Shown here: in pieces, positions 1 to 64,000 of the stretch
Numbering within the stretch: the first letter of the stretch is position 1
Layout of the letters: each line of letters begins with the position of its first letter
Assembly: GCF_013373365.1 (NCBI RefSeq)
Contig: NZ_CP035925.1
Span: forward strand, 2,852,001-2,916,000
Source: Lentibacillus sp. CBA3610
GTDB lineage: Bacteria > Bacillota > Bacilli > Bacillales > Amphibacillaceae
Length of the DNA: 64,000 nt
Direction: 5' to 3'
Translations under genes and position numbers: made by a program
Notes under the pieces: model-generated
What the model saw: only the letters and a program-made list of their open reading frames with translations
What the model was told of the DNA's origin: nothing
Databases searched by the model: none

Positions 1-27
1 CCCCATTCGAACTAGTATTTTAAAAAG

Positions 28-70
28 GAAAAACGCCTGTACAGGTCAACCTTTGTGCAGGCGTTTTTTA
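28..70 (+). terminator. Rho-independent terminator of an upstream gene outside the window
   Basis: Inverted repeat AAAACGCCTGTACA / TGTGCAGGCGTTTT followed by a T-run. It would end a plus-strand transcript entering from the left edge. A very similar stem (ACGCCTGTAC/GTACAGGCGT) is found at 9556-9588. Confidence 0.8.
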
Positions 71-72
71 AT

Positions 73-100
73 TGACATTTTGGAAGCATTTGCATATAAT
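73..100 (+). promoter_or_regulatory. Candidate sigma-A promoter
   Basis: TTGACA at 73-78 and TATAAT at 95-100, both perfect consensus, with a 16-bp spacer. It lies directly behind the terminator. The next plus-strand gene is recQ about 380 bases downstream, so this promoter would make a long leader or a separate short RNA. A second, weaker promoter (TTGCCA 430-435, GATAGT after 17 bp) lies closer to recQ. Confidence 0.5.
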
Positions 101-484
101 CATCTCAAATCTATTCTTTTCCCCTCGTTTAAGCGTGCTTACCTACAATTTTTAACCTCAGTAAAGATTGGCATTCCTTTTGAAATTCATGGTATATGAT
201 TTGTTCGATCGTTCCCTTATTCTAAAATCCCGACTTATTAATAGCTTCATATTCTTTGTCCGGGCTTGTCTTATATTTATTTTACACCTCCCCAGTAATC
301 TATTAATAAAGAGCATCCGGATTATTCAAGGTGCTGATCAATAATTATACGTCCTTAGTCATCAAACGCCCTTCATATGATGCTTTTCCAGGTCATACCC
401 ATTCAGATTACAATTGTTTTTTCTATGGGTTGCCATTCAAAAAATATGTTAGGATAGTAAAAGGTTAAAAGGAGAATCGGTACT
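101..484. other. Intergenic region or long recQ leader, no gene recognised
   Basis: No convincing open reading frame or known RNA family is visible. The stretch is AT-rich. The recQ ribosome binding site (AAAAGGAGAATC) is at its right end. Confidence 0.4.
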
Positions 485-2632
485 ATGACAGAACAGGCTG
501 AACATATTTTAAAGACATATTTTGGCTATGATACCTTCCGTGCCGGCCAGAAACAGACAATCGACAACATAACCGGCCGGCATAACACACTCGCGGTAAT
601 GCCCACGGGTGGAGGCAAATCACTATGTTACCAGATTCCAGGTATGGCATTAGACGGAACTGCGATCATTATTTCACCGCTCATTTCACTTATGAAAGAC
701 CAGGTTGATGCATTACAGGCGTTGGGAATTCCGGCAACCTACATAAACAGTTCGCTTTCAGCAAGTGAGCAGCAATCACGTTTGAACGATATCGGGGCAG
801 GCAGCTATAAATTCGTTTATGTGGCACCCGAGCGCTTTGAATCGTCATTATTTATTTCGACGATGAAAAAAATCCGGATTTCACTGGTAGCGTTTGATGA
901 AGCACACTGTATCTCCCAATGGGGACATGATTTCAGGCCAAGTTACCGGTCAATCATCCCAAATTTAAAACAGCTGCCGGAGATTCCTGTTACGGTCGCT
1001 TTGACAGCTACAGCAACCGAAGACGTGATAGCAGACATCCAAACATTATTACATATTGACAATGACTCTATTATTAAAACAGGCTTTGAACGGGAAAATT
1101 TATCGTTTCATGTGGTAAAAGGAAAAGATAAACCGACTTATATCCGCTCGTTTATGAAGGAACATCAGGATGAATCCGGCATTATATACACAGCAACGCG
1201 GAAACAGGCGGATACACTGTATGAACAATTGGCAAAACGCGGGATCCCGGCAGCCAAATACCATGCCGGACTTACTGAAAATGAACGAAAACAGGCCCAG
1301 GCAGCATTCATTCACGATGAAAAAACCGTCATGATCGCAACAAACGCATTTGGGATGGGAATCGATAAATCCAATGTACGATTTATTATTCATTACGCCA
1401 TGCCAATGACGATTGAAGCCTATTATCAGGAAGCAGGCAGAGCCGGACGTGACGGGGAGCATAGTGATTGTATCCTGCTGTTTTCCCCGCAGGATGTTCA
1501 GCTGCAAAAATTTTTAATTGAGCAGTCATTGATGGATGACGATGCCAAGCAGAATGAATACCGCAAACTGCAGGCGATGATCAACTATTGCCATACGCAT
1601 GGATGCCTGACATCGTATATACTTGATTATTTTAATGACGAGGAAGCCGCCGGAAGCACATGCGACCGCTGCAGCAATTGCCTTCACCGCCGGGACCGTG
1701 TTGACATGACAGAAGAAGCTCAAATGATCTTGTCGTGCGTCAAACGGATGGGTGAACGTTTTGGTGTAAGCATGACGGCAAAAGTGCTGAAGGGATCAAA
1801 GGATAGCCGGTTGCGTCAATTTCGCCTGCATACGATTTCCACTTATGGCATCCTGTCTGCCTATACGGAAAAAGAACTCACAGAACGGATTCAGTTTTTA
1901 GTTGCAGAACAATTACTGGCAACACAGGAAGGCAAATTCCCGACGTTGCAGTTGAATCAAAATTCAGTAGATGTGCTGAAAGGTAAACAGACTGTTTGGA
2001 TGTATACAGCACCCATCCCAGCGAATGAAACAGCTGATTATCAGGAAGAACTATTTGCTTCATTGCGGAATCTGCGGAAACAAATGGCGGATGAACAAAA
2101 CGTTCCCCCATACATATTGTTCTCCGATGCCACGTTAAAGGAACTCAGCCGCTATTTACCGGAAACGAAAGAAGATATGCTTGCCATTAAAGGCATCGGA
2201 GAGAAGAAATACGAACAATATGGTGAAGCGTTTCTTGCAGTTATTCGTGACTGGCACGCCAATCATCCGGACACTGCCAGACCGGTTAAAATAGCCGGGA
2301 CTGACGCTGTTCCCAAAAAAGAAAAACAAGCTGACGACCGTCCCAGCCATGTGATCAGTTATACGATGTTCCAGTCCGGCAAGCCGATCAAAGATATTGC
2401 CGCGATCAGGGAACTGACACCACAGACGATTGAGGGACATCTTTTCAAAGCATTTAAAGATGGGCACCCGATTGCATGGGAGATATTTTTTAACCAGGAA
2501 GATGAAAAAACGATTTTAACAGCGCGGAGAGAGGTGGATGAGCCAAAGCTGAAACCGTTGAAAGAGGCACTGCCAGATGACTATGATTATACAACAATAA
2601 AAGCCGTTTTGGTGAAGAACGGGCTGATGTGA
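485..2632 (+). CDS. recQ: ATP-dependent DNA helicase RecQ
   Basis: 3'-5' DNA helicase of the RecQ family, acting in recombination and repair of stalled forks. Walker A TGGGKS at residues 41-46, DEAH box at 138-141 followed by the RecQ-typical CISQWGHDFRPSYR stretch, and motif VI QEAGRAGRDG near 315. The zinc cluster includes CDRCSNC near 395. A winged-helix RQC domain, an HRDC domain (about 520-590) and a C-terminal helix-turn-helix segment (about 635-710) follow. At 715 residues it is longer than the shortest RecQ proteins, consistent with the extra C-terminal module. The ATG follows AAAAGGAGAATCGGTACT. A terminator follows about 30 bases after the stop. Confidence 0.95.
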   Translation: MTEQAEHILKTYFGYDTFRAGQKQTIDNITGRHNTLAVMPTGGGKSLCYQIPGMALDGTAIIISPLISLMKDQVDALQALGIPATYINSSLSASEQQSRLNDIGAGSYKFVYVAPERFESSLFISTMKKIRISLVAFDEAHCISQWGHDFRPSYRSIIPNLKQLPEIPVTVALTATATEDVIADIQTLLHIDNDSIIKTGFERENLSFHVVKGKDKPTYIRSFMKEHQDESGIIYTATRKQADTLYEQLAKRGIPAAKYHAGLTENERKQAQAAFIHDEKTVMIATNAFGMGIDKSNVRFIIHYAMPMTIEAYYQEAGRAGRDGEHSDCILLFSPQDVQLQKFLIEQSLMDDDAKQNEYRKLQAMINYCHTHGCLTSYILDYFNDEEAAGSTCDRCSNCLHRRDRVDMTEEAQMILSCVKRMGERFGVSMTAKVLKGSKDSRLRQFRLHTISTYGILSAYTEKELTERIQFLVAEQLLATQEGKFPTLQLNQNSVDVLKGKQTVWMYTAPIPANETADYQEELFASLRNLRKQMADEQNVPPYILFSDATLKELSRYLPETKEDMLAIKGIGEKKYEQYGEAFLAVIRDWHANHPDTARPVKIAGTDAVPKKEKQADDRPSHVISYTMFQSGKPIKDIAAIRELTPQTIEGHLFKAFKDGHPIAWEIFFNQEDEKTILTARREVDEPKLKPLKEALPDDYDYTTIKAVLVKNGLM

Positions 2633-2662
2633 TGCCGCTCTAATACTATCAAATACGAAAAC

Positions 2663-2705
2663 AAAAGGTGCCATGATTTACAAAAACATGGCACCTTTTT
2701 TGTTT
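2663..2705 (+). terminator. Rho-independent terminator after recQ
   Basis: Perfect stem AAAAGGTGCCATG / CATGGCACCTTTT with an 11-base loop and a T-run. It can act in both directions but lies nearest the recQ stop. Confidence 0.85.
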
Positions 2706-2801
2706 AAGTTTAATTTTTGTTGCTGCCGGGAAGCTGCCGGCTGAAGTAAGATGAACCTGAGCTGGGGCGCAGCGATTTTCCATTGGTTGTTGTACGGTGC
2801 T

Positions 2802-2933
2802 CGCGCGAATTGTAGACGTTCTCGCATGGTGTGCCGCTGTTCTCGCACGATTTGAGATCGCTCTCGCTCGGTTTGACGCTGTCCTCGCACGATTTGAAGA
2901 CGATCTCGAGCGATTAGATGCTGATTTCGCACG
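2802..2933. repeat. Degenerate tandem repeat with exact 21-bp period, copy 1
   Basis: The motif CGCACG or a one- or two-base variant recurs at 2802, 2823, 2844, 2865, 2886, 2907 and 2928, always 21 bp apart. Most units read close to TCTCGCACGATTTGANGCNG. It lies between the recQ terminator and the 3' end of the convergent aminopeptidase gene. Related arrays are at 30248-30379 and 55689-55736. Confidence 0.75.
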
Positions 2934-2963
2934 GCCCACCCTTACATGAGTTCGTTAACACTA

Positions 2964-4205
2964 TTACCCTTTTACGTTCAATGCCCATGTTCCATTACGA
3001 AATACGGCTTCTGTTGTACCGTCATCCAAAACGCCGTCAATGTCCAGCTTATTCGATCCAATCATAAAGTCAACGTGGTTTAAGCTGTCATTAACACCAT
3101 GCGAATCAAGTGCTTCATCGTCCATTTCCGCTCCACCTTCAAGATTGGTTGGATAGGCTTTACCCAAAGCGATGTGACAGGATGCATTTTCATCATAAAG
3201 TGTATTGTAAAAGATCAGCCCTGACTGGGACACCGGTGATTCGTCCGGAACAAGCGCGACTTCTCCCAGACGGCGTGAGCCTTCATCTGTTTCCAGCAGA
3301 TGTTTTAATGTTTCTTCACCCTGCTCAGCCTGATAATCAACCACCTTACCGTCTTTGAATGTCAGACTGAAATTGTCAATCAGACTGCCGCCATAGTTGA
3401 GTGGCTTCGTGCTGGAGACCGTCCCATTGACACCATATTTGTGCGGCAAGGAGAAGACTTCCTCTGTCGGCATATTCGGATTAAATGTCGTGCCCTGTTC
3501 AGAAACTGCTGAACCACCTTTCCAGATATGACCGTCCGGAAGCTCAATTGCCAAATCAGTCCCTGGCGCTTTGAATACAAGCTTGGTATATTTTTTCCGA
3601 TTTAAAATTTCACGGGCCGTTTCTAATGTTTTATTGTGCTCATCCCATGCGGCAATCGGGTCGTCCTGATCAACACGGACGATTGTCGCAATGGCATCCC
3701 ATAGACTTTCCACAGCATCCTCACGTGATTTTTCGGGGAAAATTTTCTGTGCCCAGTCACCGGTCGGAATGGTGATGATTGACCAGGTAATACGATCGTT
3801 CATTGTATATTGACGAAAATTTTTCATCGCCTGTGCCGACGCTTTATTGGCCATGGCCACTCGGGATGAATCGATATCTTTTAGCAAATCCGGATTCGTT
3901 GACCGGATGGACAGCACTGCCGCACCGTCTTCCGCATATGTATCAAGCAGCTTGACCTTCCATTCCGGAAACGTTCCAATCACCTCATCCGGTGCATTTT
4001 CATACTTCAATAACGTCAATTCATCATCTTCCCAGTTGATATGTACATCCTTCGCTCCCATTTCATACGCCTTTTTGGCAACAGTTCGGGTGAAATCTGC
4101 TCCCTCAATCGGCGCATTGATCATGAGCGCTTGATTTTTTTGTAAATTAACACCGGTCCGCAGTGCGAGCTCAGCATATTTTTCCTTCATTTTTTGATCT
4201 GCCAT
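2964..4205 (-). CDS. ampS: Aminopeptidase, M29 family
   Basis: Metal-dependent exopeptidase releasing N-terminal amino acids, cytoplasmic, 413 residues, the usual length for AmpS/aminopeptidase T proteins. The C-terminal metal-binding half shows the family blocks GEVALVPDESPVS, CHIALGKAYP and HVDFMIGS, which carry the conserved Glu, His and Asp ligands. No signal peptide. ATG at 4205 follows GGAGGTAACTGT. It is transcribed alone, convergent with recQ, with a 21-bp repeat array between the two genes. Confidence 0.93.
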   Translation of the reverse strand: MADQKMKEKYAELALRTGVNLQKNQALMINAPIEGADFTRTVAKKAYEMGAKDVHINWEDDELTLLKYENAPDEVIGTFPEWKVKLLDTYAEDGAAVLSIRSTNPDLLKDIDSSRVAMANKASAQAMKNFRQYTMNDRITWSIITIPTGDWAQKIFPEKSREDAVESLWDAIATIVRVDQDDPIAAWDEHNKTLETAREILNRKKYTKLVFKAPGTDLAIELPDGHIWKGGSAVSEQGTTFNPNMPTEEVFSLPHKYGVNGTVSSTKPLNYGGSLIDNFSLTFKDGKVVDYQAEQGEETLKHLLETDEGSRRLGEVALVPDESPVSQSGLIFYNTLYDENASCHIALGKAYPTNLEGGAEMDDEALDSHGVNDSLNHVDFMIGSNKLDIDGVLDDGTTEAVFRNGTWALNVKG

Positions 4206-4396
4206 ACAGTTACCTCCAAAATAGTTAATGACATGACTATTATTTCATAAATCGAAAAAACCACCAAATGATATCGTACAGTGCTTTTTCGTAAATCTCG
4301 TTTACACTTGCCATACAGTTGATATAAACTGCGACACATTCTAAGTTCTTTTGGCAGTATTTAGTGACGCTGCCTAACCACGCAGCTGGAATATAC

Positions 4397-4435
4397 TCGC
4401 TTTCCGTGGGCTCACGGGTCACCCGCGGAAAGCGA
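4397..4435. repeat. Intergenic palindromic element
   Basis: Arms TCGCTTTCCG (4397-4406) and CGGAAAGCGA (4426-4435) are perfect inverted repeats, extended inward by TGGG/CCCG. The flanking sequence to about 4550 is GC-richer than its surroundings. The 4206-4607 interval has no other supported feature. It resembles dispersed Bacillaceae intergenic repeats, but I cannot name the family. Confidence 0.5.
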
Positions 4436-4607
4436 CGAGCGAAACACCCACCGAGTAAGCTACGAGTTGCGAGGAGTGCTGCTCCGCCGAATTCTCTTGC
4501 AACACGACGAGCACCAAGTGTATTTCCGGAGCGGTGTCACAGCACTCATATATTTTTCAGTGTGTCACAGTCTATAGATTAACCGCCTGAAACAATAAAA
4601 AATTCGA

Positions 4608-4659
4608 TTTACCAAAAGATATACATGTGGTATGATTGTAATAGGTTACTTTTAGTAAT
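4608..4659 (+). promoter_or_regulatory. Promoter and candidate operator of the HxlR gene
   Basis: TTTACC (4608-4613) and TATGAT (4631-4636) with 17-bp spacing. Just downstream, where transcription would start, is the near-palindrome GTTACTTTTAGTAAT (4645-4659). HxlR-type regulators such as YodB bind comparable TACT/AGTA palindromes, so autoregulation is plausible. Confidence 0.45.
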
Positions 4660-4693
4660 CATATTATGATTAATCAGAAAGAGGGTGATCTTG

Positions 4694-5023
4694 GTGACTG
4701 ATTTATGTCCGCGTTTTGAAGGTGCCATGGAGATTATCAGCAAACGCTGGGTTGGTTTAATACTGTTTCAGCTGCTTGACGGTACCAAACGTTTTTCTGA
4801 AATGGAAACAGATTTGCCAATAAGTGGACGATTGCTCTCTGATCGACTGAAAATGCTGGAAAAGGAAGGCATTGTTGAACGTAATATATACTCTGAATTT
4901 CCAGTCCGCATTGAGTACTCTTTATCTGAAAAAGGAAGAGCCCTCAAGCCGGTCATTCAGGAAATTCAAAATTGGGCAAATGATTGGGTATCACCTGAAC
5001 ATCTTAACGAAAATAAAGCTTAA
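4694..5023 (+). CDS. HxlR family transcriptional regulator
   Basis: Winged helix-turn-helix DNA-binding protein, 109 residues. The family pattern is clear: LCPRFEGAMEIISKRW at the start, GTKRFSEM, SGRLLSDRLKMLEKEGIV in the recognition region, and a C-terminal wing with VRIEYSLSEKGRAL. The single Cys in LCP sits where redox- or electrophile-sensing Cys residues occur in some HxlR proteins. GTG at 4694 is preferred because AGAGGGTGATC is then well spaced; an in-frame GTG at 4685 lies inside that ribosome binding site. No partner gene is adjacent, so the target is unknown. Confidence 0.88.
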   Translation: MTDLCPRFEGAMEIISKRWVGLILFQLLDGTKRFSEMETDLPISGRLLSDRLKMLEKEGIVERNIYSEFPVRIEYSLSEKGRALKPVIQEIQNWANDWVSPEHLNENKA

Positions 5024-5027
5024 TGTG

Positions 5028-5051
5028 GAGCCTGGCTATTGGGCTCTTTTT
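5028..5051 (+). terminator. Weak terminator after the HxlR gene
   Basis: GAGCC / GGGCTC stem followed by TTTTT, starting five bases after the stop. Confidence 0.5.
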
Positions 5052-5135
5052 CTATGTCGTTTCCAGGTTGGTAAGCATGAGTTGCGCACAACAAATGACA
5101 CATCTTGTCCGTGACTCCGGGTTAGTATGAAACTT

Positions 5136-5159
5136 AGCAGGGGGGCAACAACCCCTGCT
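5136..5159. terminator. Hairpin downstream of the thioesterase gene
   Basis: Perfect 8-bp arms AGCAGGGG / CCCCTGCT. It lies about 80 bases past the thioesterase stop on the minus strand. No T-run follows, so termination is uncertain. Confidence 0.35.
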
Positions 5160-5236
5160 CAATGAACTTTCGCTTTTTTGAATAAACGTTACATCAGCGA
5201 CAAAATGTCTGGCCGATTCAGGCAATCAACGTAACC

Positions 5237-5758
5237 CTAATCCCCCTCATTCCATGGATAGTCAGTTCCAAACGTTGCAGCCATTTCTTTAGAATGTTTA
5301 CGCCGTTTTTTACGTTCGGCTGCCCGCTCTGATGCTGATTCATGTAATTGCTTTTCTTGAGAAGAGACAGGATAAACCTGGGGGACAGAGGTTGGCTTGC
5401 CATTATCATCAACAGCTACAAAAGTCAGAAAAGCTGTCGTGCAAACTTTACGGTTGCCGGTGAGAAGGTTCTCCGTTACAGCTTTAACAAACACTTCCAT
5501 TGATGTATCGTGTGCCCAGGTTACAAATGCCTCAACACATACGGAGTCACCCTCTTTGACAGGTGCCAGAAAATCAACTGAATCCGTCGATGCTGTAACA
5601 ACCGGCTTCCGTGAATGTCTGACAGCCGCGATTGCAGCAACATCATCAATATGAGCCATCAGCTTACCGCCGAAAAGTGTTCCATGATTATTCGTATCCG
5701 GCGGCAGCACGTGGGATGTTTTAACTGTCAGTGAATTTTTGCAAGGTTTTTTGTCCAT
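5237..5758 (-). CDS. ykhA: Acyl-CoA thioesterase, hotdog fold (YkhA type)
   Basis: Hydrolyses acyl-CoA to free fatty acid and CoA; cytoplasmic, probably a hexamer. The hotdog signature is at residues 17-45, with NNHGTLFGGKLMAHIDDVAA containing the active-site Asp, followed by VDFLAPVKEGD. The C-terminal tail is basic (about 135-160), as in YkhA. At 173 residues the length is normal. ATG follows GGAGGAACTGAT. The left end of an IS1182-type element lies only about 25 bases upstream, so any original promoter beyond that point has been separated from the gene. Confidence 0.9.
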   Translation of the reverse strand: MDKKPCKNSLTVKTSHVLPPDTNNHGTLFGGKLMAHIDDVAAIAAVRHSRKPVVTASTDSVDFLAPVKEGDSVCVEAFVTWAHDTSMEVFVKAVTENLLTGNRKVCTTAFLTFVAVDDNGKPTSVPQVYPVSSQEKQLHESASERAAERKKRRKHSKEMAATFGTDYPWNEGD

Positions 5759-5783
5759 ATCAGTTCCTCCGTTTCATGACCTT

Positions 5784-7946
5784 TGCTAGGAGCCTTGGAC
5801 AGAAGTATGCCGTAATTTATGTAAAATAATGTATATTCGATAATTGATTAAAATTGCTTTAAAATATGCTTTGGATGAAATCGCCTAATACCCTTTCAAT
5901 GCAGGGTTTATAAGGTTTTTAACCATAGAAAAAGCACTCTTTAATGGTACAATGTTTTTTGAGAGAAAAACAAACCAACGAAGAGTGCTTTGATTTCATG
6001 TACCTTATTTTTGTTTAAAAACGCCACAGTTTAGCCACTCTTCGTTGGAATCTCAAAACGAGGAGAGATTAAATGGCACAACGAAACCCCGATGCCCCTA
6101 ATCAGATTGTTCTTTTTCCAGGAATTATTACAGGACAAGATTGAACATAAGCCCACATGCTGCCCGGTTTCTTTCGTACTTGGCAGAGGAGTTGGATCTG
6201 ACCTACTATGACGCTTACGAATGGGGGCGCCACCTTACACCCGCCGTATCGTAACGGCTGTTATTTTTTTACGCCATGTACCATGGACATTTATGCAGCT
6301 CAGAAGATCTGTCGGTTTGCCGAGGACAGTATTGGCGCACAGTGATATTATCCGGCAATGCGTATGCCAAGTTATAAACAGTAGAACGAACGATAGATGC
6401 TCTTTTGGCTGAAGTGGACCGCCTTTTCATTCAAGTCATTGAATCTGTGAAGGTTGTCCCCTGATTGGCCGACAACGCAATGCATATTGATGGTACAAAA
6501 GTCAAAGCCAATGCCTCGAAGCACAAAGCGATGAGTTATGAGCACCTGACAAAGAAAATCGATCGCCAAACAAACGATATGGAAGCATTATATGACGTTA
6601 TTAAACCATACATAGATGAAGTGGAGCAGATGCCGGACCATAAGCTGAAAGCTTGTATACATGAACAGGCGGAGCAAGTGCAGCGTCTTTTGCGGAAACA
6701 GCATCAATCAGAATTACAACAAAAGGAACAGCAGGTATTCAACCTCGATTCAGAGGTAGAGGAAACCGAAACGAAGCATGGTTACGATGAAGAAGTGTTA
6801 AAATCCAGTTGCCCTGTTTTAAATGATGTGCCAGCGGAATCATTTGAACTGACAGTGGATGTCTTGAACGACGTCGCATTTACACAGGATCGAATTCACA
6901 CGATGGAACAGGCAAAAACAACACTGGAGCAAAGTGGGCAAGAGGAAAAATGGGGAATAAAAAGATCCCACCAGGAAAACAAATCAATTTTACAGATCCA
7001 GATTCAAGTATCATGCTTACGAAACACCATGGTGTGCAGCAATGTTACAACCATCTCGCCTGGGTTGATGTCAAAGCGCATATTATCCTTGGTGCACATA
7101 CAAGCAACAATGCTTCCGATCAACTTGGGTTACAACCAACGTTGGAACATGCGGAAAAAATGTGCGGCTCGTTAAAAGACATACAAGCCGGCGCCGATGC
7201 CGGTTTTTTCTCAGCCAATAATATTGCTTTCATGAGAAGGAAAGGGACGGACTTTTATGCCTCGTACGCCGTAGCGAAATCCCCGTATGCCAAGGATAAG
7301 TTTGCGTATGATGCACAGAGTGATACCTACACATGCCCAGAGGGCCAGATGCTTTCACGGCAGAAAACAAAGAAATCAGGAAAGATTGGAGAATACAGCA
7401 ATAAAGAAGCCTGCCAGTCCTGCCCGCTTAGCCCGCACTGTACGAAAGCAAAAGACGGTATTCGGAAAATAGAAAGGGATATGGAAAATGACCCTATCAG
7501 GGAAGAAGCGAAAGCGAAGGCTGACAGTGAGAAAGGTAAAGAAATTCTGAAACAGAGAAAAAGCGTCCCGGAACCTGTATGGGGCAACACATTCAAGTGC
7601 AGGATGAGTGGAAACAGATGCATGGACGTGGGATGGACAATGCTTCACGTGAATTCAAATTGCACTGCGTCATGCACAATATCCGGAAAATCGTGAAAGT
7701 CTACTTTAACAGTCCGTCGTATCATGAAACCGTCCACCAGAAGGAACAATTATACAAGGATACCGGCTAATAAAGCAGACTTAATGAGAGGAGGTGAATA
7801 ACGTTTCGCTCAAGAAATTAAAAAATAACATAGTGAAGCTTATTTGGTGTGCCTTTTTTAAATGTCCTCTAATTCTTACATTAAACAAGCCAAAATGAAA
7901 ACCCGGGCGTTTTTTTAAAGAAAACTTTTGTCCAAGACTCCTAGCA
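5784..7946 (+). mobile_element. Decayed IS1182-family insertion sequence
   Basis: Terminal inverted repeats are visible: 5784-5804 and 7926-7946 are 21-bp reverse complements with 19 matches (left end TGCTAGGAGCCTTGGACAG). They enclose about 2.16 kb holding one broken transposase gene. No clear target duplication was found. The element lies between the cls stop (27 bases away) and the thioesterase ribosome binding site. An internal inverted repeat AAGCACTCTT/AAGAGTGCTT (5932-5990) precedes the transposase. Confidence 0.8.
6073..7770 (+). pseudogene. IS1182-type transposase, multiple frameshifts
   Basis: ATG at 6073 follows GAGGAGAGATTAA. The first frame stops after about 23 codons, then reading continues in other frames: N-terminal block with NISPHAARFLSYLAEELDL, a catalytic-region segment HIDGTKVKANASKH (from about 6480), TDPDSSIMLTKHHGVQQCYN (about 6990) and DAGFFSANNIAFM (about 7200). 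A Cys-rich region with CPEGQM and CQSCPLSPHC comes next, and the last 60 residues are again in another frame. At least four disruptions, so not functional. Confidence 0.85.
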
Positions 7947-7973
7947 TTTTCCCCATTTTTGAGTTCTTTACCC

Positions 7974-9416
7974 TTAAAGTATTGGTGAAAGAAGTCTCGA
8001 GATCGATTCTTTAAATCGAACGCCCAATGAGCGCTTCTTATATAATTCTTTTGTCATTTGAGTGGAGTGCTCGATATCTTGTTCAAATGCTTCCAATAAT
8101 CTCTCCGACAGCCCTTCATCATACAGAAAAGCGTTAACCTCAAAATTCAGACGAAAACTGCGCACATCAATGTTTGCTGTGCCGACTGAAGCAATCTTTC
8201 CATCAACAATAATCGTTTTCGCATGCAGGAAGCCATTTTGATAGATATAGACTTCCGCCCCTGCATTCAGAAGATCACCAATATACGATAATGTCGCCCA
8301 ATAGACGAATGGATGGTCAGGCTTATTGGGAATCATGATTTTTATATCAACCCCTGATAACTTGGCAATCCGAAGTATATCCTGGAGACTGTCATCCGGA
8401 ATAAAGTACGGCGTCTGGATATATACATACTCTTTAGCCGACATAATCATTTTTATATAGCCGTTCTTAATCTGTTCCCAGTCAGAGTCCGGACCGCTGG
8501 ATACGATTTGTATCCCGACATCACCGTCTATTTCATAAGCATAATAGCGCTCGTCATAAACTATATCGTTTCGGGATGCCTGGTTCCAATCCAGAATAAA
8601 GCGGGTCTGCATGTTCGCAACTGCATCCCCAACGATTCGCAAATGGGTATCACGCCAGTAGCCAAATTTTTTATTGTAACCAAGATATTCATCACCTATA
8701 TTAAATCCGCCGATATAACCGATTTTGCCGTCAATGATAGCCAATTTCCGGTGGTTCCGGTAATTAATCTTAAAATTGACTTTCGGAATCTTCGGCGGAA
8801 AAAATGATTCAATCTCAACGCCCGCATTTCGCAGACGATGAAGAAACTTTTTACTGATCCCTCTTGACCCCATATCATCAAATAATACCCGAACTTCCAC
8901 ACCTTGTTTTGCCTTACGTGTCAGTATCTCCGCAGTTCTTTTTCCGAGGCGGTCATGGCGCAGGATATAATATAGCAGGTGAATATGGTCTGCCGCTTTT
9001 TCCAAATCCTGAAGAAGTGCTTCAAACTTTTCCTTGCCATCTGTAAAAATGCGGACACTGTTATCCTGTGTGAAAATGGCATCATCACTGCGCAGGTGCA
9101 AATAATATAAATCTTTATATTTCGCCAGCTCCTCATTTTTATAGCGGAAATTATCATTTTCCAATGCGCGTAATTGTTCCTGCACGGTGAATTTAACACC
9201 TAATTTTGCTTTGGTATCCCAGGTGAAAATTCGCTGCCCGCTGATGCGTCTGCCAAAAATTAAATACAATATAAATCCTGCAATCGGAATAAAAAGCAGT
9301 ACCATCAGCCATGCCCATGTTGAGGAGGCATCCTTGCGTTCCAGAAAGATAATGGTAAATGCCAATACAATATTCATAAAAAGAATGAATCCTAAAAACA
9401 CCGTCACAAAGTCCAC
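7974..9416 (-). CDS. cls: Cardiolipin synthase
   Basis: Membrane enzyme condensing two phosphatidylglycerols to cardiolipin and glycerol. Two N-terminal membrane segments (about 3-23 and 33-53) are followed by two phospholipase D motifs: NHRKLAIID (H222, K224, D229) and HAKTIIVD (H398, K400, D405). Length about 480 is typical. GTG at 9416 is preferred to TTG at 9422 because AGAGAGG is eight bases upstream of the GTG but only three from the TTG. Cardiolipin synthesis often rises under salt stress in Bacillaceae. The IS element lies directly downstream. Confidence 0.93.
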   Translation of the reverse strand: MDFVTVFLGFILFMNIVLAFTIIFLERKDASSTWAWLMVLLFIPIAGFILYLIFGRRISGQRIFTWDTKAKLGVKFTVQEQLRALENDNFRYKNEELAKYKDLYYLHLRSDDAIFTQDNSVRIFTDGKEKFEALLQDLEKAADHIHLLYYILRHDRLGKRTAEILTRKAKQGVEVRVLFDDMGSRGISKKFLHRLRNAGVEIESFFPPKIPKVNFKINYRNHRKLAIIDGKIGYIGGFNIGDEYLGYNKKFGYWRDTHLRIVGDAVANMQTRFILDWNQASRNDIVYDERYYAYEIDGDVGIQIVSSGPDSDWEQIKNGYIKMIMSAKEYVYIQTPYFIPDDSLQDILRIAKLSGVDIKIMIPNKPDHPFVYWATLSYIGDLLNAGAEVYIYQNGFLHAKTIIVDGKIASVGTANIDVRSFRLNFEVNAFLYDEGLSERLLEAFEQDIEHSTQMTKELYKKRSLGVRFKESISRLLSPIL

Positions 9417-9554
9417 GAACAAAACCTCTCTTTATTTACAATCACCTGTCCCTTTAATATAGCATAATTTTTCCATCATCGTTAGTCCGGTTATTTGAAA
9501 ATTTACTCAGAAGCCACGTATTGATGACTGTAAGATAAGGTTTAGAAGATAAAA

Positions 9555-9590
9555 TACGCCTGTACCGGAATACGATTTGTACAGGCGTGT
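9555..9590 (-). terminator. Hairpin terminator downstream of the gamma-lyase gene
   Basis: Stem ACGCCTGTAC (9556-9565) / GTACAGGCGT (9579-9588), followed on the minus strand by ATTTTATC. It lies about 120 bases past the stop at 9709. The stem sequence matches the terminator at 28-70. Confidence 0.6.
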
Positions 9591-9708
9591 TTACCCCGTA
9601 TTTAACTTGCTGTAACATTCCTCTGACCTGTGATGTCACTTCATTTATATTCTGTCTTTTTACGGTCTGTTACACATGGAAAAATATTCCTTCACATGAC
9701 AGAATGGA

Positions 9709-10890
9709 TTATAGTCGGTCCAGTGCCTGCTCCAGGTCTCCCCAGATATCATCCCACGCCTCAAGCCCGACAGATAAGCGAATAAGCTGATCCGTTATCC
9801 CCATTTCCAGCCGTGAGCTTTCAGGAACGACTGCATGCGTCATCGTGGCCGGATGCTGAATTAATGTTTCAGCATCACCAAGGCTGACAGCAATTTTCAC
9901 AAAGCCGAGATTGTTCAGTAGTTTCTGAGCATCCTTCTTTGTCCCTTTTATCTCAAAAGAAATGATTCCTCCGCCGCGTTTCATTTGTTTTTGGCGAATA
10001 TGATAATCAGGATGGTTTGCATCATTCGGGTAAATGACGCGGGATACTTTCGGATGGCTGCGCAGCTTAACATCAATTTTTTCCGCGTTATCACAATGAC
10101 GGTCGACCCGGATCGGCAGCGTTTTCAGTCCTCTGATTAAGAGCCATGCATCAAGCGGGGACATAATGCCTCCTATATCTTTTTGTGTGGTCATTTGCAC
10201 GTCATCCAAAAAGTCTTTTTTTCCGACAGCGACCCCGGCAATCACATCGCCATGCCCGCCAATATATTTAGTTGCACTGTGGATAACGACGTCACAGCTG
10301 AGTTCAAGCGGCCGCTGCAGATAGGGGGACGCAAACGTGTTATCCACCACGACCGGAATATCATGTTCGTGCGCCACTTCCGCAACCATTTGCAAATCGA
10401 TCAGTTTCATGGTTGGGTTGATGGGTGTCTCGACATAAACACAGGCAGTCTCCGGTCTAATTAGTTCGCGCAATTCATCTTTTGTTTCCATCGTCGAAAA
10501 ATCATGTGAAATGTTGTATTTTTCATTCATCATACTTAATAAACCAAAAGTGCAGCCATATAACCCAGAGGAACAAACGATGTGATCATTTGCTTTCGTC
10601 AAGGCAACCAGAATGGCCGAAACCGCCGCCATACCGGAAGCAAAACCCAGCGCGCGTTCCCCTTTCTCCAAAGCAGCCATTTTTTCCTCCAGCACAGTGA
10701 CGGTCGGATTTCCCAGCCTCGAATACATGTAGCCTTCTTCCTCACCTGCAAAACGGCGTTCTCCCTCTTCTGCTGTTTCAAATGTGAATGTGGATGTCTG
10801 GAAAAGCGGTGCAGCAAGACTTCCCAGCATATCAGCAGATTCATAGCCATCATGAATGACCGATGTTTCAAACTGCTTATGATGTTTCAT
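9709..10890 (-). CDS. megL: Methionine gamma-lyase-like PLP enzyme (trans-sulfuration family)
   Basis: Cys/Met metabolism PLP-dependent enzyme, 393 residues. The PLP lysine is K208 in HSATKYIGGHGD, and the PLP phosphate site includes YSRLGNPT at 56-63. The active-site LYGCTF (110-115) carries the Cys found in methionine gamma-lyases next to the catalytic Tyr; cystathionine gamma-synthases and beta-lyases usually lack it. It probably cleaves methionine to methanethiol, 2-oxobutyrate and ammonia; cystathionine or homocysteine cleavage is the alternative. It is divergent from S-box-controlled metY. ATG follows AAGGGGGATTACGA. Confidence 0.85.
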   Translation of the reverse strand: MKHHKQFETSVIHDGYESADMLGSLAAPLFQTSTFTFETAEEGERRFAGEEEGYMYSRLGNPTVTVLEEKMAALEKGERALGFASGMAAVSAILVALTKANDHIVCSSGLYGCTFGLLSMMNEKYNISHDFSTMETKDELRELIRPETACVYVETPINPTMKLIDLQMVAEVAHEHDIPVVVDNTFASPYLQRPLELSCDVVIHSATKYIGGHGDVIAGVAVGKKDFLDDVQMTTQKDIGGIMSPLDAWLLIRGLKTLPIRVDRHCDNAEKIDVKLRSHPKVSRVIYPNDANHPDYHIRQKQMKRGGGIISFEIKGTKKDAQKLLNNLGFVKIAVSLGDAETLIQHPATMTHAVVPESSRLEMGITDQLIRLSVGLEAWDDIWGDLEQALDRL

Positions 10891-10946
10891 TCGTAATCCC
10901 CCTTGTAAAATCTTATACTAATAGTTTATTGCATTAGTATCACTTT

Positions 10947-10960
10947 TGAAAGCGTTTTCC
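10947..10960 (-). promoter_or_regulatory. Candidate CcpA cre site upstream of the gamma-lyase gene
   Basis: TGAAAGCGTTTTCC matches the cre consensus TGWAARCGYTWNCW at 13 of 14 positions. On the minus strand it overlaps a possible -35 (TTTCAA), with TAAACT 17 bases further on as -10. Confidence 0.45.
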
Positions 10961-10994
10961 AGGAAATGTCGGCAGAAAAAATACTAAGAAACGC

Positions 10995-11024
10995 TTGACG
11001 AAAAGACCAAATCATGTATATAAT
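10995..11024 (+). promoter_or_regulatory. Promoter of the S-box leader and metY
   Basis: TTGACG (10995-11000) and TATAAT (11019-11024) with an 18-bp spacer. The riboswitch starts about 28 bases downstream. Confidence 0.75.
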
Positions 11025-11051
11025 GTTCATTAAATTAATAACATTTTGCAT

Positions 11052-11170
11052 CTCTTATCAAGAGCGGTGGAGGGATTAGGCCCTGTGAAGCCCGGCAACC
11101 ATTAAGGCAAGAAAATTTGCCTTGAAAGGTGCTAAATCCTACAGATCAGGCGGGATCTGGAAGATAAGAG
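11052..11170 (+). ncRNA. SAM-I (S-box) riboswitch
   Basis: Classic S-box leader: P1 arms CTCTTATC (11052-11059) and GATAAGAG (11163-11170), the conserved AGAGCGGTGGAGGGA block, GAAGCCCGGCAACC, and AAGGTGCTAAATCCTACAG. S-adenosylmethionine binding stabilises P1. The 3' arm of P1 and following bases (11164-11174) can instead pair with 11193-11203, the 5' arm of the terminator, giving an 11-bp antiterminator with one G-U pair. Transcription of metY is thus expected to proceed only when SAM is low. Confidence 0.96.
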
Positions 11171-11190
11171 GAGGACCGGTTACATAAACA

Positions 11191-11218
11191 ACCCTCTTCT
11201 TATATGAAGGGGGTTTTT
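11191..11218 (+). terminator. S-box regulatory terminator
   Basis: ACCCTCTTC / GAAGGGGGT stem with TTTTT, immediately after the aptamer and before the metY start; mutually exclusive with the antiterminator. Confidence 0.9.
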
Positions 11219-11288
11219 GTTGTCCCCTCCCCCAGGCCGCTTAACCTTGTCTTTTCAGGACAGATAATTTCTTAAGGAGGAATCTTTC

Positions 11289-13049
11289 ATGACCAATTTT
11301 CACCTGCACAACCAGGAAACACAATTACTTCACGGAGGCCAGGAACCGGATCCGGCAACTGGTTCACGGGCAGTTCCAATCTACCAGACAACTTCCTATG
11401 TGTTCCGGGATACCGAGCACGCTCAAAACCTGTTTGGACTGGCGGAACCGGGGAACATCTACAGCCGTATCATGAACCCGACCATCGATGCTTTTGAGAA
11501 GCGTATGGCCTTGCTCGAGGATGGTGTTGCAGCCGTTGCCACAGCATCCGGTATGTCCGCGATCACACTAAGCATCCTGAATCTTGCCGGGAGCGGCGAT
11601 GAAATTATCGCTGACAGCAATCTTTACGGCGGCACATATAACCTGTTTGCCAAAACGTTGCCGCGGTACGGGATTGATGTCAAGCTTGTTGATGGGACAG
11701 ACCTTGAAAGTATCGAAAACGCCATCACTGATAAAACCAAGGCGATTTTTGGCGAAATCATTACCAACCCAAGCCTGAATGTATTAGATGTGGAAGCACT
11801 TGCCGAGATTGCCCATAACCATGATATCCCGCTCATCATTGACAATACATTTGCCACGCCATATGGCACTAAGCCACTTTCCTGGGGAGCTGACATTGTT
11901 GTTCATTCGGCCACTAAATGGATCGGCGGACACGGCACAGCAATTGCGGGTGTCGTGATTGATGGCGGCAGATTCAATTGGGGCAATGGCAAATTCCCTG
12001 ACTACACCGAACCGGATGAAAGTTATAATGGTCTGCGTTATGTTGATGTTGGTCCGGATGCTTTTGCAACAAAATTGCGTGTCCAGCTGCTGAGAGATAT
12101 CGGACCTGCCTTAAGCCCGCAGAATGCATTCCTGCTGCTGCAAGGTCTGGAAACATTGCATTTAAGAGTTGAGCGCCACAACCAGAACGCTGAAGTGGTG
12201 GCCAATTACCTGGAAAACCACCCGGCCGTCGAATGGGTTAACTATCCGGGCTTAAAAGGACATCCATCCCACGAATTAGCCGGCAAATACTTGCAAAAGG
12301 GTTATGGCTCGATTATTACGTTTGGCATTAAAGGCGGGCGTGATGCAGGCAGACAATTAATCGACAATATTACGTTGTGGTCACACGTTGCCAATGTCGG
12401 CGATGCCAAATCACTGATCATCCACCCCGCATCAACGACCCATCAGCAGCTGAGCGAAGAAGATTTGAAAAAAAGCGGTGTAACAGAGGAATTAGTCCGC
12501 CTGTCAATCGGACTGGAATCACCAAAAGATACACTGGCTGATCTGGATCAGGCAATCGCCAAAGCAACCGGTGAGGCCTTAACCATCGAGCCAACCGAGG
12601 AAGACGCTATCCAATGGCTGCTTGCTTCACCGTTCGACCGTACCAATGGCGACATTCGTCAAAAAACAATCGCTGTTTTCGGATTGGATAACACTGATGA
12701 TGCCTTTTATCAAAACGTTAAGCAGCTGCAGAAGCTTGGATTTAACATTGTACCCATCACCTCATCCGAAAAAGAGATTTTAAATAATGAAACATTCGAT
12801 CAACTAAGCAGTGTACCGGTGAGCATTGACGCTGTATTGACAAATGACCATACGCTTCCAGCACAAACAATTGAGCAGTTAACTAATAAAGAAGGCAAAA
12901 TCCTTTGGGCGGAAAACGCTGCCGCAGCAGATCAGACATTGGAAAACGCCCAGGCAGCCGGAATAACGGTTATTTCCGACAAAAGTGCATATAAGGAAGC
13001 CATTCGCATTCGGGAAAATGGTGCCCAAAAAACGTTTGCACACGTTTAG
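11289..13049 (+). CDS. metY: O-acetylhomoserine sulfhydrylase with C-terminal CoA-binding-like domain
   Basis: Residues 1 to about 430 form a complete PLP-dependent O-acetylhomoserine aminocarboxypropyltransferase that makes homocysteine from O-acetylhomoserine and sulfide. The PLP lysine is K210 in HSATKWIGGHGT, with YSRIMNPT at 58-65. Residues about 445-586 are extra. KTIAVFGLDNTDDAF, GFNIVPIT, SIDAVLT, KILWAENA and AGITVISDK follow the order of a Rossmann-like CoA-binding domain (YccU/CoA_binding_2). At 586 residues it is some 150 longer than a usual MetY. ATG follows TAAGGAGGAATCTTTC. Controlled by the S-box. Confidence 0.92.
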   Translation: MTNFHLHNQETQLLHGGQEPDPATGSRAVPIYQTTSYVFRDTEHAQNLFGLAEPGNIYSRIMNPTIDAFEKRMALLEDGVAAVATASGMSAITLSILNLAGSGDEIIADSNLYGGTYNLFAKTLPRYGIDVKLVDGTDLESIENAITDKTKAIFGEIITNPSLNVLDVEALAEIAHNHDIPLIIDNTFATPYGTKPLSWGADIVVHSATKWIGGHGTAIAGVVIDGGRFNWGNGKFPDYTEPDESYNGLRYVDVGPDAFATKLRVQLLRDIGPALSPQNAFLLLQGLETLHLRVERHNQNAEVVANYLENHPAVEWVNYPGLKGHPSHELAGKYLQKGYGSIITFGIKGGRDAGRQLIDNITLWSHVANVGDAKSLIIHPASTTHQQLSEEDLKKSGVTEELVRLSIGLESPKDTLADLDQAIAKATGEALTIEPTEEDAIQWLLASPFDRTNGDIRQKTIAVFGLDNTDDAFYQNVKQLQKLGFNIVPITSSEKEILNNETFDQLSSVPVSIDAVLTNDHTLPAQTIEQLTNKEGKILWAENAAAADQTLENAQAAGITVISDKSAYKEAIRIRENGAQKTFAHV

Positions 13050-13069
13050 GTTTCAGGAATTGTTAAGTA

Positions 13070-13101
13070 AAAATTCGTCTTCACACGAAGGCGAATTTTT
13101 T
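13070..13101 (+). terminator. Rho-independent terminator after metY
   Basis: AAAATTCGTCTTC / GAAGGCGAATTTT stem with ACAC loop and T-run. Confidence 0.85.
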
Positions 13102-13238
13102 ACGTTTAATTTTTATATATAGTGGGGATTAGCCAAGCATGACCATGGTATAATAAAATAGAAATGAATAAGCCAATACTCACTAAAGCTGTTGCATGTA
13201 TACAACTGTGACACCGGAAGAAAAACTTAACTATAGGT

Positions 13239-14156
13239 GTGAAATTCATGAAAAGAAGATATGTGTTCATCATTTTGGGATTACTGTTAGCAGGCATAAC
13301 GGTTTTTCTGGCATTCGGTCAAACGGAAACAACGATTAATAAATCAAGTGATGACACTGCACAATATAATCAGGAAGAGGATACAGAAAAGTCTGCTGAT
13401 GAAACGGACAATCAGGGAGAAACATCACACGGTGAAGCGTCCGCTGAAGCGAGTGAAGAGCCCATCAGCCAATTACAGGCGCTTTTAAATGCTGCAGTCC
13501 AGCGTACCATTGATTTTTTCACAAACCGGGATGCACACATTACAGCCATTGGTGATTCATTGACTCAAGGTGTTGGGGATGATGTCGTGGACGGCGGTTA
13601 TATCGGAATTTTGGATAATCGGATTAATGAACAAAGTCAACTTGTATCATTTGATAATTACGGGAAACGCGGCAACCGCTCTAACCAGTTATTGAATCGG
13701 CTCAAGGATCCGGAGATTGAACAATCCATTGAGAATGCTGATATGGTTCTGATTACGGTTGGTGCAAATGATATTATGCAAGTTGTAAAAGAAAATTTCA
13801 CCAACTTGCAGGTTAATGATTTCACACCTGCCAAAGATCTCTATGAAGCCAATCTGCAACAGATTTTCGAAAAAATTAATGATTTGAATGTTGATGCCGA
13901 GATTTATTTAGTTGGTATCTATAATCCTTTTTTAAACTACTTTGAGGGTATTGACGAACTCGACATGATTGTCAGCAGCTGGAACCAAACCAGCCAAAAT
14001 GTAACTGAACAATATGATAATACAACGTTTATACCCATTGCTGATTTATTCGACGAAGGGGAGAATGATTTATTCGCCGACGATAATTTCCATCCCAATC
14101 ATCGGGGATATCAGCTATTTGCCAGACGGGTACTGGAATATTTGCCTAATCAGTAG
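13239..14156 (+). CDS. ypmR: Membrane-anchored SGNH/GDSL hydrolase (YpmR type)
   Basis: Serine esterase or lipase-like hydrolase, 305 residues. One N-terminal membrane anchor (about 4-23) is followed by an acidic, low-complexity linker (about 30-75) and the SGNH domain. The blocks are GDSLTQG at 102-108 (nucleophile Ser), the Gly block near GKRGNRSN, GANDI, and a C-terminal DDNFHPN with catalytic Asp and His. The domain faces outside the cell. The natural substrate is not known. ypmS follows 12 bases downstream, the same order as in Bacillus subtilis. Confidence 0.9.
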   Translation: MKFMKRRYVFIILGLLLAGITVFLAFGQTETTINKSSDDTAQYNQEEDTEKSADETDNQGETSHGEASAEASEEPISQLQALLNAAVQRTIDFFTNRDAHITAIGDSLTQGVGDDVVDGGYIGILDNRINEQSQLVSFDNYGKRGNRSNQLLNRLKDPEIEQSIENADMVLITVGANDIMQVVKENFTNLQVNDFTPAKDLYEANLQQIFEKINDLNVDAEIYLVGIYNPFLNYFEGIDELDMIVSSWNQTSQNVTEQYDNTTFIPIADLFDEGENDLFADDNFHPNHRGYQLFARRVLEYLPNQ

Positions 14157-14168
14157 GGGGCGGGTGCT

Positions 14169-14798
14169 GTGCCGAAACATGAAAAACGAAAAAATAAGTG
14201 GAAACGATTGTTCTTCTGGCTGCTTGGACTTAATGTTGCGGCATTCCTGCTCATCACAGCATTGATCTTCTGGCCTGTATCCCATACTGAGACACCAGAG
14301 CCTTCAGATGAGAACACTGAACGCAGTACAGAGTTTACGGTACGTACGACCAAGCAAAATTTAAATGAGCTTGTCAATGCTTATATTGATAAACTTTTAG
14401 AAGGAAGCAGTCACCAGTACAGTGTTTCACTGGATGAAGATGTCGAACTGGTCGGACAGCTTCCTGTATTTTCATCAAGTGTACCGGTTTCCGTTCGTTT
14501 AGAACCGCTTGTCCAGGAAAACGGTGATGTCGTCTTACAGCAAAAGTCGATATCAATCGGGCAGCTCTCACTGCCAAACCAGAAAATTATGGAGTATCTT
14601 GACAGGTATTTGCCAATGCCGGAGTGGGTTACGATTGATCCGGCAAATGAAGAAATCTATGTGGCCGTTACTGATATGGAAATCAGGAGTAACTTCCACG
14701 TCAGTGTGGAACATATCGATCTGGAAGCTAACGACCTGGCCTTCAATATTGAAGTGCCGTACCAGTCGCTGGGGATTGAAGCGCAGGAAGTTGAGTAA
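14169..14798 (+). CDS. ypmS: YpmS family membrane-anchored protein
   Basis: 209 residues with a basic N-terminus, one membrane segment (about 17-37) and an extracytoplasmic domain rich in beta-strand pattern (QLPVFSSSVPVSVRLEPLVQENGDVVLQQKS is summarised here only by its start, QLPVFSSSVPVSV near residue 98). Function is unknown in the family. GTG start at 14169 follows AGGGGGCGGGTGCT. It probably forms an operon with ypmR, suggesting a shared cell-surface role. Confidence 0.88.
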   Translation: MPKHEKRKNKWKRLFFWLLGLNVAAFLLITALIFWPVSHTETPEPSDENTERSTEFTVRTTKQNLNELVNAYIDKLLEGSSHQYSVSLDEDVELVGQLPVFSSSVPVSVRLEPLVQENGDVVLQQKSISIGQLSLPNQKIMEYLDRYLPMPEWVTIDPANEEIYVAVTDMEIRSNFHVSVEHIDLEANDLAFNIEVPYQSLGIEAQEVE

Positions 14799-14917
14799 AG
14801 GAATCGGACATATGGATAACGGGGTCAGTGCTGGGAGGGGAAAATGCAAATATCAAGGAAAAAAGCACACTAACTGGAATCCTTCTCACCTGTAAGTTAA
14901 CAATATAAATAGCAAAC

Positions 14918-14948
14918 AAAAACGCTCAGATATATTTCGAGCGTTTTT
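14918..14948 (+). terminator. Rho-independent terminator after ypmRS
   Basis: AAAAACGCTC / GAGCGTTTTT perfect 10-bp stem with an 11-base loop. Confidence 0.85.
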
Positions 14949-15033
14949 GAAGCGTTATAATTTATTTTTCCTTTTCCACAATCACGCCCGATTCGGCAGA
15001 TCATTTTAACTACCTTTTCCTCGTAAACGATCA

Positions 15034-15192
15034 TTATTGGGTGAGAAAATACAGTTGATATCCTAGAAAGATGGCGACTCCACAAATAATCACTGCTGAA
15101 ATTCTATTTACAACAATACACGCTCCCGTTGATCCAATTAATTCGGAGGTTGCAGAATACCTTATGGAATTGGTTTGAGAAAAACGTTCAAT
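15034..15192 (-). pseudogene. C-terminal remnant of a membrane protein
   Basis: An open minus-strand frame without a start ends in GACIVVNRISAVIICGVAIF and a further hydrophobic stretch. The pattern resembles the last segment of small multi-spanning transporters (LysE- or MarC-like), but it is too short to assign. It probably marks the edge of the inserted accessory DNA. Confidence 0.3.
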
Positions 15193-15229
15193 TTCACTTC
15201 ATGGCGTCTTTCGCGTTGGCTTTAAAGGA

Positions 15230-16381
15230 TTACTTACCGTCCGTTCTTGGCAATGAATAGAGACCTTTATTAAATTGTTCCCATAAATTAGGTGGTAAAT
15301 CATGTTTATCTTCTCTATAAGGGTCGAATTTCGACATGATTTCGTCCGCTTTACCATTCTGTATTTTATTAACGAAATTATGATCTAATAGAATTTCTCT
15401 GCCTAATGCTATTAGGTCAACATTTCTTGATTCTACAGCCTCTAATGCGTCTTCTGCATTAAATATTGATCCAATACCAACTAATGGCATACGACCATCA
15501 ATCCATTGGTGAAGTAATTTAATTCTTTCTTCGCCTTGATACTTACCTTCACGCGTTTTAGAGTGTACGTCCATTAATGAAACATGTAAGAAATCTAACG
15601 GTTTTTCAATTAAATTTTTCACCAATTCTTCTGTGATTTCCATCGTTATACCTGGCGTTTCTGCTTCTTCTGGTGAAAATCTATATCCAACAATGAATTT
15701 CTCATCTGCATGAGCTTTAACCGTATGAACAACCTCATCAACAACTTTCATTGGGAATTTGAATCTGTTTTCTCCCCACTCATCATCACGACGATTATAA
15801 TATGGTGAAACAAATTGTTGGATGAGATAATGGTTTGCCCCGTGTATTTCTACACCATCAAACCCTGCTTCGATCACTCTGCGTGTTGCCTTGCCAAATG
15901 CTCTAATGGTGTGTTCAATTTCTTCTTGCGTAATTTCCCTGGCATAATGTTCCTCTTTTTCATAGGATGGACTATGTTTCTCATCACCTTGCAAGGTTAT
16001 AGGACTTGGGGCAACTACATCTCCATTTGGTGTTAGATATGGCATTGACTGTGCCCCGCCATGATGTATTTGTACAATCGCTGTTGCCCCATTTTGCTTC
16101 ATCGCTTCAGCTAACCGTTTTAAACCATCAAGGTCTGAATCACGTGCAACGGAAGGCTGACCAGGAAATGCTTTTCCCAAATCAGTCACATTACTGGCCG
16201 CAGAAATAGCTAATCCAACATCTTTAGAACGTTGTTCGATATAATCAATTTCCACATCAGAAATTGTACCATCATCGTTGGAAGAAACATGAGTGAGTGG
16301 TGCTAAAACAAATCTATTTCTTAATTCTATTTTGTTAGGTAATGTTACTTTTTCAAATAAAGGTTCAAACTTCTTATCCAT
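15230..16381 (-). CDS. NADH:flavin oxidoreductase, Old Yellow Enzyme family
   Basis: FMN-dependent ene-reductase type TIM barrel, 383 residues from the preferred start. Visible blocks: LPNKIELRNRFVLAPLTH at the start, IVQIHHGGAQS, an active-site GFDGVEIHGANHYLIQQF with the His/Asn pair, and a C-terminal VGIGSIF plus LIALGREILLD phosphate-binding region. ATG at 16381 has GGAGGC nine bases upstream; the in-frame extension to 16462 would overlap the regulator gene and lacks a binding site. It lies downstream of a MarR gene, suggesting induction by an electrophile or quinone (inference). Base composition is more AT-rich than in the flanking core genes. Confidence 0.9.
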   Translation of the reverse strand: MDKKFEPLFEKVTLPNKIELRNRFVLAPLTHVSSNDDGTISDVEIDYIEQRSKDVGLAISAASNVTDLGKAFPGQPSVARDSDLDGLKRLAEAMKQNGATAIVQIHHGGAQSMPYLTPNGDVVAPSPITLQGDEKHSPSYEKEEHYAREITQEEIEHTIRAFGKATRRVIEAGFDGVEIHGANHYLIQQFVSPYYNRRDDEWGENRFKFPMKVVDEVVHTVKAHADEKFIVGYRFSPEEAETPGITMEITEELVKNLIEKPLDFLHVSLMDVHSKTREGKYQGEERIKLLHQWIDGRMPLVGIGSIFNAEDALEAVESRNVDLIALGREILLDHNFVNKIQNGKADEIMSKFDPYREDKHDLPPNLWEQFNKGLYSLPRTDGK

Positions 16382-16404
16382 TACTACAATGCCTCCTATA
16401 AATT

Positions 16405-16421
16405 TACATGTTTGACATGTA
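16405..16421. promoter_or_regulatory. Palindrome upstream of the flavin oxidoreductase gene
   Basis: TACATG-TTTGA-CATGTA, perfect 6-bp arms with a 5-bp spacer, 24-40 bases before the oxidoreductase start. The arm-spacer-arm geometry resembles the palindrome upstream of the marR gene, although the sequence differs. Confidence 0.4.
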
Positions 16422-16451
16422 TCCTTACCTGAACAATCATTTTTAAAAGCC

Positions 16452-16865
16452 TTATTCAACAAGCCTTTTAATATTTTGTATATCCTTCACGCTTAGTGAA
16501 GACTGTAAGTGATCATTAATTACCATTTGCATCTCACGAATGCAATGTTCCCCTTTTTTCGTAAGGAAGACATCAACCGATCGCTTATCATTTGCATACG
16601 TTTGGCGTTCAACTAACGACCCGCCTCGATATTGTTCAAGTCTTGTAACTAAGCGTGATAAAGCACTATGGCTAAGACTTACTTTTGGAACTAAATCTGA
16701 TAACTTCATCCTCTTTTGTTCTGAATGTGTCAAGTAATACATAAGGTAAAATTCTTTAATTCCTAATTGAAATTGTTCTTGAAGTTTATAATCCATTGCT
16801 TTCAGTAAACGGTCGTGATATTTCGTCAGATTAAGCCAAGCATTAAACAACTCATTATTATTCAT
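16452..16865 (-). CDS. MarR family transcriptional regulator
   Basis: 137-residue winged-helix regulator. Helical N-terminus, MKLSDLVPKVSLSHSALSRL as the DNA-recognition region (about 65-85), and a wing with YANDKRSVDVFLTKKGEH. ATG at 16865 has AAAGGA eight bases upstream; the open frame extends to 16955 without a binding site. It is 70 bases upstream of the flavin oxidoreductase gene and probably regulates it and itself. Confidence 0.9.
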   Translation of the reverse strand: MNNNELFNAWLNLTKYHDRLLKAMDYKLQEQFQLGIKEFYLMYYLTHSEQKRMKLSDLVPKVSLSHSALSRLVTRLEQYRGGSLVERQTYANDKRSVDVFLTKKGEHCIREMQMVINDHLQSSLSVKDIQNIKRLVE

Positions 16866-16887
16866 GACTATATTCCTTTCAAGACAG

Positions 16888-16910
16888 CAAGCTTTGATAG
16901 ACAAAGCTTG
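16888..16910. promoter_or_regulatory. Candidate MarR autoregulatory operator
   Basis: Perfect palindrome CAAGCTTTG-ATAGA-CAAAGCTTG, 9-bp arms and 5-bp spacer, 23-45 bases upstream of the marR start. Size and position fit a MarR dimer site. Confidence 0.55.
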
Positions 16911-17234
16911 AAGATAATTTGAAATAAAGCGGACGCCCTGATGATCACTGAGCACGTAAACTAATCATTGCGTAAACAATTCCTGTTTATTATGGGGCAA
17001 AACAGTCAATGTCTGTTTTTATCCACTATAAATTTGGAAGGGATGTGTTATAAAACGCAATATTGAATCCCAAGTATGCACATTTTTATTTATGATGTGA
17101 TTTTACTTTCTTTCAAACTAATCTCCTTCTTTTTTAATCTTAATTTATTTTACTTAATGAGATCATAACAAAAAATATATGCATGCGCAAACATATTTTG
17201 AGGTTAACTTCTACACTTTCTCATCTTTATCAAT
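16911..17234. other. Intergenic, no gene seen
   Basis: AT-rich DNA between the marR operator and the first CGGGCGC element. No open frame with a ribosome binding site was found. Confidence 0.4.
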
Positions 17235-17289
17235 CTGGCCCTATTCAGAAGGACGCACTAATCGATTAGCGCGCCCAATTCTGGAATAG
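17235..17289 (-). repeat. CGGGCGC intergenic element, copy A
   Basis: GCGCCC at 17271-17276 on the plus strand. Read on the minus strand it begins CAGAATTGGGCGCGC and has a distal GTGCGTCC and GGGCCAG. Inverted arms CTATTCAGAA / TTCTGGAATAG enclose it. It lies 3' of the coiled-coil gene and is the left boundary of the array. Confidence 0.55.
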
Positions 17290-17372
17290 TCCTTTTCTAT
17301 TATTGGCTGGTATTAATGGAATACTATTGGCGACAAGAATTCCGCTATAAACAACAGCTTATTTTCTTTCTA

Positions 17373-17828
17373 TTAACCAAACATATTCATGTCACTCATA
17401 GTTTTAATTAAAGCCCGTCCGTAATTATAAAGACTTACAACTGTACTTACATTCTCATTTGCATTTTTTGCTTTTTCAGCAATATCATTGACCATGCCTT
17501 TTGCTTCTTCTTCTGTTGCAGCTTTTATTACGTTCAACATTTCTTTATAGAGTTCCAATGCTTCTCTGTTTATTTCGTTTCCTTCTCTAATTAAGTTAAT
17601 CATTTCGGGAATGTGTCGAGTATTTTCTGCTGTCTGCCTTGCATACTTGGTTCTTTCTTTGTCACGCTGAATTGCTTCCTGTTCCTTTCTAGCTTTATCT
17701 TCGTTTATCCTATTCATATCTTCTTCCAGTCGCTTCATCTGTGAATTCACTTGCCTGTTTACTAGATTAAAATCACTGACTCCAGTTAGATCTTTGTTCA
17801 ATTTAATATTAAATTTACCATCATTCAT
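17373..17828 (-). CDS. Predicted coiled-coil protein of unknown function
   Basis: 151 residues from ATG 17828, which has GGAAGGG nine bases upstream. Most of the chain (about 25-120) is charged and helical with heptad-like spacing (VNSQMKRLEEDMNRINEDKA onward); there is no signal peptide and no recognisable domain. The C-terminal VVSLYNYGRALIKTM stretch is amphipathic. It occupies the interval between elements A and B alone. The sequence looks like phage or mobile-DNA cargo, but I cannot name a family. Confidence 0.75.
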   Translation of the reverse strand: MNDGKFNIKLNKDLTGVSDFNLVNRQVNSQMKRLEEDMNRINEDKARKEQEAIQRDKERTKYARQTAENTRHIPEMINLIREGNEINREALELYKEMLNVIKAATEEEAKGMVNDIAEKAKNANENVSTVVSLYNYGRALIKTMSDMNMFG

Positions 17829-17912
17829 ACTGACACACCCTTCCATGTGATCTATTTAAATGCGTATTATCCCGAATTCAAGGTTTCCAGATTATGGATC
17901 TATAAGCCAAGT

Positions 17913-17955
17913 GAAGACGCATTTCTTATTCATGAAAAACGCCCGATTGTTGTAC
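17913..17955 (-). repeat. CGGGCGC intergenic element, copy B
   Basis: On the minus strand CAACAATCGGGCG, then TTTTTCATGAATAAGAAATGCGTC. Nearly identical in pattern to copy H (27154-27199), with the same GACGCAT and GCCCGATTGTTGTA blocks on the plus strand. It separates the coiled-coil gene from the toxin pair. Confidence 0.7.
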
Positions 17956-18062
17956 TGTCAGTTATTAACACTAGATCAGAATTTAGGAAAACAATTTGAA
18001 AGGCAACAAACATTATAATTACACCAGCAATCTGATATAATGAAATAAAGGCGGTGATTCTT

Positions 18063-18257
18063 ATGTTAAAACAGCAAAACAATGAATCCAAACGAAAATA
18101 CGGCTGGGTTGACAAATGGGCCAAGATGACCGGTGAGCGAGCCAGAATTGATGCTAAAGTTAATAACACATATATTATATACGACAAAAATGGTGTGCTT
18201 GTAAAGGAATACCCCAATGGTAAAATTATTCCTTTCCATAATGTTGGTGATTCTTGA
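18063..18257 (+). CDS. Small protein coupled to the zeta-toxin gene, candidate antitoxin
   Basis: 64 residues from ATG 18063, with AAAGGCGGTG well placed. Lysine-rich N-terminus, then YGWVDKWAKMTGERARID and a C-terminal strand-rich YIIYDKNGVLVKEYPNGKI. No named domain recognised. Its TGA overlaps the ATG of the toxin-like gene by one base (TGATG), so the two are translationally coupled. Position and size are those of an antitoxin, but this is inference. Confidence 0.75.
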   Translation: MLKQQNNESKRKYGWVDKWAKMTGERARIDAKVNNTYIIYDKNGVLVKEYPNGKIIPFHNVGDS

Positions 18258-18862
18258 TGCACACGCATCAGCCAATACTCTTTGTGTTTGCAGGCAATAA
18301 CGGTAGTGGTAAAAGCACTATTCGCAATTTGATTATCGACAAAATTGGTGTTGATATTAACATAGATGCCGATGCTATTGCACGACGATTGGATCCAGAA
18401 AATCCGACTGCAAAAAGAGTTACCGCGGGAAAAGAAGTCATTAAATCAGTTAATCAATATATAAAAGAAGGTAAAGATTTTTCAATTGAAACAACCCTTG
18501 CTGGGAAGAATGCGGTTAAACAAATATCGAAAGCCAAAGAATATGGTTATGAAGTGACTATGTTTTACATTGCACTCAATAATGTTAGCAAAAATATTGA
18601 AAGAGTTGCAATGAGGGTTAAGAATGGCGGTCATCATATCCCAACTGAAGATATTCTCAGAAGGGATGAAACGTCATTTAAACACCTTTATGAATACGCA
18701 CCTATTATCGATAACATTGTTCTGATTGATAATAGTAAAGACGGTGGAGAAATTATACTAGAAATAAATGACGGAAAAACAACTTTTGGAGTTAATCAGC
18801 TCCCCCATTGGGCGCTGCCTCTATATCAGCAATTTCAGAAGAAACCACCAACAGAACTATAA
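18257..18862 (+). CDS. Zeta-toxin family P-loop kinase
   Basis: 201 residues. Walker A GNNGSGKST at 13-21, substrate-side NIDADAIARRLDP near 34-46, FSIETTLAG near 76, and the zeta-type RVKNGGHHIPTEDILRR near 125 with the conserved Arg and His. The family phosphorylates UDP-N-acetylglucosamine or related sugars in epsilon-zeta systems; COG4185-type members like this are less well defined. ATG at 18257 overlaps the preceding stop. A strong hairpin follows the stop. Confidence 0.85.
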   Translation: MHTHQPILFVFAGNNGSGKSTIRNLIIDKIGVDINIDADAIARRLDPENPTAKRVTAGKEVIKSVNQYIKEGKDFSIETTLAGKNAVKQISKAKEYGYEVTMFYIALNNVSKNIERVAMRVKNGGHHIPTEDILRRDETSFKHLYEYAPIIDNIVLIDNSKDGGEIILEINDGKTTFGVNQLPHWALPLYQQFQKKPPTEL

Positions 18863-18863
18863 T

Positions 18864-18897
18864 CGAACCAATTTTACAGACGTGGAAAATTGGTTCG
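18864..18897 (+). terminator. Hairpin terminator after the toxin pair
   Basis: CGAACCAATTTT / AAAATTGGTTCG perfect 12-bp stem directly after the stop. Confidence 0.7.
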
Positions 18898-18942
18898 GTT
18901 ATAAAAATTTTGGGGTTATCAAATGTTATTTATTCCGGATAA

Positions 18943-21453
18943 GTTAGCAATAGGTAAGCCTTTGAAATTATCTCCAGCTTTTCCCCTGCTCCGCACCGAA
19001 CGTGCCAGTTTCCCAGCATTCGGCGGTCCATCTACCGATGTATAATTGATTATAAGTTCTTCGTTACTTTTAGACGTGAGATAGTTCTACCTTTTCCAGC
19101 CCGCATTCCATTCGGTATTGATTTAGTTTCTTTATTATTGAGTTATTCAATCCGAATTTCTGTGTTTCGGATGCAATGATTTCGTTATCTTTACGATGTA
19201 CTAGCCGATGTATGTCCTTATGAGGATACGAAGATTGTTGAACTTATCCGTTCTCCAAAAGATGTTTAGGTGTATAATGATGACAGTGAACTTCGTAGGC
19301 AGTTAAATCCCAACCTGTGATTTCGCATTTCCCCATTTTCATACTGAAACGGCTAATGCGATTATCCATGTATTCAACTGTTCTATCTGGAAGATTTGCC
19401 TTCATTAGTACGCTGATTTCAAATTCAATATTTGGCTGTAATTTATCGTAAATTTCTCCTGGCCTTCTTCTGTAAAAAGAGATAATGATGGACTAAAGTT
19501 CATGGCATTTACTGTTTTGACGTTTCCTATAGGAAACAGGTGTAACAGTGGCAATTTTGAACGTCTTAAATCCTTTACTATAAAACTTCTTATAGGTTGA
19601 AGTAGGATTTGATTGGATGTCCATATTTCCCAACAGTACGAAGGCGATTGTACAGAAAGGCTTTTAGATCATAGGCAAGACGTGAGAATTCTGGATTGAC
19701 ATGTGTCGCTCTGTTAAAATAATTGTGAATACCTAAAACAAAACTGTTAAAGCGTAAAGCATTTTGGACTGTAGGGGAGTCTTTCAACTTTCGGATGTGC
19801 CTTTTGGCTTGTTCTTTAAGTTTCTCCCTTTTCTTACGTTTGATGCCTGTATGGGCAACTCTTTTATCCTTCTTCACATTTGCTTTAATGGTAAACCCTA
19901 AGAATTCGGATTCTCTTTTTCGCAAATTCACAATCTGCGACTTTTCTGGTGAGATATCCAGTTTTAAACGTTCTTTAATATATAATCTAACTGCATGGTA
20001 CCACTTTTGGGCTGTTTTTCCATCTCGACAGAGAATTTTAAAATCGTCCGCATAGCGGACAAGGTAACCTTCTTTAAGGTTTGTACGTTTTTTCGCATTT
20101 CTTTCTCCAGCTTGAGATTTGTAGTTTTCGAGAAAGGGAAAAACTCCCACTGACCTGCAACCCACTGGTCTAAATCGTTTAATACAACGTTCGCTAATAT
20201 CGTCCGATAAATACCGCCCTGGGTTATACCCTAGAAGGCACCCCTTCTTTATCAATTTCAGCTTTGAGCATCTTAGATATACAAGCCAATACTTTTCTAT
20301 CATGGATACCTAAATTCCATAACTGTTTGATGAGAAGTGTATGATTAACATTATCGAAAAAGCTCTTGATATCAACGTCCACAACATAATGAAGCTGCGA
20401 TTGATAATTAGAAATTGTACTCTTTGCCATAGCATTATGAGTAAGACCGTAAACGGTCTGAATCCATAGCTATGTTTATAAAAGTGGGCTTCAGCAATTG
20501 GCTCAAGAACTTGTTTAAAACACTGTTGAATAATACGGTCAAGGATACATGGAATGCCAAGTGGTCTTAATTTACCATTTTCCTTTTCAATCCATTTTCT
20601 TCTAACCTTCTTAGGATGATAGTTTTTTAGTTTTGTTTGGATTATTTTCACTAATTCATTTTCCGTAATCCTTTTGATGTCTTTGATGGTTTTTCCATCT
20701 GTTCCAGATGTTTTCGAAACCTTTATTAGATTTGACATCCGATAGCTAGTAAAATATTCTCTCGTGATGTAATCATTTCATATAAATGGTTAAATGAATC
20801 GTTTGTTACTAGCCCTCTTGTGTAAATCCGTAAAGTTTTTCCGTCATATTGTAGTAATCCAATATCTTAAAGTTGACACTGTGGCATCCCTCCCAAAGAG
20901 TGATGTTCCCACATTCCTACCCGATCGGTGTCATTCACGTGAAGAAAATAATCATTCTAATTCGCTAGACTTGGGGCTGTTCCTCCACTCCCATTACAGA
21001 GATTCATCAGTCGTACCCCTACCTTCGCAAGGATAAATGTATTTCGGCTTTAGCCTTATTACAAACGTTTCGGATGACAGTCCTTCTTTCAACGTTCCTT
21101 ACTTCCCAAGTACCTTACAACGTAGCTATCCATTTTAGACGTAGGTGCTTCCTTTAAGCCTGCGAGCACGATACCGCCATTGTTCGGTATAGCGTATTTC
21201 AGAGGGCGCAGTTTTACTCTACACCACTCGCCCCAACGTTAGCTGGGACATAGCTTTACACTATGTTCAAACTTTAGACCCTTACATTCGGAAGTTTGTC
21301 AGTTCGCTTCTAGTGGAACATTCTCACCGTGTCTACTTTTTCAGCCATCCGGCATATCAGTTAGCATACCCTTTCCAATTGGATTGGATTTAGCCTTCCT
21401 TCTGCCGACTCTACCTGTGCTTCGTACCCCATGAACTGTCATTCATGACGCAC
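18943..21453 (-). mobile_element. Group II intron, degraded
   Basis: On the minus strand the 5' end GTGCG (21453-21449) matches the bacterial group II start. A domain V-like hairpin with GAAA loop (GAATGCTGGGAAACTGGCAC, about 18995-19014) lies near the 3' end, which probably closes in GCTAAC at 18943. Between them is a broken maturase gene. Ends are estimated from consensus, not from an empty site. It lies between the toxin pair and element I of the repeat array. Confidence 0.7.
19070..20860 (-). pseudogene. ltrA: Group II intron reverse transcriptase/maturase with HNH domain, frameshifted
   Basis: RT blocks in order across several frames: SREN-ILLA near 20770, SKTSGTDGKTI (20700), LRPLGIPCILDRIIQQ (20560), KHSYGFRP, VVDVDIKSFFDNVNH (20380), YLVRYADDFKILCRDG with the catalytic YADD (20050), FLGFTIKA, a maturase region to about 19600 and an HNH-like end with TAYEVHCHHYTP (about 19290) and HKDIHRLVHRK. 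Frame changes occur near 20750, 20440, 20300 and 19250-19590. It cannot make an intact protein. Confidence 0.82.
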
Positions 21454-21559
21454 GCAGGAATATTGATGGGGTGGTTTCAGGAAACATGGTTCCGTCATTC
21501 CCATCCTCCGTTGTAACGTTAGAATTAATAGAATTCCCCGCATGTTCACCCTTCAAAGG

Positions 21560-21600
21560 GTTTATAGCGGAACTTGTCGCGCGCGCCCGTTTGTGTAACA
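21560..21600 (-). repeat. CGGGCGC intergenic element, copy I
   Basis: GCGCCC at 21583-21588; on the minus strand ACAAACGGGCGCGCGCG. It is 37 bases past the stop of the S9 peptidase pseudogene. The outer half is poorly conserved. Confidence 0.45.
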
Positions 21601-21624
21601 AAAAGGTTCATTCTCCATATACCT

Positions 21625-23784
21625 TTATAAGTATTTGTCAAACCAAGAAAGCACCCGATCGTAATAATCCTGTAAATTTTCTTTTTGCCACGTCCCTTGC
21701 CAATGACCTTCATCGTAAAGAACCATCTCAGCTGTTTTATCCAATCGTTTAAGAGACGAAAAAATTGGTCCTGCTTCATTACGACATAAATTATCACGAG
21801 TTCCTTGCACAACAAGTACTGGAGTTTTTATTTTGTGGAAATCAAATAATGGGGAATTTCTAATATATCGGTCTCTATTCTCCCATAAAGTCGCACCCAT
21901 ATTCACTTGCCCATCCTCAATTAATCCATAATTATTATAGAAACAATCATAATCAAAATCTGTATACAAACTTATTAAATTCCCAATACCAGCAGATACG
22001 ACAGCAGCTTTAAAACGCTGTAATCTCGTAATAGCAATCAGTGTTGAATAACCGCCAAAAGAATGGCCTATAATCCCGATTCTGTCGGAATCTATACAGG
22101 ATGCTCTGCAAGCGCGTTAAAAGCAGATTTTCAATTCCATCAGTGATTTCCAACTTGCCGTTTGGTCTTCGTGCCATTGGAAGATCAGGCAAAAATACAG
22201 CATATCCATGGGATGCAAATAGCTGATGGTTATCAGCTGCTGAAAGACTTAAACCAAAAAATCGTACGTTTTGTGATTGCATTGAACCGCCATATACACG
22301 CATAATCGCTGGAACTTGACCTTCCCTATTTTTTGGTAAAAGCAAAGCACCTCTTCGTTTTTTCCCTCCTTTTGTCCATGTGATTAACTGCGTTGATCCT
22401 ATCTCCACTTTAGTTTGCAATTTTGTAAATTCAACAATGCATGAACCTGTTTTGGATGCTATATCAAACACTCTTATTGCTGGAGGCTGATCAGCAGCCT
22501 GAGTCCAATAGATAATCATGTCAACATTATCACTTTTCCCGCATACTGCTCCTCCCCCATACCACGGCAAGTGCCTTCAATCCTCCACTATTTTCTCTGT
22601 TTCTCCAGTTGTATAATTTACTCTCCAGAATCCATCGAGTGCTTCTGCCGGATCGCTAGTTTGAACAATGACATTTGTTCCAGATTGATTTCCTTCAGGC
22701 AAAATCGCAGTAACTTTCCGCTCACGAGGTAAAGTAAACTTTTCGATATGCCCGGTTAACGAGAAATAACACCATAAATCCCCATTAGCTACCATCAAAA
22801 TTGCACCATTTGACATTGGAAAAGGACCTTCGTAATCTCGCCCAAAAGAGATGTCTTTTTGTTCATAAAGACGTTTTTGATTTGATGAAGCAAGATCAAC
22901 TAACCATAGACTGCCATCTGACAAAGGGCCAGTCGTGGAATAATAAATTGATTGATCATTGTGACTCCATGAAAAACTCATGCCATAATTCATACGAATT
23001 CGTTCAGCAATACACTGCTGTTCACCATGGCGTTCCTTAGTTTTCAAGGGAGAGATCCACAAGTCGAACACATTTTGTTGTGTATTTTTCTTTTCTTCTC
23101 CCAAACAACTTGTAAAAACAATATGCTCCCCATCATTAGCAAGAGCCATTCCGACCGGCCTCAATCCGCTGCTAAGAATGGTAGAAGCCTCCGTTTCAAT
23201 ATCAATCATAACAATATCAGCTCGATAAATATTTACCCAGGACTGTTGATTTTTTTCCTTTTCTTCTACCGTATTTCCCATTGTGGTAAACACCTTAGGC
23301 TTTGAATTGGAAGAATTCTGATTATGACCAGTTTTTGAGAATGAGTTGAAGCCATTATCTGGCATGGATTTAATGATAACGGAGCCCCCATCCTTCGTCC
23401 AAATCGGTTTTTCGAATCCAAAGAAAGGGCGGGCAATGATATCAGATATAATGTTTAAGTTTCGATTTAAAGCAAACCACAGACAAAGGCGAGCTGCACC
23501 ATCTATATCAGCAAAAAAAGCGAGAATTGTACCATTCAGGTGACCATACTCCTGCCAACTGCTATCAGATTTGAGGAGCAACCTGAAAACACTTTCTAAT
23601 ACAAAATTATAAAACCCATGGGATTACCTTTAACAGCCTCAGACACCCCGACTGATTCTTTTCCTTCAGATGTTCCACTTGTACAAAAAGCCAGCCATTT
23701 ATTATCTGCTGATATAGACATATGAACTCGATCAGCAGGTTCTTCGATGCATAAAACATCTTCAAGCGTCAAGGTTTTATTCAT
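21625..23784 (-). pseudogene. S9 family prolyl oligopeptidase-like peptidase, broken
   Basis: Serine peptidase with an N-terminal beta-propeller region and a C-terminal alpha/beta hydrolase. The catalytic Ser lies in GHSFGGYS (about 22055), Asp in VQGTRDNLC and His in YDEGHWQG. Start ATG 23784 follows GGGGGATTCA. Three lesions: a frameshift near 23590, an in-frame TGA at 22577-22579 (reading continues in the same frame), and a frameshift near 22090. All catalytic residues survive, so decay looks recent. The gene fills the interval between elements I and C. Confidence 0.85.
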
Positions 23785-23895
23785 TGAATCCCCCATAAAT
23801 TAATTTTTTGGCTCATGTCACTTCTATGCAATTCTTCCAACTTAGATACATTATGAAATGATATTCAGCTATCCTGCCTAATTGAAATTATTCCC

Positions 23896-23958
23896 TTAAA
23901 TGGCCTTTATCTACAATACGGGCGCAGATCTTTATTACAGAAAAGCGCCCAATTGATG
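23896..23958 (-). repeat. CGGGCGC intergenic element, copy C (best full copy)
   Basis: On the minus strand: CAATTGGGCGC, loop of 19 bases, then GCGCCCGTATTG, then AAAGGCCATTTAA. The inner arms GGGCGC/GCGCCC and the outer CAAT/ATTG are complementary, giving an imperfect hairpin. Shares the AAAGGCCATTTAA end with copy E. Confidence 0.75.
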
Positions 23959-24110
23959 AACATTTAGTAACTTAATTCTGTTTGATTTTAAAACCTTTAC
24001 TGTATATAGTATTTTCTTAAACTGAACCCGTTCACTTTTGACTAGCATGAATAAGGCTAATACGTTGTCATATACTACCAGTAACAGCATTGCTAAGGAG
24101 AGTGGGCAAA

Positions 24111-24633
24111 TTGTTAGGTTTTAAAAGTAAAGTCTTGATAACAATAATTTTTATTAGTGGCTTAATTCTATTCCTAATCGTTGATTTCAATGGAAAGTCT
24201 TTGGCTCAAGATAATACATTTGAGCAGCAAATTAAAAATTTTGGAGAAAAACAAACAAACAAAGTTCCTGAAGACTACACACCAGAAGAGGCAATGGAAA
24301 ATGGTGATATTACTCCAACTAACATCACTCCAAAGCAACGTGAAAAAATCAATCAATTTAAGAAGAACGTCAAGAATGGTAATCCTGACTTTATTCGATT
24401 TACCCAATTTTCAAAGTCTGGAGACCCAATAATTACTGAATTCCAATTTAACGGTGACCTTATATACTATCGTTGGGATAGTACAAGAGATGAAAGCGGG
24501 GATCATATAGCAGAAAATATGGAATACAGGGGAACGATTTAGCGTACAAGAAGATTACTGTAAGAAGCTTGTAGACAATCCGAAAATGCCGTATATCACA
24601 AACTGTTATAAGTATGAAAGTCATGAGTTTTAA
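24111..24633 (+). pseudogene. DUF4362-type secreted protein, C-terminal frameshift
   Basis: TTG start at 24111 has AAGGAG ten bases upstream. An N-terminal signal or anchor segment (KVLITIIFISGLILFLIV) is followed by a DUF4362-like domain: EEAMENGDITPTNITPKQRE, PDFIRFTQFSKSGDPIITEF, YYRWDSTRD. The frame stops at 24542, but the neighbouring frame continues FSVQEDYCKKLVDNPKMPY to a stop at 24633, which looks like the natural C-terminus with its Cys pair. One indel near 24535 therefore breaks the gene, unless it is a sequencing error. Function of the family is unknown. Confidence 0.7.
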
Positions 24634-24758
24634 TTTATTCCATTCTTAAATGTAGATTAATTTGCACCGCAATTGTGGTGCTTTTGTTATACAAAAAATA
24701 ACACAGTACGGCAAGAACTCAGTAATTATTCGTATATGCTTTTAATTTTATTATTTAA

Positions 24759-24780
24759 CTAAAGCGCCCGATTGCTTAAT
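24759..24780 (-). repeat. CGGGCGC intergenic element, copy D (half copy)
   Basis: GCGCCC at 24764-24769; minus strand AAGCAATCGGGCGCTTTAG. Only the proximal half is recognisable. It is 18 bases past the stop of the small membrane-protein gene. Confidence 0.6.
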
Positions 24781-24786
24781 ATTTGG

Positions 24787-25065
24787 CTACGCCTCTCTTT
24801 CAGGCTCTTCAGGCCATATATGGATAACTAAATATGCGACAATAGCAAATACTATAGAAACCCAGAGTGGAAAAATTTCTAGAAACCAAACATTCCCGTA
24901 ATTATAAGCAATGCCTAGAAAATAATAGCTTTTCATCACGCTGCCAAACGATTCCGATTCAGTAACATTTATAAACCAATTGGTGGTTGTTAATAAGCAC
25001 ATTGGCTATTACCCATCCTTTTTTAGATACCAAGGACGTTTTTCTACAGAATTACTTGTTGTCAT
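24787..25065 (-). pseudogene. Small membrane protein, probable frameshift
   Basis: ATG 25065 with GGAAGGTGG upstream opens MTTSNSVEKRPWYLKKDG and stops after 18 codons. The next frame continues through NWFINVTESESFGS, a membrane segment (VWFLEIFPLWVSIVFAIVAY) and a charged end PEEPEREA to 24787. The two parts read as one protein of about 90 residues broken by one indel near 25010. No family recognised. It occupies the interval between elements D and E. Confidence 0.5.
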
Positions 25066-25096
25066 TATGCTTTTATACCACCTTCCAATTACTTCG

Positions 25097-25158
25097 TTAA
25101 ATGGCCTTTTTTCAAACATGAGCGCTGATTTCATTCCGGAAATGCGCCCGATCGTATG
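25097..25158 (-). repeat. CGGGCGC intergenic element, copy E (full copy)
   Basis: Minus strand CGATCGGGCGCATTTC, then AATCAGCGCTC, then AAAGGCCATTTAA. It shares core and distal block with copy C and begins about 20 bases past the 34-residue ORF. Confidence 0.7.
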
Positions 25159-25167
25159 AAACTACTA

Positions 25168-25272
25168 CTACCTTAAATTAAGAAAAAGAAAAGGAATCAT
25201 TAATATCAAAATTACACCTACAACAGTCAAGGATATAATTTTAGTTAAATCTTTTTTCACTTCTTTTTCCAA
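25168..25272 (-). CDS. 34-residue predicted membrane peptide
   Basis: TTG start at 25272 follows AGGTGGTGTTTTTT. The product has a basic N-terminus (MEKEVKKDLTK) and one membrane segment (IISLTVVGVILILMIPFLFL). It fills the interval between elements E and F by itself. No family recognised; too short for certainty, but binding site, start and composition are coherent. Confidence 0.45.
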   Translation of the reverse strand: MEKEVKKDLTKIISLTVVGVILILMIPFLFLNLR

Positions 25273-25304
25273 AAAAACACCACCTAAAATATTTTACATT
25301 TTTT

Positions 25305-25326
25305 TCCATAATTGCGCCCGTTAACG
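25305..25326 (-). repeat. CGGGCGC intergenic element, copy F (half copy)
   Basis: GCGCCC at 25314-25319; minus strand GTTAACGGGCGCAATTATGG. It is 40 bases past the stop of the DUF2332 gene. Confidence 0.5.
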
Positions 25327-25358
25327 GCATAGTCAAATCAAAGTTTATACAGAAAAAT

Positions 25359-26399
25359 TTAGTAAGACATGAGGGAATCGACTAGATTCCATTGGAACCA
25401 CCGTCCATGACCATCCGTATCGCCAATAATTAACTTTGTTTCTTTACCATCTATCCAATAATCAAGGTGTAATGCTTTATCCCAGATATTATTGTAGACG
25501 TGAACAACTTCTCTTTTTTTACCTATGCCCTCGATTTTATTCAATAAATCTAATTTCACATCTTTTGGTAATTGGTTCGCTACACGTGTATGGAAAATAC
25601 ATATTGCTTGATCAGAAGGTATTTCCTTTGCGATTCCCTCAATCAATGAAACGCCGTCACCCTCGATAAGATTTGGTGGTTGTTTTTTAAAAAGTTCAAC
25701 CGCATCATCAAAAAGCCTTAATCTTTCTTTATGTTCTGGCCAAATGAGTGATTTCAGCCAGCTATATTCTTCATCATCATTAAGATTAGGGATATTTAAG
25801 TCTAAACCTATTTTGTTAGTGACAGGAGGGACTGAATATGGGATTTCCGGTAGTTTACCTTTAACCTCTGAAGTGATATGTACTTTTGAATTAACATCTC
25901 CGAATATCCTGTCAGTCCCATATGAATAGCTATATTGATCCCACATCAATTGTAAACCTGCACTTGTGCCGATTTCGATCATAGCCAGGGGTTTGTTCAC
26001 TTGCTTATAAGCATAACAAAATGTTGGGTAAAGGTAAGCGCTCCGTCTCACTTCATTTGTCTGCACTAATTTACTTCTTAGAATGTCTATAATTTGTTCC
26101 TTATTTTTTAAGCAAAAATCTTTGAATAAAGGAAAAGAGTCTTTATTATTTTTTGGCGGATTAGTTATACTTGGATAATAATATTTCAACTCATGATTTA
26201 ATCCTTGTAATAGTAAATGATGAACAGCCCCAAATAACATGTTTGGTCTGGGCTGTCCTTCTCTTACAAAAGTAGATAACTCTAGTAGTTGCTCATCAGA
26301 AGCTACTTGTAAGGATAGAAATTCATACAATTCACTCGTACCTTTGCATTCTTCCTCAGCAAATTTTTTAAAACTTTGAGACAGAACTTGTTGATCCAC
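25359..26399 (-). CDS. DUF2332 domain-containing protein
   Basis: 346-residue cytoplasmic protein of a widespread uncharacterised family. Typical features: N-terminal helical block with GQPRPNMLFGAVHHLLL (about 48-64), a Rossmann-like AMIEIGTSAGLQLMWDQY (about 138-155) recalling a methyltransferase SAM loop, and a C-terminal VVHVYNNIWD. Enzymatic activity is not established. ATG follows GGAGGAGTTGTG. Single gene between elements F and G. Confidence 0.85.
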   Translation of the reverse strand: MDQQVLSQSFKKFAEEECKGTSELYEFLSLQVASDEQLLELSTFVREGQPRPNMLFGAVHHLLLQGLNHELKYYYPSITNPPKNNKDSFPLFKDFCLKNKEQIIDILRSKLVQTNEVRRSAYLYPTFCYAYKQVNKPLAMIEIGTSAGLQLMWDQYSYSYGTDRIFGDVNSKVHITSEVKGKLPEIPYSVPPVTNKIGLDLNIPNLNDDEEYSWLKSLIWPEHKERLRLFDDAVELFKKQPPNLIEGDGVSLIEGIAKEIPSDQAICIFHTRVANQLPKDVKLDLLNKIEGIGKKREVVHVYNNIWDKALHLDYWIDGKETKLIIGDTDGHGRWFQWNLVDSLMSY

Positions 26400-26429
26400 A
26401 CAACTCCTCCTCTACTCTGTTTGCATTGT

Positions 26430-26452
26430 TCTGGATAGGCGCCCGATAACAG
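26430..26452 (-). repeat. CGGGCGC intergenic element, copy G (half copy)
   Basis: GCGCCC at 26439-26444; minus strand GTTATCGGGCGCCTATCC. It lies between two tandem genes, 14 bases past the transglutaminase-like stop and about 40 before the DUF2332 start. Confidence 0.55.
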
Positions 26453-26457
26453 CACAG

Positions 26458-27066
26458 CTATAAATATGCTGGCAAATAATGTTTATACATTTCGACTGCA
26501 TCTGTATGGTTTCTAAGGGTAGAGAGTGTTTTAGGGTGAGGATTGACATAAATCATAGGATAATCTTTTTCATCCTTATCTTCGTTCACCTTAAAGGCTA
26601 ACTTTTCTTCGTCGATTGAAAATTGTGCATCAATACCCTTTTTGTTTCCACGGGCATCTATCCGAATCCATTTATTTTTAGAGCTTAAGAAAATTGCATT
26701 TAAAGCGTGAATACAATAGCCTTTCTCTGGTGTGTCAAATAGCATTAAACGTTGGTAACAAAATCCTGTGGAGATATTTTGCGAACGTAATAAAGCAGCC
26801 AGTAAATTTGATTTTGCATAACAAATACCCTCTCTATAGTTCAAGGTATCAGAAGCGTCACATGTTCCCCGTTCTCCCTTAATATCCCAAGAGTGATCAA
26901 CTTGATCTCTAACAAATTTAAAAGCTATTTCAGCTTTTTCAATTTCTGATTGAGATTGATTGAATAGTTCAGTAATCTTTTCTTGTACTTTAGGGTGGGA
27001 ATAATTGATTTCTTTAGTATCACATAAATAATCATTTATCAAACCAGACTCGCAAACCAACTCCAT
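26458..27066 (-). CDS. Transglutaminase-like (papain-like) domain protein
   Basis: 202 residues with the Cys-His-Asp triad of the transglutaminase-like superfamily: REGICYAKSNLLAALLR (Cys), YCIHALNAIFL (His) and WIRIDARGNKKG (Asp). Members act as cysteine proteases or amidases; the substrate is unknown. No signal peptide. ATG 27066 has GGAGGG five bases upstream, better than the GTG at 27072. Single gene between elements G and H. Confidence 0.85.
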   Translation of the reverse strand: MELVCESGLINDYLCDTKEINYSHPKVQEKITELFNQSQSEIEKAEIAFKFVRDQVDHSWDIKGERGTCDASDTLNYREGICYAKSNLLAALLRSQNISTGFCYQRLMLFDTPEKGYCIHALNAIFLSSKNKWIRIDARGNKKGIDAQFSIDEEKLAFKVNEDKDEKDYPMIYVNPHPKTLSTLRNHTDAVEMYKHYLPAYL

Positions 27067-27153
27067 AAACACCCTCCATTTATATGTAAATTACATTTAG
27101 GATACATTGTGTAGCCACAATTTCAAAGCCCGAATTTTAATAGTTAAACTCAC

Positions 27154-27199
27154 TTTAGACGCATTGAGTTATTCAACAATATGGCCCGATTGTTGTAGA
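27154..27199 (-). repeat. CGGGCGC intergenic element, copy H
   Basis: Minus strand CTACAACAATCGGGCC, then GTTGAATAACTCAATGCGTC. Closely parallels copy B. A further degenerate AAGCCCGAATT lies at about 27126. It is the right boundary of the array; 27200-27430 to its right holds no recognisable gene. Confidence 0.65.
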
Positions 27200-27430
27200 C
27201 GAACGCACTTCATTTAGTTTAACACAAATAAATTCACAACTTCTAAAAACTCAGAAATCTTATTCAGTTTTTATGAATTAAACCATAATTATCATTAAAT
27301 ACTATTGCAAATAACCAGCGTTTTGGCAGGCATATTGTACATAAATTTAGGTATTTTTGATAATTCATATTTTAATTGGTATGTTATTTCATTATATAAT
27401 TACATTTCCTTTTATTCTAAGCGGTCGGAG

Positions 27431-28414
27431 TCAGTCCACATAAATTTCAAGCATTTGACTGATCTGATTCTTTATCCGTTCCTGCAGGTGCTCCGGCGAC
27501 AGCACTTTTGCCCGGTTACCCCAAGTTAGGATCCAGTTAACCAATCCTTCTGAGAGCTTAGCTTTAGTTGACAGCACAAAATGTTCATCATCCAGCTCCC
27601 TGATATCCGCATCATGGCCAAAGCGATCCAGTACTACATTAACCAAACTATTATGAAAGCGGATTTTGATGCGCATTTCCTCACCGGCAAACATATGAAA
27701 GCTTTGATCAACATATTCCTGCAAATTGAACGCCCGTTTTTTGAACGTTTCATCCGTCACGGCAATATTACGGATTCGATCAAGGCGGTAATGCCGTATT
27801 TCATTCGTATCCTGAAATACACCAATCAAATAGTAAAAATCATTTTGCCAGATAAGCGCATACGGTTCCACATGGTAGCGGCTGCCATTACGATGATAGA
27901 CAAATTCTTTTTTAACATTGAATTTACCGTACTGATATGTAAGAACTTTCCCCTCTGAAATGGCCCTATGTACACTGTCAATATTCAGTTTAACCCGTTC
28001 ATAATCGATGTTGGCTGATTGGCTGAATACAATTGGCTCCGGAAATGTTTTGGCAATATGCGTGCTTGTCAGGGTTTTAACCTTTTTAATCAGCTTTTCC
28101 TTTTCGTTCGTTGTGATAAACCGTGCTGACAAAATCGCATCGTTAATTAACCTTAATTGATAGGTTTCAAACAGCCGTGTCTGATGGCTATACTTGATTT
28201 TACCGTATCGCCCCTGATTCCGGACAATTTCAAAATCCATACTATCCAGCGTTTCCAGATCCCGTTTGATTGTCCGTTTATCAAATGTGGCGTCACCGGT
28301 CACCGAACGAAGCTTTTCAATTAACTCATCGATCCCCAGGTCATGATAGTCATCCGTTTCGTTAAATAAAATCTCCCGTAATTGAAGTAAACGATAATTG
28401 CTTCCCCGTTCCAT
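27431..28414 (-). CDS. WYL-domain transcriptional regulator (YafY family)
   Basis: 327 residues from ATG 28414, with AGGGGG eight bases upstream; the open frame extends to 28507 without a binding site. N-terminal winged helix (about 1-65, with TFDKRTIKRDLETL), then a WYL domain carrying YHVEPYALIWQNDFYYLIGVF and HYRLDRIRNI, and a C-terminal WCX region. Such regulators often bind ligands or nucleic acids through WYL. Divergent from the ABC-F gene, which it may regulate. Confidence 0.88.
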   Translation of the reverse strand: MERGSNYRLLQLREILFNETDDYHDLGIDELIEKLRSVTGDATFDKRTIKRDLETLDSMDFEIVRNQGRYGKIKYSHQTRLFETYQLRLINDAILSARFITTNEKEKLIKKVKTLTSTHIAKTFPEPIVFSQSANIDYERVKLNIDSVHRAISEGKVLTYQYGKFNVKKEFVYHRNGSRYHVEPYALIWQNDFYYLIGVFQDTNEIRHYRLDRIRNIAVTDETFKKRAFNLQEYVDQSFHMFAGEEMRIKIRFHNSLVNVVLDRFGHDADIRELDDEHFVLSTKAKLSEGLVNWILTWGNRAKVLSPEHLQERIKNQISQMLEIYVD

Positions 28415-28599
28415 AAAATATCCCCCCTGAAGATTAAGATCTCTATTAGCCAATGTAAAGCTCTTTTCATCTGATGACAAGCCTTTTAACTGTTTTCTCT
28501 TATACAAATAAACACTTCCAGCAAAACCCGTATACGTTGACTAAATGCCTTAAATCCCTTAAGCTAACGGTGATTATAATTATTGGAGGACGTTTACGG

Positions 28600-30222
28600 A
28601 TGCTAACGGTTAATAATGTAAGTCTGCGTTATGCTGATAAAAAATTGTTTGAAGATGTGAACCTGAAATTCACGCCAGGTAATTGCTATGGGGTTATTGG
28701 CGCAAATGGTGCCGGCAAATCCACTTTCCTCAGAGTGCTCTCAGGTGAGGTAGATCCGCAATCGGGCAATGTCTCCAAATCCCCGGATGAGCGGATAGCC
28801 GTACTCAAACAAGAACATTTTGCTTATGATGACTATGAGGTACTGGAAACCGTCCTAATGGGACATGAGCGTTTATATGAAGTTAAACGGGAGAAAGATG
28901 CCATTTATATGAAGCCTGATTTTTCCGAGGATGACGGGATGCGCGCTGCTGAACTTGAGGGTGAATTTGCTGAAATGAACGGCTGGGAAGCAGAGTCCGA
29001 TGCAGCCGTTCTATTAAAAGGACTCGGTGTTGATGAATCCCTTCATTCAGCAAAAATGGCGGATTTGCCCGAGGACCAGAAAGTCAAAGTCTTACTTGCA
29101 CAAGCACTCTATGGAAACCCGGATATTTTACTTCTGGACGAACCGACAAACGGTTTGGACATTCACGCCATTCAGTGGCTGGAAGATTTTTTGATCGACT
29201 TTGAAAATACAGTGATCGTTGTTTCGCATGACCGCCACTTCTTAAATAAGGTATGCACACACATTGCAGATGTTGACTACGGAAAAATTGAGATTTACGT
29301 CGGTAACTATGATTTCTGGTATGAGTCCAGCCAGCTGGCGAAGAAAATGGCACAGGAAGAAAATAAGAAAAAGGAAGAAAAAATCAAGGATCTGAAAGCA
29401 TTTATCGAGCGATTCAGTGCCAATGCGTCGAAATCAAGGCAGGCTACATCACGGAAAAAACTTCTGGACAGCATTACGCTTGATGACATTAAACCATCAT
29501 CGCGGAAATATCCATATATTAATTTTACACCAGACCGGGAAATCGGCAATGATCTGCTGTTCGTCGAAGGGCTGACCAAAACCATTAATGGGGAAAAAGT
29601 GCTGGACAATGTCAGCTTTACCGTTAATAAAGATGATAAAATTGCCTTTGTCGGCAAAAACGACATAGCCAAAACAACGCTGTTTGAAATCCTGATGGGT
29701 AATATGGAACCTGATGCCGGAACGTTTAAGTGGGGTGTGACCACTTCACAATCGTATTTCCCAAGGGATAATTCAGCCTACTTTGATGGCAATGATCTGC
29801 CATTGGTCGACTGGCTCCGGCAATATTCCCCGGAAGACGAAACGGAAACCTTTTTACGAGGCTTTCTCGGACGCATGCTGTTCTCCGGTGATCAAGCATT
29901 GAAGAAGGCAAGTGTCCTATCCGGCGGTGAGCGTGTCCGCTGCGTGCTGTCGAAAATGATGCTCTCAGGCGCCAATGTTCTGGTTATGGATGAACCAACG
30001 AACCACCTGGATTTAGAGTCCATCACATCATTGAATAACGGACTTAAAAAATTCAAAGGATCGATTTTGTTCACGTCACACGACCATGAATTTATTCAAA
30101 CGATCGCCAACCGCCTGATTGAAATCACGCCTCAAGGCATTGTTGATAAAGAAATGAGCTATGACGACTATATTGCGGATAAAGAATTGCAAGAGAAAGT
30201 TGAAGCTATGTATGCGAGCTGA
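28600..30222 (+). CDS. ykpA: ABC-F family ATPase (YkpA type)
   Basis: 540-residue soluble protein with two ABC domains, no membrane segment; ABC-F proteins act on the ribosome. Domain 1: Walker A GANGAGKS (34-41) and LLLDEPTNGLD. Its signature is atypical (ADLPEDQKVKVLLAQAL instead of LSGGQ). Interdomain linker with KKMAQEENKKKEEK. Domain 2: LSGGERVR signature and MDEPTNHLD, but its P-loop reads GKNDIAKT, lacking the usual Gly-X-Gly-Lys. Start ATG 28600 follows TTGGAGGACGTTTACGG; the frame is open further upstream. A terminator and 21-bp repeats follow. Confidence 0.9.
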   Translation: MLTVNNVSLRYADKKLFEDVNLKFTPGNCYGVIGANGAGKSTFLRVLSGEVDPQSGNVSKSPDERIAVLKQEHFAYDDYEVLETVLMGHERLYEVKREKDAIYMKPDFSEDDGMRAAELEGEFAEMNGWEAESDAAVLLKGLGVDESLHSAKMADLPEDQKVKVLLAQALYGNPDILLLDEPTNGLDIHAIQWLEDFLIDFENTVIVVSHDRHFLNKVCTHIADVDYGKIEIYVGNYDFWYESSQLAKKMAQEENKKKEEKIKDLKAFIERFSANASKSRQATSRKKLLDSITLDDIKPSSRKYPYINFTPDREIGNDLLFVEGLTKTINGEKVLDNVSFTVNKDDKIAFVGKNDIAKTTLFEILMGNMEPDAGTFKWGVTTSQSYFPRDNSAYFDGNDLPLVDWLRQYSPEDETETFLRGFLGRMLFSGDQALKKASVLSGGERVRCVLSKMMLSGANVLVMDEPTNHLDLESITSLNNGLKKFKGSILFTSHDHEFIQTIANRLIEITPQGIVDKEMSYDDYIADKELQEKVEAMYAS

Positions 30223-30247
30223 CTTGATGACGGTTTGAGGTGTTGCT

Positions 30248-30379
30248 CGCACGATTCGAAGCGGACGCCGCACGTTTTGCGGTGGGTCTCGCACGATTTG
30301 GAGCGGACGCCGCACGTTTTGCGGTGGGTCTCGCACGATTTGGAGCTGACATCGCACGATTTGACGCTAATGTCGCACG
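30248..30379. repeat. Degenerate tandem repeat with exact 21-bp period, copy 2
   Basis: CGCACG occurs at 30248, 30269, 30290, 30311, 30332, 30353 and 30374, every 21 bp without exception. A 42-bp double unit (30259-30300) is repeated exactly at 30301-30342, so the array has expanded recently. It lies between the stop of the ABC-F gene and the shared terminator. Confidence 0.85.
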
Positions 30380-30410
30380 GGATTAATTCTCTCCCGTACT
30401 TCTGAATACT

Positions 30411-30448
30411 AAAAAAACGTTCCCTTAACCTCGGGGGAACGTTTTTTA
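30411..30448. terminator. Bidirectional terminator between ABC-F gene and tdh
   Basis: AAAAAACGTTCCC / GGGAACGTTTTTT perfect stem with A- and T-runs on both sides, between convergent genes. Confidence 0.88.
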
Positions 30449-30452
30449 TATC

Positions 30453-31385
30453 CTACTTAACCTGCAGTTTCGTCAGCATATCCGCTGTCATTTTGTCGAT
30501 ATCATATTCAGCCTTAAAGCCCCATTCTTCTGCTGCCGCGGATGAATCCAGATTATCCGGCCAGCTTTCGGCGATCTGCTGACGGACAGGATCAACATCA
30601 TAAGCCAGCTCAAATTCCGGTATGTGCTTCCGGATTGCCTTGGCAAAATCCTCCGGGGCCGCCGATATAGCTGAAATATTATAGGCATTGCGGTGGACAA
30701 GCTTCCCCGGATCTGCTTCCATCAGCTGAATGATCGCATTCAAAGCATCCGGCATATACATCATATCCATATACGTGTTTTGGGCAATGTATGATGTGTA
30801 TGTTTTATGTTTCATGGCTTCATAATAAATCTCCACAGCATAATCGGTCGTTCCCCCGCCCGGTGGTGTCACATGGGAAATAAGGCCGGGATAACGGACG
30901 CCGCGTGTATCCACGCCATAGCGGTAATAGTAATAATCGCACAGCAACTCACCTGCCACTTTATTAACACCATACATCGTCGTCGGCCGCATAATCGTTT
31001 TCTGTGGTGTATTCTTTTTTGGGGTTGTCGGACCGAATGCGCCAATCGAACTTGGGGTAAAGAACTGCAAATCCAGATCCCTGGCTGCTTCCAGGGCATT
31101 TATCAGACCGCCCATGTTCAAATCCCATGCTATTTTCGGGACAGCCTCTGCCTTGGCTGACAATAATGCGGCCAAGTGCATAATCGTATCCACCTTATGT
31201 TTTTTGGCAGCATCATGTATGGCTTTTTCATCGGTCACATCAACAATTTCAAACGGACCTTCCTCCCCGTCTTTTTTCCAGAGGTCGGAGCCGATGACAT
31301 TGGATGTTCCGTAATATTCCCGTAATTGACTGACAAGTTCCGAGCCGATTTGACCCATTGCACCTGTCACCAGAATTTTTCTCAT
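30453..31385 (-). CDS. tdh: L-threonine 3-dehydrogenase, SDR/epimerase type
   Basis: Oxidises L-threonine to 2-amino-3-oxobutyrate with NAD+. 310 residues of the short-chain NAD-epimerase fold, not the zinc alcohol dehydrogenase type: Rossmann GAMGQIG at 8-14, catalytic Y138 and K142 in [10 protein letters not shown], and the family-typical RYPGLIS and [12 protein letters not shown]. It follows kbl in the same direction after 172 bases, forming the two-step threonine to glycine pathway. Confidence 0.93.
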
Positions 31386-31501
31386 AATCTTTTCCCCCAG
31401 CTAATCCTTTCAGTAATGATGTTTCGTCATGATGTAATCAGAGCGGCTGGCTTACCGGTTCATAATACTTTGATCAGATCATCCAAAGCGATAACCTAAG
31501 A

Positions 31502-31539
31502 GAGCAGGCTAATCCATCACTATTCCGGCCAGCCTGCTC
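31502..31539 (-). terminator. Hairpin between kbl and tdh
   Basis: GAGCAGGCT / AGCCTGCTC perfect 9-bp stem about 20 bases past the kbl stop. No strong T-run, so it may attenuate or stabilise the message rather than stop it. Confidence 0.4.
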
Positions 31540-31557
31540 GTTAAGCAGCAGCCAATA

Positions 31558-32748
31558 TTAAATAAGCCCTAATTCCTTGCCGATTTTTTCATAGGCAGCG
31601 AGTGCATCATCCAGCATTTCTTTCGTATGTGCGGCTGTCGGCATATTGCGCACGCGTCCTGTTCCTCTTGGCACTGTTGGAAAAACGATTGATTTGGCGT
31701 AAATTCCTTCTTCATATAGGCGTTTACTGAAAGCTTGCGTATCTTTTTCATCGCCCAGTATACACGGCGTGATTGGCGTCTCACTATTTCCGATATCAAA
31801 CCCGAGCTTCTGCAAACCATCTTTCAAATAATTGCTGTTCTCCCATAGCTTTTCATTGAGAACGGTGGATGCCATCAGGAGATCAACCGCTTTTGTACTC
31901 GCGACAGCGTCTGCCGGCGAAACTGCTGTGGAAAAAAGAAACGGACGGGAGCGGACTTTCAGCCAATCGATCAGTTCTGCTTTACCGGCAACATAGCCAC
32001 CGATTACACCAATCGCTTTGGATAGCGTACCCATTTGAAAATCGATCTTTTCCTGCAGGCCGAAATGTTTCACGGTACCGGCACCTTTACCCAATACGCC
32101 TGAACCGTGGGCATCGTCAACATAGGTGATCAGGTCAAATTCTTCTGCAATTTCAACGATCTCCGGCAGTTTGGCGATATCCCCGTCCATGGAAAAGACA
32201 CCATCCGTAATAACCATCACTTTATTGTACGCTCCGGACTCGATCGCCTCTTTAGCTTTCGCACGCAGATCATCCATGTCTGAATGGTTAAAGCGGATAA
32301 TTTTTGCTCTGGAAAGACGGCTGCCGTCAATGATTGATGCATGGTTCAGTTCATCTGAAAGAATCGCATCATGTTTATCCATAACAGCAGAAATAGCTGC
32401 CATATTACAATTAAAACCGGATTGATAAGAAATAACAGCTTCCGTTCCTTTAAATTCTGCCAGTTTCCGCTCAAGCTCAAGGTGAAGGTCCATTGTTCCG
32501 TTGATGGTACGGACAGCGCCAGCCCCGACGCCATGTGAATCAACTGCCTCTTTGGCCACTTCCTTCAGTCGTTCATCGGTTGCCAGCCCCAAATAATTAT
32601 TTGATGAAAGATTAACCAATTCTTTTCCATCGATGTTAATGACCGGGCCATTTGCACCTTGCACAGGATCAATTTCACTATAAAGCCCACGCTCTTTTAA
32701 ATCCGATATATTCGCTTCCAAAAATGATTGCAGTGCTTTACTTGTCAT
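31558..32748 (-). CDS. kbl: Glycine C-acetyltransferase (2-amino-3-ketobutyrate CoA ligase)
   Basis: PLP enzyme splitting 2-amino-3-oxobutyrate with CoA into glycine and acetyl-CoA. About 396 residues of the alpha-oxoamine synthase family: [42 protein letters not shown] and PLP lysine in [13 protein letters not shown] (K244 from this start). The third in-frame ATG (32748) is chosen because AAGGAGG lies nine bases upstream; the first ATG (32757) touches the binding site. A cre-like site overlaps the leader. Confidence 0.95.
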
Positions 32749-32767
32749 GTCATGCATCCTCCTTTTA

Positions 32768-32781
32768 TGTAAACGCTTTTA
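32768..32781 (-). promoter_or_regulatory. Candidate CcpA cre site in the kbl leader
   Basis: TGTAAACGCTTTTA matches the cre consensus at 13 of 14 positions and lies 20-33 bases before the kbl start. Position downstream of the promoter suggests a roadblock type of repression when preferred sugars are present. Confidence 0.5.
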
Positions 32782-32981
32782 TTAACTTATACTAGAAAAA
32801 TTAACATATTCCATTAATGAGTTTAACACATCATTTAGCATTTCCCCACAAAAATAATCATGGTGCTATTATATCTAGTACTATAGTAAGATTTACCTAT
32901 TATTTTACCACAAAAATCTATGGTCTATTTTCTTCTATTTTATTATAATTAATGTAGTTGATTACAGAGAGGAAAAAAATA

Positions 32982-33113
32982 ATGAGGCAAATTTTAATGG
33001 CCATATTTTTTGTTTTGATAGCCTGTTTCAGTATTGTTGGTGTCGCACAAACTTTCGATCATACAGAAGATGTTGTTGAAGAAGAAGACAGTGATGCTGT
33101 TTTTGTAAACTAA
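32982..33113 (+). CDS. 43-residue membrane peptide
   Basis: ATG 32982 with GAGAGG upstream. A hydrophobic N-terminus (ILMAIFFVLIACFSIVGVA) is followed by a short acidic tail (TEDVVEEEDSDA). Could be a single-span membrane peptide or a secreted peptide with cleavage after VAQ. A bidirectional terminator follows the stop directly. No family recognised. Confidence 0.6.
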   Translation: MRQILMAIFFVLIACFSIVGVAQTFDHTEDVVEEEDSDAVFVN

Positions 33114-33118
33114 ATAAT

Positions 33119-33154
33119 AAAGGGGAGACACCTCGTTAGATGCTCCCCTTTTTT
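33119..33154. terminator. Terminator between the small peptide gene and the LysM-3D gene
   Basis: AAGGGGAG / CTCCCCTT stem with a 15-base loop and a T-run. Confidence 0.75.
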
Positions 33155-33165
33155 GCTATCTTAAA

Positions 33166-33969
33166 TTACTCAACAATTGTTACATCAACTGTACGGACGC
33201 CCCAGTCCATTGCTTCATCTTCTGTTGGAACATGGACGTCGATTTTGTCGCCATTAATTGCACCACCGACATCTGCTGCAGTTGCATAACCATAACCTTC
33301 AATATAAACTTCTGATCCTAATGGAATAACATCCGGATCCACTGCGATAACATTAGCGTCCGGGTTGGCATTCAGGTCAACACCTGTTGAGGTAATGCCT
33401 GAGCAGCCATCACAATCAGCCGTATAGGCTGTTGCCGTTACTGTCATCGTTTCACCATCAGGATTATCCTGGGATGATGATTGTTCCTGATTAGTATTTG
33501 ATTCACCGCCAGTGTTGCTGGCTGTTTGTTCTGGTTCATTTGATTGATTGGACGAACTTTCGTTGGATGAACTTTCATTTGATGAGCTTTCCGATGTTGT
33601 TGTTTCATCCTGCTCAATGTTCACACCTTTTATTTCAAGTTCTTGTCCAATTGCAATTATATCTGATTTAATGTTATTCCAATCTTTCAAATCTGCTACA
33701 GACACATCGTATTCATCACCGATACCGATTAATGTATCACCTTTTTCAACTGTATATGTGTCGTTGATAAATAGTGTTTGTTTTGGCTGAATCGTGGTCG
33801 TGTTGAGTTCATTTATCTCAACGAGTTCATCTACTGTTGTATTATATTCGTCTGCGATACCCCACAGGTTGTCTCCTTTTTCGACTTCATATTCTGCAGC
33901 AGAAGCAGTGGTAAATGTAGCGCCAGCAATCATGGCACCAGTAGCAATTGAAGCTACCAATTTTTTCAT
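33166..33969 (-). CDS. yocH: Secreted LysM and 3D domain cell-wall protein (YocH type)
   Basis: 267 residues: signal peptide (about 1-24, ending ASA), LysM domain 1 (about 26-70, YEVEKGDNLWGIADEYNTTV), LysM domain 2 (about 72-115, YTVEKGDTLIGIGDEYDVSV), a Ser/Asn-rich linker with repeated SSNE units, and a C-terminal 3D domain. The 3D domain has VTATAYTADCDGCSG, LGSEVYIEGYG, DVGGAINGDKIDVHV, with the three conserved Asp. The family binds and probably cleaves peptidoglycan (lytic transglycosylase-like fold). Candidate WalR half-sites lie upstream, as expected for yocH. Confidence 0.9.
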   Translation of the reverse strand: MKKLVASIATGAMIAGATFTTASAAEYEVEKGDNLWGIADEYNTTVDELVEINELNTTTIQPKQTLFINDTYTVEKGDTLIGIGDEYDVSVADLKDWNNIKSDIIAIGQELEIKGVNIEQDETTTSESSSNESSSNESSSNQSNEPEQTASNTGGESNTNQEQSSSQDNPDGETMTVTATAYTADCDGCSGITSTGVDLNANPDANVIAVDPDVIPLGSEVYIEGYGYATAADVGGAINGDKIDVHVPTEDEAMDWGVRTVDVTIVE

Positions 33970-34030
33970 AGGTAGTCCCCTCCTTTAAATTCTGCATTGC
34001 CCATCATACCACAGGGGTAAAGGCAGTGCA

Positions 34031-34058
34031 GTTACAAGACAATTAAGAGTCTATTACA
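34031..34058 (-). promoter_or_regulatory. Candidate WalR binding region upstream of yocH
   Basis: Read on the minus strand: TGTAAT, then TGTAAC 22 bases later (two 11-bp turns), with a degenerate CTTAAT half-site exactly midway. WalR sites are TGTWAH direct repeats of 11-bp spacing. A TATGAT -10 lies further downstream. Confidence 0.35.
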
Positions 34059-34224
34059 AGGGTTACCAAACTACCGAAAAAATATTACAATTTTAATAGA
34101 TTTATTTCATCCTGGTATTTTTCGCATATATTGTGACTTTTTGATTACCAAATTGAATTGAACTATACCTTGCAGATCGCCAGCCTTCTCAAGGGGGGAT
34201 GTACTCATCATATGGAGCAGGAGG

Positions 34225-34845
34225 TCAGGTTCCACCCTCTTTTCCTTCCAGTCTTTGTTGCAATTCTACATTATTTTGTTCCAAAGCATTTCGAATCGGA
34301 CGCTGATTACGGATCAGCTCACGATTATACCGATAAGAAAGGACTTCGCCGGACGTTGTTGTCAATTGCAGCTCCGATAGTGTCACTTCACTGTTATTCT
34401 CATTATAGTTTGAAACCGCCACAGCCTGTTCAATCTCTTCCCACTGATATAATGTTTCCTTCATAGCAAACAAATGATTGTGATAGCTTCCCTCTTCCGT
34501 CATATAGTAATAGTGATTAATGGTTATATATATCATAATAAGGGCAGGAATCGATGCAATGGCAGTTGCTGCTGTTGTTATAAGTTTTTTCCCTTCCCAA
34601 TTTGACCGGTAGTACGCCAAAAGTCCGAACACTATTCCCACGTAAAGAATAGCTGCTCCACATAGGCTATAGCTCGACATGGGAGCCTGAAAGATCCAGC
34701 TGTTTTGCTGTTTCTGGTAATAAAAAACGTCCTGGAAAATGATCATGACAATAAATGGGGCAAATATACTCATAAAACACATGATAATGGCTATTGCTGT
34801 CAGCATCGGAACCGGATCCCGATTCTTTCCATTCTTTTTGAACAT
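34225..34845 (-). CDS. Integral membrane protein of unknown function
   Basis: 206 residues from ATG 34845 with GAGGG six bases upstream (frame open to 35010 without a binding site). Three predicted membrane segments: MLTAIAIIMCFMSIFAPFIV, SLCGAAILYVGIVFGLLAY and ITTAATAIASIPALIMIYIT. After these comes a soluble C-terminal domain of about 95 residues with beta-strand pattern (ELQLTTTSGEVLSYRYN). No family recognised. It lies downstream of the app operon terminator and is transcribed in the same direction. Confidence 0.7.
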   Translation of the reverse strand: MFKKNGKNRDPVPMLTAIAIIMCFMSIFAPFIVMIIFQDVFYYQKQQNSWIFQAPMSSYSLCGAAILYVGIVFGLLAYYRSNWEGKKLITTAATAIASIPALIMIYITINHYYYMTEEGSYHNHLFAMKETLYQWEEIEQAVAVSNYNENNSEVTLSELQLTTTSGEVLSYRYNRELIRNQRPIRNALEQNNVELQQRLEGKEGGT

Positions 34846-34921
34846 TGTGATCCCTCTATTACATTTAGTGAGAAATGGGCAATTTCCTAAAGATTGCCTG
34901 TATACATACATTGAAGCAACA

Positions 34922-34957
34922 AAAGGCCTGAGTTTAGACAAATCAACCTCAGACCTC
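34922..34957 (-). terminator. Terminator of the app operon
   Basis: On the minus strand AGGTCTGAGGTT / AACTCAGGCCT stem followed by TTTTGTT, just past the appC stop. Confidence 0.75.
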
Positions 34958-34963
34958 TTTACA

Positions 34964-35866
34964 TCATTTTTTCGTTTTAGGATTAAAGGCGTCCTTAAAT
35001 CCTTCACCAATAAAGTTAATCGATAAAATGGTTAATGTGATCAATAAACCTGGTGGTATCCATATCCACCACATACTCTCAAATGTACCAGGATCACGGG
35101 CCGCCTGCAGCATATTGCCCCAGCTTGGCGTGCCAACCGGTACACCAAATCCAAGGTAACTCAATCCGGTTTCGGCCACAATCATCGCTGCCAATAACAA
35201 TGTAGCCTGGACAATAATGGTTGACATGACATTTGGTAATATATGCTTTAACATGACTTTGGATGGTCGCGTACCGATTGATACAGCACTTAAAACATAC
35301 TCATTTTCCTTCTCTGACATAACCTTGCTCCGAATCACCCTCGCAGCGCCTGTCCAGCTAAGGAAGCTGATAACCAGAATCAGCGCCAGTACGCCACTGT
35401 CAACGAAGATTGCTTGTAATACAATAACGAAAATCAGAAACGGAAAGTTCATCATGAAATCGGTAAATCTCATGAGGACACTATCAACCTTGCCGCCATA
35501 ATACCCTGAAACCGTTCCTATTAATGTCGCAATTGAAACAATGATTGCTGTACAGGAAAAACCAATTAGTAACGACGTACGTCCGCCATAAAGCAACATG
35601 GTCACAATGTCTCTCCCTGCACCATCAGCCCCAAGCCAATGATCCGCAGAAGGTGGTGCTTCAACCAGCCTCGGGTTAATCCGGCTCGGATCAATATCGG
35701 ATAATAGTGATGCTGACATTGATAATCCGGTCACAATGAACAGGAAAATAAGACTGACCATTGCGGGAATATTACGAATAAACTTTTTGCGGGCAATTCC
35801 CCATTGCGATAAACTTTTCTTTTTTGGAGGGGTTGGCTGTGCTGGTTGATTGGTTGTTGGTTCCAT
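34964..35866 (-). CDS. appC: Oligopeptide ABC transporter permease AppC
   Basis: 300-residue inner permease of an oligopeptide importer. Cytoplasmic N-terminus rich in Pro and Lys, then about six membrane segments, with the OppC N-terminal region LGADGAGRDIVTMLLYGGRTSL and the EAA-loop region around LSAVSIGTRPSKVMLKHILPN that contacts the ATPases. Last gene of an operon in appDFABC order; 17 bases after appB. Confidence 0.92.
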   Translation of the reverse strand: MEPTTNQPAQPTPPKKKSLSQWGIARKKFIRNIPAMVSLIFLFIVTGLSMSASLLSDIDPSRINPRLVEAPPSADHWLGADGAGRDIVTMLLYGGRTSLLIGFSCTAIIVSIATLIGTVSGYYGGKVDSVLMRFTDFMMNFPFLIFVIVLQAIFVDSGVLALILVISFLSWTGAARVIRSKVMSEKENEYVLSAVSIGTRPSKVMLKHILPNVMSTIIVQATLLLAAMIVAETGLSYLGFGVPVGTPSWGNMLQAARDPGTFESMWWIWIPPGLLITLTILSINFIGEGFKDAFNPKTKK

Positions 35867-35883
35867 CTAATCTACCTCCTCCA

Positions 35884-36849
35884 TTAATCCAGCCGTATCC
35901 TGGGATCAATTAACGCATAGAATATATCAGCTATTAAATTACCGATAAGCGTCATGACAGAAAGCAGCAAGGTGATTGCCATGACCACTGTATAATCCCG
36001 GTTATTAATCGAATCAACAAACAGCTGCCCTACTCCAGGGTACGTAAAAATCGTTTCAATAATAACAGAGCCGCCAATTATGCTGGCTAAATCAAAGCCT
36101 AAAAGTGTCACAATCGGGATAACAGAATTACGCAAAATATGCTTATTGTAAATTTGTCTGTCCGGTGTTCCTTTTGCACGTGCCGTACGGACAAAATCTT
36201 TTTGAGCACTTTCAATCATATCATTCCGTAAAAATTGGGTGTAGCTGGCGATTGGTAATAAACCCAGACATAAAGACGGCAAGATAGCATGTTCAACTTT
36301 ACTGACAATATACGCCCAGCTTCCGGGGTCCAACCCTGACCCAATACTGCCTGTCGCCGGCAGCCAGCCTAACTGAAACGAAACAAAATAAATAAGCATT
36401 AAGGCTGCAACGAAACTCGGCATCGCCAGTGCCAGGTAATTCAATACCTGCACACCATAGTCGCCTAATGTGTGTGGATGACGACCTGCATATCTCCCCA
36501 TTAAAAATGAAACTATGTACGTTATGACCATGGCCACCACTGCCAGCAGAATGGTATTGGGAATCCGTGACATAATTAATTCAGAGGCAGGCATTTTATG
36601 CACGAATGATTGTCCAAAATCCCCTTGTAAAAACCCGCCAATCCAGTCCAGATACTGTACATAAATCGGTTCATTATAACCGAGTTCTTCCCGCATGTCT
36701 TCAATATATTCCGGATCTGTATTTAATGGATCAATCCTCCCTGATAGGGCATCTCCCGGCATACTTTGTGCCAGGAAGAATACCACTACAGAGACAAGGA
36801 AAATAATGGGGATCATGATGGCTATTCTGCGCAATGTATAAATCAGCAT
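35884..36849 (-). CDS. appB: Oligopeptide ABC transporter permease AppB
   Basis: 321-residue OppB-type permease, six membrane segments. Typical start MLIYTLRRIAIMIPIIFLVS, periplasm-facing FGQSFVHKMPASELI, and EAA-loop ARAKGTPDRQIYNKHILRN. Pairs with AppC to form the channel. ATG follows AAGGGGAAAATAAT. The gene follows appA after 33 bases. Confidence 0.92.
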   Translation of the reverse strand: MLIYTLRRIAIMIPIIFLVSVVVFFLAQSMPGDALSGRIDPLNTDPEYIEDMREELGYNEPIYVQYLDWIGGFLQGDFGQSFVHKMPASELIMSRIPNTILLAVVAMVITYIVSFLMGRYAGRHPHTLGDYGVQVLNYLALAMPSFVAALMLIYFVSFQLGWLPATGSIGSGLDPGSWAYIVSKVEHAILPSLCLGLLPIASYTQFLRNDMIESAQKDFVRTARAKGTPDRQIYNKHILRNSVIPIVTLLGFDLASIIGGSVIIETIFTYPGVGQLFVDSINNRDYTVVMAITLLLSVMTLIGNLIADIFYALIDPRIRLD

Positions 36850-36882
36850 ATTATTTTCCCCTTATTTTAGAAAATTAAAGTC

Positions 36883-38652
36883 TTATTCTTCATCAGCGTC
36901 TGTTACCCACCATTCATGTGTATCCTGTTGAGAAGTAAAGGAGTTGGTGTGAACATTTTGCAGACGCTCATTGATGGCGTATACGTCCACTGGTGCGTAT
37001 AGGAAAATATTCGGCAATTCATCGTTGACAATCTTCTGCCATTCGATATAAACCTCTTTACGATACTCCTGATCGAAAGCTTGGTCGCTTAGGCCTTCTT
37101 CTACTAGTTCATCCGCCTCTTCGTTTACCCAGCGGGCATAGTTCGAAATGTCCTCTTCCTTCCACAAGCCTGTTGGGTCCGGGTCGGAAGCGAGCCCCCA
37201 TGCACCCATGAAGGTTTCAACAGATGGGTCGTCATTTTCCACAACATCATAGAATAAGTTAAACTCTTTTAGGCCACCATTTAATGATGCATTAATACCA
37301 ACATCCTGCCAGTTTTGCAAAATGTATTGGGCACGCGGCTCGGAAATATCGGAACCTGACATCGAATCAAAGTTTACAGTAAATTCATTGCCGTCAGGAT
37401 CTTCACGCCAGCCATCATCGTTAACGTCGACATAACCAGCCTCATCCAGCAGCTCTTCAGCCTTTTCCGGATCATAATTATACACTTCCAAATCATGCTC
37501 TTCCGGATCAGCATAAGCCCAGCTCACAGGCGGCATTGGTGCTTCGATTAATTCGCCCAGTCCGTTTGAGAACGACTCAAGAATTCCCTCACGATCAATG
37601 GCATAGGACATGGCTTTACGCAGCTGCTTGTTCTGGAATTTTTCATTATCCATGACGTTTACACCTGCTTCGGCATCCCAATGACCAAACTTAAAGCCGA
37701 TATAGTTGAACCCGAGTGAAGGCTCTTCAACCGCCCGCACATTGTCAAGCTCCTGAATCTCGGGATATTGACTGCTTGGAGCTGCCATAATGTCCACTTC
37801 ACCATTCTCAAGTGAACCTGCTGCCACGGAAGCATCGATGACCTGGTAAACGACACCATCCAAGTGTGGTTCACCCTGCCAGTAATCTTCATATTTTTCC
37901 ATCTCAACCATTTCACCCGGTACAATGTTGGTCACCTGGAATGGTCCTGTACCAATCGGGTTTTTCCGTACCGCATCAGACTCTGGTAAATCAGCTACGT
38001 CGATGCCTTCATAATGGTGCTTAGGCATTGGATAGCTCCAAAGGTTCGACATCGTGTTTGGCGCAACATCATTCAATGTCAGAACGATTGTCTGCTCATC
38101 GACAATTTCAATACCGGAAATCTCATCCGCTTCACCTGCATTGTATTCCTCTACACCCTCAATCATGGAAACGTTGGCATAGCGCATCCCTTGATAATCC
38201 GGGTGTCCAATCACTTCATATGCATAAGCGATATCCTCAGAGGTTAGCGGCTCGCCGTCATGCCAGGTGATACCGTCCTTAATCGTAAATGTAACGGTAT
38301 TGTTTTCTTCGTCCACTTCATAATCGGCCATACCCGGTTCAGGCTCGAGATCATCATTGGTTTCAACTAGGCTGTCTGATAAAAATCTAAGTATTTTTTC
38401 ATCATCTTCACCTTCATAGAATCCCCACTCCAAAAGACCCTGGAAAGGCTGTGTAAATGCAAAAGTTACTTCACCGCCCTGTTTAGGCTCACCTGCTTCG
38501 GCATCGCCATCAGAGCCTTCTGTTTCTTCTGTTCCATCTGCGCCTTCATCGCCACTTTCTTCATCGCCGGATGTATTATCCGCACAAGCGGCCAGGACCA
38601 GTGTCAGCGAAAATACTAGTAATAAAAGCACCCAAATTTTCTTTCTCACCAT
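36883..38652 (-). CDS. appA: Oligopeptide-binding lipoprotein AppA
   Basis: 589-residue family 5 extracellular solute-binding protein. Lipoprotein signal with lipobox LAAC (C23), a long acidic linker of Asp/Glu/Gly/Ser (about 25-55), then the binding fold with the family signature GEPLTSEDIAYAYEVI, KNPIGTGPFQV and a C-terminal VNDELPNIFLYAPVDVYAI. Delivers peptides to AppBC. The acidic linker is typical of exported proteins in halotolerant Bacillaceae. Confidence 0.92.
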   Translation of the reverse strand: MVRKKIWVLLLLVFSLTLVLAACADNTSGDEESGDEGADGTEETEGSDGDAEAGEPKQGGEVTFAFTQPFQGLLEWGFYEGEDDEKILRFLSDSLVETNDDLEPEPGMADYEVDEENNTVTFTIKDGITWHDGEPLTSEDIAYAYEVIGHPDYQGMRYANVSMIEGVEEYNAGEADEISGIEIVDEQTIVLTLNDVAPNTMSNLWSYPMPKHHYEGIDVADLPESDAVRKNPIGTGPFQVTNIVPGEMVEMEKYEDYWQGEPHLDGVVYQVIDASVAAGSLENGEVDIMAAPSSQYPEIQELDNVRAVEEPSLGFNYIGFKFGHWDAEAGVNVMDNEKFQNKQLRKAMSYAIDREGILESFSNGLGELIEAPMPPVSWAYADPEEHDLEVYNYDPEKAEELLDEAGYVDVNDDGWREDPDGNEFTVNFDSMSGSDISEPRAQYILQNWQDVGINASLNGGLKEFNLFYDVVENDDPSVETFMGAWGLASDPDPTGLWKEEDISNYARWVNEEADELVEEGLSDQAFDQEYRKEVYIEWQKIVNDELPNIFLYAPVDVYAINERLQNVHTNSFTSQQDTHEWWVTDADEE

Positions 38653-38673
38653 TTACTCCCCCTTAATGTTTAA

Positions 38674-39687
38674 TTACTCATCGTCATACAATAGACATGC
38701 GACCTGGTGATCGGGCCTCACCTCCTTCAATTGAGGGACAATTTCCTTGCATTTGTCCATCGCCATTGGACATCTGGTATGGAACACACAGCCACTGGGC
38801 GGGTTTTGTGGACTCGGCACATCCCCTTTTAAAATAATCCGTTCCTTTTTATTTAATGGATCAGGCTCAGGTATGGCTGATGTCAACGCTTGTGTATAAG
38901 GGTGCAGCGGTTCCCTGTAAATGGCATCATTATCACCAACTTCCACCATATTACCCAAATACATGACACCGATCCGATCACTCATGTGTTTGACAACGCT
39001 TAAGTCATGGGCAATAAATAAATAGGTCAAATCAAATTCATCCTGCAGCTCTTTCAAAAGATTAAGCACCTGTGATTGAATGGACACATCCAATGCACTG
39101 ACAGGCTCATCAGCGACAACCAATTTCGGGTTCAGTGCCAGTGCTCTTGCAATTCCGATCCGCTGCCGCTGCCCTCCGGAAAACTCATGCGGGTATTTAT
39201 AATAATCCTCTTCCCGAAGGCCGACGCGTTTTAATAACTGTTCAACTTCAGGTTTAAGTTGTTTATGGGACTTATGGCTATAATTACGGATTGGTTCATC
39301 CACCAAATGTCCCACCATCATTTTTGGATTCAATGATGCATACGGGTCCTGAAACACCATCTGATAATCCTGTCTTGCTTTACGGAGTGCTGCGCCGCGC
39401 AAATTGGTAATATTTTCGCCTTCAAAAATGATTTGGCCGTCAGTTGCACTCGTCAGTCTTAAAATCGTGCGGCCCGCCGTGGATTTTCCACAGCCTGATT
39501 CACCAACAAGACCAAATGTTTCGCCTTTCCTGAGTTTCAGGGAGATATCATCAACTGCCTTAATGTCGCCTACTTTCCGCCTGAAAAAACCAGCATGAAC
39601 AGGATAGTATTTTTTCAGATTGTTAACTTCGAGAAGTGTTTCTTTCTGTGTCAAATCCTTTTTCTTTTCTTCTGCTGCCTGGCTCAT
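38674..39687 (-). CDS. appF: Oligopeptide ABC transporter ATPase AppF
   Basis: 337-residue ATPase of the OppF type. Walker A GESGCGKS (62-69), Q-loop [14 protein letters not shown], signature [15 protein letters not shown], Walker B LVVADEPVSALD, H-loop AHD, and the C-terminal oligopeptide-transporter extension with CVFHTRCPMAMDKC (Cys-rich, found in Opp/Dpp ATPases). Its start overlaps the appD stop by four bases (ATGA). Confidence 0.94.
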   Translation of the reverse strand: MSQAAEEKKKDLTQKETLLEVNNLKKYYPVHAGFFRRKVGDIKAVDDISLKLRKGETFGLVGESGCGKSTAGRTILRLTSATDGQIIFEGENITNLRGAALRKARQDYQMVFQDPYASLNPKMMVGHLVDEPIRNYSHKSHKQLKPEVEQLLKRVGLREEDYYKYPHEFSGGQRQRIGIARALALNPKLVVADEPVSALDVSIQSQVLNLLKELQDEFDLTYLFIAHDLSVVKHMSDRIGVMYLGNMVEVGDNDAIYREPLHPYTQALTSAIPEPDPLNKKERIILKGDVPSPQNPPSGCVFHTRCPMAMDKCKEIVPQLKEVRPDHQVACLLYDDE

Positions 39688-40718
39688 ACCTTTTCTTCCT
39701 CCTTAACACGTGATGCAAGGTCCGGATAACACGCATCGTATAACAGACATCTTGCATATTGTCCGTTTGCTACTTCCGCAAGTTGGGGCGTTACAACCGG
39801 ACAATCCCCAAAAGCTTTCGGGCATCTGTCAGCAAAGCGGCAGCCTGTTTCAGGCATATTTTCCAATGATGGCACGACACCTTCAATGGTATTCAGCTTG
39901 TCGGTTGTCTGATCCATTTTAGGAATGCTCGCCAGCAACGACTCCGTATATGGGTGTTTCGGCGCTGTAAACAGTTCAACAACACCTGCCTTTTCGACTA
40001 CCTGACCGGCGTACATGACAATGACCTTATCAGCCATTTCGGCGACAACCCCTAAGTCATGCGTAATCAGCATAATGGCCATATTCACTTTATCCTGTAT
40101 ATCCTTCAAAAGCTCCAATATTTGCGCCTGAATGGTGACATCCAATGCTGTTGTCGGTTCATCCGCAATCAATAATTTGGGATTAAGCGCGATCGCCATG
40201 GCAATCATGACACGCTGTCGCATCCCTCCGGATAACTGGTGCGGGTATTCCTCCATGACCTTTTCAGGACGTGATATCCCCACCTGGTCCAATAAGTCGA
40301 TTGCTTTACTGTCTGCTTCTTGTTTCGACAATTGCTCATGATTAAACAAGACCTCCCGCATCTGCCATCCGATTGTAAAAACCGGATTCAAGGCTGTCAT
40401 AGGCTCCTGGAAAATCATGGCGACATCTTTGCCGCGTATTTGATTCATTTCTTTTTCAGACTTTTTGACTAGATCTTCACCATTAAAGATGACTTCTCCC
40501 GCTGAAATCCTGGAATTTGCCTTAGGGAGAAGCTGCATAACAGACAATGACATGACACTTTTACCACAGCCCGATTCACCGACAACGCACACAACTTCTT
40601 TTGAATTAACATTAAAATTTACATCAACTACTGCATTGTGTAACTCGCCGTCAATTAAAAACCCTGTATGTAAATTATTTATATCCAACACGCTATTTTC
40701 ATGATGTTCCTGCTGCAA
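39684..40718 (-). CDS. appD: Oligopeptide ABC transporter ATPase AppD
   Basis: 344-residue OppD-type ATPase, first gene of the operon. Walker A GESGCGKS (47-54), [17 protein letters not shown], signature [15 protein letters not shown], Walker [13 protein letters not shown], and C-terminal CRFADRCPKAFGDCP. Heterodimerises with AppF. The order D-F-A-B-C matches the Bacillus app system rather than oppABCDF. A 260-bp gap without a gene separates it from the next operon. Confidence 0.94.
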   Translation of the reverse strand: MQQEHHENSVLDINNLHTGFLIDGELHNAVVDVNFNVNSKEVVCVVGESGCGKSVMSLSVMQLLPKANSRISAGEVIFNGEDLVKKSEKEMNQIRGKDVAMIFQEPMTALNPVFTIGWQMREVLFNHEQLSKQEADSKAIDLLDQVGISRPEKVMEEYPHQLSGGMRQRVMIAMAIALNPKLLIADEPTTALDVTIQAQILELLKDIQDKVNMAIMLITHDLGVVAEMADKVIVMYAGQVVEKAGVVELFTAPKHPYTESLLASIPKMDQTTDKLNTIEGVVPSLENMPETGCRFADRCPKAFGDCPVVTPQLAEVANGQYARCLLYDACYPDLASRVKEEEKV

Positions 40719-40918
40719 AACGAATCCCCCTTTAACTGTATGGAGTGGAAATATTACTAATTATCAGTTTATAATACGTATTACTTTTGAACTAACTAAA
40801 GTGAAATATATCTGTAATTTGTCTGTAATTCTTAAACTTTATAATATATTATTTCAAAATGTTTAACAAGCCCTTTTATTATTTCTCTTGACAATTTTAA
40901 AATAATTTGTAGAAAAAA

Positions 40919-40952
40919 CAGACCCGTTTGGACTGTACCAATTCGGGCCTGT
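40919..40952 (-). terminator. Terminator of the first binding-protein gene
   Basis: On the minus strand CAGGCCCGAATT / AAACGGGTCTG stem followed by TTTTTTCT. Confidence 0.8.
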
Positions 40953-40979
40953 TGATCACGCCTTTCTTTAGGTTAAAAA

Positions 40980-42596
40980 TTACTCTTCAATGTAAGCATC
41001 TTTAATTTGATAAATACCTTGTGCGTCAATACCGAAGTCTTGAACGGACTCATCTACACCAAGCAAATATTCCTGGTGGTGGATATACAGCATCGGTGCC
41101 AACTCGACAAGCAGTTCCTGCGCTTCTGAGTAAAGTTCCTGGCGTTCTTCGGGATCAGTTGAGCGACGCGCTTCGTCCAGAACTTCATCTAGCTCATCGT
41201 TTGACAGGAATGAACGGTTACCAGGCGTACCATGTTGTGACGAATGGAATAATGGATACATACCATAGTCGGCATCAGATGTAACAGTCGACCAGCCAAG
41301 AATGAACATGTCATGCTCGCCGTTGGATGTTCTTTCGAGGTATGCACCCCACTCAAGCTCTTCAATCTCAACAGTAATACCAATGTCCTCCAGCTGTGAC
41401 TGAACGGCTACAGCCGTGTCTACACGCTGTTCCTGATCATTTGTCCAGATCGTTGTTTCAAAACCATCTTCATACCCGGCTTCAGCCAACAATTCCTGTG
41501 CCTGTTCCGGATCATGCTCGATACCGCTGACCGATTCATCATAACCGAACACTGGTGGTGCCAATGGCCCCTCAGCAGGGATTCCTACACCATTGTAAAC
41601 ACCCTCGATGATTTCTTCTTTATTAATCGCCATGGAAATTGCCTGACGGACGCGTTCATCATCAAATGGTTCTTTTTGTACGTTGAAACCAATGTAAGAC
41701 AAGCCTACACTTGGTTCCTGCAATAGACTCGCATTTGGCATACCTTCTACTCGTGATATATTATCCGGCCCAATTGCATCAGCTACATCCGATTCACCGG
41801 TTTCCAGTTCAGCAATACGTGTGCTTTGCTCAGACACAACTTTGAAAGTTGCCGAATCAAGGTTTGCCGGTTCTCCCCAATAGTCGTCATTACGGGTTAA
41901 AACCACACTATCGCCGGGTGTCCATTCTTCAAATACAAAAGGACCTGTTCCAACCGGGTTTTGGTTAATGTACGTATCTACATCGCCGCCTTCTTCCATT
42001 TGCGCATAGTCCTCTTCAATGATATTCGGACTCATAATGCCTGTGCCGCTATGTGCAAGATTCCTCAGCAGCGGTGCATATGGATATTCAAGATTGATGC
42101 GAACCGTATAGTCGTCCTGTACTTCTACACTTTCTACTGCTTCTAATAAAAACGCATATGGTGAACCAATGTCTTCATCCATTATACGATCAAAGTTCGT
42201 TTTAACCACTTCTGCCGTTAATTCCGCGCCATCGTGGAACATGACACCTTCACGCAAATAGAAATCCCATGTTGTTTCATCCACCTGTTCCCAGTCTTCA
42301 GCTAAGCCTGGGACGACCTCCTGATTTTCATCCAGATCGGTCAATGTTTCGTAAATATTTTCCCGAACATTACTGGATGGGACATCATTATTTCCATGCG
42401 CTGATAACGATACAACGTCCGATGGAATAGCGATGCTCAAGTCACCACCGGAACCTGACTCGCCGCCTTCTTCGGCCGAGTCTCCTCCCTCGTCACTTGT
42501 GTCCTCTTCCGGCTCACCGTCACCGGCACAGGCTGCCAGTACCAAGGTAAGCATTAATAGAAGCGAAAATAGCCATAATAGCTTTTTTGACCTCAT
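40980..42596 (-). CDS. Peptide/glutathione-type ABC transporter binding lipoprotein, paralogue 1
   Basis: 538-residue family 5 binding protein. Lipobox LAAC with C23, acidic linker, then NIYETLTDLDENQEVVPGLA, the signature region around AELTAEVVKTNFDRI, NPVGTGPFVFEEW, and a C-terminal APMLYIHHQEYLLGV. It is clearly a close duplicate of the 42805-44406 gene, with long stretches identical. No permease follows it; the likely partners are the divergent permease and ATPase genes at 45.0-48.9 kb. Confidence 0.9.
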   Translation of the reverse strand: MRSKKLLWLFSLLLMLTLVLAACAGDGEPEEDTSDEGGDSAEEGGESGSGGDLSIAIPSDVVSLSAHGNNDVPSSNVRENIYETLTDLDENQEVVPGLAEDWEQVDETTWDFYLREGVMFHDGAELTAEVVKTNFDRIMDEDIGSPYAFLLEAVESVEVQDDYTVRINLEYPYAPLLRNLAHSGTGIMSPNIIEEDYAQMEEGGDVDTYINQNPVGTGPFVFEEWTPGDSVVLTRNDDYWGEPANLDSATFKVVSEQSTRIAELETGESDVADAIGPDNISRVEGMPNASLLQEPSVGLSYIGFNVQKEPFDDERVRQAISMAINKEEIIEGVYNGVGIPAEGPLAPPVFGYDESVSGIEHDPEQAQELLAEAGYEDGFETTIWTNDQEQRVDTAVAVQSQLEDIGITVEIEELEWGAYLERTSNGEHDMFILGWSTVTSDADYGMYPLFHSSQHGTPGNRSFLSNDELDEVLDEARRSTDPEERQELYSEAQELLVELAPMLYIHHQEYLLGVDESVQDFGIDAQGIYQIKDAYIEE

Positions 42597-42730
42597 GTTC
42601 TCTAGATACCCCCTGATGTTTTATTGATTATATATGAAGCTATAATCACTTTAAATATAAATCAAATTTTACAAAATATCAAGAATCTTTTTACGTGAGA
42701 TTAATAAAAGTTTTCAATTATTAACATTAA

Positions 42731-42771
42731 GAGACGGATCCGACAGGTTTTTACCCTTTCGGATCCGTCTC
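42731..42771 (-). terminator. Strong hairpin between the two binding-protein genes
   Basis: GAGACGGATCCG / CGGATCCGTCTC, perfect 12-bp stem, about 35 bases past the stop of the upstream gene. T-run on the minus strand is weak. Confidence 0.65.
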
Positions 42772-42804
42772 CCTTAGTGTATTTGTTACCGGTTTGTGAA
42801 ATCC

Positions 42805-44406
42805 TTACTGTTCAATATAAGCATCTTTAATTTGATAGTGTCCCTGAACGTCGATACCGAAGTCTTTGACGGAATCGTCCACACCAAGCAGGAATTCCTT
42901 GTGATGCACGTATATCATGGGTGCCTGTTCCACGAGCAGTTCCTGTGCCTGTGAGTATAGCTCCTGGCGTGCTTCAGGGTCTGTCTCCTGACGGGCTTGT
43001 TCAAGAAGTTCGTCAAGTTCCTGATTGTCTATAAATGAGCGGTTCCCCGGATCACCTTGTTGTGACGAATGGAACAGCGGGTACATGCCATAGTCAGCAT
43101 CTGCTGTCGAGTTGGACCAACCCAGCACAAACATATCATGCTCACCATTCGCTGTTCTTTCCAGATAGGCCCCCCATTCAAGCTCTTCAATCTCCACGTC
43201 AATACCAATATCCGCCAGTTGTGATTGGACAGTTACGGCTGTGTCCACACGCTGTTCGCTGTCATTTGTCCAGATTGTCGTTTCAAAACCATCCTCATAC
43301 CCGGCTTCAGCAAGCAGCTCCTGTGCCTGCTCGGGATCATATTCCAACCCTTCAACTGAATCATCATACCCAAAAACTGATGGTGCCAATGGCCTCGGAG
43401 CAGGGGTCCCAACACCATTGTATACACCCTCAATGATTTCGTCTTTATCAACAGCCATGGAAACCGCCTGACGGACCCGTTTATCATCAAACGGCTCTTT
43501 TTGGGTATTAAATCCGATATAAGACAGGGATATACTCGGTTCCTGCAATAAATTGGCATTTGCCATACCTTCCACTCGTGATATGTTATCAGGGCCAACA
43601 GCGGCAGCCACGTCTGATGTGCCCGTTTCCAGCTCAGCAAGACGTGTGCTTTGCTCTTCAACAACCTTAAACGTTGCCGAGCCCAGTTTGGCATTCTCTC
43701 CCCAGTAATCTTCATAACGCGTTACGACCACACTTTCCCCAGGTGTCCACTCTTCAAATTTAAAGGGACCGGTTCCGACCGGATTCTGGTTGATGTGTGC
43801 ATCCACATCGCCGCCTTCTTCCATTTGGGCATAATCCTCTTCAATGACATTTGGACTCATAATTGATGTACCATTATGGGCCAAGTGAGCCAAAAGCGGT
43901 GAATAAGGGTATTTCAAATTAAATCGGACCGTATAATCGTCCTGGACTTCCACGCTTTCAACAGCTTCCACCAAAAATGCACGCGGCGAACCAATAGCCT
44001 CATCCATCAAACGGTCAAAATTCATTTTAACCACGTCTGCAGTCAATTCGGCGCCATCATGGAATGTTACACCCTCACGTAAATGGAAATCCCAGGTCGT
44101 ACCATCCACTTCTTCCCATTCTTCTGCAAGTCCGGGCCCTATTTCCCCATTTTCATCCATTACGGTTAAGGTTTCATAAATATTTTCGTGCACATTACTG
44201 GACGGAATATCGTTCGCGCCATGTGGTGATAGCGTGACAACATCAGAGCCAATCGCAATGGTTAAGTCACCGCCTGAGGCTGAACCGGCATCAGCTCCTG
44301 TCTCGTTTGCACCCTCATCCCGTTCACCATCACCGGCACAAGCCGACAGTCCCAATGTAATGACAAGCAAAAATGAAAAAACCCATATGAACTTTCCTGA
44401 TTTCAT
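42805..44406 (-). CDS. Peptide/glutathione-type ABC transporter binding lipoprotein, paralogue 2
   Basis: 533-residue family 5 binding protein with lipobox LSAC (C23) and a short acidic linker. Same blocks as paralogue 1: NIYETLTVMDENGEIGPGLA, AELTADVVKMNFDRL, NPVGTGPFKFEEW, APMIYVHHKEFLLGV. ATG follows AGGAGGTATTAAAACT. It is divergent from, and nearest to, the permease/ATPase operon, so it is the most probable cognate binding protein. Confidence 0.9.
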   Translation of the reverse strand: MKSGKFIWVFSFLLVITLGLSACAGDGERDEGANETGADAGSASGGDLTIAIGSDVVTLSPHGANDIPSSNVHENIYETLTVMDENGEIGPGLAEEWEEVDGTTWDFHLREGVTFHDGAELTADVVKMNFDRLMDEAIGSPRAFLVEAVESVEVQDDYTVRFNLKYPYSPLLAHLAHNGTSIMSPNVIEEDYAQMEEGGDVDAHINQNPVGTGPFKFEEWTPGESVVVTRYEDYWGENAKLGSATFKVVEEQSTRLAELETGTSDVAAAVGPDNISRVEGMANANLLQEPSISLSYIGFNTQKEPFDDKRVRQAVSMAVDKDEIIEGVYNGVGTPAPRPLAPSVFGYDDSVEGLEYDPEQAQELLAEAGYEDGFETTIWTNDSEQRVDTAVTVQSQLADIGIDVEIEELEWGAYLERTANGEHDMFVLGWSNSTADADYGMYPLFHSSQQGDPGNRSFIDNQELDELLEQARQETDPEARQELYSQAQELLVEQAPMIYVHHKEFLLGVDDSVKDFGIDVQGHYQIKDAYIEQ

Positions 44407-45014
44407 AGTTTTAATACCTCCTGTTGTGTTTAATTTGAAAAAGAATATGATTGAGAAAGTTTATATTTCAACAAAGTATCCTAAATTTCGACAAATTGCA
44501 AGAGTTTTTGTATAAAATTAAAATAATTAATTGATGAAACTGTCATATGGCGAGTTATACCATTCTATCATTTGTAATTGATATGAAATCCCCCTTCTGA
44601 GATAGTCATAAGACATAGGAAACTAATTCCTTTTACCTAAAATTATTTAAAAAATTATCCTAAAGGTTCTTCCAACCCCTGCATTGCGTATGGTATAATC
44701 TTTTTCTATAAAAGGAACTTTAATTGCCATATCTCTATAACGCCATTTCACACATATTCGATCGTATTGGTATTAAACCTCACTAGGATAATATACTTAT
44801 AATTAAGCAGACTAATAATGACTTGTTATTCGACACCATTCAGCATTTTTCGGGGTATGGCGACATCGTATGTCAGAAAACAAAAAAATTTGATGAACTG
44901 GGACGCTTATTGTAATATGTAAGAACATTACTGTTTTTTTAAGTAGTCCATCTACCTTTTAAAAATTCAGATTCTTATCAAATTTATTTTACTTTAGAAT
45001 AAGGGGGTAACAAC
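44407..45014. other. Divergent regulatory region of the second peptide transporter
   Basis: About 600 bases without a gene. On the minus strand TTGCAA, 17 bases, TACTTT is a possible promoter for paralogue 2. On the plus strand TATAAT at about 44693 lacks a good -35. The plus-strand operon starts after AAGGGGGTAACAAC. No riboswitch recognised. Confidence 0.4.
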
Positions 45015-45914
45015 ATGAGCGCAGAGCCAGCGAGAGAGTCTAACAACAAACCTGAGAAGGTAGATAGTCCTATGAAAAGGTCTATGAAAGAGTTCTATTA
45101 TAAATTATCTAAAAACAAAAGCGCATTAGTCGGCGGTTATCTGATTATCATTCTAATCATTATTGCGATTGTCGGGCCGTTTTTAACGACCTTTGATCCA
45201 GTTGAGCCGGATTATGGTGCCAAGCTTGAGGGACCATCAGCCGAGCATTGGTTTGGAACGGATAACCACGGAAGGGATATTTTCACCAGAATTATTCACG
45301 GGCTTTCGATAACGATGACCATCGGTTTCTTTTCCACACTATTGGGTGGTGTCACAGGTGTCCTGGTTGGTATTGTATCCGGATACTATGGCGGAAAAGT
45401 TGATGCGGTTATTATGCGTCTGATGGATATCTTACTGGCTTTCCCGGGAATTCTCCTGGCACTTGCTTTAGTCAGTATACTCGGGGCCAATACGCAAAAC
45501 GTGATTCTTGCAGTAGCCATTTCGGCGATACCAACTTTTGCACGGATTGTCCGGGGATCGACGCTGGCAACGAAAAACCTGGAATACATTGATGCTATGA
45601 AAGCATTGGGCGCATCGGATGCCAGAATTATATTTAAACATATTTTACCAAACATCTCGTCACCAATTATTGTTCAGGCAAGTCTGTACATCGCGACTGC
45701 TGTACTGTCTGCAAGTGGCCTGTCCTTTCTGGGAATGGGTGCACAGCCGCCGTCACCTGAACTGGGTGCCATATTAAGTGATGGACGTGATTATATGTGG
45801 GATGCCGGCCATATCGCTCTATTCCCGGGTTTGGTAATTATGCTGATTGTGCTGGCATTTAATGTACTGGGTGATGGAATGCGGGATGCACTAGATCCCA
45901 AAATGAACAAATAG
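45015..45914 (+). CDS. Peptide ABC transporter permease, DppC/OppC type
   Basis: 299-residue permease with a charged cytoplasmic N-terminus, then six membrane segments, GTDNHGRDIFTRIIHGLSI and EAA-loop IDAMKALGASDARIIFKHILPN. First gene of an operon in order C-B-D-F, unusual since the B permease normally precedes C. ATG follows AAGGGGGTAACAAC. Confidence 0.92.
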   Translation: MSAEPARESNNKPEKVDSPMKRSMKEFYYKLSKNKSALVGGYLIIILIIIAIVGPFLTTFDPVEPDYGAKLEGPSAEHWFGTDNHGRDIFTRIIHGLSITMTIGFFSTLLGGVTGVLVGIVSGYYGGKVDAVIMRLMDILLAFPGILLALALVSILGANTQNVILAVAISAIPTFARIVRGSTLATKNLEYIDAMKALGASDARIIFKHILPNISSPIIVQASLYIATAVLSASGLSFLGMGAQPPSPELGAILSDGRDYMWDAGHIALFPGLVIMLIVLAFNVLGDGMRDALDPKMNK

Positions 45915-45929
45915 AAAGTAGGTGCAAAC

Positions 45930-46850
45930 ATGTTTCAGTTTATAGTCCGTCGAATATTACAGACCATTCCTGTTCTGATAGGTGTTACAATTCTGGTATT
46001 TTCTTTGATGCACCTGACGCCCGGTAATCCTGCCCATATTATTGCCGGTGAAGGCGTGCCCAAAGAAACAGTAGAGCAAATTGAAGAACGGCTCGGATTA
46101 AATGACCCGATTCCAACGCAATATTTTAATTTTGTAACAGATGCCGCGATGCTGGAATTCGGAAACTCCTGGCGAACAAGTCTGCCGGTAACAGATGAGC
46201 TGTGGCCGAAATTCTGGGTCACATTTGAATTAGCGTTATACAGTACGATCTTTAGTATATTCATGGGGCTGATTGCAGGTATCGTTTCTGCCGTCAGACA
46301 ATATACATTTTCAGATATTGCTATCATGCTGGTCGCTTTATTCGGGTTATCGATGCCGAACTTCTGGCTGGGACTTATGTTAATGCAATGGTTCTCCATC
46401 AATTTGGGCTGGCTGCCGCCAACCGGCTGGGGAACACCTGAACAAGTCATTATGCCGGTTGTCACTTTAGGAACAATGGGAGCAGCCGTCATTGCACGGA
46501 TGACACGTTCCAGTATGCTGGACGTCCTGACCCAGGATTATATCAGGACAGCCAGGGCCAAAGGATTAAAAGAAAAAGTAGTCGTTTACCGTCATGCATT
46601 GAAAAATGCGCTAATCCCGGTCGTAACGGTTGTTGGACTGCAATTTGGCGGTTTGCTTGCCGGATCTGTCCTGACCGAATCCGTATTTGCGATTAACGGG
46701 ATGGGTAAATTAATCATTGACCGAATCCTGGCAAGGGATTTCCCTGTTGTTCAGGCGGCCGTACTGGTTATAGCTGTCGTATTCGTTTTTGTTAACATGA
46801 TCGTCGATATTTCATATAAATTCCTGAACAAGCGTGTTGATCTGGATTAA
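45930..46850 (+). CDS. Peptide ABC transporter permease, DppB/OppB type
   Basis: 306-residue permease beginning MFQFIVRRILQTIPVLIGV, six membrane segments, PGNPAHIIAGEGVPKE, and EAA-loop ARAKGLKEKVVVYRHALKN. 15 bases after the C-type permease gene. Confidence 0.93.
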   Translation: MFQFIVRRILQTIPVLIGVTILVFSLMHLTPGNPAHIIAGEGVPKETVEQIEERLGLNDPIPTQYFNFVTDAAMLEFGNSWRTSLPVTDELWPKFWVTFELALYSTIFSIFMGLIAGIVSAVRQYTFSDIAIMLVALFGLSMPNFWLGLMLMQWFSINLGWLPPTGWGTPEQVIMPVVTLGTMGAAVIARMTRSSMLDVLTQDYIRTARAKGLKEKVVVYRHALKNALIPVVTVVGLQFGGLLAGSVLTESVFAINGMGKLIIDRILARDFPVVQAAVLVIAVVFVFVNMIVDISYKFLNKRVDLD

Positions 46851-46875
46851 TAGATTTCAGAAAGAGGTGAGCATG

Positions 46876-47898
46876 ATGAGTGAACAAAACATCCTAGAAA
46901 TAAACGAATTGAGAACCTCGTTTCTTACTGATGAACTTGAAGTAAAGGCAGTGGACGGTGTTTCCTTTGAATTGCCCAAGGGCAAGACCCTCGGGATTGT
47001 CGGTGAATCCGGATCGGGAAAAAGTATTACGGCACTGTCTATTCTCCAATTGCTCGAAAGGCCGGGCAAAATCGTAGGCGGGGAAATAAATTTTAAAGGA
47101 AAAGATCTTACAAAAGCGAGTAATAAAGAAATTCGTGACATTCGCGGAAATGAAATCTCCATGATATTCCAGGAACCGATGACGTCACTCAATCCTGTTT
47201 ATACGATTGGACAGCAAATACGCGAAACATTAAAGGTTCACGAAGGTCTAGGCAAGGAAAAAGGCACGAAACGAGGCATTGAACTTTTGGAGCTTGTCGG
47301 TATCCCTTCGCCTGAAGAACGTATCAAGCAATACCCGCATGAATTATCCGGCGGTATGCGCCAGCGTGTCATGATTGCAATGGCCCTGGCCTGTAACCCT
47401 GATTTATTGGTCGCCGACGAACCAACCACCGCACTGGATGTAACCATTCAAGCGCAAATACTTGAGCTGATCAATAATTTGCAGAAAGATTTGGGCATGT
47501 CCGTTATCATGATCACACACGACCTTGGTGTCGTCGCCGAAACCTGTGATTATGTCGCCGTCATGTATGGTGGTAAGGTCGTTGAATTTCAAGACGTCAA
47601 ATCGCTGTTCAAAAACCCGAAACACCCTTATACAGTGGGTTTGATGAAGGCTATTCCGCGGCACGATACCGATGTGGATGAACTTGAACCAATCAGAGGG
47701 ACTGTTCCGAGTCCTAAAGATATGCCAAAAGGCTGCCGGTTCGCACCAAGATGCCCATTTGCAACAGATCTTTGCCATGAAGAATTACCAACGCTTGATA
47801 AGCAAGAGGATGGCGGCGAGGTCCGCTGCTGGATTTATACTGACCGTTGGAACGGTGATCCGGAGGTGAATTTGCATGAGCCAGAAAGAACTTCTTAA
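46876..47898 (+). CDS. Peptide ABC transporter ATPase, DppD/OppD type
   Basis: 340-residue ATPase. Walker A GESGSGKS (43-50), [17 protein letters not shown], signature [15 protein letters not shown], Walker [14 protein letters not shown]-terminal [14 protein letters not shown]. The second of two adjacent ATGs (46876) is preferred because AGAGG is then eight bases away. Its end overlaps the next gene by 23 bases. Confidence 0.93.
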
Positions 47899-48907
47899 AA
47901 TTAATAATCTGAAACAATACTTCCCTATTAAAGGTGGATTTCTGGGAAGAACCGTTGACCACGTTAAAGCAGTGGATGACGTATCGTTTGAAATATACGA
48001 AGGTGAAACATTGAGTCTCGTGGGTGAATCAGGTTGCGGTAAATCAACAACGGGACGGGCGATTCTTCGTCTTGACGATCCGACTGATGGTACCATTGAG
48101 TTTGATGGCGAAGATCTGCTATCACTTAATAAAAGCCAAATGCGAAAAAGACGCAAAGATCTTCAGGTTATTTTCCAGGATCCATATGCTTCTTTAAACC
48201 CGCGGCAAACAGTCGGAAAAATTCTAACAGAAGCAATGGAAATCCAAAAGGCTGTACCAAAAGATAAACAGCGTGAGCGGGCGATTGAATTACTGGAAAC
48301 GGTCGGTCTGAACGCTGAACAAATCGATCGCTATCCACATGAGTTTTCAGGTGGTCAGCGCCAGCGGATTGGCATTGCACGTGCCCTGGCAGTCAATCCG
48401 AAGCTCATCATTTGTGACGAAGCGGTCTCTGCACTGGATGTTTCCGTCCAGGCGCAAGTATTAAACTTATTGAAGAAGCTGCAAAAGCAATTTAACTTAA
48501 CTTTCTTATTCATTGCCCATGATCTCGGTGTGGTACGGCATATTTCTGATCGGATTATTGTGATGTATTTGGGTAACGTTGTCGAAGTTGCAGATAAGAA
48601 AACGCTGTTTGAAAATCCACAGCACCCGTACACGAAATCCTTATTATCAGCCATTCCGACACCCGATCCGGAAAATAAAAAAGAACGGATTGTATTACAA
48701 GGCGATGTCCCTTCGCCTATCTCACCGCCATCCGGATGTCGTTTCCATACGAGATGCCCTTTTGCGACTGAGGTTTGTAAAACAAAAGTACCGGAACTGC
48801 GGAACCTTGATCATATGAACGAAGGACACCGTGCCGCATGTCACCACATTGAAAAGATTAAATCAGGTGAAATGCAGCCTAGTTACGATCAGCATGCCAA
48901 GGTCTGA
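47876..48907 (+). CDS. Peptide ABC transporter ATPase, DppF/OppF type
   Basis: 343-residue ATPase. Walker A GESGCGKS (50-57), [17 protein letters not shown], signature [15 protein letters not shown], Walker [13 protein letters not shown] (with Ala-Val replacing the usual Pro), and C-terminal [14 protein letters not shown]. Its own binding site CGGAGGTGAATTTGC lies inside the preceding gene. Last gene of the operon; a strong terminator follows. Confidence 0.93.
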
Positions 48908-48925
48908 TTAATAAAGCTAGAAACA

Positions 48926-48971
48926 AAAAGCTGCCGCATTCTTTTGGAAGAGATGCGGCAGCTTTATTTTT
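48926..48971. terminator. Bidirectional terminator after the peptide transporter operon
   Basis: AAAGCTGCCGCAT / ATGCGGCAGCTTT perfect 13-bp stem with T-run, between convergent genes. Confidence 0.9.
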
Positions 48972-48998
48972 AAGTTCTAAACTATTTTAGAAAGGCCA

Positions 48999-49892
48999 TC
49001 AATTCAATACACCCTCAAAGAAATTGCCAATCATGCTGAACAAATTACTGAAAAAATCTTCTACTTGATTCCAAAAGCCTTCATCATTTACCAGGTCCTG
49101 AACTTTTGAGGCGATATCCTCAAGCTGATTTCTGACCTGGTCAAAATCAATATTCAAATCACGCATACGATCAAATAAATCGGTAAGCATTTGCCTATCT
49201 TCTTCACTCAGTGATATCTCCAGATTGTTCAGCTGTTCCTCGACAATCTGCTCAATATCTTCTTTCGTAGCAGGATTTTGGTCAGCTATTGCCTGTTTGA
49301 TTTCAGTCAACAGTTCACTGACTCTCTCCTGATCCAATCCTTCATTGTCAGCCAGATCGGTTGCAACATCAAGTTCATCATTCGCCAGTTGCATTCGTTC
49401 CTTATCAAGCTGTTCACCTTCTGCATCATAAGCTTTATAAATCCCGGTCAGCGCAGAAGTACCTGTTACTTGGGCCGGCGCTGCCACATAAACGGTTGCA
49501 TTTTCCACACCAGCTGTCAGGAGTGCGTTTGCATACATTTCAGTGGTAACTTCGGTAATATTATCGGGGGTCACGATATCAATCGATAAACCGTTGCCTT
49601 CCTCTTCCTGAACAATTTTGGCTGAGGAATACATATTCGAGTTTGGATCACCATCAATATAATTCGCCAGATCCTCTCCGGTGACAGTATATTCTTCAAC
49701 CGATTCAGGGTCAGTTACCTCAAGCAATTCTGCCACTTGTTGTTTTTGCGAATCAGATAAGGCATCCCCATATACAACGACTGGAGCGCCCTCATTTGCA
49801 CCATCACTTGTAGCGTATGCCGGTACCGTAAAACTGAATATCGTAAGTGCCAATATCAGGAAGGTGACAATTGATTTCAGATAACGTTTCAT
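48999..49892 (-). CDS. ypuA: Secreted DUF1002 protein (YpuA type)
   Basis: 297 residues: signal peptide (about 1-28, ending AYA), then a DUF1002 domain with VVYGDALSDSQKQQVAELL, NMYSSAKIV and a VYVAAPAQVTGTSALTGIYKA core. The C-terminal half is long and helical with acidic residues, ending in a hydrophobic FFSNLFSMIGNFFEGVLN helix. Role unknown; ypuA in Bacillus is linked to cell-envelope stress. ATG follows AAAGGAGCAACAATA. Confidence 0.88.
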   Translation of the reverse strand: MKRYLKSIVTFLILALTIFSFTVPAYATSDGANEGAPVVVYGDALSDSQKQQVAELLEVTDPESVEEYTVTGEDLANYIDGDPNSNMYSSAKIVQEEEGNGLSIDIVTPDNITEVTTEMYANALLTAGVENATVYVAAPAQVTGTSALTGIYKAYDAEGEQLDKERMQLANDELDVATDLADNEGLDQERVSELLTEIKQAIADQNPATKEDIEQIVEEQLNNLEISLSEEDRQMLTDLFDRMRDLNIDFDQVRNQLEDIASKVQDLVNDEGFWNQVEDFFSNLFSMIGNFFEGVLN

Positions 49893-50154
49893 TATTGTTG
49901 CTCCTTTACAAAATTGATTGCTTGTCCAATATATATCTACGTGTTATTAAGATTCATTATACCTGTTTATGATCGTTTTGAATAGATTTTTTTGTGTGTT
50001 AATGTGGCAATTTGGATAAAATAACGTTGTGAGCATTAAACTTTAAGTTTATTCTGATCTCCTATATCATTTATTTAGAGTAACGAAGTATTTTAGAAGG
50101 AAGGGACTTATAATCTCCAACGTAAGTCAGAATGTTAAACGAAATGTCATCATT

Positions 50155-51372
50155 ATGTGGATTGCGAATTTCTTTGTTGGTGGGAGCCTAACAATGGTGC
50201 TTCCATTTATTTCTTTATACATCGAGGAATTCGGAAACTTTTCGGATGCATACGTCCAAAACTGGTCTGGCTGGATTTTTGGTATCACATTTGGTACGGC
50301 TTTTATTTTTTCACCTATATGGGGCCGAATCGGTGATAAATACGGACGAAAAAATATATTAATCCTGTCCTCTATCGGAATGGGCTTGTCTGTTTTATTA
50401 ATGGGCTTTGCCAATTCCGTGTGGGAACTCTTTTTCCTGCGGCTGTTCATGGGGATATTTACCGGCTTTATTCCGATGTCGCAAGCGCTCATTTCCACAC
50501 AAACCCCCAAAGAAATCGCCGGCCGGGTATTAGGGACACTGCAAACCGGCAGTGTGACCGGGAACCTGATGGGACCGCTGCTTGGCGGCGTTCTGGCTGA
50601 TACGTTCGGCTATTCAGCGACATTCAAGTGGGTTTCCATCACCATTTTTCTTTCCGGGCTGCTTGTGATGTTCGGGATACAGGAAGTTCTGTACAAAAGT
50701 GAAGAAAACATTGAGGGACAATCCACTTACACGAGCAAAGAAGTCATCCTGCATATTATCGGCCATCCCGTTCTGCTTGTTGTCATGCTCATATCGGCAC
50801 TCGTGCAGATTGCGCACTTCAGTATTCAGCCTATTCTTTCATTGTATGTGGCTGAGATCCATGGACCCGTCAACATAGCTTTCTTCTCCGGTATGGCATT
50901 CTCAGCAGCAGGTCTCGGCAATTTGTTGATGGCGAGACGCTGGGGCCGATTAGGCGATCGGATCGGTTACATTAAAATATTAATTTTCCTGTTATTCATG
51001 GCCGGGATCGTTTACTTCCCGGGAGCATTTGTCACCAACATTTGGCAGCTCATCATTTTGCGTTTCCTGCTGGGTATTTCCATCGGGGGTATAATTCCGG
51101 TGCGCATAGCCTACCTCAGACAGGAAGCGCCACTTGCGATGCAGGGTGAAGTTCTTGGATACAATACGAGCCTAAGATTCCTGGGCAATGTTATCGGCCC
51201 CGCCCTTGGTGGCACTTTGTCCGGCTTCTTTGGCTTTTCAGCCGTCTTTTTCGTCACCAGCGCCTTACTGATTATAAGTGGCGCCATAATGCTCGGCACC
51301 TGGTATAAACATGAATATGCCGGAAAAAAACGGAAACATGATTTTATAGGGGTCAGTCCCCCACCACGTTAA
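50155..51372 (+). CDS. MFS multidrug-type exporter
   Basis: About 405-residue major facilitator with 12 membrane segments; motif A between TM2 and TM3 as GRIGDKYGRKN, and motif C-like GPLLGG in TM5, typical of drug/H+ antiporters. The coding frame clearly continues upstream of ATG 50155 (SQNVKRNVIIMWIANF). The only good binding site, AAGGAAGGGACTT, precedes ATA at 50110, so the true start is probably a mutated or non-standard codon near 50110. The last codons (GVSPPPR) lie inside a large palindrome at 51349-51400. Confidence 0.88.
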   Translation: MWIANFFVGGSLTMVLPFISLYIEEFGNFSDAYVQNWSGWIFGITFGTAFIFSPIWGRIGDKYGRKNILILSSIGMGLSVLLMGFANSVWELFFLRLFMGIFTGFIPMSQALISTQTPKEIAGRVLGTLQTGSVTGNLMGPLLGGVLADTFGYSATFKWVSITIFLSGLLVMFGIQEVLYKSEENIEGQSTYTSKEVILHIIGHPVLLVVMLISALVQIAHFSIQPILSLYVAEIHGPVNIAFFSGMAFSAAGLGNLLMARRWGRLGDRIGYIKILIFLLFMAGIVYFPGAFVTNIWQLIILRFLLGISIGGIIPVRIAYLRQEAPLAMQGEVLGYNTSLRFLGNVIGPALGGTLSGFFGFSAVFFVTSALLIISGAIMLGTWYKHEYAGKKRKHDFIGVSPPPR

Positions 51373-51400
51373 TGCGTTAAAGCGGTGGGGGACTGACCCC
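51349..51400. repeat. Long palindrome overlapping the end of the MFS gene
   Basis: GGGGTCAGTCCCCCACCAC (51349-51367) and its reverse complement with one mismatch (51382-51400) flank a 14-base loop. It encodes the last seven codons and stop of the exporter and could act as a terminator. I recognise it as a type of dispersed repeat common in Bacillaceae intergenic regions, without a formal name. Confidence 0.7.
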
Positions 51401-51473
51401 CTTCACAGAAGTGTGAATATGGTATAAAATAATAGTGCATAATATATATTAAATTAGAAAGAAAGTGATAGCT

Positions 51474-51719
51474 ATGGGCGCAATCGTTGTTGAGGTCTGT
51501 GACGGAAATGCAATCACTTCTTTGGATATAGAAGGTATTATCGAAAGTGAATTTCCAGAGGTAGCCGTACTGATGAATGAATGTTTAGCTATTTGCGGCT
51601 TGTGCAGGGTCAGGCCTTATGCACTTGTGAACAATCGCCGCGTTTACGGCAAGACCCCTGAAGAATGTTTGGACAAAATTCGCGAAGCCATAAAAGAAGA
51701 ACTGGCCGTTTATCAGTAA
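51474..51719 (+). CDS. DUF1450 family protein
   Basis: 81-residue cytoplasmic protein with a thioredoxin-like small fold. Conserved Cys set: VVEVCDGN at the start, then CLAICGLCRVRPYALVNN, with a CxxC-type arrangement that may bind metal or be redox active. Related to YuzB; function not established. ATG 51474 is chosen on length and family start; an in-frame GTG at 51465 is possible. Confidence 0.85.
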   Translation: MGAIVVEVCDGNAITSLDIEGIIESEFPEVAVLMNECLAICGLCRVRPYALVNNRRVYGKTPEECLDKIREAIKEELAVYQ

Positions 51720-51729
51720 AGTGAAACTT

Positions 51730-51760
51730 CATTCAGCAGAGTGCTTTTCTCTGCTGAATG
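51730..51760. terminator. Hairpin after the DUF1450 gene
   Basis: CATTCAGCAGAG / CTCTGCTGAATG perfect 12-bp stem, loop TGCTTTT. No long T-run. Confidence 0.6.
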
Positions 51761-51890
51761 TTAGTTGAACAGAATCGGGCATTTATGGGCAGTTCTTTTT
51801 TATAAAGTACAGTCGACAAAATCTTTATTTCATTATTGCCCGGGAAATAATTTGTCGTAAATGAGCAATCAAAGGCTCGCTTTCAAGATG

Positions 51891-53033
51891 TTAACCGAAT
51901 CCTGATAACTTTTTAAAGTTTCCATACTCAGGACGGGCAATCACTGTTTTATCAGCCATTTCCTCAATCGTGCTGTCATCAATATCATAGTCGCCAAGTG
52001 TGGCAGGGGCACCAATTGAAATCCAGAAGTCACGCAGTTTTTCAATCCCATCCCGTGCAGCCTCATCATCACTTTTGCCTGCCGTATCAACATCAAAGAG
52101 ACGCTCTGCCAGCTGTTTGAACCGCCCTGCATTTTGTTCATCCAGCACATAATTCATCCAGTTTGGAAAAATAATCGCAAGGCCGCCGCCATGTGGAATA
52201 TCATGAACAGCTGAAACGGCATGCTCCAAATTATGCGTTGCCCAATCACCACGGTAGCCCATATTCAGCATATCGTTCAACGCCAATGTGCCGCTCAGCA
52301 TAATCGTCTCACGGTATTCATAGTTTTCCAGGTCATCAAGCAGTTTGGGAGCTGTTTCCATGACCGTTCGCAAAATTGACTCACAGAACCGGTCCTGCAC
52401 TGGTGTGTTTTTTGTCTGGTGGAAGTAATGCTCCAGCACATGTGACATGATGTCCACCATGCCGTAAACTGTCTGTTCACGCGGAACCGAAAATGTGTGT
52501 ACCGGATCCAATATTGAAAATTTCGGATGTGTATAGGGTGAACCCCAGCCATGTTTTTCTTTCGTCTCCCAATTGGTGATTACCGAACCTCGGTTCATTT
52601 CCGATCCGGTCGCAGAAATGGTCAATACTGTACCGAATGGCAGTGCGTCTGTTGCTTGTTCCTTTTTCGTCACGATATCCCAAATGTCGACATCAGTCGT
52701 TGCTCCGGTGGCAATCGCTTTTGTTGCATCAATCGTGCTCCCGCCGCCGACCGCAAGTAAGAAGTCAACGCCCTCGCGTTTGCAAATGTCAATCCCCTTC
52801 CTCACGGTGGAAACACGCGGGTTCGGCTCAACCCCGGGAAGTTCGTGTACCTCTGCACCGATGTCATTCAACTTACTCAGCACATTATCATAGACACCGT
52901 TTCGTTTAATGCTGCCGCCACCATAGACAAGCAGCACCTTTTTTCCGTATCTGGCAACTTCTTCAGGCAGTTTTTCCAGCTGCCCTTTGCCAAAAATCAG
53001 TTTGACCGGATTGTAATATGTAAAGTTTTCCAT
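51891..53033 (-). CDS. yugJ: Iron-containing alcohol dehydrogenase (YugJ/butanol dehydrogenase type)
   Basis: NAD(P)H-dependent group III alcohol dehydrogenase, about 380 residues. NAD-binding [13 protein letters not shown] (about 96-108), AFGTVLT-like [15 protein letters not shown], and Fe ligand region with [15 protein letters not shown] and a later [21 protein letters not shown] carrying metal-binding His residues. The second ATG (53033) is preferred, seven bases after AGAGG. It follows the RidA gene by 16 bases, probably one transcript. Confidence 0.93.
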
Positions 53034-53049
53034 CATGACACCTCTTTCA

Positions 53050-53427
53050 TCAATTGGTATAAACAACAGCATCCATTTCAATCAATACATTTTTCGGTAA
53101 TTGACTGACTTCAACAGTCGCTCGTGCCGGATACGGCTTTGACAAATAACTGCCGTAAATGTCATTGACTGTCGCAAAATCATCCATTGATGCTATATAA
53201 ATGGTGAATTTGACCACATGTGAAAAATCTCTGCCTGCTTCTGTCAAGATTGCCTGCAAATTTTGCATCACCTGCTTTGTCTGCTCTTCTATTCCTTCGA
53301 CAACATCACCTGTTTCCGGGTTAATGCCAATTTGGCCGGACACATAAATGAAGTCACCTGCCTCGATTGCTTGTGAATAAGGGCCAATTGCAGCCGGTGC
53401 TTTTTCTGTATGGATTTCTTTTCGCAT
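53050..53427 (-). CDS. ridA: RidA family enamine/imine deaminase
   Basis: 125 residues, the exact family length. Hydrolyses reactive 2-aminoacrylate and related enamines from PLP enzymes. Visible: [20 protein letters not shown] near the start, the active-site Arg in [15 protein letters not shown] and Glu in LIEMDAVVY. The third of three tandem ATGs (53427) is seven bases from GGAGG. Located first in a pair with yugJ. Confidence 0.94.
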
Positions 53428-53485
53428 CATCATACCTCCCATTTTTGGATTTATCTTCATCATACCATTTCACCGTCTTGTTGTA

Positions 53486-54106
53486 CTACTTTCCCGCAAC
53501 AGTATGCATGTAGTCAATCACATCGCGGACATAATAAATATCGCCGTAACACGCATCAATTTCCTGAGCCTCTTCACGTGGGCAGCGGAACTTTGCTTGG
53601 TCATCAGCCGAAGCATACATTTCCTGGGAAAAGTCAATCGCCGCTTCTTGCGTATATTTTCCCGAATTGGCCTGGACGTAATCAATAAACCCTGCACCAA
53701 AATTGTACGATTGAATGGCCAACCTTATATCACCATCAGCTTCCTCCAGAACTCCGGAGAAATGCTTCACGCCCTGTTTTATGGAAAGCTCAGGATCTTC
53801 AATACAGCCACGCGACCCGCAATAACTTTCGGATGATTGCATGGGATCATTACCATTCCCTCCGGATTCCTGCATCATAATCGCCAGGAGAACGTCAACA
53901 TGGTTCTCAACATCATATTCCGCCGCATATTTTTCCACAAGCGGTTCATAGTTTAAAACGTGTTCACTGATGACCGGATTTGTTGGATCGGTCGTTTCCT
54001 GGTGTTCTTTCAATGAAACAATGGAAAGCACGAAAAACAGGCCGACCAGAACGGCCGCAATAATGGTTGTTTGCTTGATAGCTTGTTTCGTTTTTCGCTT
54101 CATCAT
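53486..54106 (-). CDS. Membrane-anchored lysozyme-like cell-wall hydrolase
   Basis: 206 residues. Basic N-terminus and one membrane anchor (about 13-30), then a lysozyme-like domain as in the N-terminal part of CwlT and in YocA: VLLAIMMQESGGNGNDPMQS with the catalytic Glu, GIEDPE-type loop with two Cys, SIKQGVKHF and IQSYNFGAGFIDYV. Probably cleaves glycan strands outside the membrane. Its start overlaps the stop of a 26-residue peptide gene (ATATGATG), implying translational coupling. Confidence 0.88.
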   Translation of the reverse strand: MMKRKTKQAIKQTTIIAAVLVGLFFVLSIVSLKEHQETTDPTNPVISEHVLNYEPLVEKYAAEYDVENHVDVLLAIMMQESGGNGNDPMQSSESYCGSRGCIEDPELSIKQGVKHFSGVLEEADGDIRLAIQSYNFGAGFIDYVQANSGKYTQEAAIDFSQEMYASADDQAKFRCPREEAQEIDACYGDIYYVRDVIDYMHTVAGK

Positions 54107-54183
54107 ATCCCTCTACCTTTCTTATTAAATATCAAACCGCCTGCTATTAAACCGGCAAAGAGCAGTCGCAAATATAGTTTCAT
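54103..54183 (-). CDS. 26-residue hydrophobic peptide coupled to the lysozyme gene
   Basis: ATG 54183 has GGAGCGG six bases upstream. Product MKLYLRLLFAGLIAGGLIFN plus a basic end KKGRGI: one short membrane span. Its TGA overlaps the lysozyme ATG. It starts 13 bases after the MATE stop, so MATE, peptide and lysozyme may share one message. No known family; could be a leader peptide for coupling. Confidence 0.45.
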   Translation of the reverse strand: MKLYLRLLFAGLIAGGLIFNKKGRGI

Positions 54184-54195
54184 AGATTTCCGCTC

Positions 54196-55539
54196 CTATT
54201 TCCCTCTGACAAACAGTTCCTTCTGGTGCCACTTCCCAAACCGGTAATACATAAATGCCGCGAAACTGCTGAGTAAAAAGCTTGCTCCCATTCCAAGTGC
54301 GATGCCTGTGTCGCCGAACCAATCGGAAAAGAGGTATGTCAAAGGAAAACGCAGCACCCAGAAAGAAATGATATTCAAAACCAGAACTTGATACATCGAC
54401 CCCGCAGCGCGAACAATGCCGTTCAAAATAAAATTAATCCCCAGAAACGGATAACATAAGGCAACAATTTGTAAGTAAGTTGTCCCGAATGCGACAGCTT
54501 CCTCATCCTCGATAAACAGCCGGACACCAAACTCAGCGAATAATACAACGACAAGGCCTATCAGCAGCATAATTGAAAAGTTGTAAAGCACGCCATACTT
54601 GGCAATCTTTTTCACACGCGGCCAATCACTGACCCCGATGTTTTGCCCGGCCATGCTATTAACCGCAGTTCCGAGAGCGTGGGCAGGCAGCATTAAAATT
54701 CGGTCAAGCCGCTGTGCTGCACCAAAACCGGCAACAACACCGCTGCCGAAAACAGTGACAACACTCATGATCGCTGCTGACCCGGCCGAAATAACCGCCA
54801 TCTGTAAGCCGGACGGGATACCCAGATTCAATATCAGACCAACTTCCTGCCTGGAAGGGATTGATGGTGTACGAAATGGCGCAAGTTTTTTCCACCCAAC
54901 ATAAATGATGCCGTACAGAAAAGCGCTGCCCTGTGCGACAATGGTTGCAAACGCAGCTCCATTAATGCCAAGTCCGAGCCCTGCAATAAACAGCGGATTC
55001 AGAATGATATTGAGTAGAACAGCCATCATAACAAACCGGAGCGGCGTCCTGCTGTCCCCAAGTGCCCGCAAAACGGTACTGATAAAGTTGTAACCCAATA
55101 AAAACAGGATTCCGAGAAAATTGATCTGTAAATAGGTCTGCGCGTCGTCAAGCATATTTTCCGGTGTGCCCATGAGCTGCAGCAGCTCCTCAGCCAGTGC
55201 GTAACCGATTGTGCTCAGCACCAATGCAATAATCGTTAAAATAACGACAAATGCATTCAAATAACGTTTCAACCCGGATTCATTATCTTTTCCTTTTTGC
55301 TGGGATAAGATTGTCAGAGCGGCATTATTCAATCCAAGCACGAAGGAAAGAATTGTAAAAATGATTGTGCTCGAAATTGCTACCGCCCCAAGTGCATATG
55401 CACCAAGCAAATTGCCAACCCACAGACTATCGGCAAACTGATATGACGTCTGCAATAAATTCGTCAGCATCAGTGGTCCGGAAAATATAATTAAATGCTT
55501 CAATATATTTCCCTGTGTAAAATCATGCTGTTTTGCCAT
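54196..55539 (-). CDS. MATE family efflux transporter
   Basis: 447 residues, 12 predicted membrane segments in two similar halves, sodium- or proton-driven export of cationic compounds. Typical regions: HLIIFSGPLMLTNLLQTSYQ, ADSLWVGNLLGAYALGAVAIS, NAALTILSQQKGKDN, and in the second half PSGLQMAVISAGSAAI and AAQRLDRILMLPAHALGTAV. Substrate not predictable. ATG of the usual MAKQHDFTQG type start. Confidence 0.92.
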   Translation of the reverse strand: MAKQHDFTQGNILKHLIIFSGPLMLTNLLQTSYQFADSLWVGNLLGAYALGAVAISSTIIFTILSFVLGLNNAALTILSQQKGKDNESGLKRYLNAFVVILTIIALVLSTIGYALAEELLQLMGTPENMLDDAQTYLQINFLGILFLLGYNFISTVLRALGDSRTPLRFVMMAVLLNIILNPLFIAGLGLGINGAAFATIVAQGSAFLYGIIYVGWKKLAPFRTPSIPSRQEVGLILNLGIPSGLQMAVISAGSAAIMSVVTVFGSGVVAGFGAAQRLDRILMLPAHALGTAVNSMAGQNIGVSDWPRVKKIAKYGVLYNFSIMLLIGLVVVLFAEFGVRLFIEDEEAVAFGTTYLQIVALCYPFLGINFILNGIVRAAGSMYQVLVLNIISFWVLRFPLTYLFSDWFGDTGIALGMGASFLLSSFAAFMYYRFGKWHQKELFVRGK

Positions 55540-55667
55540 CAGTTTTCGCCTTTCCCTCTGCCATTCACCAAAACTCCATTTTCCTATTATTAATCTAATA
55601 CCATTGTAGCATGGAATGTTGCGTTCTTCCTTTTATAATTTCAATCATTACTTTAATCCGTCTGCTG

Positions 55668-55736
55668 CGTACCGGACAGCCGTAAATACTGCCGATTTAG
55701 AGAAGGTGTCGCGCGAAATAATGATGGAGTTGCGCG
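55668..55736. repeat. 21-bp-period repeat, degenerate copy 3
   Basis: CGCGCG (55710) and TGCGCG (55731) are 21 bp apart, preceded by weaker units CTGCCG (55689) and GCGTAC (55668) in the same register. Sequence matches the other two arrays only loosely (GTCGCGCGAAATAATGATGGAG). It lies in the 260-bp space before the MATE gene. Confidence 0.35.
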
Positions 55737-55754
55737 TATACTTTATTAACTTTT

Positions 55755-55794
55755 AAAAAAGAGCTATTTCACAGCAAATGCTGCAAAATAGCCC
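55755..55794 (-). terminator. Terminator of the TRAP transporter operon
   Basis: On the minus strand GGGCTATTTTGCAGC / GCTGTGAAATAGCTC with a 4-base loop, followed by TTTTTT. Confidence 0.88.
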
Positions 55795-55800
55795 TATAAC

Positions 55801-57978
55801 TTACGCGTTTTCCTGAACAGGCTGCGCACCGGATTTATCATGTCGATTCTTTTTCCACCATTGATAAACGATAATCACAGCAAACAATCCAACGCCGATC
55901 AAATCCGACCAAAGTGTATGATTAAGCAGCACAACAGCTGCCGCTACAGCCAGGATTCGCTCAATCCAGCCGAATTTTGTAAATAAATAACTTTGAATGA
56001 ACGTTGACCAGGCAATAATACCGACGAATGCCGTTATGACACTCAGCGTGATTTGCATCCATGTCGCTGTGTCATCCTGCAAAATCAGCATCGGGTTAAA
56101 CACAAAGGCAAATGGAAGCAATAAAGCACCCATATCAAATTTGAAACCCTGCACACCCGTTCTTACCGGATCCGCCTTGGCAATTCCAGCCGTCGCATAA
56201 GCAGGCAGGTTAATTGGCGGTGTATCATCAGCCAAAATACCATAATAAAAGACGAATAAATGGGCTGCCAATACTGGAATGTCAAGCTGGACCAATGCAG
56301 GTGCCATCACTGCTGCCAGTACAATATAGGTAGCTGTTGTCGGCAGCCCTATCCCCATGATAATACAGGCAATCATGGTAAATATTAATACAAGCAGAAT
56401 CTCGTTATTCGCCAAGTCCAGGATAAGACCTGAGAAAATCGGCCCCAGACCGGTCATTGTTACAACACCGGTCAAAATACCGGCCGTCGCACAGGCTACC
56501 ACAACACTCAAAGCATTTTTGGCACCAAGCTCCAGCGCAGTGATAAATTCCCGTAACCCGAACTTCTCTTGTTTTTCACCTTTCACTTTTTTGCCCATCG
56601 CATACCAGATTAAGGCGAACAGCAAACTGCCGATTGCCACAAATGTCACATACTGATTCAGCCCAAACAACAAGTGCGCTGCATAGGCTGCCCCGGTAAA
56701 CAGCAATGAAACGAGAAAACCGGCTCCTAAGTGCTTCTGCATACGGTAGGAGAACAACGCTATCGTAATCGTCCCGACAATAGCCATGAATGAAGCCATA
56801 ATTGGTGTCAGCCGCATGATTAGCAGCACGATGATTGCCACAATCGGCAGCAGTAAATAGCCACGGCCAGCGAAAATCTGCAATGGTGACACAAGATCCT
56901 TTCTCGGGATTCCCACCAGATTATATTTACTTGCCTCAAGATGCACCATGAACAATATGGCCGTATAGCTGAGTATCGCAGGAATAGCTGCTGATGCTGC
57001 GATTTCCAGATAGGATATGCCGGTAAAATCTGCCATAATAAACGCAGCTGCACCCATGACAGGCGGCAGCAATTGACCACTGGAAGAAGCAGCGACCTCG
57101 ACACCGCCTGCAACTTTCGGCCTGAATCCGGTCTTTTTCATTAATGGAATCGTAAACGTCCCGGTTGTCACAGCATTCGCCACTGAACTTCCCGAGATCG
57201 AACCCATCATACCGGAAGAAACCACCGCAGCCTTGGCAGGACCACCCTTGAACGATCCAACAAGTGACATGGCCAGATCAATAAACATCTTCCCGGCGCC
57301 TGTCACTTCCAAAAAAGCCCCAAACAAAATGAAAATAAAGACATATTGCGCCGAAACGGTAAGCGGTGTACCAAATATCCCTTCATTGGACAAGTACATA
57401 AACTCGGCGATTTCATTCCACGTAAACCCAAAGTGGTTCAGTGCATCAGGCAAAATCGCTCGTGCACCAAGAAAATCAGGCAAATACATGTCACCAAGCC
57501 ACGCATACAGCATGAAAACCGTGGCCAATATGACAAGCGGTTTGCCGACGACGCGTCGTGTTGCTTCCAAAACGAGAAGCAAGGCAATGAAAGACATCGT
57601 CGTATCCAAAGCATTCGGATTACCAACCTTTCCGACTAAAACGTCAGAAATCATGATAATATAAACACCAGTTGATGCACCGAGCAGTGCAAGCACCGTA
57701 TCATACCAAGGGACTTTCCTCTGTCCGAGGTTCTTTTTATATGGAAAGATCAAAAATACGAGGGTTAAGGCAAAAGCCAGATGTAATGCAGTCAACTGAC
57801 GGTTCGGCAGCATATCAATACCGGCTGAATATAAATGAAATAATGAAAAAGAAACAGCCACAATTAATACGAACATTGCCATCCTGCCGAACAGTTTCCG
57901 GTCACTGCCCTCCAGCTCGTCCAGTTTCTCATTCATTTCTTCCTGACTGACGTTTGTATCCAGGTTTGAATCAGCCAT
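55801..57978 (-). CDS. TRAP transporter permease, fused small and large subunits (DctQM, TAXI type)
   Basis: 725-residue membrane protein with about 18 or more hydrophobic segments. The first third corresponds to the small DctQ-like subunit, the rest to DctM. The large subunit shows VSSGMMGSISGSSVANAVTTG, GGVEVAASSSGQLLPPVMGAAAF (summarised by its start), IMGIGLPTTATYIVLAAVMAP and DDTPPINLPAYATAGIA. It uses an ion gradient to import an organic solute bound by the TAXI protein. ATG 57978 has AAGGGGGG eight bases upstream. Confidence 0.94.
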   Translation of the reverse strand: MADSNLDTNVSQEEMNEKLDELEGSDRKLFGRMAMFVLIVAVSFSLFHLYSAGIDMLPNRQLTALHLAFALTLVFLIFPYKKNLGQRKVPWYDTVLALLGASTGVYIIMISDVLVGKVGNPNALDTTMSFIALLLVLEATRRVVGKPLVILATVFMLYAWLGDMYLPDFLGARAILPDALNHFGFTWNEIAEFMYLSNEGIFGTPLTVSAQYVFIFILFGAFLEVTGAGKMFIDLAMSLVGSFKGGPAKAAVVSSGMMGSISGSSVANAVTTGTFTIPLMKKTGFRPKVAGGVEVAASSSGQLLPPVMGAAAFIMADFTGISYLEIAASAAIPAILSYTAILFMVHLEASKYNLVGIPRKDLVSPLQIFAGRGYLLLPIVAIIVLLIMRLTPIMASFMAIVGTITIALFSYRMQKHLGAGFLVSLLFTGAAYAAHLLFGLNQYVTFVAIGSLLFALIWYAMGKKVKGEKQEKFGLREFITALELGAKNALSVVVACATAGILTGVVTMTGLGPIFSGLILDLANNEILLVLIFTMIACIIMGIGLPTTATYIVLAAVMAPALVQLDIPVLAAHLFVFYYGILADDTPPINLPAYATAGIAKADPVRTGVQGFKFDMGALLLPFAFVFNPMLILQDDTATWMQITLSVITAFVGIIAWSTFIQSYLFTKFGWIERILAVAAAVVLLNHTLWSDLIGVGLFAVIIVYQWWKKNRHDKSGAQPVQENA

Positions 57979-58012
57979 CAAGAGCCCCCCTTCCTGTTTA
58001 TCATGATAGTCG

Positions 58013-58576
58013 TTATTCTATAAGCTTTGTCCATAAATATGTGAGCCTGTTTTCCTGTTCAATCACAAGTGAAAATGTTCTCCCGACAAACGGCTCACGC
58101 GATATATCCCATGTTTGTCCATCAATTGTTATAGTTTGTTCGGCAATACTGACAGGGTGAAAAAGCACTTCCTGAAACAGCTTGTCTATATTATCGATTA
58201 CGTAAAACCCATCTTCCATACGATCAGTGGAACCAGACGGCGGTTCTGTTTCAATCCCGGCCCCGAAGCTGCAATTCCAGCTTTCCATTAAAACCATCTC
58301 ATAGTCGCCGTTCACTTCATACTTTTCTATAATCGGGCATTTGACAACTGAATGAAGGTAACGTGATGAAAACGTTGTATCGGCATTTACCCGCTCAGCT
58401 ATCAGCACATCGCCATTGTCCGCTTTTGCGTACATGACATGAACATCTGATCGAAGCCAATAAATGCCGAATATGATTATTAAAATCATTAAGAGTAAGA
58501 CAAGCCTGCGTTTAAGCAGGCTCCTGAATCTATTGAAGGGTGACGAATTATTCGACAGAGACACCTTCTTCTTCAT
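58013..58576 (-). CDS. DUF1850 protein of the TRAP operon
   Basis: About 187 residues with one N-terminal membrane segment (RRLVLLLMILIIIFGIYWL) and an extracytoplasmic domain: FSSRYLHSVVKCPIIEKYEV, MESWNCSFGAGIETEPP. DUF1850 genes commonly sit between TAXI binding-protein and TRAP permease genes; function unknown. The start overlaps the end of the binding-protein gene by 29 bases. No good binding site precedes ATG 58576, so translation is probably coupled. Confidence 0.82.
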   Translation of the reverse strand: MKKKVSLSNNSSPFNRFRSLLKRRLVLLLMILIIIFGIYWLRSDVHVMYAKADNGDVLIAERVNADTTFSSRYLHSVVKCPIIEKYEVNGDYEMVLMESWNCSFGAGIETEPPSGSTDRMEDGFYVIDNIDKLFQEVLFHPVSIAEQTITIDGQTWDISREPFVGRTFSLVIEQENRLTYLWTKLIE

Positions 58577-59585
58577 AATAGCGGGCAGCACCCGGATGAA
58601 GATCAATCGACATACCTTCTGTTGCGGTCTCCAATGTTATATCTGTACCGCGTGAATGTGCTGACTCCAGTTCCTCACGGTTTTCAAACATGGCTTTTGT
58701 CATGTTATAAACCGCATCTTCCGGCAGCTCCGAATCCACAACCATTATGGCCATGACAGCAACCGTCGTGATATCCTCCTGTTGACCGTAATCGGAATAA
58801 GTATCAGCAGAAATGGTCTTCTCCGTGTAATACGAGTATTCCGAAGTGAGGCTCTCAATGACGTCATCCGGAATCGACAGCACTTGGACATCCTGATTGG
58901 CACCCAATTCCTGAATCGCACTTGTTGGCGCACCACCAACGATAAACGCTGCGTCAATTGTACCATTCTGCATGCCCTGAGAAGCATCACCAAAGCCCAT
59001 ATACTCAGCTGTCAAATCATCATACGTGAGCCCGGCTGCTTCCAAAACCTGATTGGCGTTTGCTTCAGTTCCACTGCCCTGGTCCCCGACAGCCACATTT
59101 TTGCCTTCCAGATCTTCAATTGAATTGATATCACTGTCTGCCGTTGTCACAAGCTGAAGGTCTTCCGGATACAGTGATACCATACCGGCCATGTTATCCA
59201 CCGTATTGCCTTCAAAGTCCGCAAGTGTTTCGCCATTCACGGCGTAGTAAGCGATATCATTCTGAATCAGAGCTAACTGGTAATCACCACTCGCCATTTC
59301 CTGAGCGTTCGTGACCGATGCTCCTGTCGATACGGCGCGTGCCTGTGACACACCTTCCACATCACCGAAAATCTGCTGTGCCATCGCAACACCCAGTGGA
59401 TAATACGTACCGCTTGTTCCACCAGTGCCAAGGGTTACACTGACCTCTTCACCTGAAGCGTCATCGCCGCCATCATCACTGCCTCCATCATCGGTCTCCC
59501 CTTCTCCGTTTTGTGCACTGCCGCATCCCGCAAGTACCAAAAGCATAATAATAAGTAAAAACCCCGTAAGTTTCAGACTCTTCAC
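58548..59585 (-). CDS. TAXI family TRAP transporter solute-binding lipoprotein
   Basis: 345 residues. Lipobox LAGC (C21), acidic Gly/Asp linker (about 28-45), then the TAXI domain: VTLGTGGTSGTYYPLGVAMA, QARAVSTGASVTNAQEMASG, LALIQNDIAYYAVNG, VAVGDQGSGTEANANQVLEA (summarised by blocks). Delivers its ligand (acidic amino acids or other carboxylates in known cases) to the TRAP permease. First gene of a three-gene operon, divergent from a regulator gene. Confidence 0.93.
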   Translation of the reverse strand: MKSLKLTGFLLIIMLLVLAGCGSAQNGEGETDDGGSDDGGDDASGEEVSVTLGTGGTSGTYYPLGVAMAQQIFGDVEGVSQARAVSTGASVTNAQEMASGDYQLALIQNDIAYYAVNGETLADFEGNTVDNMAGMVSLYPEDLQLVTTADSDINSIEDLEGKNVAVGDQGSGTEANANQVLEAAGLTYDDLTAEYMGFGDASQGMQNGTIDAAFIVGGAPTSAIQELGANQDVQVLSIPDDVIESLTSEYSYYTEKTISADTYSDYGQQEDITTVAVMAIMVVDSELPEDAVYNMTKAMFENREELESAHSRGTDITLETATEGMSIDLHPGAARYYEEEGVSVE

Positions 59586-59675
59586 ATAATTACCCCCTTT
59601 TATTAAATTATAAAAGCCACTTTTAATTTAAACCGTTTTCACATTATATGTCAAGCTTTAAAAGTTTATGAGAAT

Positions 59676-59720
59676 ACTATTTTATTCGTTTTGAAACCTT
59701 AAGACTTCACTATTTTACTT
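59676..59720. promoter_or_regulatory. Direct repeats in the TRAP/regulator divergent region
   Basis: ACTATTTTATTC (59676) and ACTATTTTACTT (59709), 33 bp apart, about three helical turns. Candidate binding sites for the adjacent regulator. The 59586-59820 interval contains no gene. Confidence 0.3.
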
Positions 59721-59721
59721 C

Positions 59722-59753
59722 TTGACAATATTATGAAAATTCCGTACTATAAT
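59722..59753 (+). promoter_or_regulatory. Promoter of the TRAP-linked regulator
   Basis: TTGACA (59722-59727) with TACTAT after 17 bases or TATAAT after 20 bases. Confidence 0.5.
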
Positions 59754-59820
59754 AGTAACGAATTTTGTCGTTAAATAAGTCGATCACTCTATAACAAAAT
59801 CCAGGACAGGAGGAATAATC

Positions 59821-61113
59821 GTGCAAGTCAAAATTGCTGTGTTTGCCAGGAAAGATATCATAAATCGACTTAACAGCTTCATTAATGAAACGGAAGATAT
59901 TGAGATATACCCCTTTGCCTTTAATGAGGCAGAGGAAACCGCGGAATTAGTGGAAAAAGCCTTTATGTGTGATATTTATTTATTTGCGGGCCCATTACCG
60001 TATCTATATGCAAAAAAAATCATAGATAAAAAAAGACTTCCTGCTGTTCAGGTGGATTTTGATCCATATATGATCCTGACGTCACTCTATCAATTAAAAC
60101 ATTATGACGACCAAAAATTGAGCCGCCTTTCCATTGATATACAGGACAGCACACATATAGACGAGGTATTCTTTGAGATTGATAATAACAAGGATGATAT
60201 TTATACGTACAGCTATGGAAGCGATAACACCATTAATATCAGACAGATTGCTGACTATCATCAATTACTCTATGACGGAAAAAAGGTTGATTATGTCCTG
60301 ACCTCCATTCATGAAGTCGAACAGATTCTAAGAGAAAGGGGGGTACCGGCCAGTTGCATGCACATTCCCAAACTGAATCTTATGCATGCGATTGAAAAAG
60401 CCAAATCGATTGCCGCAATCAACCAATCACAAAGCGCACAAATTGTTGCCGGGTATGTCCGCATTAAAAACTTTGATGCCATCAAATCGGAACAAGGCGA
60501 TTTCTATACACAGGAACTGCAGTTGAAATTACACCGGATTTTACAGGATTACGCTCAGAGAACACATGCATCCGTCCTGTCTGACAATAATAACCAATTT
60601 GTTTTGTTTGGGACACGCGGCATACTGGACCATATTACCAATCATTATCGTGATTTTCCATTACTTAAGACGATTGAACACGAATTGAATACACCCGTTG
60701 ATATCGGATTCGGCCTTGGATTGACAGCAAAACAGGCCGAAAACAATGCCAAACTCGCACTAAGAGCAAGCGATGATAAAGACGAAGGAACATGTTATAT
60801 CGTGAATGAACGGCGTGACATGATCGGACCGCTCGGTGTCAAAAAAGAATTCAACCCATCCGCGCTATATCGTTCACTCATACATGAGGCCAAATTAAAT
60901 AACGAATTATCCTATAATTTTATCGATTTCATTGAAGTACGGAACAACGAACCATTTTCATCCAATGATATCGCCAAATATTATGGGGTCACAAAGCGGA
61001 GTGCCGAACGAACCATTAAAAAGCTGATGGCAGGAAACGTTATTAAAGCAAGTGGGGAAGAAAAGCCATATGTGAAAGGGCGGCCGCGAAAATTGTTCAA
61101 GCTAAACCAATAA
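59821..61113 (+). CDS. Multidomain transcriptional regulator with GGDEF-like central domain
   Basis: 430 residues, no membrane segment. Residues 1-190 resemble a PrpR_N-like sensor (alternating strand/helix, DIYLFAGPLPYLYAKKI). Residues about 205-340 resemble a nucleotidyl cyclase/GGDEF fold (IVAGYVRIKNFDAIKSEQGD, VDIGFGLGLTAKQAENNAKL) but have no GGDEF motif. The C-terminus is a helix-turn-helix (SSNDIAKYYGVTKRSAERTI, about 378-398) ending in RGRPRK-like KGRPRKLFKL. GTG start follows GGAGGAATAATC. Divergent from the TAXI operon, which it probably controls; ligand unknown. I do not know a characterised close homologue. Confidence 0.75.
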   Translation: MQVKIAVFARKDIINRLNSFINETEDIEIYPFAFNEAEETAELVEKAFMCDIYLFAGPLPYLYAKKIIDKKRLPAVQVDFDPYMILTSLYQLKHYDDQKLSRLSIDIQDSTHIDEVFFEIDNNKDDIYTYSYGSDNTINIRQIADYHQLLYDGKKVDYVLTSIHEVEQILRERGVPASCMHIPKLNLMHAIEKAKSIAAINQSQSAQIVAGYVRIKNFDAIKSEQGDFYTQELQLKLHRILQDYAQRTHASVLSDNNNQFVLFGTRGILDHITNHYRDFPLLKTIEHELNTPVDIGFGLGLTAKQAENNAKLALRASDDKDEGTCYIVNERRDMIGPLGVKKEFNPSALYRSLIHEAKLNNELSYNFIDFIEVRNNEPFSSNDIAKYYGVTKRSAERTIKKLMAGNVIKASGEEKPYVKGRPRKLFKLNQ

Positions 61114-61171
61114 CACCTGCGTAAAGTACCACCTGAAGAAATTCAATCTGCTCTGGCTTCAAACATAAAAT

Positions 61172-61213
61172 GACTGCCCCCCTGCTTTTATGCATACTTT
61201 CGGGGCAGTCCTT
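61172..61213 (+). terminator. Terminator of the regulator gene
   Basis: GACTGCCCC / GGGGCAGTC perfect 9-bp stem followed by CTTTC. Confidence 0.7.
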
Positions 61214-61219
61214 TCATGG

Positions 61220-61372
61220 TCATTGCGATCGATTATTAAATAGATAATTCAAAACTTCATCATAGATAGGAACTGAATCGGTAATAAGAAATACGGGCAA
61301 GATCATTATTGTGAATATAACAGCAATGTTCGCTACAATAAATTTAGCGGTTCCTTTGAAAAGACGTTTCAT
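61220..61372 (-). CDS. 50-residue membrane peptide
   Basis: ATG 61372 has AAAGGTGG well placed. Basic start MKRLFKGTAKF, one membrane segment (VANIAVIFTIMILPVFLI), then a short acidic/polar tail DSVPIYDEVLNYLFNNRSQ. No family recognised. It lies directly beyond the right end of the tnpB element. Confidence 0.6.
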   Translation of the reverse strand: MKRLFKGTAKFIVANIAVIFTIMILPVFLITDSVPIYDEVLNYLFNNRSQ

Positions 61373-61404
61373 ATTACCACCTTTCAATACGCCGTTAACC
61401 GTAT

Positions 61405-61628
61405 GCTGATACTCCCACAGCTAAAGCAGTGGGGTTCTGAATCCATTGTCCTTCTTCCGGCCGGCAGCCACAGACACATTTGCATGTGCTCGACATTTAG
61501 GGTTGTCCAGGAATACTGGGACCATTTCCTTCAGAACTTTCACGGCCAAAGCAACCTCTGTTGCCATTAACGACCGCATCTTTGACTTTCACAAGCCCGG
61601 TGGTATCACACCGCCATATGTGTTGCAT
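61405..61628 (-). ncRNA. Candidate omega RNA of the tnpB element
   Basis: The 220 bases following the tnpB stop on the minus strand run into the right-end hairpin GAACCCCACTGCTTTAGC, followed by GGGAGTATCA, where TnpB scaffold RNAs typically end before the guide. If so, the guide would start in the flanking DNA near 61404. No open frame is present here. Inference from family architecture only. Confidence 0.4.
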
Positions 61629-63200
61629 TAGTTTTTGACACTGATTCCCGAATTTAAAATCATTCTTTTGCCGTTTACAATAGCCCGTATTGCCTGGTCA
61701 TGCAAGTTTTTAAACAATGGAAAGGTTTCCTTACATTTGCTTCGATCTGGTCTGGTTCCTGACTTATTGGCATTCATCAATAAGAAGGCTGAATATAAAT
61801 CACGCTGCAGCTTCGTATTGTCATCAATCACATGCCAGCGCTGTGACAACAGCTTTTTGCTGTATATATTTTTAACATGGCAGTACTGGCTGGCTTTGAA
61901 CTTCTGAGTATTCACTTCTGCAAAGGTGCCGCCCAAGCGTTTCACCTTCTCTCGCAGTATGGTGATAAACATGGCAGGTGCCCGATTGCCGAGTGTTTTC
62001 CCAAAACGTTTTTTGCGTACATATTTTCCTGTTTTCCCGGATCTTTCAGTATTCTGCTTTCGTTTTTGCAGGGCTTTAAAATGCATGGTTTCCGTATAAA
62101 AGTAATCGCCAAGCGTGAGAAGTTCGTTTGCTAAAGTACGGTGGGATAATTTTCGAATCACTGCTTGTTTGCGATGCAATTCTTTTAATCTTACACGATA
62201 CTTCCGATAATGATTGGAAAATATCCAGGTTTTCTTTCCTTGTTTGATCGTGCCATCTCTATTGAAATTTTGCGGGTTCATCGCGCGCCTTGAACGATCC
62301 ATTTTGCGTTGAACCAATCGAATATCACGTGATATTTCTTGAACCTGTTCCGCTAAATTGAATAAGGCAGCTTTTGTTAATGATGACACAGCCAGGGTTG
62401 ATGTGCCAATATCCAATCCAACGTTTCCCTTTCCAAGCATTCTGTTTTTGGATGGCGGATACCCGCTGATAACCAAATCAGCAAAATAGCGTATGCACCC
62501 TCTTATTTCTTTTTGAACAATCCGAACAAATTTTACCGTATCGGTCTTGTACCGTTTTCTCTTTTCCGTCTGATATGATTGTATAGGAGAAGGGTGTTTG
62601 TTGATCTAAATGGTGAAGAACCTCAGAAGCATAGGCATCATGCTTTCTGATTCTCAGTGGTGTTGTCAAATCCTTATAAACGAGAAATCCATCTATAAAT
62701 CGCCAGCCTGTCGTGTTCGTTTTCCCTTCAAAACTCTCCATGTCCCCTTTTCGAACAAAGCGGACATGCTTAGCCTTGCCCAATAGTTTTTTACTGAATG
62801 TCAGCCAGGCGCGAGAGGCTATTTTTTGTGCAACAGCTGCATTCACTTTATTATGGAAGTGCTTACGAATAGGCTTTACCCACGTGTGTGAAGCAAACTC
62901 GGTCAGTCCATATTTTTTTCGTAAAAGATGAAGCTTTTGATTGATCATTTTCTTTTCATCAATAAGCGAGGCATCATGGTCATCTTTTGCCAATTTCTTA
63001 TTGACGCCATGCAGTTGGCGGATTAACCGCTTATATGTCTTTTCCCGTTTCATTTGTTTTTCACGTTTCAAGTATTCACCAAGAACGGTATTATATATGA
63101 CCCGGCAAATTTCCAATTCATCAGTGATGGCAGCAAACATTCTTGTGTTATAGTCTAATTCAAGGGTTAACACAAACGTTGGGGATGTTGTTTTGGTCAA
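61628..63200 (-). pseudogene. tnpB: TnpB-family RNA-guided nuclease, one frameshift
   Basis: TTG start at 63200 has AAGGGG eight bases upstream. The first frame stops at 62478, but the neighbouring frame already reads KFVRIVQKEIRG from about 62530 and continues through VGLDIGTSTLAVSS (RuvC Asp), FAEVNTQKFKASQYC and QRDLYSAFLLMNA (last RuvC Asp) to 61628. A single indel in the AAATTTT-type run near 62530 therefore splits a protein of about 520 residues. The usual CxxC...CxxC zinc finger is missing; only one Cys remains in that region. Confidence 0.8.
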
Positions 63201-63318
63201 TGTGAGCACCCCTTCTAAAGGGAACGTATGTTTTATTTTATTATACCTTACCACCTATCAGAAGACAAGGAATATTTTTATAATATCGTTATTTTTTTCA
63301 GATTTTTTCAGATACTTA

Positions 63319-63349
63319 AAGCACCACAAACCCCTTTTTTTGTGGTGCT
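63319..63349. terminator. Hairpin terminator near the SNF2 helicase 3' end
   Basis: AGCACCACAAA / TTTGTGGTGCT perfect 11-bp stem with a C/T-rich loop. It lies between the helicase stop and the tnpB start. Confidence 0.6.
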
Positions 63350-63453
63350 CCGTATCTGACCTCACTTTCATCCCATGTCTAAAGACGATGGGCTTTCGCG
63401 TTCAGTGAATTCTGTAATATTTTCTCACAATTCTGTAAACCCGTATAATAGCA

Positions 63454-64000
63454 TCATATACTCAACAACTCGCGCACGTCATCCTCACTTAGACTTGACA
63501 GCATCGTCTCACCTGGCTGGATAACCTGATCAATCAGCTCACGTTTTTTCTGCTGCAGTTCATAAATTTTTTCCTCTATCGTCCCTTCTGTCACAAGGCG
63601 GATCACCTGGACGACGTTTTTCTGTCCGAACCGGTGCGCACGTCCTGTTGCCTGGTCTTCAACGGCCGGATTCCACCATAAATCATACAGAATAACGGTA
63701 TCTGCACCAGTTAAATTCAACCCGGTACCACCGGCTTTTAAGGAAACAAGAAATACACTTTTCTCGCCATGATTGAACCGCTCACTCATTTGGACACGTT
63801 CTTCCGATCCGGTCTGTCCATGCAGATAAAAATAGTCAATGCCCTGTTCCTGCAGTTTTTCAATAATAATTTCATGCATACTGGTAAACTGTGAGAAAAT
63901 CAGCATTCGTTTGCCGTTTGCCACCGCATTCTTCACAGTGTCCATCAGCTGATTCAGTTTGCCTGATTCACCTTCGTAATTTTCCACGAAAACGGACGGA
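63454..64000 (-). CDS. SNF2-family DEAD/DEAH helicase, C-terminal part (cut by window edge)
   Basis: The visible 182 residues are the helicase C-terminal domain of a SWI2/SNF2 ATPase: GKRMLIFSQFTSMHEIIIEKL, YFYLHGQTGSEERVQM, VFLVSLKAGGTGLNLTGADTVI, and motif VI DQATGRAHRFGQKNVVQVIRL. The frame remains open at base 64000, so the N-terminal ATPase half lies outside. Bacterial SNF2 proteins remodel protein-DNA or RNA polymerase complexes (RapA-like); the exact role is not known. Confidence 0.92.
   Translation of the reverse strand, partial: PSVFVENYEGESGKLNQLMDTVKNAVANGKRMLIFSQFTSMHEIIIEKLQEQGIDYFYLHGQTGSEERVQMSERFNHGEKSVFLVSLKAGGTGLNLTGADTVILYDLWWNPAVEDQATGRAHRFGQKNVVQVIRLVTEGTIEEKIYELQQKKRELIDQVIQPGETMLSSLSEDDVRELLSI

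What the first reader, a model, noticed from the sequence alone, without database searches (positions are those of the whole stretch)
30248..30379. Second 21-bp array with a recent 42-bp duplication
Seven CGCACG sites at perfect 21-bp spacing, with two identical 42-bp double units. Like the first array it sits between convergent genes beside a terminator, so it may affect transcription ends or act as a boundary. It is too short and lacks spacers for CRISPR.
Basis: seen in the sequence. Interest (0 to 1): 0.55.

Follow-up and report, generated by a model that had tools for sequence, protein, structure and literature searches.

The report
Replication-oriented 21-bp intergenic repeat arrays
The short repeat array is one of a large family of 21-base repeat arrays between genes in halophilic Bacilli; almost all point the same way relative to DNA replication and many species use their own version of the repeated word, which suggests that something in the cell reads them.

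Summary
In detail: seven CGCACG cores at exact 21-bp spacing, with a 45-bp block repeated at 42 bp. It is not a local curiosity. The core TCGCNCGANTT at 21-bp spacing occurs in 42 of 159 genomes of the window's GTDB family (up to 486 hits); in an order-wide sample the hits outside the family are no more than control level. (1) Polarity: 56 of 58 arrays in five genomes, and 62 of 68 in eight more, point the same way along ori-to-ter. (2) Constraint: the core is conserved, the spacer varies. (3) Dialects: core positions 5 and 9 agree across unlinked arrays of a genome (z 8.4, 7.2), though 8 of 415 array pairs share a whole unit. The orthologous gap holds 0 to 16 units in 12 genomes. CRISPR, coding, RNA structure and dispersed KOPS-like words fit poorly. 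Best reading: polar, helically phased platforms for an unidentified co-evolving DNA-binding protein; main rival, amplification by a replication-coupled ssDNA endonuclease. Function is inferred, not shown.

The parts
30247..30393 (+). second array: seven in-phase 21-bp units, core TCGCACGANTT; dialect CGCACG
30260..30346 (+). recent duplication: 45 identical bases repeated at a shift of 42 (30260-30304 = 30302-30346)
2801..2933 (+). first array: seven in-phase units, more degenerate, same strand and same family
30411..30447. intrinsic-terminator-like hairpin between the array and the epimerase gene (found on both strands by the script, on + by the tool)
28474..30222 (+). left neighbour of the second array: ABC-F type ATPase gene (lagging strand), 3' end faces the array
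   Evidence: the name ABC-F is recalled from the double ABC plus ABC_tran_Xtn make-up
30453..31385 (-). right neighbour: NAD-dependent epimerase family gene (threonine dehydrogenase-like), leading strand, 3' end faces the array
   Evidence: 'threonine dehydrogenase-like' is recalled
485..2632 (+). left neighbour of the first array: RecQ-type helicase gene
2964..4205 (-). right neighbour of the first array: peptidase M29 gene

Best explanation
The array is a chromosomal, polar, multi-site recognition platform. Each 21-bp unit (two helical turns) presents one asymmetric core TCGCNCGANTT on the same face of the helix, so an array (4 to 37 units in the loci examined) offers a row of equally oriented sites. 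A trans-acting, sequence-specific DNA-binding protein of the host reads the core; its specificity drifts between species, so unlinked arrays of a genome tend to share the same letters at core positions 5 and 9 (the dialect). The rows are kept in one orientation relative to the ori-to-ter axis because what they act on moves along that axis (replisome, SMC, SpoIIIE/FtsK, or a repair nuclease). They sit in gaps between genes, with an excess at convergent ends, and in five genomes mostly on the arm upstream of dnaA. Shown here: the family, spacing, core constraint, dialect, polarity, turnover. Inferred: the protein, the binding, and what passes.
For: Core versus spacer: adjacent in-phase units agree 0.76-0.96 at positions 1-11 but 0.44-0.60 at 12-19 (934 pairs; identical pairs and pairs with fewer than 9 matching positions were left out); 123 of 1131 slots lack a detectable core. 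Of 966 next-site steps within 90 bp, 819 are 21, 62 are 42, 32 are 20, 10 are 22. Polarity 56 of 58 arrays in five genomes (four placed by dnaA, G001 by GC skew) and 62 of 68 in eight other genomes (five genera counting the window's), judged by the pooled GC skew of the fetched stretches of each contig. Dialect: within-genome agreement at positions 5 and 9 is 0.75 and 0.82 against 0.34 and 0.44 under shuffled labels (z 8.4, 7.2; 1000 shuffles), spacer z at most 2.7 (69 arrays of 8 genomes); yet 8 of 415 array pairs within a genome share any 21-mer, 0 of 3007 between genomes. Same orientation at the orthologous gap in all five genomes that have a TCGCNCG array of 3 or more units there.
Against: No reader protein was found: the array-flanking genes scanned (58 of 78 listed, from G000, G005, G009) share no theme, no Pfam family in more than 3. 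Arrays are very uneven between close relatives (3 hits in G004, 9 in G003, 486 in G006), so the function cannot be essential. Dialects are mixed in G000, G007, G011 and G012, and G001 and G006 have minorities. Eight of 126 arrays go against polarity. Arrays are found by their core, so the core test is biased in part. Sister family F2 keeps polarity in only 2 of 4 arrays.
Confidence: 0.42

Rival explanations
1. Selfish or semi-selfish amplification: a site-specific ssDNA endonuclease (HUH/Y1 type, as in IS200/IS605 and RAYT/TnpA-REP) recognises the core on the lagging-strand template and drives gain, expansion and loss of units. Polarity, dialect (enzyme specificity), intergenic location and patchiness then follow without a host function.
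For: [quoted passage not shown] passages of PMC6006769). That REP families are matched to a cognate enzyme is recalled; the passages say that several REP families exist and that TnpA-REP is proposed to move them. Patchy numbers and turnover.
Against: Units are direct repeats and the two window arrays show no consistent fold; arrays seldom share whole units; a strict two-turn ruler is not explained.
Confidence: 0.25
2. Neutral minisatellites made by replication slippage, with a strand-dependent bias of the slippage or of base substitution.
For: Duplicated 42- and 63-bp blocks, 0 to 16 units at one gap; leading-strand A-richness of arrays (AT skew 0.38).
Against: Conserved core with variable spacer, dialect shared with few shared units. 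Array GC skew on the leading strand (-0.072) is opposite to that of the rest (0.082), so simple strand composition does not make the polarity.
Confidence: 0.15
3. Transcription boundary: arrays stop or insulate transcription between convergent genes, for instance against head-on transcription.
For: Convergent gaps over-represented (20 of 55 against 101 of 523); in the window the array lies between the ABC-F stop codon and the terminator.
Against: Polarity holds beside divergent and lagging tandem genes (9 of 9, 10 of 11); of 38 facing gene ends with a hairpin 26 have it before the array; no consistent RNA fold in the two window arrays.
Confidence: 0.1
4. Coding repeats (a 7-residue peptide repeat) or a by-product of coding.
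For: 21 = 7 codons; two frames have few stops (36 and 40 where 189 are expected by shuffling) and are wholly open in 63 and 68 of 88 arrays.
Against: No frame is free of stops over the 88 arrays (36 to 237 per frame); the open frames follow at least in part from the core's own letters; 20- and 22-bp steps break frame; sister families have 20-bp units.
Confidence: 0.03

Closest known systems
REP / BIME elements with RAYT (TnpA-REP)
   Same: short, intergenic, many copies, several sequence versions; preference for 3' ends is recalled
   Different: REPs are 20-40 bp palindromes (abstract of PMC3733652 in the listing), paired in inverted orientation in BIMEs (passages); here non-palindromic direct repeats at 21 bp, nearly all in one orientation
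KOPS / SRS (FtsK, SpoIIIE) and Chi sites
   Same: asymmetric words oriented along ori-to-ter (recalled)
   Different: those are dispersed single words, also inside genes (recalled); here the core is at the level of control words outside arrays in four of five genomes, and the B. subtilis SRS octamer (recalled letters) was not seen in the arrays
Iterons and plasmid centromere repeats
   Same: direct repeats about two helical turns apart, bound cooperatively (recalled)
   Different: many dispersed chromosomal copies, no recurrent gene family beside them, no match among plasmid records by blastn
DNA uptake sequence dialects
   Same: species dialects of a short conserved core (recalled)
   Different: tandem at fixed spacing, not dispersed, and oriented with replication
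Bacterial minisatellites / VNTRs
   Same: tandem repeats with copy-number variation
   Different: conserved core, dialect and replication polarity shared by arrays that share few units

Membership tests
CRISPR array | near-identical repeats of about 24-40 bp with unique spacers of similar size (recalled) | tested here: not met
   units 21 bp, core 11 bp, spacers duplicated within the array
CRISPR array | cas genes next to the array | tested here: not met
   the immediate neighbours of both window arrays are ABC-F, epimerase, RecQ, peptidase M29
REP/BIME | palindromic unit able to form a hairpin | tested here: not met
   fold z-scores of the four window strands -0.81, -2.30, 2.05, 0.41; one strand of four folds better than most shuffles (4 of 200 as good); the CGCGCG dialect has a palindromic centre
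REP/BIME | cognate RAYT/Y1 transposase in the genome | not tested
KOPS/SRS/Chi | over-represented single words across the chromosome, genes included | tested here: not met
   outside arrays 9, 3, 3, 1 sites in the stretches of G000, G011, G001, G009, at or below the level of four control words; G005 is the exception with 30 (27 in the expected strand)
KOPS/SRS/Chi | orientation along ori-to-ter | tested here: met
   56 of 58 and 62 of 68 arrays
Iteron / centromere repeats | direct repeats spaced about two helical turns | tested here: met
   819 of 966 next-site steps within 90 bp are 21 bp
Iteron / centromere repeats | cognate initiator or partition gene adjacent | tested here: not met
   no Pfam family in more than 3 of 58 flanking proteins; genes further away not examined
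Minisatellite / VNTR | copy number varies between strains | tested here: inconclusive
   varies between species (0, 3, 7, 16 units); strains of one species were not available
Intrinsic terminator / known RNA family | stable hairpin or Rfam match in the array | tested here: not met
   window arrays only: (gathering threshold)

The most novel reading that the evidence does not exclude
A previously undescribed direction code of the bacterial chromosome: intergenic rows of phased, asymmetric sites in species-specific dialects, read by a co-evolving protein that tells ori-ward from ter-ward and acts on one arm in particular; several families (cores TCGCNCGANTT, CCGTYGATRTT, GCCCATRTTT, GTGAACTTYRG) are variants of one 20-21-bp architecture.
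Probability: 0.33. Interest if true: 0.88.

Novelty: categorically new. Interest (0 to 1): 0.72.

Why it matters
Known direction marks of bacterial chromosomes (KOPS, SRS, Chi; recalled) are dispersed words, and known repeat families (REP, CRISPR, iterons) do not combine tandem phasing, species dialects and replication polarity. If a protein reads these arrays, there is an unknown system that senses chromosome-arm direction, or a new kind of fork-coupled repeat parasite. Either way the arrays are natural, easily manipulated, orientation-controlled sites with dialect-swap controls, which makes the question directly testable.

Tried and rejected
CRISPR, coding, known RNA, promoter: rejected. Mobile element on phages or plasmids: blastn of the array gave no match in either collection at E 0.01; two viral contigs matched the three-unit pattern, but as 3 or 4 TCGCCCGA units inside longer open frames, probably chance. 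Chi: AGCGG (B. subtilis Chi, recalled) is denser on the leading strand of arrays (3.68 per kb against 1.02 elsewhere; CCGCT 0.58 against 0.73), but that is about one per 13 units and arrays are G+C-rich (0.593 against 0.415), so it was not taken as the explanation; it is not excluded. Strand composition as cause of polarity: rejected. Recent copying between arrays as cause of the dialect: little support. Flanking genes as a functional theme: none. The literature searches led nowhere except for the rival mechanism.

Results against my reading: polarity exceptions (2 of 58, both low-scoring TCGCGCGA arrays of G011; 6 of 68: L117 6779, L123 7443, L130 6896, L132 7324, L147 6683, L244 4832, of which L123, L147 and L244 have 11 or 12 units); family F2 follows polarity in 2 of 4 arrays; mixed dialects in G000, G007, G011, G012 and minorities in G001 and G006; G005 has an excess of cores outside the detected arrays (27 and 3); one window strand folds better than most shuffles (z -2.30); two frames have few stops.

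Rows dropped: arrays under 4 units (under 5) or under a score of 5; an array within a few hundred bases of one already counted; contig G007:C29 with pooled skew under 0.03 (2 arrays, both in the direction of its skew); loci chosen through the CGCACG pattern (this also removes G001's second dialect), repeated consensus-and-size pairs, and G092 (fewer than 3 arrays); identical neighbour pairs and pairs with fewer than 9 matches. Open frames overlapping arrays were dropped before the context counts. Gene calls are simple longest-ORF calls, not an annotation. The patterns for the sister families were written after seeing the TRF output, so their polarity count is not blind.

Full report
Observation. 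The seven CGCACG sites at 30248-30379 with exact 21-bp spacing are there, and so is the duplication, 45 identical bases at a shift of 42. Pattern counts against shuffles exclude chance; TRF reports the array with periods 21 and 42. The unit is best written TCGCACGANTT plus a 10-bp spacer. The first array (2801-2933) is a more degraded member on the same strand.

Genome and genus. The window is at 2,852,001-2,916,000 of a single 4.04-Mb contig. A genome of the same GTDB genus (G002) has a contig of 198,248 bases that carries the pattern, and the named hit of the collection scan is a contig of the same length from Lentibacillus persicus DSM 22530, so the genus is very probably Lentibacillus; the window's species is not known. 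In the own genome the exact pair CGCACG-N15-CGCACG occurs 53 times, reversed control 0; with up to 3 mismatches to a longer pattern there are 102 matches against 1 for the control, in 23 places by my count of the list, some of them single pairs. Eighteen arrays of at least 4 units were counted in the stretches fetched.

Spread. With the general core (TCGCNCGANTT twice at 21 bp, one mismatch) 42 of 159 genomes of the GTDB family and 21 of 46 genera have hits, from 1 to 486; three genomes have one control hit each. In a sample of 397 genomes of the order, 14 have hits: six belong to the family, the other eight have one or two each, which is no more than the control hits in that sample. Close relatives differ hugely: 3 hits in G004, 9 in G003, 192 in G010, 486 in G006. 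No match in plasmid or phage records by blastn.

Architecture. Over 1131 in-phase slots the core is conserved and the spacer is not: neighbouring units agree 0.76-0.96 at positions 1-11 and 0.44-0.60 at 12-19 (0.66 and 0.76 at 20 and 21), although 123 slots that fail the core test were kept in; identical pairs and pairs with fewer than 9 matches were left out. Of 966 steps between strong sites, 819 are 21, 62 are 42, 32 are 20, 10 are 22. Over 88 arrays no frame is free of stops, though two have few. The two window arrays show no consistent RNA fold and no Rfam match. Outside arrays the core is no commoner than control words in four of five genomes; G005 is the exception, with 27 sites in the expected strand and 3 opposite.

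Polarity. dnaA lies at 3.214 Mb (+); sampled GC skew changes sign between 1.0 and 1.2 Mb and near 3.2-3.4 Mb, with one sample at 2.6 Mb out of line. With arms set by dnaA in G000, G005, G009 and G011 and by skew samples in G001, 56 of 58 arrays of at least 4 units lie on the strand opposite to leading-strand genes (G000 18 of 18, G005 16 of 16, G001 7 of 7, G009 6 of 6, G011 9 of 11). In eight other genomes (G002, G006, G007, G010, G012, G073, G092, G099; five genera counting the window's), judged by the pooled skew of the fetched stretches of each contig, 62 of 68 do. In the frame where leading genes are '-', the contexts of the 56 are 20 convergent, 26 tandem-leading, 6 divergent, 3 tandem-lagging and one with an unknown side: gene direction alone cannot set the orientation. 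Arrays of related species, and neighbouring arrays, are not independent, so the sign tests overstate the evidence, but 18 of 18 in one genome and the agreement across genera stand. The axis is ori-to-ter; whether replication itself, SMC, SpoIIIE/FtsK or repair is what matters cannot be told from sequence.

Dialects. Positions 5 and 9 of the core vary between species but tend to be shared by unlinked arrays within one. In the loci not chosen through a CGCACG pattern: G005 13 of 13 T and 13 of 13 G, G009 6 of 6 T and G, G010 4 of 4 T and G, G001 5 of 5 G and G, G099 11 of 11 A (position 9: 9 G, 2 C). Label shuffling over 69 arrays of 8 genomes gives z 8.4 and 7.2 for these two positions and at most 2.7 for spacer positions. 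G011 and G012 are mixed, and so are G000 and G007 in the wider set. Copying between arrays explains little: 8 of 415 array pairs within a genome share any whole unit, 0 of 3007 between genomes. This pattern is what a trans-acting reader or enzyme of drifting specificity would leave.

Turnover at one site. The epimerase gene was found in all 12 genomes of the genus. In the gap beside it TCGCNCG arrays of 7, 3, 3, 7 and 16 units were detected in G000, G004, G008, G009 and G010, all in the same orientation; by eye G005 has about two units, and G001 has an array of a different core (GTTGATAT, 20-bp units) in the expected polarity; none was detected in G002, G003, G006, G007 and G011. In G003 the gene on the other side looks different. 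In G008, G009 and G010 the array follows a terminator-like hairpin, read by eye.

Sister families. TRF finds other arrays of 20- or 21-bp units with other cores. With patterns written after seeing them, CCGTYGATRTT-like arrays keep the polarity in 6 of 6, GTGAACTTYRG-like in 3 of 3, GCCCATRTTT in 2 of 4. Numbers are small, and whether they are one family with changed cores is a guess.

Position. Arrays crowd on the arm upstream of dnaA, mostly 0.3-1.0 Mb away: 114 hits on the strand expected for that arm against 8 in G005 (100 of the 122 listed); among the arrays fetched 16 of 18 in G000, 16 of 16 in G005, 9 of 11 in G011, 6 of 6 in G009, 6 of 7 in G001. Fetched loci follow the hit lists, and G009's list was cut at 50 of 130, so only the trend is safe. 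I have no explanation.

Interpretation. The best reading is a phased, polar platform for an unidentified co-evolving DNA-binding protein (0.42). The main rival is a fork-coupled ssDNA endonuclease that amplifies the units (0.25), a mechanism with precedent for orientation in IS200/IS605 (passages of PMC5371812 and PMC6006769). Neutral slippage, transcription boundary and coding come after. I rate the arrays as categorically new because none of the tested families fits, with the reservation that only open-access papers could be searched and that single features (tandem repeats, oriented words, dialects) are each known.

Noticed in passing
window 18944-21523 (-): Group II intron parts (Rfam RF02004 and RF00029).
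   Followed up: no
window 11052-11170 (+): SAM riboswitch (Rfam RF00162).
   Followed up: no
L211 2493, L216 4607, L217 9253, L222 5012, L089 1607: 52-bp tandem repeats in G001 (three), G005 and G000; some hold ACTCAT and ATGAGT halves, the G000 one looks unrelated.
   Followed up: no
L160 (G002), gap beside the epimerase gene: An element with ends like GAGGTTGGGACATAA and TTTTGTCCCAGCCTC sits where other species have the 21-bp array (read by eye).
   Followed up: no
G005, G011: Many DnaA-domain (PF00308) hits, several with identical scores in twos or threes, perhaps transposition ATPases of repeated insertion sequences (recalled, not tested).
   Followed up: no
L079 4981-5297, L065 1324-1551, L071 1560-1951: 20-bp arrays with core GCCCATRTTT in the window's genome; the one in L071 runs against the replication polarity.
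   Followed up: partly
arrays of five genomes: AGCGG is 3.6 times denser on the leading strand inside arrays than outside, its complement is not.
   Followed up: partly
L200 13400, L201 5669 and 12982 (G005): Another repeat around the palindrome-like word GTGCCTGGCAC in tandem.
   Followed up: no
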